Shown here piece by piece: positions 1 through 27,227 of a stretch of DNA of 27,227 nt (its first letter is position 1; every line of letters begins with the position of its first letter). Source of the stretch: a virus. Below the pieces are notes generated by a model. That model was not told the DNA's origin. It saw nothing but the letters and a program-made list of their open reading frames with translations, and ran no database searches. The DNA is taken from positions 1-27,227 of the IMG/VR virus record IMGVR_UViG_3300027917_000155. One strand, 5' to 3'. The position numbers and the translations under genes are program-made.

Positions 1-369
1 CATACCGCCAGCCATAAGAGCTTCATCGGTTATCTGAATTAGAGGGAACGCATCTTCCAGGATGTTCTTCTTCACTTTCAATACTTCCCACTCTTCATCT
101 GAAACATCTTCCCTTATCATACCCTTTAAGATGGTAGGCAAAGGATCGCTCGCTCGCCGATTAAGTAAGGCATCAACATATTCGGGCTTTATGGTTCTCC
201 TGATGTAGCCGTCCCATTCTGAATTATAAACACTCATAGCCCAATAAAGCGTTTGTTTCGGGGTTAAGGTATTTTCTTTAATGAGAGAACAGGAAATAAA
301 GCCAAGGATCCCTTGCAGTAAACATATTGCCACTAAAATGCTAACCGTTTGATTGTATATCTTTCTCAT
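1..369 (-). CDS. Predicted lipoprotein, 3' end beyond window
   Basis: Hand translation of the minus strand from an ATG at 369 stays open to base 1, giving the first 123 residues of a protein whose C-terminus lies outside the window. The start follows a strong GGAGGTG Shine-Dalgarno inside the end of the upstream gene. Residues 1-26 form a signal sequence (MRK, then a hydrophobic stretch) ending in GFISC, which fits the permissive lipobox pattern with Cys27 as the lipidated residue. The mature part is mixed helical and I recognise no family. Lipoproteins in phage late operons can be spanins, superinfection-exclusion proteins or moron products; none can be singled out here. Confidence 0.7.
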   Translation of the reverse strand, partial: MRKIYNQTVSILVAICLLQGILGFISCSLIKENTLTPKQTLYWAMSVYNSEWDGYIRRTIKPEYVDALLNRRASDPLPTILKGMIREDVSDEEWEVLKVKKNILEDAFPLIQITDEALMAGGM

Positions 370-544
370 TTTTCACCTCCTTTCTTTGGCATTTTTCACA
401 TATTGTAAAAATCTTATGGACTTGCTCTTCCATGATAGCAAGATAAAGTTCAAGGGATTCAGAATAGCCAAAAGCGGCTCTAATCAATCCTATTTCCCCC
501 AGGATAGAAGCAAGGCTTCTCTGTATATCTTGTTTCCTACACAT
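341..544 (-). CDS. Small hypothetical protein, 67 aa
   Basis: The start ATG at 544 overlaps the stop of the upstream membrane-protein gene as TAATG, and the 3' end overlaps the lipoprotein gene by 29 bases, so it is translationally coupled in the leftward operon. The protein is helical, with a C-terminal CEKC-type Cys pair (ICEKCQRK) that could be half of a zinc site. Phage small genes of this kind next to a membrane protein and a lipoprotein may belong to a lysis or exclusion cassette, but nothing in the sequence proves it. Confidence 0.65.
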   Translation of the reverse strand: MCRKQDIQRSLASILGEIGLIRAAFGYSESLELYLAIMEEQVHKIFTICEKCQRKEVKNEKDIQSNG

Positions 545-942
545 TACTGTGCATATTTCTTCATTAGGATCCTTTTTATCTCATTCATCGAAGCATCCAG
601 TTTGCTTGTTATACGAGCGACATCATCTTCATGTGCTCTGGATAGTTTTGCAATATCAGCCCTTATTAAAGCCGATTCATACTGTAATGCTGGAAATTCT
701 ATTTTATTTTTGTCAAGTTCGGCTATTTTTGCATTGGTTTCCGCTATAGATTGGACATAACATGAATGAGCACGATCATCACATAGATAATTCCAACCGA
801 TAACAGAAATCAAAATAGTTACCAGGATAATAAGCAATCCACCAATAAGCTCCAAAGATACTGTTCGATACCATTTTTCAAAACCGTTTCTGTATTCCCC
901 ATTCAACTTTTCCTTCGCTTTCCCTGCGGCATCTTTCGCCAT
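544..942 (-). CDS. Single-span membrane protein with coiled coil
   Basis: I place the start at the ATG at 942 (MAKDAAGK), preceded by GGGAG at good spacing and lying just after the stop of the zinc-ribbon gene; an upstream ATG at 1026 would add 28 residues and overlap that gene. The 132-residue protein has a charged N-terminus, one strong transmembrane segment at about 30-50 (LELIGG to SVIGW), then a heptad-like region from about 64 to 130. One TM plus a long coiled coil is typical of holin-associated or inner-membrane spanin-like proteins. The lipoprotein gene two places downstream would suit a spanin pair, but this is only a topology argument. Confidence 0.7.
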   Translation of the reverse strand: MAKDAAGKAKEKLNGEYRNGFEKWYRTVSLELIGGLLIILVTILISVIGWNYLCDDRAHSCYVQSIAETNAKIAELDKNKIEFPALQYESALIRADIAKLSRAHEDDVARITSKLDASMNEIKRILMKKYAQ

Positions 943-977
943 TGTCAATAACTCCCATCCCCCCCTTTTACGGTGAG

Positions 978-1184
978 CTAGAGTTGTCGTATATTTACCA
1001 ATTCTTTGCAATCTTTCATGGGACATTTTATCTGTATTGCCCCCCTGAAATCACCTTTGAAAAAAAGGTAATTACAATATGGACACCTGACCTGGGCATC
1101 CTGATTGACCTGTATCACGCTCCCTTTGTATTTTTCTATGGTTAGAGCTCTTGACTTGTGCTTCCTGAAATCCTTCCTGTTCAT
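978..1184 (-). CDS. Com-like zinc-ribbon protein
   Basis: A 68-residue protein starting in an ATGA overlap with the scaffold-like gene. Residues 33-60 carry VRCPYCNYLFFKG then IQIKCPMKDC, the layout of Mu Com-family zinc ribbons (short proteins with RCxxC, a phage-typical FxKG turn, then IKCP). Com of phage Mu activates translation of mom by binding mRNA; homologues are widespread in phages and often have no known target. Here the second Cys pair is C-x4-C (Cys54, Cys59) instead of the usual C-x2-C, so metal geometry may differ. No mom-like gene is visible in the window. Confidence 0.65.
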   Translation of the reverse strand: MNRKDFRKHKSRALTIEKYKGSVIQVNQDAQVRCPYCNYLFFKGDFRGAIQIKCPMKDCKELVNIRQL

Positions 1185-2245
1185 TGTCTTTGTTCTCGTA
1201 GCTTCCTCGTTGCTTCGGCAAAACCACCAGAGAAATCATCCTCGGCTACTTCCCCTGCTTTCTTCTTACTGGTCTTACTTGCGTTTGCTGAATGACTATG
1301 AAGGTTTTTCGTCTTGTCAAGTTTTTCTTTCTTCTGCTTATCCCCCTCTGACAGTTGCTTCTTTGCTCGATCTTCCTTGTAATACTTCAAGACGGCGGCG
1401 TTATCCCTCGGATTCTCGGATAAAGCAAGTGCCTGATAAAGTTCTGGCTGTTCTTTGAGCCAAGTCCAAAATTCTGGATTCGGGGCTCTTTCTCCTGTTT
1501 CCAGGTGTTTGTTTCCATCGTAAACAATCTCTTCGTAATCGGGGACCAGCCTGGAAAGTGCTACCTGGGTCCTCAAATTGGCAATAACCTGATCCTGTTG
1601 TTCCAGGTGGTCTAGCAATTCCTGGGGGAGCTCCCCTTCTTTCTCCCTTCCCTGTAAAGCTGTTTTTACGAGCTTTTTAAGGATTGGCATAACCTCTGGC
1701 ATATCTTCAAGGAAGTCCTTCTCCTTCTCATCAAGCTCAATAGATTCCAGGAGATCTACCTCTTCCTCTTTATCCTTTTCTTTGTCCTTCGTTTTCTCTT
1801 TAGCCTTGGATTTTGCGGCTTTTTTCTTCGGGGCTGGCTCTTCCTCTTCTTCCTCTTCTTCCTCGTCCTTGGATTTCTCCATTATTTTTTTGAGCCGTTC
1901 CGCCCTTGCTTGTATATCTTTCTCTGCTTCTCCCTTTTCTTCCCCCTCTCCTTCTTTGTCGGACTTTTCCTTTGTTGATTTCTTCCCTTCGCTTCCTTTC
2001 TTTCCATCTCCTTCTTCATCCGACTTATCTCCAGAGCTTTTTCCAGCTTTTTCTTCGCTTTTTTCCTCATCAAGCTGTTCTTCACCGTCCTTACCAGTTT
2101 TTTTGCCCTTTCTAATAGCATCAGCAAAGCCCTCTGAAAAAAGTTCGCCCTGTTCGTCTACAGGATCCTTCTGGTCCTTTTCATCCTTTTGCTCTTCCTC
2201 TTGCCCCTTCTCTTCGGGGTCCTGGGTCTTTTCATCTTTTGGCAT
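1181..2245 (-). CDS. Highly charged scaffold-like head protein
   Basis: A 354-residue protein starting after AAGGAG. Residues 1-165 are almost entirely Glu, Asp, Lys, Gln and Gly, including a run of nine Glu. The part from about 165 to 300 is predicted helical/coiled-coil and resembles the folded half of phage scaffolding proteins. Position after the portal and small head genes, extreme charge and helical content support a capsid-assembly scaffold. Unusually, a short motif is present near both ends: FSEGFADAIRK at 36-46 and FSGGFAEATRK at 338-348. An alternative is a minor head protein or internal virion protein. No protease is visible in the window. Confidence 0.6.
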   Translation of the reverse strand: MPKDEKTQDPEEKGQEEEQKDEKDQKDPVDEQGELFSEGFADAIRKGKKTGKDGEEQLDEEKSEEKAGKSSGDKSDEEGDGKKGSEGKKSTKEKSDKEGEGEEKGEAEKDIQARAERLKKIMEKSKDEEEEEEEEEPAPKKKAAKSKAKEKTKDKEKDKEEEVDLLESIELDEKEKDFLEDMPEVMPILKKLVKTALQGREKEGELPQELLDHLEQQDQVIANLRTQVALSRLVPDYEEIVYDGNKHLETGERAPNPEFWTWLKEQPELYQALALSENPRDNAAVLKYYKEDRAKKQLSEGDKQKKEKLDKTKNLHSHSANASKTSKKKAGEVAEDDFSGGFAEATRKLREQRQ

Positions 2246-2266
2246 GGTTTAAATCTCCTTAAAAGT

Positions 2267-2295
2267 AGAGCTCCCCCAGGTTATGAGGGAGCTCT
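2267..2295 (-). terminator. Hairpin terminator after the ConA-like gene
   Basis: A perfect 9-bp inverted repeat (AGAGCTCCC / GGGAGCTCT) with an 11-nt loop sits between the ConA-like gene (stop at 2320) and the scaffold-like gene (start 2245). Read leftward it is followed by ACTTTT, a weak U-tract. It could be a partial Rho-independent terminator lowering downstream expression or an mRNA 3' stabiliser. Confidence 0.55.
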
Positions 2296-2319
2296 GTTAA
2301 AAGTGGTGCAGAAAAGATC

Positions 2320-3105
2320 TTATCTTTCTTGCACGATCTTGATCCAATCAACCATCATGGTTTCAGCGTTTGCACTACCGCATTTAACCACACAACAAGC
2401 TGTCATTTCTTCCCCTGCCGTTGGTAATGTAGTAACGTGCGTAGCCACTTTCTGACCATCAATGTAAAAATCAATCTGGACAGGAGTGGCAATAAAGCCC
2501 AGCCGTACCCAGGTTGCACTCTCCCTGGTGTTTACCTCTGTTGATTCAAATGCGGCGGCTCCATCACCTGAAACAGCGTTCCATACGGTCCCACCGTCAT
2601 ATTTAGCAAAACCGATATGGTCATCATCAGCGATCCCAGCTCCATCATTCACCAATGGGACCGCATCAGCCAACGTCCCCTGGGTCATTCCCACGAAGAT
2701 GTTAGAATCGTCCGTATTCTCTTCGGTGAAAAGGACTCTGGCTTCAAAGAAGAGCCTTTTCCCTACTTCAACGCTGAACTCTTCATTTGTCCTTCCCAGG
2801 ATCTTAGCCTGATTGTCTGTACCGCTACTGGTTAAGAGAACAATTCCCCCTGGAAGGGTTTCATCACTCGCTAACGATCCTCCAGTTCCACCTTCGGTCC
2901 ACCCCTTATGAGTGTCCAGGTAGCCCAGGAAATCATCAAAGAGCTCAAAAGCCGATGCTGGATCTCCCAGGGCAACATTAGGGGCTAATTGCCAGATTGG
3001 TGAAACATTCCCCCCTGGTCCCTGGATGGGTTTCAAAAACTGTACTGGCTGTTTGAAAATCATTGGACTTGTTACTACTTGTAAACCTGATGGAAATACT
3101 TTCAT
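2320..3105 (-). CDS. ConA/LamG-like beta-sandwich virion protein
   Basis: The start is the ATG at 3105 (MKVFPSG) after GGAGGACAGGAAC; the open frame extends a few codons further but lacks a better ribosome site. The 261-residue protein has an N-terminal arm of about 50 residues, then from about FELFDDFLG onward a beta-rich domain with the pattern FFEARVLF, NIFVGMTQG, HIGFAKYDGG, WVRLGFI and IDFYIDGQKVA, typical of concanavalin A-like jelly rolls on phage particles. Such proteins act as head decoration or glycan-binding coat proteins. Its location between portal and scaffold genes and its flanking hairpins (2267-2295, 3136-3155) suggest an abundant virion component. I cannot exclude a role as a coat protein. 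Confidence 0.65.
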   Translation of the reverse strand: MKVFPSGLQVVTSPMIFKQPVQFLKPIQGPGGNVSPIWQLAPNVALGDPASAFELFDDFLGYLDTHKGWTEGGTGGSLASDETLPGGIVLLTSSGTDNQAKILGRTNEEFSVEVGKRLFFEARVLFTEENTDDSNIFVGMTQGTLADAVPLVNDGAGIADDDHIGFAKYDGGTVWNAVSGDGAAAFESTEVNTRESATWVRLGFIATPVQIDFYIDGQKVATHVTTLPTAGEEMTACCVVKCGSANAETMMVDWIKIVQER

Positions 3106-3135
3106 GTTCCTGTCCTCCAAAAAGGATTATTATTT

Positions 3136-3155
3136 CATGCTCCGCATAGAGCATG
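3136..3155 (-). other. Intergenic hairpin upstream of ConA-like gene
   Basis: A perfect 7-bp inverted repeat (CATGCTC / GAGCATG) with a 6-nt loop lies 31 bases before the ConA-like start codon, between it and the 86-residue gene. It could be an mRNA processing or 5'-stabilising structure; on the leftward transcript it is followed by an AU-rich stretch (AAATAATAATCCTTTTT), so weak termination is also possible. Confidence 0.45.
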
Positions 3156-3158
3156 GAC

Positions 3159-3419
3159 CTATGCTGGTTTTTCTTCCTCTGGTAGTGCGTCTAAATACTC
3201 CAGGGCATGAATCGGTAAATCCCTGATTCCCTGGTACGCCTGGAGCTGTCCAAGATAATGGAATACCTGGGTAGCTTCAAAATTAAGTGCCGCCTTACTG
3301 GATAGAATTTGTTGGACCGCTTCGATCCTTTTATCAACTATTTCCAAGATAGCTGAACTATAAGGATCTTCCTGGGCTTTTGCTAAGTAATGGGCAAGTT
3401 TCTCCTCTTCTACTAGCAT
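3159..3419 (-). CDS. Small head-region protein, 86 aa
   Basis: Starts at an ATG after AGGAGAGCTCT and encodes a fully helical, acidic protein (MLVEEEKLAHYLAKAQEDP onward) with a repeated amphipathic pattern and no cysteines. It sits between DUF3008 and the ConA-like virion gene in the head-gene cluster. Small helical proteins at this place in tailed phages are often virion-assembly accessories, but no family is recognised. Its operon position and clean ribosome site make it a real gene. Confidence 0.65.
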   Translation of the reverse strand: MLVEEEKLAHYLAKAQEDPYSSAILEIVDKRIEAVQQILSSKAALNFEATQVFHYLGQLQAYQGIRDLPIHALEYLDALPEEEKPA

Positions 3420-3430
3420 AGAGCTCTCCT

Positions 3431-3610
3431 TTACATTAATCTGGTTAGTCCTGTTTTCTTCTTGTGCTTCGGCAATCCTTTCTTTGGTGTCGATGCGAAC
3501 TTCCGAAGGTCCTTGACACTCATGGAAAGCATACTCTTGTCCTTCAACTTCTTTGGATTATGGAGTGCGATTGCCGCCATAGCCTGTTGAGCTTTACTCT
3601 TAGCTGGCAT
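3431..3610 (-). CDS. DUF3008 family small phage protein
   Basis: The start at 3610 gives MPAKSKAQQAMAAIALHNP, which matches the conserved N-terminus of the DUF3008 family (MPAKSKAQQ...A..AL), and the later part MLSMSVKDLRKFASTPKKGLP matches its second conserved block (SM...L..FAST..K.LP). At 59 residues it has the family's usual length. The next frame upstream would add 12 residues that overlap the preceding small gene. DUF3008 proteins are basic, common near phage portal and head genes, and have no established function. The stop of the upstream 55-residue gene lies two bases away, so translation is coupled. Confidence 0.8.
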   Translation of the reverse strand: MPAKSKAQQAMAAIALHNPKKLKDKSMLSMSVKDLRKFASTPKKGLPKHKKKTGLTRLM

Positions 3611-3611
3611 T

Positions 3612-3779
3612 TTACCTACCCATTCCTCCCCTTCCCATTGATCCACCCTGGTATCCCTTAACTCCCTTTTTCATATTTCCTACCAGGGATCCAGGTTTCG
3701 GGGTCATCCAATCGGGAAGAAAACTGAATAATCCGCTTTTCTTTTTCTTCTTCTTTTTATTGTTTTCCATTTCCGACAT
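3612..3779 (-). CDS. Small basic protein, 55 aa, after portal
   Basis: Found by hand translation: ATG at 3779 after GGAGAGTTCATT, stop TAA at 3612-3614, immediately followed by the DUF3008 start. The sequence begins MSEMENN, then seven lysines, then SGLFSFLPDWMTPKPGSLVG and a Gly/Met/Arg-rich tail. The FSFLPDWMTP segment is amphipathic and could be a short binding peptide. It fills the otherwise empty gap between portal and DUF3008 with stop-start coupling, which supports expression. No family recognised. Confidence 0.65.
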   Translation of the reverse strand: MSEMENNKKKKKKKSGLFSFLPDWMTPKPGSLVGNMKKGVKGYQGGSMGRGGMGR

Positions 3780-3791
3780 AATGAACTCTCC

Positions 3792-5900
3792 TTACGCTGT
3801 GGCTTGTTTCTTAGCCTTTGGTTTGGCTTTCGCCTTTGCTTTGGGTTTAGCCTTTGCCTTCTCCTGTAATCTCTTCATTTTTATATCCTTGCCGTTCTCT
3901 ATGCTCCTAACCTTGCTGTCCACTTCGGCTTTCGCTAGGTCAACTTCTCCTTTTGCCTGGATCTCATCTATCTTATTCTTTGATTTTTCGTCCTCGATAA
4001 TGAGCTCTCTTTGAAGCTCGTTATCCCCTTTCTGGTCCTCTTTTTCCACTTCTACCTCTGCTTCGGCTTCGAGCTGGGCTCTGGCAAGCTGTAGCTGTTG
4101 CTGGAACGCTTCTTCCTGGGCTTGTGCTTGAAGCTCTTGCATTTCCGCTTTCTCTTCCTCGGTGTAAAGAATCTGATCTGGATCCAGGTCAAGGGCTTTA
4201 GCCATTTCTTCAAGAATAGGTCTTACCTTTGCTTCATTCACAAGGATCTCATTGAGCATGATAATTTCCAGGAACGTCCGTAATGATTGCAGTTTGAGGA
4301 CCTTTGATTGAAATGAATTGAAGCCCAGCGAATGAACGGTATAATCCCCCTGGAGATCTAAATACTCTGGATTGTTCATGTTGTAATCATAGAGATCCTC
4401 GATAACTGGCTCCAGGTAGTCCTCGTCTATATTCTTTACCACTTGCCCCATGTACTTCCCAGCGTTTTGGAGAAGGATGTTGATCTCACCCAGGGTATCG
4501 GGCTTCTTCTTCGGGGCTAGGTCCCCCTGCATAATCCTGGGGATCATGGACTCTTCATCTGAATGTTGCTTCGCTATTCCCAAAAGCTCGATGAGCTGTG
4601 CCGCCACGTTCTGAATCGTGATGGATCCCATAGCCGCCCTAATATCCGTACCCTGTTTAAATCTAAACGTCTTGCCTGGGTAAAGCTCTTTCTTCTGACC
4701 TGGGGCTAGGGAATCGCTATCAACCCCGATAATGACATTTCCTGATAGTGCTATATTGTCTATGATGTTTCGGTAGGCTCCGTTTATGATCTGCTGGGCA
4801 TCCACTACATTCCTGGCGGTCCCGATTCCATGAATCTCATCCAGGACAGATTCAAAACGGCATTTTCGGTAGGGTCTTTTCCCTGTGTCATTCAGAAGCA
4901 CTCGGACTATGGTTTCATCACACATTATGATGGTACATTCAATATCATCCCCTAGTTCGGGAGCTATATCAAGTTCGTGTTGCTCGTTTGCCGATGTTGC
5001 AATAGAAGTTTGAATGTCCTGGGGGAACTCATCTAGGAATTTCCTGGGGACCCTCCCCCAAAATTCAATATAGCGGATTGTTCGATCTGGATTGTTGATC
5101 TCTCTTAAATGGGGGGCTTTACTGGAAGTATCGCCTTGTGGCTGGGATCTCTGAATATCCTCGCTTATAACCTTGTCAATCGCTTCATCATCATACCCTG
5201 GTTTCCCCTTCATCATGCGAAGGTCAAAAGCAGATATATAATCTCGCTCAATTATACCTCTTCCCTGCTGGGGATCCTCGTATTCAGGATCCATGAACAT
5301 ATTCCATACCGTTTTATATTCTATGCAAGGTTTCATTTCTACCAATGTTTCCTGTTCAAACCTTGCAAATTCCTGATTACCTTCAAATCCCTGGGGATAC
5401 CTTCTCGCCCATCTCTTTTTCTCCACTTCCTTGAACAAAGGGCTCTTTACCCAGGTTTCGCCGTAGAGTGCCATGCTGAAAGTCCCCTTCATAAACTGCC
5501 TGTCGGCTTTGCACTCTGTTAGCTGGTCCCTGATCTTCTCTTGCATCTGATCGCTTTGGGCTTCGGCAATCTCTATCTCTTCGGGAGCGTAACTTTCCAC
5601 ATTAGGCTTTAAGAGGAATGGGATCTGTCCACCCTGTAAAACCAGATCATTGAGGAAGGTGTATGCCATTACTACCTTTTCCTTCACCACTCGCACAAAA
5701 ACCTTGCTCTTCCAATCATCTTCGTTTTTCTTCCTAACGGTGTCCTTACTCTTCCAGGTCTTAGACTCTTCTTCTGCCTGGAAGTTGTCAAGGTCCTCTT
5801 GCCACTCGATTTCCTTTTCCTTCCGTAGCTGTCCCCAATCCTGGTACATTTCTTCCAGGTAGCCCGATAAGGTGGTTTTTCGTGGTGTACTTACTGCCAT
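3792..5900 (-). CDS. Portal protein
   Basis: A 702-residue protein between the terminase block and the small head genes. Known portals are dodecameric rings at one capsid vertex through which terminase pumps DNA. The sequence has a helical N-terminus (YLEEMYQDWGQL), a segment VVMAYTFLNDLVLQGG, the wing-like middle with EYKTVWNMFMDPEYEDP, a conserved portal-type block (NGAYRNIIDNIALSGN, IPRIMQGD) around 370-470, and a long coiled-coil, charged tail ending in a KAKPKAK repeat. This arrangement resembles P22/podovirus-type large portals more than HK97-type ones. The Lys-Ala tail is unusual and may contact DNA. Confidence 0.8.
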   Translation of the reverse strand: MAVSTPRKTTLSGYLEEMYQDWGQLRKEKEIEWQEDLDNFQAEEESKTWKSKDTVRKKNEDDWKSKVFVRVVKEKVVMAYTFLNDLVLQGGQIPFLLKPNVESYAPEEIEIAEAQSDQMQEKIRDQLTECKADRQFMKGTFSMALYGETWVKSPLFKEVEKKRWARRYPQGFEGNQEFARFEQETLVEMKPCIEYKTVWNMFMDPEYEDPQQGRGIIERDYISAFDLRMMKGKPGYDDEAIDKVISEDIQRSQPQGDTSSKAPHLREINNPDRTIRYIEFWGRVPRKFLDEFPQDIQTSIATSANEQHELDIAPELGDDIECTIIMCDETIVRVLLNDTGKRPYRKCRFESVLDEIHGIGTARNVVDAQQIINGAYRNIIDNIALSGNVIIGVDSDSLAPGQKKELYPGKTFRFKQGTDIRAAMGSITIQNVAAQLIELLGIAKQHSDEESMIPRIMQGDLAPKKKPDTLGEINILLQNAGKYMGQVVKNIDEDYLEPVIEDLYDYNMNNPEYLDLQGDYTVHSLGFNSFQSKVLKLQSLRTFLEIIMLNEILVNEAKVRPILEEMAKALDLDPDQILYTEEEKAEMQELQAQAQEEAFQQQLQLARAQLEAEAEVEVEKEDQKGDNELQRELIIEDEKSKNKIDEIQAKGEVDLAKAEVDSKVRSIENGKDIKMKRLQEKAKAKPKAKAKAKPKAKKQATA

Positions 5901-5902
5901 AA

Positions 5903-6274
5903 TTACCTCTTCTTTTGTTTCAGGGTGTTAAAAAGCTGGGTTTTTTGAGCTTCCAGTTTTCCTATCTCCTGGTTGAGCTGGTTAATCCTCATTTTCTGGC
6001 TGTCGTTGCATTTCCCCCCCTGCTGGGTATCAATATAGTTCTGGAGCTTTATTTTTTCCATCCTCGCCTGATCCAGTTTCCATTGAACTATATCTAGCTT
6101 GGTCCAGGTATCCCCCTTTTCCATAGCTATGTAGATCGCTTGCTTTTCTTCTTCGGTACAAACAGCATTATCGTAATAACTTACCGCCAGGATCCCCAGC
6201 ATAAAAAAAAGGACAAGTCCACAAAGGGTCTTGCCCAATACAGTTTGAAGAAATTCCAGTAATTTATTAAACAT
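5903..6274 (-). CDS. Membrane-anchored coiled-coil protein
   Basis: Start chosen at the ATG at 6274 (MFNKLLEFLQ), which overlaps the end of the upstream gene by eight bases; the longer frame adds an Arg/Pro-rich stretch unlikely to be translated. The 123-residue protein has a transmembrane segment at about 12-34, then a long amphipathic helix (LDQARMEKIKLQNY, and QKMRINQLNQEIGKLEAQ with clear heptads). This is the topology of inner-membrane spanins or small virion-linked anchors. It lies directly before the portal gene. Function not assigned. Confidence 0.65.
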   Translation of the reverse strand: MFNKLLEFLQTVLGKTLCGLVLFFMLGILAVSYYDNAVCTEEEKQAIYIAMEKGDTWTKLDIVQWKLDQARMEKIKLQNYIDTQQGGKCNDSQKMRINQLNQEIGKLEAQKTQLFNTLKQKKR

Positions 6275-6935
6275 AGCTTTCGGGTATCTCCTGGGGCTCC
6301 ATCGGTTTCTGATAGGGGAACTTCTCAACCCCAGCGATAAGGCTTCTTAGTGCCTTAATTCCTGGGATTTCACTATCGTCTAGGACCACACTCTTTTTCT
6401 GTTCGTTCATTTGATCGAAGAGATTACCTATTATTGATCGGTCCCCTGCATCCTGGGAAATCTTTATCTTCCCTAATCGCTGGTATTCCAGGATCAGGTT
6501 ATCTACCCCTTCGTGGGCATCTAATTTCTTGCCCTTGGTCCCATGTGTTACATACTCCGCTTCAATAAAGACAGGGGAACATCGTATTAAGGGCTCCCTT
6601 TGGATCTGTTGCAAATATCGAGCGTGATCCTTCTGGTTTGAATAATAATAATATCGGCACAGGTACTTTTTCCAAGCGTCCTTGAAGAACAGCCATAGAG
6701 GTTTCTCCATCCCATCCGTTGTCCTTATAGTCCAAAACGGAAATTCCTCGTATATCCAGAGAACGCCTGTCCGTACATTTTGAGCTGACAATAGAGCATA
6801 CCCAGGATTCAGCCCAAGAGCCCATTCGATAGCCCCCACCACATAGTATTTATCAACATCCGCTTCCTTCTCTCTAAAGAAAAGTCTAGTTAGATGATCT
6901 TCCTGACTAAACTTAGCTTTGTACGGCTTTTCCAT
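6267..6935 (-). CDS. Protein with terminase-nuclease-like (RNase H) motif
   Basis: A 222-residue protein of unknown family. Residues 31-66 read YYVVGAIEWALGLNPGYALL then a turn and VLWIYEEF, closely resembling the first strands of the RNase H-like nuclease half of large terminases (G.DWG..NP.......G.L.IYDE), with Glu37 where the first catalytic Asp usually stands. The later part has further acidic pairs (HEGVDN, QDAGDRS, VVLDDSEIPG). A full terminase with its own nuclease half is encoded at 7903-9336, so this may be a stand-alone nuclease-like paralogue or a degenerate packaging accessory. The start at 6935 overlaps the Tat/poly-serine gene by 46 bases. Confidence 0.5.
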   Translation of the reverse strand: MEKPYKAKFSQEDHLTRLFFREKEADVDKYYVVGAIEWALGLNPGYALLSAQNVRTGVLWIYEEFPFWTIRTTDGMEKPLWLFFKDAWKKYLCRYYYYSNQKDHARYLQQIQREPLIRCSPVFIEAEYVTHGTKGKKLDAHEGVDNLILEYQRLGKIKISQDAGDRSIIGNLFDQMNEQKKSVVLDDSEIPGIKALRSLIAGVEKFPYQKPMEPQEIPESYV

Positions 6936-7186
6936 ATATCATCCGTTGCCTTCGATAATAGCTCGGCGGCTATTTCCCCTGCTCTCCTGGGATTTATATC
7001 TCCGTAGCACGAACTTGAAGAAGAACTCGATGAAGAGGATGAAGAGGAAGAAGTGTAAATCGGGTTATCTTTTATGTACTGCCTGTCTATCTCTTCACAA
7101 GTCAACGAGCTCTCTTGGATCTTCTTTGCTACTACCAGCCCCAGGGAGCCCAGCCCCAGGACCTTTAGAAACTGCCTTCTTTTCAT
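6890..7186 (-). CDS. Tat-signal protein with poly-serine linker
   Basis: A 98-residue protein starting after GGAGGAAATGGAGA. Its N-terminus MKRRQFLKVLGLGSLGLVVA is a textbook twin-arginine signal (RRxFLK, then a weakly hydrophobic Gly/Leu segment), so the folded product would be exported by the host Tat system. After residue 45 comes an uninterrupted run of about 14 serines, then a Cys and a basic helical C-terminus (PRRAGEIAAELLSKA). Its first 92 bases overlap the upstream zinc-ribbon gene in another frame. The same kind of poly-serine occurs in the adhesin at the right end of the window. Function unknown. Confidence 0.65.
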   Translation of the reverse strand: MKRRQFLKVLGLGSLGLVVAKKIQESSLTCEEIDRQYIKDNPIYTSSSSSSSSSSSSSSCYGDINPRRAGEIAAELLSKATDDIWKSRTKLSLVRKII

Positions 7187-7460
7187 TCTCCATTTCCTCC
7201 AATTTCCTCTTATGACAGAAAAGTCCCCTGGGTGTTAAGCTGATATAATAAAAACTCAAACAGCTTTTACACTCTACTGGCTGATTCTGTATGGGATCCC
7301 CCAGGGCATTTAGAATCCTTGTAACGCCCCTATTGTTACAGATCGGGCATTGGTAGGAAGTTACATACTTTTCCTTCTCATCCCTGAATGAAAGAGCTTT
7401 CCCGATTGGACTACAGCTCTTCGCCGATTGTTTCTTCTTCTTTTTCTTCTTTTTTGACAA
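7095..7460 (-). CDS. Zinc-ribbon protein
   Basis: Begins MSKKKKKKKKQSAK and carries two Cys pairs, CPIC at 38-41 and CKSC at 64-67, separated by about 22 residues, a treble-clef/zinc-ribbon layout. The poly-lysine N-terminus suggests nucleic-acid contact. The 5' end overlaps the preceding zinc-ribbon gene by 50 bases and the 3' end overlaps the Tat-signal gene by 92 bases; the C-terminal tail in that overlap is low-complexity Gly/Pro/Ala and looks dictated by the other frame. It is the third of three consecutive zinc ribbons after the terminase gene. Confidence 0.6.
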   Translation of the reverse strand: MSKKKKKKKKQSAKSCSPIGKALSFRDEKEKYVTSYQCPICNNRGVTRILNALGDPIQNQPVECKSCLSFYYISLTPRGLFCHKRKLEEMENEKKAVSKGPGAGLPGAGSSKEDPRELVDL

Positions 7461-7719
7461 CTGGCTTCCTCATCGTATGTCTAAGCCCACACTTCGGGCA
7501 GGGATATTCTGGCTTATCAACTGGCATTACATTCCTGGAGCCGCCAAGCTGGATAATTATTTGCGTACCACTCTCTGTAAAAGAGATCGTGTGCTTCTCC
7601 CTGCAATTCCTACACATACATACAAAAGGTCCCAGGTCATACACCTTCCTGGATGCTTCCTTGACAATATCTACTTTTTTCCCCTTTGCTTCTTTCTTGA
7701 CCTTCCCTGCTTTTGGCAT
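7411..7719 (-). CDS. Zinc-ribbon protein
   Basis: A 102-residue protein after a GGGAGG ribosome site. It has a basic N-terminus, a CMCRNC cluster at 34-39, a short beta-rich middle (TISFTESGTQIIIQLGG), then CPKC at 74-77 with a nearby His, and a Lys/Glu tail. The four outer cysteines fit a zinc ribbon. It lies in the packaging module just downstream of the terminase, so roles in DNA processing or late transcription are possible, but no family is recognised. Confidence 0.6.
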   Translation of the reverse strand: MPKAGKVKKEAKGKKVDIVKEASRKVYDLGPFVCMCRNCREKHTISFTESGTQIIIQLGGSRNVMPVDKPEYPCPKCGLRHTMRKPVVKKEEKEEETIGEEL

Positions 7720-7738
7720 TTTTCCCTCCCTTCATCTT

Positions 7739-7906
7739 TTAGTTCATCCTGGCAAATCTCTCCATCTCAAAATCTTCTTTACTTACTTCATAACCACATA
7801 CGGCACATTGATACTTATCCATGTGTATCAACCACAACTGTTCCTTACACTTCTCGCATGTATAAACCTCTTCATCGGACCTTTCTATCTTATGGACTTT
7901 CATCAT
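7739..7906 (-). CDS. Small zinc-ribbon protein, 55 aa
   Basis: Found by hand translation. The start ATG at 7906 overlaps the terminase stop as ATGA (a second in-frame ATG follows at 7903), and TAA is at 7739-7741. Two Cys pairs, CEKC at about 17-20 and CAVC at about 34-37, are separated by only 13 residues, giving a compact knuckle-type zinc ribbon (YTCEKCKEQLWLIH, then YQCAVCGYEVS). The coupling to the terminase gene and the downstream GGGAGG for the next zinc protein support it as a real gene in the operon. Confidence 0.7.
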   Translation of the reverse strand: MMKVHKIERSDEEVYTCEKCKEQLWLIHMDKYQCAVCGYEVSKEDFEMERFARMN

Positions 7907-9336
7907 GCACACATGCTTTCAGGGTCCAGCCCTATTTTCTGCTTCTTCTTGGGTGATTTCTCCTGGACGATATGACATGCTTCGTCATATACATGATCTT
8001 CGCTGTCGGTGTCAACATCTTCTATATCGTTTTCTTCCTGGACCAGAGAAGGGATAGTCCTGATAAAATGCTTGCACTCGCTAGTTACTACCAGCATCGG
8101 AAGGGTTTCATTATCCCTAATCCTTAACTTCTCATGGAAGTTTTTCACCTTCGCTTTACGATCAGGATCCCCAGGCTTGATGAAGATCCCATACTCCTTC
8201 CATACATCTTTAGTTGAAGGGCTCTGTCCACCACCCTGGTAGTTCGGACGTTTCGAGAAACAATCGGGACCAGCAAGCCGCATCATAGAGTATTTATTCT
8301 CCTTGAAGCCCCATCGAGCTTCCCTCTTTAAGATCCCCTCCGCTATTTCACTATCTGACATCCTTATCCCTACATTCGGCTGACCTGTCCACCCATACCA
8401 CTCTTTGAACCGTATGAGCCTTTCATCATTATCAACAAACCACCAGCCCAGGGAGAAAGGAGCTCCGAATCCCCAATCAAACGTCATATACACCAGGGAT
8501 CCCTCTGGCGGCGTGATTGGATCTATAATATGATAGGCACTTCTCCACTCTGAAAAGACCTGACCGACAAATAAATCCCAATCACCATCTTTAAACGCCT
8601 TCCTCATTCTTTCTGGAAGGGTATAAAGCATATTCCAGTAATTGCGGTCCAGATAGGGGTTATCCTCTGCTTTTGAAGGAACGAAGTCAAATACCTGGGA
8701 ATAATCGTAAGGCTCTATGAACTCCCTGGGGAAGTCCTGGTCAATCCAAAGCTGTTTCACCCAGGAATGTCCTGGACCACCAGGGTTAGTTGCCCCGATG
8801 AACTTACAATCAAGATCATCCATCCCTACCCACCGTAATCTGGTCCGTAGGAAGTTGAATGTATCAAAGTCGTTCTTTGTGATCTCATCAACCAGGATCG
8901 CCGCAAATTCAGCCGATGCGTATTTGCTAGGATCATCCAGGTTGCGAAAGCAGATTACACCCGATCCGAATGTTTCATTTAATATGAAGCATCTGCCATA
9001 ATCCTTGTGATCGGTGTAGTTCTTCCCCAGCCAGGGGGGAAACTCTAAAGCGATCTTCTGGAGCTGTCTATCCTTCAAGCTGGGGTAGTCCTCACATGCC
9101 AGCATCACATTGACATTGTTAAAGCCCCTGATATGACAGCTAATGAGGAACCGTAAAGCATACCATCGAAGAAAACGACTTTTGCCGCCGCCCAGGGCTC
9201 CACCGTAAAGAAGATACTTGTTCCCAGCATCTAAACTCGCTACCGCTTCCTGTTGCTTCGGTAGAAACTTCGCCATGTCCAGATCGAAGTTTAGGTCCTC
9301 TTCTTCCTTATCTACATTCCACTCATCAAAACTCAT
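7903..9336 (-). CDS. terL: Terminase large subunit
   Basis: The ATPase-nuclease that cuts and packages phage DNA. Motifs seen: FLPKQQEAV (adenine-binding Q motif) near 24-32; Walker A GGALGGGKS at 45-53; Walker B AAILVDE at 145-151; coupling motif GATNPGG at 181-187; and in the C-terminal RNase H-like nuclease the first Asp in TFDWGFG (287), GPDCF (358) and the acidic EDHVYDE region near 446-452. At 477 residues the length is normal. It overlaps the small-terminase-like gene by 11 bases. All key residues look intact, so the protein should be functional. Confidence 0.92.
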   Translation of the reverse strand: MSFDEWNVDKEEEDLNFDLDMAKFLPKQQEAVASLDAGNKYLLYGGALGGGKSRFLRWYALRFLISCHIRGFNNVNVMLACEDYPSLKDRQLQKIALEFPPWLGKNYTDHKDYGRCFILNETFGSGVICFRNLDDPSKYASAEFAAILVDEITKNDFDTFNFLRTRLRWVGMDDLDCKFIGATNPGGPGHSWVKQLWIDQDFPREFIEPYDYSQVFDFVPSKAEDNPYLDRNYWNMLYTLPERMRKAFKDGDWDLFVGQVFSEWRSAYHIIDPITPPEGSLVYMTFDWGFGAPFSLGWWFVDNDERLIRFKEWYGWTGQPNVGIRMSDSEIAEGILKREARWGFKENKYSMMRLAGPDCFSKRPNYQGGGQSPSTKDVWKEYGIFIKPGDPDRKAKVKNFHEKLRIRDNETLPMLVVTSECKHFIRTIPSLVQEENDIEDVDTDSEDHVYDEACHIVQEKSPKKKQKIGLDPESMCA

Positions 9337-9862
9337 CGTTAGGATCTGAAAGGGCTTTTTCTGGCGGTTTCAGCTCGATAACTTTTTCACCCTGGGGGAT
9401 GGTAATTCTTGTAGGAACATGAACATTTACTGTTTGTTCCTGTTTATCGGTCCAATTAAAGCGGTTTTTCATGTTCATGTACCAGCCTGTATAAGAAAAC
9501 TCCTTATTAAATAGCTGGATACGTCCCACCCTCAACCACCATGCTTCACTTAATTGCAATCCCCTTTTTACGGTCCCAAAAAATTCAGGATAATCTCTCC
9601 CTAATCTTCGCATTGTTTCATCTGAAATGCCCAGGAGAGCAGAGATTTCTTTGAGGGATGCACCTTGGGTCATGTTATCAATAACAATGTCTTGCCAGCC
9701 TTTAGGGAGCGTATCAAGGGTTATTTTTGGTCTACCTGGACCTTTTGTGTAGAAATCCAGAAGGACCGCCCCTCTCGCTTCCTGTTGTTCAAGTGAGGGT
9801 TTTTGTTTCTTCCTGGTTGTTTTCTTAACTACCTTCTTTTTGGTTACTTTCTTTTTAGTCAT
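9326..9862 (-). CDS. terS: Terminase small subunit-like DNA-binding protein
   Basis: A 178-residue protein directly upstream of and overlapping the large terminase. It has a Lys-rich N-terminus (KKKVTKKKVVKKTTRKK), an AT-hook-like GRPKI at 43-47, then a helix-turn-helix (ASLKEISALLGISDETMRRLGRD, about 68-90) typical of small terminases that recognise pac or cos DNA, followed by a segment EAWWLRVGRIQLFNKEFSYTG. The gene order small then large subunit supports the assignment. The basic N-terminal tail is longer than usual. Confidence 0.75.
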   Translation of the reverse strand: MTKKKVTKKKVVKKTTRKKQKPSLEQQEARGAVLLDFYTKGPGRPKITLDTLPKGWQDIVIDNMTQGASLKEISALLGISDETMRRLGRDYPEFFGTVKRGLQLSEAWWLRVGRIQLFNKEFSYTGWYMNMKNRFNWTDKQEQTVNVHVPTRITIPQGEKVIELKPPEKALSDPNDEF

Positions 9863-9889
9863 GGCTCTTCTCCGAGTGCTCTAAGACGT

Positions 9890-10324
9890 TTATTTGTTGT
9901 CTAGGATCCCAATGGATCTAAATTTTTTATCCAGGGTCCTAATCTGTTTTAATCGAAGGTATTTAACGGCTTCCTGGTTATACTTCCGTTTCTTTTCTTT
10001 ATTGAGAGCCGCCGCAATATCTCTATCTGACAGCTTATTTCCATAAAAAAAAGCCAGGATGAGCTTTTCAGCTCGTCCCAGCTTTTCGAGATAATACCCG
10101 ATGGTGGCGAATACATCGAGAATGGGAGAATGGAAAGCCAATGAACCATTTGAGGATTCGGGAGAACTTTCCAGGGCTACACTTTTTGGGTTTCCGATTA
10201 ATCCACAGTAATAAAACTCCAGTAATTGTCCAATAGATGAGAATACTATATCTTCATCAGAAAACAGTTGTTCCTCTACATATAGCAGTTTTTGGGGGTT
10301 TTTGCTAATCCTTCGGGTTGGCAT
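9890..10324 (-). CDS. Sigma-region-4-like HTH regulator
   Basis: A 144-residue protein starting in a TAATG overlap with the upstream HTH gene. Residues about 84-140 read GRAEKLILAFFYGNKLSDRDIAAAL then KYLRLKQIRTLDKKF, the pattern of sigma region 4 / phage late-regulator helix-turn-helix domains, in which the last helix contacts -35 DNA. The N-terminal part is not recognised. Being the gene immediately before the terminase pair, it is a candidate late-gene activator or a small-terminase partner. Confidence 0.55.
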   Translation of the reverse strand: MPTRRISKNPQKLLYVEEQLFSDEDIVFSSIGQLLEFYYCGLIGNPKSVALESSPESSNGSLAFHSPILDVFATIGYYLEKLGRAEKLILAFFYGNKLSDRDIAAALNKEKKRKYNQEAVKYLRLKQIRTLDKKFRSIGILDNK

Positions 10325-10725
10325 TACAGTTTGATCTCACTTAATATCTGATTAATTCTTTGCCTGGAAAGCCCTATAATATCTGCAATTTCTCGATCTT
10401 TTAACCTTTCTTCCACCTTCAATTTCCAGATAAAAAAGTATTTTAACGATTTGCCTTCTTCTCCTGTAATCTTGCCGAAGTAGGTGATTAATTTATCTAT
10501 TGCCTTCCCCCTTTCTTTCCGTTCTTTTCTCAATCTCCTTTCTTGTTCTAGTTCTGTTTCGGGAATATCTGTACTCGCAAAGATCTTATCCATATAATCG
10601 CCAGAGAGCGTAGAGGATCCAGATAGCGGCTGGCAATCAGAAATGAGTAAATACGCTTGTAGATCCTGGCAGGGCTCCATACATTCTTCTTTTTGATCGC
10701 AACCGATACAGAAATCGTTTTCCAT
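10324..10725 (-). CDS. Cys-cluster plus sigma-like HTH protein
   Basis: The 133-residue product begins with a Cys cluster (Cys6, 9, 15 and 19: FCIGCDQKEECMEPC) that could bind zinc or an iron-sulphur cluster, followed by a charged linker and a C-terminal HTH (LKDREIADIIGLSRQRINQIL, about 108-129) like sigma region 4 or LuxR-type recognition helices. It overlaps the neighbouring genes by one base at each end (TAATG). Two tandem HTH proteins before the terminase suggest a late-transcription switch; a redox- or metal-responsive role for the Cys cluster is inference. Confidence 0.55.
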   Translation of the reverse strand: MENDFCIGCDQKEECMEPCQDLQAYLLISDCQPLSGSSTLSGDYMDKIFASTDIPETELEQERRLRKERKERGKAIDKLITYFGKITGEEGKSLKYFFIWKLKVEERLKDREIADIIGLSRQRINQILSEIKL

Positions 10726-11033
10726 TACTTCGCATCTTTCTTCCGATCTTCATCCTTTTTCATTTGCGTTTCCATCTGGATCAGCTTCGCCATTTCCTTA
10801 TTGAGCATTATCTCGTATCGCTCCTTACCATACCATAGGACCTTTGCCTGACAAACAAACCAGCCCTGGACAAGCAAAAGGAACCTAGCAATAGGAATAG
10901 GCAAATACTTAATAACGTAAAAGATCCAGGGTCTAACGCACTTTTTCTCCAGCCCTTTATCTATATGTCCTTTAAGCTCATCGAAAGTATCATTAAACTC
11001 TTTGATCGCATTGTCCAGCCGTTCCTCATCCAT
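10725..11033 (-). CDS. Probable membrane-associated small protein
   Basis: A 102-residue protein with an acidic helical N-terminus, a hydrophobic stretch from about 35 to 67 (WIFYVIKYLPIPIARFLLLVQGWFV) interrupted by prolines and one Arg, and a charged Lys/Glu tail. The hydrophobic part could be one re-entrant or two short membrane helices. The start overlaps the upstream wHTH gene by eight bases. No family recognised. Confidence 0.55.
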   Translation of the reverse strand: MDEERLDNAIKEFNDTFDELKGHIDKGLEKKCVRPWIFYVIKYLPIPIARFLLLVQGWFVCQAKVLWYGKERYEIMLNKEMAKLIQMETQMKKDEDRKKDAK

Positions 11034-11514
11034 TTTGTAGGTCCTCTAAAAGAGCCGCCCCTGGAGCGTACCCATCTTCATAATAGCATTTCCAATCTTC
11101 TACATCCAGGGTGTCCAGGTTAAAGGGCATTTTCTGTTTAATGCAATACGCTTTCAGCTCATCAAACCATTGTTCCAGGGTTAAATTGTGGTACTTCGGG
11201 TAGTTTTTAACCTCATCCTCTAGTTTTACTCTCCAGGTATGATTCATCTTTCCCAGCTCCCCAGGTTTCATATTTTTTGTCTTTACTAGATAACCATCTG
11301 TTGTTAAATTTGTCATAGCTCTTCTAACGCTGGTTATTGGGGTATCCTGGAAAAATGGGATCAATCTCTTAATTTCAAAAGGAGTGAAGCCCATATTTAA
11401 GTTTGCCCTCATGTAAGTAAGAATAAGTATCTGCTGGGCTCTCGACTTCGCCCTGCTTTTTTTTAATGTACTCCCTGTTTCGCCAATAGTATTATAAAAA
11501 TCACTACTAACCAT
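11026..11514 (-). CDS. Winged-helix DNA-binding protein
   Basis: The start ATG at 11514 follows AGAGGGGGTGAGTG; a GTG one codon earlier is possible. Residues about 27-82 have the pattern of a winged helix (AQQILILTYMRANL, FTPFEIKRLIPFFQ, PITSVRRAMTNLTTDGYLVKT), with a wing after the recognition helix. The C-terminal half is helical and acidic. wHTH proteins in this position regulate phage genes or assist replication; here it lies in the replication-to-packaging transition of the leftward operon. Confidence 0.6.
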   Translation of the reverse strand: MVSSDFYNTIGETGSTLKKSRAKSRAQQILILTYMRANLNMGFTPFEIKRLIPFFQDTPITSVRRAMTNLTTDGYLVKTKNMKPGELGKMNHTWRVKLEDEVKNYPKYHNLTLEQWFDELKAYCIKQKMPFNLDTLDVEDWKCYYEDGYAPGAALLEDLQNG

Positions 11515-11517
11515 CAC

Positions 11518-11757
11518 TCACCCCCTCTCTATATGCTTTGCAAATCCTTCAATCCAATCGGGATCCCCCTGGCATTTAGCCGCAAAAGCCCGAACTGTAT
11601 CTATTCCCTGCTCTCTTCTATATATTTCCCCCCAGCATTTCCAGCGTTTTTTATTATTCACTTGCCGTAGGATCCTGGCTATTTCCTGGATCGTTTCTTC
11701 CCGAAGTTTCTGATTTCTCGCTTGTGCGTTCTCATTTTCCGAAGGTTTCATTTTCAT
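11518..11757 (-). CDS. Small hypothetical protein, 79 aa
   Basis: Starts inside the end of the RusA-like gene (26-base overlap) after GAGAGAAGAAG and ends where the wHTH gene begins. The protein is charged and helical (REETIQEIARILRQVNN) with a Trp-rich centre (RWKCWGEIYRRE) and C-terminal DPDWIEGFAKHI. No family recognised. Tight coupling on both sides is the main support. Confidence 0.6.
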   Translation of the reverse strand: MKMKPSENENAQARNQKLREETIQEIARILRQVNNKKRWKCWGEIYRREQGIDTVRAFAAKCQGDPDWIEGFAKHIERG

Positions 11758-12193
11758 CTTCTTCTCTCACGATCTCCAGGCTGAAATCAATCCCAGGAAA
11801 TCCTTGATAGGTAGGTCTTTGGTGAGCCCACCGTTTTTTAGAAACTGTATCTATTACCCTGTTATCATCTTTTATGATCCCTTTGATCCCTTTCTGATCC
11901 CTTATGGCATCGAGAAAGGACTTAACCTGATTATCAAGATCTGGTTTGGTAATAGGATAAAAGTCTTTGTTTGAGGGTGGTTGAGTTGCATATACCTGGA
12001 TTCTCAAAATCAGGGGACCATCTATCATTCTTTCAAGGTGAACGACTTGGGATCTTATTTCAGATTGCCACTTTTTTAATTTCGTGCTCTGATAGCATGT
12101 CCTTTTCCCTGTTTTTGGATTTATGCCCCCCAGGGTAGGAGCTGACCAGGGGAATGGTTCTCCCATGATTTTTCCTACTAATCTCTCTTTCAC
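11732..12193 (-). CDS. rusA: RusA-like Holliday junction resolvase
   Basis: RusA-type endonucleases cleave Holliday junctions in phage recombination and replication intermediates. I place the start at the GTG at 12193, which overlaps the preceding stop as GTGA; a longer frame from a TTG at 12280 is less likely because it overlaps the upstream gene by 91 bases. Landmarks: GEPFPWSAP near 11-19 (family GxPxP), KPDLDNQVKSFLDAI at about 83-97 with the catalytic Asp pair, IKDDNRV at about 107-113 with the third acidic site, and a C-terminal PGIDFSLEI strand. Length of 153 residues is slightly above the usual 120-140. Confidence 0.8.
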   Translation of the reverse strand: MKERLVGKIMGEPFPWSAPTLGGINPKTGKRTCYQSTKLKKWQSEIRSQVVHLERMIDGPLILRIQVYATQPPSNKDFYPITKPDLDNQVKSFLDAIRDQKGIKGIIKDDNRVIDTVSKKRWAHQRPTYQGFPGIDFSLEIVREEDENETFGK

Positions 12194-12429
12194 AAATCTT
12201 TTGCCTTTTCTGTATAACTCCAATCCCTTTGCCACTTCGGGAAGATCTTCATAAGGGATTCTCTTACTTTTGGGACACAATCAACGCAAATTACCGCCAT
12301 ATCCTCTGGACACATGGAAGTATAGTTACGATAAAGATCAATACACCACCAATTCGCTTGATCCTCATTCCAATGATGCTCTTTTCCACATACCGCACAA
12401 TGCTGTCTATCTGTATAGGTATCGCTCAT
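12190..12429 (-). CDS. Small zinc-binding protein, 79 aa
   Basis: Contains CAVC at 11-14 with following histidines (KEHHW) and CVDC at 48-51, plus Cys29 and Cys40, so one or two metal sites are likely. The C-terminus is helical. It starts in an ATGA overlap with the previous zinc gene and ends in a GTGA overlap with RusA. It may be an HNH-type or treble-clef remnant, but no catalytic histidine motif is clear, so function is left open. Confidence 0.6.
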   Translation of the reverse strand: MSDTYTDRQHCAVCGKEHHWNEDQANWWCIDLYRNYTSMCPEDMAVICVDCVPKVRESLMKIFPKWQRDWSYTEKAKDL

Positions 12430-12641
12430 TTTCCTCTACCCCCTAAAGGATTTAACATGCTATGGTTTCTCCAATTAATCAAACAGCCCTTACATAACCT
12501 ACCCTGGTTTAAAGTTAGTATTGAATCGCTTTTAATGTGTACGAATGGAGCTGGACCATCATAGTATTTTATTTTCTTTAACTCTAGCTCGTAGTGTTCC
12601 ATACAATTTCCTATTTCACCGCCACAATTATAGCACAGCAT
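12426..12641 (-). CDS. Small zinc-ribbon protein, 71 aa
   Basis: The start ATG at 12641 (MLCYNCGGEIGNC) lies just after GAGGGGGAAAAGG; the frame extends ten codons upstream without a better site. Cys pairs CYNC at 3-6 and CKGC at 50-53 form a zinc ribbon around a beta-rich middle. It overlaps the helicase-loader-like gene by 14 bases. No family recognised. Confidence 0.6.
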   Translation of the reverse strand: MLCYNCGGEIGNCMEHYELELKKIKYYDGPAPFVHIKSDSILTLNQGRLCKGCLINWRNHSMLNPLGGRGK

Positions 12642-13098
12642 CCTTTTCCCCCTCTCTCTTCTCCCAGGCACTAATTACCGCACCAAATCCCACTCCTGGA
12701 TACTTTTCGTGAAGGTCCTTAACCAATGCAATCTTTTTTTCCATGCTGTTTTCACTTAATAACTTCTGAATACACTCGATTGAATCTCTTCCTAGCTGGG
12801 TCCTTGATTTATTTTTATCAAAAAACGCTTCTTCTTTTCTCCTATCTATAGCCTTTTGCCCTTCATAATCCCTTTCTCTCTCTATCTGACATGCTTGAAT
12901 TATCTCGTTGTTTGGTGGAAGAAACGGTTTATGGTTAATGAGGTACGCCAGCCCCTTAACCACTTGCCGATCTGTAAACCCTTTAAGCTGATCCCATAGG
13001 TGTATTAACCTTACCTCTGGTATTCTCGCATTAAAGGCACTTTCTAGTTGTTTTAACAGCTCCTTACACCGATCTTTAGAAATTGTATCGTTGCTCAT
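12628..13098 (-). CDS. Helicase loader-like replication protein
   Basis: The start ATG at 13098 follows GGGGGTGAAAAAG. The 156-residue protein has an N-terminal helical domain (KELLKQLESAF, LIHLWDQLKGFTDRQVVKGLAYLIN, FLPPNNEIIQAC) that resembles the phage helicase-loader fold (G39P/DnaI N-terminal type: W...L...V..AL........PP...EI). Such proteins deliver the replicative helicase to an initiator-opened origin. Position directly after the initiator gene (23-base overlap) is the order seen for lambda O-P and SPP1 38-39. No replicative helicase is in the window, so the host enzyme is the likely partner. Confidence 0.6.
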   Translation of the reverse strand: MSNDTISKDRCKELLKQLESAFNARIPEVRLIHLWDQLKGFTDRQVVKGLAYLINHKPFLPPNNEIIQACQIERERDYEGQKAIDRRKEEAFFDKNKSRTQLGRDSIECIQKLLSENSMEKKIALVKDLHEKYPGVGFGAVISAWEKREGEKDAVL

Positions 13099-13870
13099 CT
13101 TTTTCACCCCCTTTCACTATAAGCGTTAATTTATCAAAATGCTTCCTTACCTTGTCCATAGAAAGCACGTTTTTGAGCCAAAATTCATCTTTTTGAGATA
13201 TTTCAATAACTTTCTTTATTTCCTCGATAGATCTTCCATCTATCTCTAACATCAAACGGACCGTATTATCCCACTTCTCTTTATTTTTAACGACTTTAGC
13301 TTTTGGGTTGTTTTTTAGTATCAATTCTTCCAGGTATAAAGAGAGGGTCCGATAAGGATTATCGGACTTATCTTTTAAATGATTAGGATTATGATTATGA
13401 TTATGATTATGATTGCTAGAGGGACTTTGCACCTTAACCGTACCCTCATCGTACCCTGGTTGCACCCTAGCCGTAGCTTTATTCCCTACTCCGTTGAATT
13501 TACTAATGTATTTTTCTAGTTTTTCTTTTGGGGGCTCTGGAGTATGCCTTAAATGACGTTTTGAGGGGGGTGGGAGCCTTCCTTCCTCTTTCCCTGTAAA
13601 ATAACCGTATTCCTGACCGTCCCCTTCGGTCCAGGTGAAGAGTAGACCATTCTTTCTATACTCAATTAAAAAGCCCTCAATAAGATCCTCGCTGACCTTT
13701 TTTAAGAGCTTCGGATATGCCTTGCATCGCATAATCTCTATATCAATCTCGACACAAGACCAATCATCTATGAGCAAATACAATCTGTGGTAGTGTAATT
13801 GTGCTTCATAACTACATCTTGCTAATTTTTTGCTCTTATAGATAGAATCCTTGATAACCCTGTTCGCCAC
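13076..13870 (-). CDS. Phage replication initiator (replisome organizer)
   Basis: Starts at a GTG (13870) preceded by GGGGGGG. The N-terminal 75 residues (SKKLARCSYEAQLHYHRL, YLLIDDWSCVEID, AYPKL) match the wHTH domain of phage replisome-organizer proteins that bind the origin. The middle is a low-complexity linker with an Asn-His repeat, NHNHNHNHNPNH, encoded by GATTAT repeats. The C-terminal domain (about 170-255) with FWLKNVLSMDKVRKHFDKL is DnaD-like. An origin-like palindrome and iterons lie inside the linker-coding part (13347-13414), as in lambda O. The next gene looks like the matching helicase loader. Confidence 0.75.
   Translation of the reverse strand: MANRVIKDSIYKSKKLARCSYEAQLHYHRLYLLIDDWSCVEIDIEIMRCKAYPKLLKKVSEDLIEGFLIEYRKNGLLFTWTEGDGQEYGYFTGKEEGRLPPPSKRHLRHTPEPPKEKLEKYISKFNGVGNKATARVQPGYDEGTVKVQSPSSNHNHNHNHNPNHLKDKSDNPYRTLSLYLEELILKNNPKAKVVKNKEKWDNTVRLMLEIDGRSIEEIKKVIEISQKDEFWLKNVLSMDKVRKHFDKLTLIVKGGEKDEQRYNF
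13347..13414. other. Candidate replication origin inside initiator gene
   Basis: A perfect 9-bp-arm palindrome (GTCCGATAA gga TTATCGGAC, 13347-13367) is followed by an AT-rich stretch and then by GATTAG plus four full and one partial GATTAT hexamers (13381-13414). Palindrome, AT-rich DNA and iterons within the linker-coding part of an initiator gene match the arrangement of lambdoid origins. The repeat also encodes an Asn-His linker, so a purely protein-level explanation remains possible for the hexamers but not obviously for the palindrome. Confidence 0.5.
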
Positions 13871-13891
13871 AAGATTTTATCCCCCCCAGGT

Positions 13892-14080
13892 CTAATCAGG
13901 TTTATATATATGAGCTAGGATTTTATTGATAGTGAAGAAATTCGGAGTGGTTCTTTTGTTTACGAAGCGGTACAAGGTAGGTTGAGAGATTCCCCAGGCT
14001 ACAGCCGTAGAGTTAAGGCTCCCATTCTTCTTGATTCTCTTGATAACCAATTTGCGTAGCTTCTCTATGTTTATTTCCAT
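13892..14080 (-). CDS. Repressor-like HTH protein
   Basis: Start set at the ATG at 14080 (MEINIEKLRKLV), giving 62 residues; the upstream ATG at 14167 has no ribosome site and lies upstream of the promoter found here. Residues about 25-58 (SLNSTAVAWGISQPTLYRFVNKRTTP, INKILAHI) form a Cro/C1-type helix-turn-helix. The protein is a minimal DNA-binding domain without the C-terminal cleavage or dimerisation domain of CI, so it is Cro-like in size. Its promoter places +1 on the start codon (leaderless), and a palindromic operator sits inside that promoter, implying self-regulation. Confidence 0.7.
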   Translation of the reverse strand: MEINIEKLRKLVIKRIKKNGSLNSTAVAWGISQPTLYRFVNKRTTPNFFTINKILAHIYKPD

Positions 14081-14086
14081 AGGGCA

Positions 14087-14115
14087 AGTATATTCAAGGT
14101 TGAATAGAAAATCAA
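14087..14115 (-). promoter_or_regulatory. Leftward promoter of repressor gene
   Basis: On the minus strand: -35 TTGATT (14115-14110), 17-nt spacer, -10 TATACT (14092-14087). The predicted start, about 7 nt downstream, coincides with the repressor ATG at 14080, so the mRNA would be leaderless, as for lambda cI from PRM. There is no Shine-Dalgarno before this ATG, which fits. Confidence 0.6.
14091..14106. promoter_or_regulatory. Palindromic operator in repressor promoter
   Basis: TATTCAA gg TTGAATA is a perfect inverted repeat with 7-bp arms. It covers part of the -10 and the spacer of the leftward promoter, where a bound repressor would block polymerase. A second clear copy was not found at the rightward promoter; only an imperfect TTATT...AATAA symmetry is present there. 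Confidence 0.55.
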
Positions 14116-14161
14116 GATATTTTCCCAAAAAAAATTTGAGTGATTTTATTGTATTTTTTTC

Positions 14162-14189
14162 TTGCATTACTTATTCATTCATGTATAAT
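14162..14189 (+). promoter_or_regulatory. Rightward early promoter
   Basis: A perfect TATAAT -10 (14184-14189) with a weak -35 TTGCAT (14162-14167) at 16-nt spacing. Predicted +1 is at about 14196, where an ATG begins a 40-codon leader ORF. It drives the 14333-23617 operon and is divergent from the repressor promoter. Confidence 0.6.
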
Positions 14190-14195
14190 AAAGGA

Positions 14196-14318
14196 ATGGA
14201 TAAGGGGGCTTTTATGGGTGATTCTAATCAGTTAAAATCGGGTATGGGTAAGCGTTCTGATCCTTCGGGATCCAAGGTCCCCTCCTTTTCGCTTGCTCAT
14301 GCCCTTTTCTTTTTTTGA
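14196..14318 (+). CDS. Possible leaderless leader peptide, 40 aa
   Basis: An open frame starting with the ATG at the predicted transcription start (MDKGAFMGDSNQLKSG onward) and ending ...ALFFF with its TGA inside the U-rich tract of the terminator-like hairpin. It spans the entire hairpin (14240-14304). There is no Shine-Dalgarno for it, so it would need leaderless initiation. It may be fortuitous, but its boundaries (from +1 to the U-tract) are what an attenuation leader peptide would have. Confidence 0.3.
   Translation: MDKGAFMGDSNQLKSGMGKRSDPSGSKVPSFSLAHALFFF
14240..14316 (+). terminator. Leader terminator / attenuator hairpin
   Basis: GGGTATGGGTAAGCG (14240-14254) pairs with CGCTTGCTCATGCCC (14290-14304) over 15 positions if G-U pairs are allowed (three are needed), meaning it is stable only as RNA of this strand. 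Inside the loop is GATCC-TTCG-GGATC (14259-14272), a C(UUCG)G tetraloop hairpin. The outer stem is followed by TTTTCTTTTTTT, a strong U-tract. This is a Rho-independent terminator placed between promoter and first gene (ATG 14333), so expression of the operon must involve read-through or antitermination. Confidence 0.65.
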
Positions 14319-14332
14319 AAGGGGGTGAAAAT

Positions 14333-14722
14333 ATGGCAATAGAATTGGTTACAATAGGACAAAGAGGACGAGCTGGGTACTCATACCCTGCTGTAAGACT
14401 TGGAATGTATGGACTAACCTTTTTGAATAAAGCTGTAAAAGAATTTAGACTAGATCTTTTTAACGCTATGGAAGTTTTTGTGGACAGAGAAAAAAAGAAG
14501 GTTGGCTTTAATCCTTTAGTCCATCCTACCGAAGAAACTTTTAACCTGTATAAACATCGAGTATTGAATTGTAGGACCGTCTATCATAGGTTTGACTTTC
14601 TTAAAAAGTTTCTTACCTATAATAAACCAAAAGATTGTGTTTTTAAACTGCACAGAGAAAAGGAAGATAACGCTACAATAATGTTCTGGATACACATTGA
14701 AGAGAAAGGGGGTGATGATTAA
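14333..14722 (+). CDS. Hypothetical early protein, 129 aa
   Basis: First gene of the rightward operon. The ATG at 14333 follows GAAAGGGGGTGAAAAT; an in-frame TTG at 14315 is upstream of that ribosome site and is rejected. The protein starts MAIELVTIGQRGRAGYSYPA and alternates beta strands with helices; the middle contains RLDLFNAMEVFVDREKKKVGFNP, reminiscent of small phage proteins that adopt a swapped-hairpin or SpoVT-like fold, but I do not assign a family. Early position next to the repressor suggests host takeover or regulation. Confidence 0.65.
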   Translation: MAIELVTIGQRGRAGYSYPAVRLGMYGLTFLNKAVKEFRLDLFNAMEVFVDREKKKVGFNPLVHPTEETFNLYKHRVLNCRTVYHRFDFLKKFLTYNKPKDCVFKLHREKEDNATIMFWIHIEEKGGDD

Positions 14723-15111
14723 TGTTTAAATACACAACGAAGAAAGCTGAATGTACTATTTGCGGTAAAACAGTTACAAAAGCTAGTGATATGTTGGACC
14801 ACTACAAGGAGCATCCAGAGGTAAGGGTTATTAGTGGAGTGATCGAAGCCGATGTTCTTGAAAAGTTGTTAGAGGATGAAACAAAACAAGAGAACGCCCT
14901 GGGTAAGAAGGGGATCTCTGTAGTGGTCTTTAACGCTGATGGTACTGTCTTTTCAAACGACAGTATTTCAGAAGTAGCAGAAATGATGAACGAGCAAAGA
15001 GTAAGCGATGGGCTGGAACCCTTAACAGAAGAGGGAGAACTGCAAGAGCTGATAGAGTGGACCGAAATCAATATAAAAACAGCCTTTAAACAAAAGAAGG
15101 GGGACAAATAA
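14722..15111 (+). CDS. C2H2 zinc-finger protein
   Basis: Starts in a TAATG overlap with the previous gene after GAAAGGGGGTGATGATTA. Residues 11-31 form a classical C-x2-C-x12-H-x3-H finger (CTICGKTVTKASDMLDHYKEH), the spacing typical of eukaryotic C2H2 fingers rather than of bacterial Ros/MucR fingers. The remainder is acidic with a segment ISVVVFNADGTVFSNDSIS and a helical C-terminus. One finger alone usually binds DNA weakly, so it may act in protein contacts or as an oligomer. Confidence 0.65.
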   Translation: MFKYTTKKAECTICGKTVTKASDMLDHYKEHPEVRVISGVIEADVLEKLLEDETKQENALGKKGISVVVFNADGTVFSNDSISEVAEMMNEQRVSDGLEPLTEEGELQELIEWTEINIKTAFKQKKGDK

Positions 15112-15112
15112 A

Positions 15113-15307
15113 ATGTTATGGAAAGCATTAAATGAAACAGAAGAGAGCCAGATGAGAGCCGCCGCCAGGAAGAACTATAAACCATACGAAAACATTAACG
15201 GCACATGGCATCCTGTCTATCAGATGGAATGTGTTTTGATGAATGTTGAAACGATGCTGGATAAAGTGCCTTTGGGAGAATTGGAAAATGAGAAGCTCCA
15301 GGGATGA
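15113..15307 (+). CDS. Small hypothetical protein, 64 aa
   Basis: ATG after AGGGGGACAAATAAA, one base after the previous stop. The 64-residue protein (MLWKALNETEESQMRAAAR onward) is helical with two Trp and ends in LGELENEKLQG. Its last 20 bases overlap the next gene, whose ribosome site lies inside it. No family recognised; support is from spacing and ribosome site. Confidence 0.6.
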   Translation: MLWKALNETEESQMRAAARKNYKPYENINGTWHPVYQMECVLMNVETMLDKVPLGELENEKLQG

Positions 15308-15497
15308 ATACGATGAAGAAGGCGTATTAAAAAACGGATTCGATTATGATCTGCAAGTGTGGGTAAAGAATTATTTTGTTCAGAATTGCGGTCATAAGGA
15401 GATTGTTAATAGCTGTGATTGTAACGGTAGAAGATTCAATGGCTGGGAAATAAACCTAGCAAGATCGAGAGCTGGACTAAAGGAATATAAAAAATAA
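15288..15497 (+). CDS. Small Cys-containing protein, 69 aa
   Basis: I place the start at the ATG at 15288 (MRSSRDEYDEEG), which has GGGAGA at about nine bases, rather than at an earlier ATG in the frame that would overlap the upstream gene by 65 bases. The protein has NCGHKEIVNSCDCNG near its centre, a possible metal site, and a basic C-terminus. No family recognised. Confidence 0.55.
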   Translation: MRSSRDEYDEEGVLKNGFDYDLQVWVKNYFVQNCGHKEIVNSCDCNGRRFNGWEINLARSRAGLKEYKK

Positions 15498-15508
15498 AGG
15501 GGGACCTT

Positions 15509-16195
15509 ATGAAAACAGAAGAGCTCATTAAAGAATACGAAGATAAAATAAATGAACTGGAACAAAAATCAAAGGACCATAGAAAGCTCTGCACTTGTGG
15601 AGCCTGTGAGCTCCTGGTTATGTACTCTAAACTGGCGGCTAAGTACCGCCTTCACCTGTCCTGGGAATCGTGGTCCGAACTTAACTTGCTTATGGAAATC
15701 GACAAGAGAATGTCAAACCTTGTTGAATGGGCTCAAAATTCGGTTTTGTCCGATGCCAAGGTAGCGGAGATTGATAGCCTGGGTAGTGTCTTTGACGTTT
15801 TTAGAAGAAAAATCAATGTGGATAATCTCGATGCGGATCCTGATCCCTGTACCTTCAATAACCAGGATCTTGAGGACTTAACCATTTCCCTGGTTGATGG
15901 GATCCTGGCAGGGATTTCAAAAGAAGAGCCATTACCAGATCCATCATATAGTAAAGAAGGATTCTATAATGCCCTAAGAAGAGCCATTCATTATAGAACC
16001 GATAAAGCCCTTAAAGATTACTTCGGATCGGAACTGGAAAAGACCGAAGCTGGCTGTATCCACGATTATGAGTGGAGTAATCATTGTGGAGCGAAGGTAT
16101 GCTCTAAATGTGGGGACCACAAAGGACTTGCAAAATGTTTTTGCGGTTACGGTCTAGCTCCAGGCGAAGTGCTAGACGATGATGTCCCCTACTAA
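15509..16195 (+). CDS. Coiled-coil protein with terminal Cys clusters
   Basis: A 228-residue protein after AAAGGGGGACCTT. It opens with a helix (EELIKEYEDKINELEQKSKD), a CTCGAC cluster at 28-33, a helical middle, and a C-terminal zinc module with CGAKVCSKCGDHKGL and CFCGYG (about 193-214), followed by an acidic tail. The acidic helical body and terminal zinc ribbon suggest a regulatory adaptor. No named family recognised. Confidence 0.6.
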   Translation: MKTEELIKEYEDKINELEQKSKDHRKLCTCGACELLVMYSKLAAKYRLHLSWESWSELNLLMEIDKRMSNLVEWAQNSVLSDAKVAEIDSLGSVFDVFRRKINVDNLDADPDPCTFNNQDLEDLTISLVDGILAGISKEEPLPDPSYSKEGFYNALRRAIHYRTDKALKDYFGSELEKTEAGCIHDYEWSNHCGAKVCSKCGDHKGLAKCFCGYGLAPGEVLDDDVPY

Positions 16196-16216
16196 CCCTA
16201 AATAGGAGAATGGAAA

Positions 16217-16549
16217 ATGGGATGGACTAAAGGAAAAAAGAGAGCAAAGAAAAAGGTAGCAAAGAAAAAGGTAGCAAAGAAAAGGGTAGCAAAGAAACGA
16301 GCGATTAAGAAAGGGATTTTAACGGATGTAAATCCACCAATCAAAAAAGTAAACTGGATTAAACAAGCTATCTCCAGGAGAGAGAAGCTCATCCAGGGGA
16401 TCCTTGAAATCCTGAAAGGGGATTACCAGGGCTACCAGGAATTGATAATGGATACCCTGGTTGAAGAATTGCTTTTTTATCACTATAATCAAAACCAGCT
16501 ACAAGATCTGCTGGGAATTTTAGAGGAAGTAGAAGCCGCAAACAAATAG
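16217..16549 (+). CDS. Histone H1-like Lys/Ala-rich N-terminus protein
   Basis: After AGGAGAATGGAAA the 110-residue protein starts MGWTKGKKRAKKKVAKKK with three to four repeats of the KKVAK unit, like histone H1-type tails and bacterial HU/H1-like proteins that bind DNA non-specifically. The rest is a helical domain (REKLIQGILEILKGDYQGYQ, LVEELLFYHYNQNQL). The stop codon overlaps the following hairpin. A DNA-coating or nuclease-inhibiting role is plausible but inferred from composition only. Confidence 0.6.
   Translation: MGWTKGKKRAKKKVAKKKVAKKRVAKKRAIKKGILTDVNPPIKKVNWIKQAISRREKLIQGILEILKGDYQGYQELIMDTLVEELLFYHYNQNQLQDLLGILEEVEAANK
16246..16290 (+). repeat. Three tandem 15-bp repeats
   Basis: AAAGAAAAAGGTAGC occurs twice exactly and a third time with one change (16276-16290), then decays. 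It encodes the KKVAK repeats of the H1-like protein and is a likely slippage/copy-number-variable tract. Confidence 0.8.
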
Positions 16550-16614
16550 CCAGGGGAGTCAGGGGTAGGGGGGTTTATCGTTTCTCCTTGTCCCCCCTTC
16601 CCCTAACCCTGGCT
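16548..16614 (+). other. Long GC-rich hairpin, intergenic
   Basis: Three stacked stems: AGCCAGGG (16548-16555) with CCCTGGCT (16607-16614), AGGGG (16561-16565) with CCCCT (16600-16604), and GGGGGG (16568-16573) with CCCCCC (16592-16597); 19 base pairs with two small internal loops and an 18-nt loop. It begins inside the stop of the upstream gene. No U-tract follows, so it is not a simple terminator; RNA processing, stability or translational control of the next gene is possible. Confidence 0.65.
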
Positions 16615-16640
16615 CGGAATTATTGAGTAAGGAGATCGTA

Positions 16641-16844
16641 ATGCCCGATAAAAGAATGTACGAGAAACATCCCAAGAAAAGTTACATCAAAACCCTAGAA
16701 GATAACCTAACCTATATCTTTACCCAGCTTGTAGAGCTGGAGAGCCAGAAAGGGAAGGTGAACAAAGGACAGATTGAAGATATACGAAGATACCTGGGGA
16801 ATTGCATGTCGGCTGAAAACTTAAAACAGAGGTTAAGTAAATGA
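16641..16844 (+). CDS. Small hypothetical protein, 67 aa
   Basis: The ATG at 16641 is six bases after AAGGAG; a TTG 18 bases upstream lies before that site and is rejected. The protein (MPDKRMYEKHPKKSYIK onward) is basic and helical, with KTLEDNLTYIFTQLVELESQ as an amphipathic helix. The end overlaps the next start as ATGA. No family recognised. Confidence 0.6.
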   Translation: MPDKRMYEKHPKKSYIKTLEDNLTYIFTQLVELESQKGKVNKGQIEDIRRYLGNCMSAENLKQRLSK

Positions 16845-17239
16845 TTAGCTATACAGGTCAACGAATAAGAATGACAGAGGACAGCCCCAGCCAAGCTCCG
16901 AAGGTGATTGTATCGGTATGCGGTGAGCATCCCATAATGAGAAGAAATCTCGTTCATCTTGTAAGGCACTCTCCTGATGGTTTTGAATGGGGCTATGGTG
17001 GCTCTGGTCCAGCCGAACTCGCACGATGTATCCTGGCTGATTTCCTGGGGTCCGAATCCCTGGCAGAAGAGTTTTACCAAAAGTATAAATGGGACGTAAT
17101 AGCAACAATCAATAACGATACCTGGGAAATAACCGTACCCATGATAATGGATTGGTTCCAAACGAGATACCCTAGCCATGTTCACGATCTTTACCAGGAT
17201 AGAGTTGAAAGGAGAGAAAAATGGCTATCACAGTTTTAA
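16841..17239 (+). CDS. DUF6166-like protein
   Basis: A 132-residue protein whose centre, SPDGFEWGYGGSGPAELARCIL, matches the conserved core of the DUF6166 family (GFEWGYGGSGPaqLAl.IL), followed by an Asp/Glu-rich helix and YQKYKWDVIATI. DUF6166 proteins occur in phages and mobile elements; no function is established as far as I know. It is coupled to the neighbours by ATGA and an 18-base overlap. The recognition rests on the glycine-rich core. Confidence 0.65.
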   Translation: MISYTGQRIRMTEDSPSQAPKVIVSVCGEHPIMRRNLVHLVRHSPDGFEWGYGGSGPAELARCILADFLGSESLAEEFYQKYKWDVIATINNDTWEITVPMIMDWFQTRYPSHVHDLYQDRVERREKWLSQF

Positions 17240-17460
17240 AACACGAGCCCAAAAGGGCTTGTTCCCATTGTAACACTTACGAGAGGGTAGAAGGAACTCA
17301 ATGTATCTCCTTAAACGAAGATATAGAGAAGGTCCTTTTCAGCTACCAATGTGCTAACTGTAATGGGCTCAACCATGTTACTTTCGGGATAGAAAAAGTT
17401 GAGGTTGTAGATGCGGATGGGAAACCTTACCAGGATGCTGAAATCATCGAGAAACTATAA
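17221..17460 (+). CDS. Zinc-ribbon protein, 79 aa
   Basis: After AAGGAGAGAAAA it reads MAITVLKHEPKRACSHCNTY with CSHC at 14-17 and CANC at 44-47, then a beta hairpin (NHVTFGIEKVEVV). This is a standard two-knuckle zinc ribbon. The stop lies right before another long hairpin. No named family. Confidence 0.6.
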   Translation: MAITVLKHEPKRACSHCNTYERVEGTQCISLNEDIEKVLFSYQCANCNGLNHVTFGIEKVEVVDADGKPYQDAEIIEKL

Positions 17461-17464
17461 AAAA

Positions 17465-17523
17465 GGGGCGGCGTGGGGGGTTATCACCCATTGGATCCCC
17501 TTCCATCCCCTCACGTTTGCCCC
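17465..17523 (+). other. GC-rich hairpin, intergenic
   Basis: GGGGC (17465-17469) pairs with GCCCC (17519-17523), CGTG (17472-17475) with CACG (17512-17515) and GGGG (17476-17479) with CCCC (17507-17510); 13 pairs with a short internal loop and 27-nt apical loop. It lies between the zinc-ribbon stop and the next start at 17542, leaving the ribosome site GGGGGTATTGAT just 3' of the stem. Confidence 0.55.
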
Positions 17524-17541
17524 ACTTTAGGGGGTATTGAT

Positions 17542-17778
17542 ATGACAGAGCACAAAACAACCACCAGGGGAGAACACTTACAATGGTGTAAGGATCGAGC
17601 CCTGGAGTATGTAGAGAGGGGGGATCTCCCCCAGGCATGGTCCTCAATGGCTTCGGACCTGGGTAAGCATCCAGAAACAAAAAACCACCCAGCTATAGAG
17701 CTGGGGACCATGCTCATAGCCAACGGACACAATAACACTAAAGAGGAAATGAGAAAATTTATCCTGGGGTTTAACTGA
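17542..17778 (+). CDS. Small helical protein, 78 aa
   Basis: The start ATG at 17542 (MTEHKTTTRGEHLQW) follows GGGGGTATTGAT; an in-frame GTG at 17473 is inside the hairpin and rejected. The central part (WCKDRALEYVERGDLPQAWSSMASDLGKHPET and NHPAIELGTMLIANG) resembles a TPR-like helix pair found in small phage proteins annotated as hypothetical. Its stop overlaps the next start. Confidence 0.6.
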   Translation: MTEHKTTTRGEHLQWCKDRALEYVERGDLPQAWSSMASDLGKHPETKNHPAIELGTMLIANGHNNTKEEMRKFILGFN

Positions 17779-17987
17779 TGGATGAACTACTGCTCGCCAC
17801 GATAATCTTTGTCGTGATCCTGATACTGATCCTTTTCTTTGTAATCTGGTTTGCTCTCAAATGGTCAAGAGCAGATGAGATCCTACCAGAAAAAACAGAG
17901 AAGTATTTTACCCAACAAGAGCATGAGAGGAATCTACCTAACCATAACATGAGGGGGGACGAGAATGGGGGTGATGCCAATGAATAA
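17778..17987 (+). CDS. Small single-span membrane protein
   Basis: A 69-residue protein: MDELLLAT, a strong transmembrane helix at about 5-29 (IIFVVILILILFFVIWFAL), then a basic/acidic cytoplasmic tail (KYFTQQEHERNLPNHN). Coupled to the previous gene by TGATG. Early phage membrane peptides often act in superinfection exclusion or host-membrane modulation, but nothing more specific is visible. Confidence 0.65.
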   Translation: MDELLLATIIFVVILILILFFVIWFALKWSRADEILPEKTEKYFTQQEHERNLPNHNMRGDENGGDANE

Positions 17988-18099
17988 ACCTTGGAGCCGT
18001 AGTCGATCCATTAACGTCCCTGTAAACACGCAAATAGGCAAATTAGGCGGCTACGGCTCCATCCTTAAAAAAACGGCTTACGAGATTGCCCTGTATTGA
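17980..18099 (+). CDS. Possible 39-aa small protein
   Basis: ATG at 17980 overlaps the membrane-protein stop and follows GGGGGTGATGCC. It encodes MNKPWSRSRSINVPVNTQ onward and ends at 18099. The whole frame lies within two RNA hairpins (17992-18113), so it is either a genuine small gene with structured mRNA or a chance frame. Weak support. Confidence 0.3.
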   Translation: MNKPWSRSRSINVPVNTQIGKLGGYGSILKKTAYEIALY

Positions 18100-18113
18100 A
18101 CGATCTCGAAGCC
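17992..18113 (+). ncRNA. Two-hairpin structured RNA region
   Basis: TGGAGCCGTAG (17992-18002) and CTACGGCTCCA (18051-18061) are a perfect 11-bp inverted repeat. It is followed by GGCTT-a-CGAGAT (18075-18086) pairing with ATCTCG-AAGCC (18103-18113), 11 pairs with one bulged A. The two hairpins sit between the membrane protein gene and the gene at 18175; from 18114 to 18174 I see only the ribosome site. Could be a structured leader, a processing site or a small RNA. Confidence 0.5.
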
Positions 18114-18174
18114 CCTAATGGTATCCATCGAGTTTTTGAATACGTTTAACTGCAATAGGAGAGGATAGGCAACC

Positions 18175-18510
18175 ATGAAGAAATTAAGCGAGTACGAGAG
18201 GAAGATCCTTCAAGTAACTGTAGACGCTCATACGGTCCTTGATATGTTGCTTCCTGATGCACTCCTTGACCTGGAAAGCATTTATAGGAACTGGAAAAAA
18301 AGCACTAGGGTTACAAGTAAAAAAATAGAGCTCACATTTCCAGATACATTTTGGGAGTTTTTGGAATCTGGCAAGGAGCATGGGCTCACTCCAGAGATTT
18401 TAGGGTATTTGATCTCGGCGATCATTTTACCCTTTTTTGAACCAGTAAGAGAAATAGTTCAGGACTTACCAGAAGAATCCAACGAAGAGGGGAAAACAAC
18501 TAAACATTGA
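18175..18510 (+). CDS. Hypothetical protein, 111 aa
   Basis: ATG after AGGAGAGGATAGGCAACC. The protein (MKKLSEYERKILQVT onward) is helical, with KKIELTFPDTFWEFLESGKEHGLTP in the centre and a final helix SAIILPFFEPVREIVQDLPEE. The wording FPDTFWEFLE...G.....I resembles small phage regulators but I do not recognise a family. Confidence 0.6.
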   Translation: MKKLSEYERKILQVTVDAHTVLDMLLPDALLDLESIYRNWKKSTRVTSKKIELTFPDTFWEFLESGKEHGLTPEILGYLISAIILPFFEPVREIVQDLPEESNEEGKTTKH

Positions 18511-18593
18511 AAAGGGGGTGATGCGTATGCTTGTAGTTTTATTATAAGGGGAAGAATGGAAAGACTCTAAAACCTATTCAAAGGAGATTGAAA

Positions 18594-19649
18594 ATGAAAA
18601 AGCGAATATGTTTTGCCATACTGCTCTCTGTATTCTTTATGGGAACTTTAACTTTAGCTTCTTCCCATGCTGGGATATGGATAGAGGGGTACGTTAGAAA
18701 TCAAGCTGGCGTTGGCATCGAAAATGCCACCGTTGAATGGCGATTTCTTGACGGAACTAGGTACGTTGTAACTAATGCAAGCGGCTATTACGGTTTTTTG
18801 TATAACCGTAACTGGTGCGATTATAAGAAGGTAATTGTTTCGGCTAATGGATACCTAACCAGGATCTATTGGGTAGGTGATGGGACTTGTTGCAACTGCT
18901 TCGGACCTTGCATCCCCCCTGAAACACTAGCAAACACTTGTGCTTCTTATAAAGTACAGAATTTCGTTTTGTTGGGACAGGATACCGACAATGACGGCAT
19001 TGACAATGCAGATGATAACTGCCCTACCGTTCCCAATGGTCCCGATCTTGGGACTTGTTCATCAGGGAGTAACGGTCCGATCCGTTGTGATGAACATAGA
19101 GATTGTGGGGGTTGTCTAGCGTATTGTAGCATGAACCAGGAAGATCGGGATGGTGATGGTTATGGCGATGTATGCGATAGCAATCCAATGGTGTACGATG
19201 CTCAAATCTTAAATGCACCATTTTTCCAACTTGCCTGTGATGCTGATCCTGACTTTAACGATCAATTCTCTGATCTTTGCAATCCAACGGCTATCGAAGA
19301 TTCAGAGGTAGAGGAATCGACAAAAATGATGTTTCTCTCAACTAGCTCCAATCGCAACTTCCTGGAAGCTGGCTTAAATGCTATAGGGCTTTTCCTTTTC
19401 CTATGGTGTCCGTCCCAAGGCGGCTGTAGTTACGCATGTCTAGGGCAAATGGTTGAGGACTTTATGAACGGTCCTGATGCCTTCCTGGGGAAATGGATCT
19501 ACCCTGACGGAAAACAGCCTTTAACGTATGAGTGTCCAGAAAGTTACTTTTTTGTTGATTTCTTCTTTTTCATAAGGGACTTTATCTTTGACCTGTTCTA
19601 CGGAGATAATTTTCCACCAGAACCAGAAGAAACTCCAATAACAGAATAA
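18594..19649 (+). CDS. Secreted Ca-binding protein with TSP type 3 repeats
   Basis: The start ATG at 18594 is seven bases after AAGGAG. Residues 1-26 are a signal peptide (MKKRICFAILLSVFFMGTLT, cleavage near SSHA). Residues 27-90 form a carboxypeptidase-regulatory-like beta domain (IEGYVRNQAGVGIENATVEW, TNASGYYGF). Residues 130-148 (DTDNDGIDNADDNCPTVPN) and 184-196 (DRDGDGYGDVCDS) are thrombospondin type 3 calcium-binding units, split by a Cys-rich insert. The rest has several Cys and ends with a Phe-rich hydrophobic stretch (FFVDFFFFIRDFIFDLFY) that could anchor it. TSP3 repeats are typical of secreted bacterial proteins and are unusual in a phage early operon. The host surface or medium is the likely site of action. 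Confidence 0.7.
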   Translation: MKKRICFAILLSVFFMGTLTLASSHAGIWIEGYVRNQAGVGIENATVEWRFLDGTRYVVTNASGYYGFLYNRNWCDYKKVIVSANGYLTRIYWVGDGTCCNCFGPCIPPETLANTCASYKVQNFVLLGQDTDNDGIDNADDNCPTVPNGPDLGTCSSGSNGPIRCDEHRDCGGCLAYCSMNQEDRDGDGYGDVCDSNPMVYDAQILNAPFFQLACDADPDFNDQFSDLCNPTAIEDSEVEESTKMMFLSTSSNRNFLEAGLNAIGLFLFLWCPSQGGCSYACLGQMVEDFMNGPDAFLGKWIYPDGKQPLTYECPESYFFVDFFFFIRDFIFDLFYGDNFPPEPEETPITE

Positions 19650-19650
19650 A

Positions 19651-19742
19651 CCTGAACAAGAGATAATTAGAGGGAATCGGGATCCCCTGGACCTCTCACA
19701 AGCGAGATCCGTAGTCAAGTTCAGGCGTTCCCTTTTCCCTCT
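19651..19742 (+). other. Intergenic RNA fold, possible pseudoknot
   Basis: CCTGAAC (19651-19657) is complementary to GTTCAGG (19719-19725), and AGAGGGAA (19669-19676) to TTCCCTCT (19735-19742). The order 5'A-5'B-3'A-3'B is that of a pseudoknot, or of two competing stems. It lies between the TSP3 gene and the next start at 19760. Confidence 0.4.
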
Positions 19743-19759
19743 CTTTGGGGGTAGCTATT

Positions 19760-20236
19760 ATGCCAGATCTGGTTTGCGTGAAATGTCAAAGGAAATTCAG
19801 GATTGAGAAGAACGGTGTAGATGCGATAGAGTTTACCCCTGTTCATAAAATGACAGGGGAATTTTTACAGATGGAGCCCTATCAGGTCCACTCAACCGAT
19901 AAGTGGAAATGCCCTGGTTGTGGGATTGAAGTATTAGCTGGATTCGGTCAAAATCCCTGGGCAAAGGAAGGATTCACCTGGAAGGTAGATACAAAACCTG
20001 GGGTAGAGAAGGAAATAGATTTCAGGGGTATGCTTCAAGCTCTTATTAATGATCCAAAAAGGAGCCATATCAACTATACCGACTTCTCACAAAAGGACCA
20101 GGAAATGATAGAAGAAATGCTCTCAAATGAGAGAGTAAACATAATCTTAAACGTAAGGGAGAATGAAGATGCTCGTAGAACTGTTACCTCCGATAGCGGC
20201 GATGGAAGCCCAGGAGAGGGAAGGGACGGAGAATAA
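19760..20236 (+). CDS. Zinc-ribbon protein, 158 aa
   Basis: Starts at the ATG at 19760 (MPDLVCVKCQRKF) after GGGGGTAGCTATT. Cys pairs CVKC at 6-9 and CPGC at 51-54 form a zinc ribbon spaced by a long loop. The rest is charged and helical, with QKDQEMIEEMLSNERVN near the end, and its last 68 bases overlap the Cas4-like gene, where the tail becomes Gly/Asp-rich. It is probably a partner of the nuclease gene because of the overlap. No family recognised. Confidence 0.6.
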   Translation: MPDLVCVKCQRKFRIEKNGVDAIEFTPVHKMTGEFLQMEPYQVHSTDKWKCPGCGIEVLAGFGQNPWAKEGFTWKVDTKPGVEKEIDFRGMLQALINDPKRSHINYTDFSQKDQEMIEEMLSNERVNIILNVRENEDARRTVTSDSGDGSPGEGRDGE

Positions 20237-21350
20237 GACGTACTATCCTAGACCTTCCTCGGCTGGTCCAGAAAGATGCACCCGACAAATGTACTACCAT
20301 AAGCTCGGATACTCACCAGCCCCTATAAACCCTAGAATGTGGCTGGTGTTTGACGATTCGAGCTGGCACGAAGAGCTCACAGGTGATTGGATTCGTAAAA
20401 CTACCTTCGATCTCCATTCCATTCAAATGAAGGTGGACCTGGGAGTAAAAATAGCTGATTACAAATTCACGATCAAAGGGAAAATAGATGGGATCCTAAA
20501 GGATCTTTTGGCGGTGGAAAGGCTTTTCGAGCACAAAGCTATCAACCATTTCAGCTTTGAAAGATATTGGAACGCCGACTATGGGGATCTCGAAGCTCTT
20601 CCCCTGGACAATATCTGCCAGAGCTGTATTTACTGTAACGCACTCCAAAGAGAAAGCCAGCCAGAAATCAGGGAGATCCTACTGGTTATTAAAAACAAGA
20701 ATACTGCTCATTACGTTGAATATCTGATTGAGTACCATAGGGAGTACGATGTTGCCCTGGTAAAAGAAATGGTCCATTCAACTGGAGAAAGACGAGAGCT
20801 CGATGTACTCATTTACTTCCCTGTGAGTTATTGTGTGGATAAATTTGAACGGATAGAAACCGCCGCCGAAGAAATGAAACCGCCAAAGAGAGAATACGAT
20901 ATGGACCATTGGCGTTGCGAATACTGCCCTTACGGTGAAGAGTGCTGGAAGGACTACATTAAGGAAATGAACAAACTCGCAAAGGGGGTTATCCTGGAAA
21001 CTGACGTAGCCGATGCTTGTAGGTATTACAAGGAAGTAAGTGCGGATCTGAATGAAATGGAAAAAGAGAAGGATAAAGTCAAGGAATGGATCAGGGAAAT
21101 CATGTATTTTATGGAAGCCAGCGAAGGTATAGCAGGGGAATATAAGGTAACTTTGAAACCCAGGATAACGATCAGGGTAGACAAAAAGCTAATTCCCGAT
21201 GTTATTCTCCCCCAGGTAAGCAAGAAGATCTATAGCGATACGCTCAACATCACTAAACCAATGACCAAAGAAGAAAAAGCGGCAAAGGCGAAGGAAAAAC
21301 GAGAACAGAAAAAAAGGGAGAAGGAAAGTGGCGGTAGCAAAATGTCCTAA
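20169..21350 (+). CDS. Cas4/RecB-like PD-(D/E)XK nuclease with Fe-S cluster
   Basis: I use the ATG at 20169, eight bases from GGGA; another ATG at 20163 is too close. PD-(D/E)XK exonuclease landmarks: PSSAGPERCTRQMYY at 29-43 (family entry motif with Cys37), WHEEL with His67, KGKIDGIL with Asp107, FEHKAIN with Glu121 and Lys123, and a C-terminal CEYCPYGEEC with Cys250, 253 and 259. Cys37 plus these three is the four-Cys Fe-S arrangement of Cas4/AddB-type nucleases. Phage copies of this family make 3' single-stranded DNA for recombination. The 393 residues are longer than Cas4 (about 200), with extra helical C-terminus ending in Lys/Glu repeats. Confidence 0.8.
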   Translation: MLVELLPPIAAMEAQEREGTENKTYYPRPSSAGPERCTRQMYYHKLGYSPAPINPRMWLVFDDSSWHEELTGDWIRKTTFDLHSIQMKVDLGVKIADYKFTIKGKIDGILKDLLAVERLFEHKAINHFSFERYWNADYGDLEALPLDNICQSCIYCNALQRESQPEIREILLVIKNKNTAHYVEYLIEYHREYDVALVKEMVHSTGERRELDVLIYFPVSYCVDKFERIETAAEEMKPPKREYDMDHWRCEYCPYGEECWKDYIKEMNKLAKGVILETDVADACRYYKEVSADLNEMEKEKDKVKEWIREIMYFMEASEGIAGEYKVTLKPRITIRVDKKLIPDVILPQVSKKIYSDTLNITKPMTKEEKAAKAKEKREQKKREKESGGSKMS

Positions 21351-21441
21351 ATGCAAAAAAAGCTGGTCCCATCTGGATGATGAATATCCAGATCAATGTC
21401 CTTTTTGTGGATATGAACCCGAACTACCAGAAGGAGATTAG
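21328..21441 (+). CDS. Tiny zinc-ribbon protein, 37 aa
   Basis: Hand translation: GTG start at 21328 after GGGAGAAGGAAA, stop TAG at 21439-21441. Sequence MAVAKCPKCKKSWSHLDDEY then CPFCGYEPELPEGD: two Cys pairs 16-17 residues apart, a minimal rubredoxin-like/zinc-ribbon knuckle. It overlaps the nuclease gene's end by 23 bases and leaves the next ribosome site AAGGAG within its own 3' end. A credible micro-gene. Confidence 0.7.
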   Translation: MAVAKCPKCKKSWSHLDDEYPDQCPFCGYEPELPEGD

Positions 21442-21444
21442 AAG

Positions 21445-21861
21445 ATGAGCGATCTAGATAGACTAGACGGAGAAAATTCTGTGCTTATACAGATTATCGT
21501 CCCACCAATTCCCCTATGGGCAATCCAGGATTGGCTACTTGAGAAAGAAGAAGAAGAATTTGAGGAAGAACCCTCAACCATTAGAGAGGAAGTTTGGCTC
21601 AAAGAATATGTCTTTAGTCCTGTGCTTGCCATAGAAGTATGGAAGGATCTACAGGATGATAGAACATTTTATGAAGCTGTTATTTTTGGAGCTGACGATA
21701 TAGCGATAGCAGGGAAAGAAAATAGATTATACAGAAAGCAAAAACATAAAGGAGCAGAGGATTATACATTAACAGTTTTAGGATTCACAACTGACAAGAA
21801 CGCACCAATGCCCGAAGATGGTTGGGGGGATTGCTCTACACAACATTTCATTCCACTATAA
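21445..21861 (+). CDS. Acidic hypothetical protein, 138 aa
   Basis: ATG after AAGGAGATTAGAAG. The protein (MSDLDRLDGENSVLIQI onward) is acidic with a Glu-rich patch (LEKEEEEFEEEPSTI), then beta-rich (YVFSPVLAIEVWKDLQDD, TFYEAVIFGADDIAIAG). No family recognised. It lies between the nuclease/zinc genes and the Gp3-like gene in a recombination-like cluster. Confidence 0.6.
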   Translation: MSDLDRLDGENSVLIQIIVPPIPLWAIQDWLLEKEEEEFEEEPSTIREEVWLKEYVFSPVLAIEVWKDLQDDRTFYEAVIFGADDIAIAGKENRLYRKQKHKGAEDYTLTVLGFTTDKNAPMPEDGWGDCSTQHFIPL

Positions 21862-21873
21862 GGAGAAATGACA

Positions 21874-23049
21874 ATGGCTGACTATGATAAATTTGTTCCA
21901 AGAGTGAGTAGAGTTGAAGGCGTTTCAAACGTAAGAAGGCTCCCGATCCTAGATAAAATCAGATTGGGGGTCAAGGTAAAGAGCACGAAAGGAACTTTGA
22001 TCCCAAAAGATGTAGAGTATTTTGTATGTCCCCCTAATGTCCAGAGGGTGTTCGGGGAAAGACCTACGGAGATAGAGATAATGTTCCCAATCAATAGCCT
22101 GGATGCTATATTTCCACAATCTTACACTATGTACGGATCCACTAAAGGGGTTAAGTGCAAAGGGGATGGGAGAACAGCCAGGAGAAGGAACGAAGAAACA
22201 GGGGTTTTTGAAGATCGAGATTGTCCTTGTGAGTTCTTGGATAACAGAAAATGTGCTCTAAGATCCCACCTACTCTTTATGATGCCAGATGTTAGTGCTG
22301 GGAGCTTGTTTCAGATTGATACATCCTCTTTTAATAGTACCGTTGATATTAACTCTGGACTTGACTTTGCGGCTGAAATGGTAGGAAGGTTTAATTGGAT
22401 CCCCCTGACACTCTATAGGAAGCCCAGGGAAACCCACGCCGATGGGTCAAAACAGCAACATTATACCCTGCAAGTTGAATTGAGAGCTACCCTGGAAGAA
22501 ATAACCATGATAAAGGATAATCCTCATCTAGTGTTTAAAAGAAATAGGGAAAGTGGGCATCTTGTTCCTGTATATGGTATAGACACAAAGGCTAGAATCT
22601 CTATACCAGAAGCTATTGACGAAAATCCAGCCCTGGATCCTGGAGCTACAATAGTGGTGGAACCAGAGGAAGATGAAAAGGTAGAGAGTTTCCCCACTCA
22701 AACGGACGAAAAAGAGCCTTTAAAAAGGGGAAAAGAAACCCCTGGACAAAATATAAAAGAGGTATCCAGCGTAAAAGAAGTGGCTGACGAGCTCATAAAG
22801 GAAGGGAAGGAAATTGACAAAAAGAAGAAAGAAGCCCCTGCCCCTGGGACGGTTGTTCCTCTCCTATCAAGCAAAGAATTTGATGCACTTGATAGAGAAG
22901 CAAAGATTAAACACATTACCAGGACGGTAGCTTGCTTAAAAATCCAAATGCCTACCCCTGCTCCCCTGGAAGAACATTCTGACAGGGAGCTAGACGATGT
23001 TTATGATTTCATCCGAAGAACCCATTTCCCGAAGGGAGCTAAGAAATGA
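21874..23049 (+). CDS. Gp3/RDF-like zinc-binding recombination protein
   Basis: Start at the ATG at 21874, eight bases after AAGGAG. The 391-residue protein has RRLPILDKIRLGVKVKSTKG near 21-40, LDAIFPQSYTMYG near 77-88, and a Cys cluster of Cys95, 117, 119 and 127 (KCKGDGR then CPCEFLDNRKC), followed by LFMMPDVSAGSLFQIDTSS. This layout resembles the family of phage zinc-binding proteins annotated as recombination directionality factors (phiC31 Gp3-like), also often called hydrolase/metal-binding proteins. No integrase is in the window, so a role as an ssDNA-binding or annealing protein with the Cas4-like nuclease is an alternative. The C-terminal 120 residues are charged, linker-like. Confidence 0.5.
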   Translation: MADYDKFVPRVSRVEGVSNVRRLPILDKIRLGVKVKSTKGTLIPKDVEYFVCPPNVQRVFGERPTEIEIMFPINSLDAIFPQSYTMYGSTKGVKCKGDGRTARRRNEETGVFEDRDCPCEFLDNRKCALRSHLLFMMPDVSAGSLFQIDTSSFNSTVDINSGLDFAAEMVGRFNWIPLTLYRKPRETHADGSKQQHYTLQVELRATLEEITMIKDNPHLVFKRNRESGHLVPVYGIDTKARISIPEAIDENPALDPGATIVVEPEEDEKVESFPTQTDEKEPLKRGKETPGQNIKEVSSVKEVADELIKEGKEIDKKKKEAPAPGTVVPLLSSKEFDALDREAKIKHITRTVACLKIQMPTPAPLEEHSDRELDDVYDFIRRTHFPKGAKK

Positions 23050-23441
23050 AATTTACTGACAATGCCAGGATCCCAACTGGAAAGACAGATACATCAAGGG
23101 AAAGCAGAGATATAATGCAAAAAAAGGGGCTTTCTAATGAGTATAGAACGAGAGTTTACAATTTCGTTTTATCAATAGGAAATGCTACCTACGATGAGGT
23201 AATGAAGGCTACAGGGATCATCCAGGCTACAGCCGCTACCTATGTGAGTTTTTTAAGACAACAAGGTTGGCTATATGATACAGGACAAAGAAGGCTTACA
23301 CGCCACAAAAGACCAGCTATAGTATGGGCGGCTCGGAAGAAACCTGTTTTAGTAGGTACTGAAATTAAAAAATGTACCCGATGCAAAGGGACAGGAGAAA
23401 TAGAAGAACCTATATGGAAAGAGGGAGATCCAGAACAATGA
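23046..23441 (+). CDS. Winged-helix protein with C-terminal Cys pair
   Basis: Starts in an ATGA overlap with the preceding gene. Residues 36-96 (TRVYNFVLSIGNATYDEVMK, TGIIQATAATYVSFLRQQGWLYD) are a winged helix with a recognition helix and wing. Near the C-terminus is CTRCKGTGEIE, a DnaJ-type CxxCxGxG half motif that may bind zinc or assist another protein. Probably a DNA-binding regulator of the early operon. Confidence 0.6.
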   Translation: MKFTDNARIPTGKTDTSRESRDIMQKKGLSNEYRTRVYNFVLSIGNATYDEVMKATGIIQATAATYVSFLRQQGWLYDTGQRRLTRHKRPAIVWAARKKPVLVGTEIKKCTRCKGTGEIEEPIWKEGDPEQ

Positions 23442-23617
23442 AAAAAGATTGCACTCTAGCCAATAAAGACGGAATATGCAGAGGGTTTAAGGATGCCAGG
23501 GGGGAGAGTGGCGGCTGGCACACTCGACTCCCAGGGCATCCCTGTGATTATGTAGACCAGAAAAAATGTGCTGGGTACACTACCTCTACTGAACAAACAA
23601 AGAAAGCTCAACCGTAA
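23438..23617 (+). CDS. Small Cys-rich protein, 59 aa
   Basis: ATG at 23438 overlaps the previous stop as ATGA and lies after GGGAG. MKKDCTLANKDGICRGF then HPCDYVDQKKCAGYT gives Cys at 5, 14, 34 and 42, a possible small zinc site. The last 32 bases overlap the convergent minus-strand gene, and the stop TAA forms the loop of a hairpin. Last gene of the rightward operon. Confidence 0.6.
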   Translation: MKKDCTLANKDGICRGFKDARGESGGWHTRLPGHPCDYVDQKKCAGYTTSTEQTKKAQP

Positions 23618-23954
23618 CGGTTTGAGCCGCACCAGTTTCCGTTACTCTGATCTTAAAGTATCTACAGTATTTGAGCATGGCGGTTGTGATGATTATGGGG
23701 GCGTATTTCCCATCTGATCCAGGACCGCCGCCAACTGTAGCCCCTGCCAGAACATCCGTAGCAGTATCCACGAAATTAACCCCATCATTAGAAGCCAAGA
23801 GATCAATCGTAACTGTTCCCAGCAAAGAAACATTTACCTGTAAACTCAATTTGTTTTCATTTGAGAGCTTTGCAAGGTCTATGATTCTGCTGGTCCAGGA
23901 TCCCGAAGCCGCTAAAGCCGTAACCGTAAATGGTAGAATGGTGATCTTGTTCAT
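23586..23954 (-). CDS. Paralogous virion-type beta-sandwich protein 2
   Basis: ATG at 23954 after a perfect AAAGGAGGT. The 122-residue protein MNKITILPFTVTALAASGSW continues SRIIDLAKLSN, VTIDLLASNDGVNFVDTATD and CRYFKIRVTETG, the beta-rich pattern of phage tail-fibre/spike accessory proteins (discoidin-like). It is a paralogue of the gene at 23966-24319 (both begin MNKI..LPF, share SGSWTSR.IDL.KLSNE and end VELSLFVQ/LELSLFVQ). It adds a GGGPGSDGK insertion. Its 3' end overlaps the convergent gene. Confidence 0.65.
   Translation of the reverse strand: MNKITILPFTVTALAASGSWTSRIIDLAKLSNENKLSLQVNVSLLGTVTIDLLASNDGVNFVDTATDVLAGATVGGGPGSDGKYAPIIITTAMLKYCRYFKIRVTETGAAQTVTVELSLFVQ
23606..23627 (-). 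terminator. Intragenic hairpin terminator for leftward operon
   Basis: GCTCAACCG (23606-23614) can pair with CGG-t-TTGAGC (23618-23627) around a 3-nt loop. Read leftward the stem is followed by TTTCTTTGTTTG, so it could end the minus-strand transcript near the stop of the last gene (23586). It lies in the 32-bp convergent overlap, and the plus-strand stop TAA is its loop. Confidence 0.45.
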
Positions 23955-23965
23955 TAGTACCTCCT

Positions 23966-24319
23966 TTATTGAACGAATAGAGAGAGCTCTAAAGTAACTG
24001 TTTCCAAGGCAACCCCAGCCGTTTCAGTTACCACAATTTTAAACCATCGGCAATAGGGGAGCATTGTTGTGTCGATAATGATAGGAGCATAGGCGGCTAC
24101 GGTCAATCCAATCACTACATCATTCTCGGTATCTATAAAATCTACACCGTTGTTGCTTGCCAGGACTTCTATTTTGGCGGTCCCATCACCTGTAACTATT
24201 GGCTGGATACTCAATCTTCCCTCGTTGCTCAATTTCGAGAGATCTATAGCCCTGCTGGTCCAGGATCCAGAAGGGTCTATTTCGCCTGTGTGAAAAGGTA
24301 ATACCATTATTTTATTCAT
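23966..24319 (-). CDS. Paralogous virion-type beta-sandwich protein 1
   Basis: ATG at 24319 after CTAGGAGGAAAGACA, downstream of the adhesin gene. The 117-residue protein (MNKIMVLPFHTGEIDPSGSW) is all beta-type with LSIQPIVTGDGTAKIEVLAS, a conserved pattern for small phage particle proteins that attach to fibres or spikes. It and the next gene are a tandem duplication with clear divergence (estimated by eye at roughly half identity). Such partners could present alternative receptor contacts. Confidence 0.65.
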   Translation of the reverse strand: MNKIMVLPFHTGEIDPSGSWTSRAIDLSKLSNEGRLSIQPIVTGDGTAKIEVLASNNGVDFIDTENDVVIGLTVAAYAPIIIDTTMLPYCRWFKIVVTETAGVALETVTLELSLFVQ

Positions 24320-24330
24320 TGTCTTTCCTC

Positions 24331-27227
24331 CTAGTCAATTTGATGCCATGCACCACTTTTGTATATCCACATTTCAAATGCTTCCAAAGAGTACGATGAA
24401 GAGCTAGAGGACTCCGAAGAAGAACTCGAAGAACTTAGGCTCGAAGAGGAACTTGAACTGCTACTGCTTGATGATTCTGACGAACTCGAACTGCTCTCAC
24501 TCGAAGAACTTAGGCTCGAAGATGAGGACGATGAGCTTATAGAGGATGAGCTGGAGCTGGTAGAAGATGAGCTTTCAGAGCTTGAACTAAGGGAGCTCGA
24601 ACTCGATGAAGAGGAACTCGAAATAGACGAAGATGAACTTGAACTGCTCTCGCTCGAACTGAAAGAGCTTGACGAGCTCGACTCGGACGAGCTGGAACTT
24701 GACGAGCTTGAACTAAGGGAGCTCGAAGAAGAGGAACTATAGCTCGATGAGGAACTTAGAGAAGATGAGCTCGATGAGGACGAGCTGGACCCCCACAATC
24801 CAAAGAGGAAATCATGGCTTAATCGAGTAGACCAGTTTACGCCAGAATCGGAACTGTATTCGGCGTTACCATCGGGGTAGCCATTGTCTGTGTCCATTCT
24901 CCAGAGCAGAGCATTGTTGGGATCCCCATCGGGAGCCCTTACCACAAAAGCGTACTTTACACCTGGAAGCATTTCATATTCGGGGCTGAATGATATAGAA
25001 TACCAATCTCCCAGGGGATTATCGGTTATGCTATTCCCATCCAGGGTCCCCGATGTTAGATCGGATCCTGTAGGATGTCCATAAGTGCCTGTTGCCCTTA
25101 AACTTACCGTAACGGTCCCAGGCTCACGCACCCTATGAAGTTTAAGATAGATCCTCTGGAGATTAAAGCTGGCATCAACTTGAAATGTTTGGGCTCTCCA
25201 TACTGTCCCCAGGATCTCCACGCTTACATCATCCCCTGTGGTCAACCCTTCCAGTAATTCACCGCCATAGCTAGAGCTGGATTCAGAGGAAGATGAGGAC
25301 GAGCTCGAAGAAGATGAACTAAGCGAACTCGAACTTGAAGAACTCGAAAGAGAAGAGCTCGAAGATGATGAGGACGATGAAGAACTAATACTTGAAGAGG
25401 AAGAGCTGACAGAACTCGAACTCGATGAACTGGAACTTGAAGAGCTCACACTTGACGAAGAGGAAGATGAACTCTCCGAACTGGAGCTCGATGAGGAAGA
25501 AAAGGAGCTCGAAGAAGATGAACTCGAAATAGAAGAACTCGATGAAGATGAGGACGAGCTGGAACTAAGAGAACTTGATGAAGATGAACTCGATACCGAA
25601 GAACTGGAGCTCGAAGAACTGGAGCTAATCGAGCTCGATGAGGATGAACTCGAAAGGGAAGAACTGGAGCTTGAAGAGCTCGAACTTATAGAGCTCGAAG
25701 ATGATGATGATGAGCTTGAAAGTGAAGAGCTAGAGCTCGAAGAAGAGGAACTAAGAGAACTCGAACTTGACGAGCTGGAGCTACAGAGTGATGATGAAGA
25801 AGAAGAACTTGAAGAACTCTCGCTGGAGCTCGAAGAGGACGAACTAAGAGAAGATGAAGATGATGAACTCGAAAGAGATGAGCTGGAGCTCGAACTGCTC
25901 TCACTCGAAGAACTGGAACTAATGGAACTGGAACTGCTGGACAGAGAAGAGCTCGAAGAACTTAAAGAGGACGATGAAGATGAGCTTGACTCTGACGAGC
26001 TGGAGCTCGAACTGCTCTCACTCGATGAAGATGAAGAAGAACTAAGAGAAGAGGACGAAGAAGAACTTGAAATCGAAGAACTGGAGCTAGAACTGCTCTC
26101 GCTTGAAGAAGATGAGGACGATGAAATTGAGCTTGAAGAACTGGAGCTAGAACTACTCTCACTCGAAGAAGATGAGGACGATGAAATTGAGCTTGAAGAA
26201 GATGAGCTTGAAAGCGAAGAGCTGGAACTCGAAGAACTTAGGCTCGATGAGGATGAGCTAAGAGAACTGGAAGAGGAAGAACTCGAAATCGAAGAACTGG
26301 AGCTCGAACTGCTCTCGCTCGAACTTGAAGATGATGAGGACGAGCTAAGAGAACTGGAAGAGGAAGAGCTTGAAATCGAAGAGCTGGAACTCGAACTGCT
26401 CTCGCTCGAAGATGATGAGGACGAGCTAAGAGAGGACGATGAACTGGAACTCGAAGAACTAAGAGAAGATGAGGACGATGAACTGGAAATAGAAGAGCTC
26501 GAACTGCTCTCGCTCGATGAAGATGAACTCCAATCCCTTAGTTCTAAATCCTCAATTATCCATCCTGGAACCGCCGAAGATGAAGAGCTTGACGATGAAG
26601 AGAAAGAGGACGAGCTAAGAGAACTGGAACTCGATGAACTGGAACTCGATGAACTTACACTTGACGAACTCTCGCTGGATGAGGAAGAGCTGACAGAGCT
26701 GGAGCTTGACCACTCATCGGCTCCAACATCAACTGGATCTACCCTGGGATGGTTATCCGTATCATTTACTACATTACCTGAAAGATCGAATCCAGCATCA
26801 TGGGCTGTGTCCTCCGCACTACTTAAATGAAAATCCCCCCCAGCCGCATTTTTGAAGGTAACGGTACTAATCATATTGGTGTAAACCGTATAGGCTTCAC
26901 CGCTACTCCAATGATCTGCGGAAACGTCCAGGGTATCGTTAGGATTGGTTGTTGTGCTTATACCTGTAACCCTGGCGGTATTCCCCACCGAATCCTCGCA
27001 TACGCTACCGAACTGAACGCCAATAGTGGAGAAGTTTTTAGTAGTATCAATGAGCTTATTAGTCCCTACGCCATTAGTCGTTCCTGTTGCCCAGGTAGAA
27101 CCCCATTTAAGTTCAGATCCGTCATCGCCTATATTATGAGTGCTATCGGCATGGATAGTCCCCGATATTAAATATGTAATTCCGCAATTATTTACTATAT
27201 TATTTCTGATGCGGCACGAAGCGGCTT
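24331..27227 (-). CDS. Beta-helix / poly-serine surface adhesin, 5' end beyond window
   Basis: The frame is open to the right edge (hand translation upstream of an internal GTG at 26988), so the N-terminus is missing; at least 964 residues. Right edge to about 26713: beta-helix turns (IRNNIVNNCGITY), VGTNKLIDTTKNF and a C-cap matching choice-of-anchor Q (NAAGGDFHLSSAEDTAHDAG, HPRVDPVDVGADEW). Then serine tracts (26712-26575), a short WIIEDLELRDW spacer, a 1.26-kb serine tract (26530-25270), a beta-sandwich domain (AQTFQVDASFNLQRIYLKL, YAFVVRAPDGDP, about 25268-24790), more serine, and a C-terminal MWIYKSGAWHQID typical of phage fibre ends. Likely a receptor-binding fibre or spike. Confidence 0.75.
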   Translation of the reverse strand, partial: AASCRIRNNIVNNCGITYLISGTIHADSTHNIGDDGSELKWGSTWATGTTNGVGTNKLIDTTKNFSTIGVQFGSVCEDSVGNTARVTGISTTTNPNDTLDVSADHWSSGEAYTVYTNMISTVTFKNAAGGDFHLSSAEDTAHDAGFDLSGNVVNDTDNHPRVDPVDVGADEWSSSSSVSSSSSSESSSSVSSSSSSSSSSSSLSSSSFSSSSSSSSSAVPGWIIEDLELRDWSSSSSSESSSSSSISSSSSSSSLSSSSSSSSSSLSSSSSSSSESSSSSSSSISSSSSSSSLSSSSSSSSSSESSSSSSSSISSSSSSSSLSSSSSSLSSSSSSSSLSSSSSSSSISSSSSSSSESSSSSSSSSSISSSSSSSSESSSSSSSSISSSSSSSSLSSSSSSSSESSSSSSSSESSSSSSSSLSSSSSSLSSSSSSISSSSSSESSSSSSSSLSSSSSSSSLSSSSSSSSESSSSSSSSSSLCSSSSSSSSSLSSSSSSSSSSLSSSSSSSSSSISSSSSSSSSSLSSSSSSSSISSSSSSSSSSVSSSSSSSSLSSSSSSSSSSSSISSSSSSSSFSSSSSSSSESSSSSSSSVSSSSSSSSSSSSVSSSSSSISSSSSSSSSSSSLSSSSSSSSLSSSSSSSSSSSSESSSSYGGELLEGLTTGDDVSVEILGTVWRAQTFQVDASFNLQRIYLKLHRVREPGTVTVSLRATGTYGHPTGSDLTSGTLDGNSITDNPLGDWYSISFSPEYEMLPGVKYAFVVRAPDGDPNNALLWRMDTDNGYPDGNAEYSSDSGVNWSTRLSHDFLFGLWGSSSSSSSSSSLSSSSSYSSSSSSSLSSSSSSSSSSESSSSSSFSSSESSSSSSSSISSSSSSSSSSLSSSSESSSSTSSSSSSISSSSSSSSLSSSSESSSSSSESSSSSSSSSSSSLSSSSSSSESSSSSSYSLEAFEMWIYKSGAWHQID
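24382..24785 (-). repeat. Poly-serine tract, C-terminal
   Basis: Codes almost only serine, interrupted by single Glu, Leu, Ile, Phe or Thr. All six serine codons occur (TCT, AGT, TCG, AGC, TCC, TCA), so the DNA is not a simple repeat although the protein nearly is. Confidence 0.85.
25270..26712 (-). repeat. Long poly-serine tracts, N-terminal part
   Basis: Two tracts separated by a short WIIEDLELRDW spacer (26530-26570). Interrupters Glu, Ile, Leu, Val and Phe occur singly. By hand translation of 26101-26530 all runs hold 6, 8 or 10 serines, and interrupters recur in the order Glu-Ile-Leu, i.e. a larger unit of about 27 residues is repeated with variation. Confidence 0.85.

Follow-up and report, generated by a model that had tools for sequence, protein, structure and literature searches.

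In E. coli, the leader ORF of pyrBI overlaps an intrinsic terminator, and ribosomes can suppress termination there (PMC4824070, PMC5021804). Suppression by ribosomes is rare for terminators located in the first ~100 bp of an ORF, except where RNA polymerase pauses (PMC4824070). In the isrK-orf45-anrP region of Gifsy-1, translation of orf45 is needed for anrP; the amino-acid sequence of orf45 varies, and in one species it is seemingly fused to anrP (PMC4825925). Gene VII of phage f1 contains a hairpin that ribosomes are thought to unfold, to the benefit of gene IX (PMC12548453). Finally, the UCCC-loop sRNAs (RNAIII, RsaE, and LhrC) carry a C-rich loop that is complementary to Shine-Dalgarno (SD) sequences.

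Here, we describe a leader that resembles each of these systems in part. It was found in the window (the whole stretch of 27,227 nucleotides that was analysed, a 27-kb virus record consisting of a single contig). As in pyrBI, a leader ORF overlaps a terminator-like hairpin ahead of the first gene (14333), just before which it ends (14316-14318). The hairpins of the class described below are, however, Y-shaped and their U-tract is not universal, and neither UTP nor amino-acid sensing was identified from the window sequence. With isrK-orf45-anrP the window would share a prophage leader, terminator read-through, and a mini-ORF that is coupled to the next gene and whose peptide sequence varies, and both have a relative in which the mini-ORF seems to be joined in frame to the gene (in our case L019, the closest relative of the window). 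The isrK terminator, however, lies upstream of orf45 and not inside it, whereas the window hairpin lies inside the mini-ORF; moreover, the short IsrK acts in trans, an action that is unsupported for the window, where no enrichment of SD complementarity was seen. No homology was found between the window leader and isrK-orf45-anrP. The f1 VII/IX pair likewise has a long hairpin within the upstream ORF that ends just before the next start, but gene VII is an ordinary phage gene rather than a leader mini-ORF, and its hairpin has no terminator role. The loop of the UCCC-loop sRNAs has a counterpart in the window and in L019, but this motif is not class-wide. We regard isrK-orf45-anrP, f1 VII/IX, and pyrBI as analogies, not homologies, by which each step of the mechanism proposed below would have a precedent.

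Gene layout and promoter region

The structural genes of the window are encoded on the minus strand, and the early operon runs on the plus strand from 14333. The following features frame the leader:

3792-5900, minus strand: portal gene
7903-9336, minus strand: terL
13076-13870: gene for an O-like/DnaD-like replication protein, divergent from the early operon
13892..14167, minus strand: divergent HTH repressor-like gene (weak HTH_3 and PHROG repressor matches; possible start ATG 14080)
14162..14189, plus strand: rightward early promoter (weak TTGCAT at 14162-14167, 16-nt spacer, TATAAT at 14184-14189)
14171..14188, no strand assigned: operator-like dyad TTATTCATTCATGTATAA, overlapping the -10 hexamer, with 15 of its 18 bases common to L019
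14333..14722, plus strand: gene 1 of the early operon, a predicted ORF of 129 aa without assigned function
20163-21350, plus strand: Cas4/RecE-like exonuclease gene of the early operon
21868-23049, plus strand: gene for a Gp3-like protein of the early operon

Close relatives of gene 1, of g17, and of the stem were found neither in viral contigs nor in phage records, and a tRNA search found none. Two further proteins stand out by their repeats. A protein with carboxypeptidase-regulatory-like and thrombospondin type 3 repeats is encoded in the early operon (18588-19649; 50% identity in L019), and a very long serine-repeat protein on the minus strand (24331-27225) is still open at the window end.

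The early promoter has its predicted +1 at about 14196. It is absent from the sigma-70 scan because its first hexamer matches in only 3 of 6 positions; the promoter of L019 (TTGACT/TATAAT) has the hexamer positions and spacing of the window. The divergent repressor presumably binds the dyad at 14171-14188, and shuffled sequences also yield dyads as good as this one. On the minus strand, a repressor promoter (14078-14115, TTGATT-17-TATACT) has its predicted +1 exactly on ATG 14080, so that the repressor mRNA may be leaderless. The lambda cI mRNA transcribed from PRM is leaderless. A near-perfect dyad TATATTCAAGGTTGAATAGA at 14089-14108 overlaps the repressor promoter and possibly forms an operator pair with that at 14171-14188; in L019, dyads lie at 5460 and 5428.

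A Y-shaped hairpin that ends in a U-tract

Downstream of the early promoter, the plus strand contains the following elements:

14240..14304, plus strand: Y-shaped RNA hairpin with an outer stem of 15 bp (14240-14254/14290-14304), including three G-U pairs
14259-14272: inner hairpin 1, GAUCC-UUCG-GGAUC, with a UUCG loop
14274-14287: inner hairpin 2, AAGG-UCCCCU-CCUU
14276..14289, plus strand: loop block GGTCCCCTCCTTTT, 14 bases identical in L019, which resembles the 16S anti-SD
14305..14316, plus strand: U-tract TTTTCTTTTTTT, with a terminator score of 22.8, well above zero (the scan lists a partial site)

The hairpin forms a three-way junction, from which two inner hairpins branch; the three G-U pairs, the UUCG-capped inner hairpin, and the U-tract that an earlier note had read from the letters are all present. 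Its predicted folding energy is -33.6 kcal/mol versus a mean of -17.3 for dinucleotide shuffles (z about -5.4), and none of 200 shuffles reached -33.6. When the opposite strand was folded as DNA, only -10.6 kcal/mol was obtained, a value that, like the stem's G-U pairs, is in keeping with a plus-strand RNA element. The same two observations argue against a DNA element such as an origin hairpin or an operator cruciform beside the replication genes. Several members of the class described below do directly precede a replication initiator, but members are found on the same strand as the gene that follows and have an ORF running through them, and we consider a DNA element highly improbable.

An antitermination RNA of the put type, with RNA polymerase as its direct target, which the earlier note had offered as an alternative, would also be a structured RNA right after an early promoter. 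Here, however, the hairpin resembles a terminator and leads into a U-tract of its own, a frame passes through it, and most class members are threaded by a mini-ORF. Rfam gave no match at the gathering threshold in the window and none over the element at E<=1 in the searched leader loci. A put-like RNA is thus disfavoured to the point of being extremely improbable.

The leader mini-ORF

The frame that passes through the hairpin is defined by three features:

14202..14208, plus strand: leader SD AAGGGGG, 5 nt ahead of ATG 14214
14214..14318, plus strand: leader mini-ORF of 34 codons plus TGA, encoding the peptide MGDSNQLKSGMGKRSDPSGSKVPSFSLAHALFFF
14318..14328, plus strand: gene 1 SD AAAGGGGGTGA, which begins inside the leader stop codon and is kept in L019

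An alternative in-frame start, ATG 14196, extends the frame to 40 codons. This ATG does lie at the predicted +1, and the frame is open from it through the whole hairpin to the TGA at 14316-14318, where the U-tract ends, as the earlier note had claimed. Its proposal of a leaderless start found no support: it is unnecessary because ATG 14214 has a well-spaced SD and because the predicted +1 of L019 has no ATG. The G-run of the L019 SD lies 14 nt past the -10, the same distance as in the window. ATG 14214 rather than 14196 is therefore taken as the start of the mini-ORF. The spacing between its stop and the gene 1 start at 14333 is compatible with a coupled leader, and the mini-ORF contains no run of one amino-acid codon save the Phe codons of the U-tract. 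A minus-strand reading with AAAAGGAGGGG as SD was rejected, as inspection revealed no conserved ORF in L019.

Taken alone, the window frame is unremarkable. Its probability of being open is 0.34 (0.16-0.18 if an SD is demanded), and it has neutral codon usage (-0.015 per codon), so any significance can only come from comparison with other phages. Both values would suit a plain terminator-like leader that damps or terminates the early promoter and happens to contain an open frame. Against this explanation, which we hold to be distinctly unlikely, 7 of 8 class members have mini-ORFs that begin and end at closely similar places.

The closest relative keeps the fold but not the stem bases

Alignment of the terminase led to 80 viral loci, among which L019 is the only one that keeps the gene order around the site. 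(In another locus, L003, the terminase large subunit at 4666-6040 continues into ...EDHCLVGSTIVDTKDGE, a stretch resembling the beginning of an intein.) Identity between L019 and the window is 75% for terL, 60% for the portal, 58% for the replication protein, and 43% for the HTH repressor-like protein. No close prophage relatives were found among 395 genomes of one phylum, and none that were close were found among plasmids.

L019 has a hairpin at the corresponding place (z -5.25), followed by a U-tract and an almost identical gene 1 SD, and its stem arms have no sequence in common with those of the window. As these unrelated arms nevertheless fold, the pairing has been retained while the bases changed. 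In these two sequences the element is conserved, a comparison too small for covariation statistics. The leader frame of L019 is open through the hairpin but has no stop and runs in frame into the first gene, which has no detectable kinship with gene 1 of the window. It is coding-like (+0.195 per codon; window early genes, 0.115-0.235), and the first ATG of the L019 leader gives an ORF of only 5 codons.

The 14 loop bases identical in both phages may be read as the signature of a terminated leader that acts as a trans-acting sRNA, its UCCCCU loop pairing with SDs as in the UCCC-loop sRNAs and the short IsrK. UCCC loops are a known SD-targeting signature in sRNAs of low-GC bacteria, and in both phages the nascent RNA should, by prediction, pair the loop with the leader SD before the 3' arm emerges (0.67 in the window and 0.98 in L019). 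Once the 3' arm has emerged, the stem is predicted to predominate (0.99), and in the longest window RNAs the loop-SD fold and the stem are predicted to compete again. In these folding models, loop-SD pairing could delay ribosome loading. Targeting of phage SDs by the loop in trans was rejected, since loop complementarity is not enriched in the SDs of these phages compared with those of other phages (the best single duplexes are repO, -18.3, and g5, -17.2). Moreover, neither the loop motif nor pairing between the inner region and the leader start is general in the class. A trans-acting sRNA is consequently very unlikely. One further match to the loop pattern, L096, proved to be an ordinary terminator after a capsid-like gene of an unrelated phage.

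Recurrence of threaded Y-hairpins in other phages

A first descriptor (a terminator-like hairpin followed by an SD and a gene within 60 nt) was applied to terL-related loci and gave 25 cases. An SD-led ORF passed through the hairpin in 7 of them, with 2.4 expected when the upstream DNA was shuffled. The scan was repeated on longer contigs with hairpins classed by fold alone, and a separate seed scan looked for two-branched hairpins with no U-tract, gene, or ORF required; the presence of an ORF was not a selection criterion in these scans and fold classes. The seed scan missed the window, which entered via the repeated scan and fold classing.

Non-coding Y-hairpins just 5' of a gene were found in the window, L126, L053, L008 (the same record as L002), L004, L032, L101 (the same record as L176), and L015. 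With the exception of L015, each has an SD-led mini-ORF (7/8); it is 34-42 codons long, its start lies 24-38 nt ahead of the stem, and its stop lies 4-20 nt beyond it. With upstream DNA shuffled, the chance of such an ORF is 0.16 for the window, 0.3 for L126, 0.02 for L053, 0.15 for L008, 0.14 for L004, 0.04 for L032, and 0.19 for L101. The product of the seven is about 1.5e-7, a value that leaves out L015 and comes from descriptors shaped after seeing the window, so that the recurrence across phages is strong but not exact as a statistic. Simple non-coding terminators of the same phages are without such a mini-ORF. The core of the earlier note, a mini-ORF running through a hairpin ahead of the early operon, thus recurs in other phages.

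Two loci, L019 and L043, depart from this fold in having no pair of inner hairpins; in L043, the hairpin that the mini-ORF crosses has a single inner arm. The leader peptides show no conservation (p 0.09 for the whole set; p 0.06-0.08 for L053/L019 and L053/window). The window, L019, and L032 have strong U-tracts, and L008, L043, and L053 have moderate ones; in L004, L126, and L101 they are weak or absent.

In L004, L008, L053, L101, and L043, the next gene has matches in replication-initiator or primosomal families. In L004, the leader stop and the gene start overlap (TAATG), and L053 has an extra 18-codon ORF between the hairpin and the replication gene. The next gene is a methyltransferase in L126; in L032 it is of unassigned function and is followed by a large protein that appears primase-like. 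The window and L019 have in this place a first early gene to which no function is assigned. In annotated phages (H32 and others), the initiator lies mid-operon and no such element was seen. Short tandem DNA repeats occur within the replication-initiator genes of the window (13376-13410, Asn-His), L008 (Asn-His), L053 (GATACA), and L043 (GGAAA), and these might mark replication origins.

Proposed mechanism

We consider it slightly better than an even bet that the leader is a cis-acting switch of the early operon, based on a ribosome-opened hairpin and coupling, with attenuation added. The transcription start, translation, termination, coupling, and sensed signal of this switch are what we infer, as follows. 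RNA would start near 14196; its SD (14202-14208) would recruit ribosomes, which would translate the mini-ORF of 34 codons. If no ribosome is translating, the Y-hairpin would fold, and in the window phage the U-tract would terminate many transcripts; in RNA that is read through, the folded hairpin would prevent the delivery of leader ribosomes to gene 1. A ribosome in the mini-ORF would unfold the hairpin and halt at 14316-14318, at the edge of the gene 1 SD. From there, read-through would be favoured and ribosomes would be handed to gene 1 by translational coupling. It is the act of translation that would matter, the peptide itself not being the product.

The attenuation proposed in the earlier note is possible in the window, given its U-tract and terminator score, but the U-tracts of L101, L004, and L126 are weak or absent. 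The same point bears on a pure attenuator of the pyrBI type, in which translation would only block the terminator and gene 1 would be translated from its own SD. The U-tract and strong hairpin of the window speak for it, as do the likewise overlapping pyrBI leader ORF and the strong gene 1 SD (16S pairing -20.6), owing to which gene 1 may not need coupling. However, L101, L004, and L126 share the mini-ORF and Y-hairpin despite their poor U-tracts, and without the help of a pause, ribosomes miss terminators that lie within 100 bp of a start. We thus rate pure attenuation as rather unlikely. Because U-tracts are not universal and ribosomes rarely suppress such early terminators, coupling fits the set better than pure attenuation. 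A translated frame through the hairpin and a stop beside the next start are common to the set, which makes unfolding plus coupling the common denominator; termination was probably added in some phages, the window included. Counting against the switch are the window frame, which is not significant alone and has neutral codon usage, and the L019 frame, which has no stop before its first gene and whose first ATG opens only 5 codons. The single inner fold of L043, the lack of two inner hairpins in L019, the descriptors shaped with the window in view, and the seed scan that missed the window weigh on the same side.

Implications for phage biology

Tentatively, and at somewhat below even confidence, the set may represent a new class of phage RNA switches, in which a Y-hairpin threaded by a mini-ORF precedes the replication initiator or first early gene in many phages that are only distantly related, and in which ribosome loading on the leader gates the start of replication. 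In such a class, stem and peptide sequences would change freely under a constant shape and reading frame. An element whose definition rests on shape and frame, not on sequence, escapes homology searches and Rfam. If the proposal is true, translation of a throw-away leader ORF would gate early expression and the commitment to DNA replication, and the phage would thereby read out the availability of host ribosomes before replicating. Such leader elements could be common in phages.
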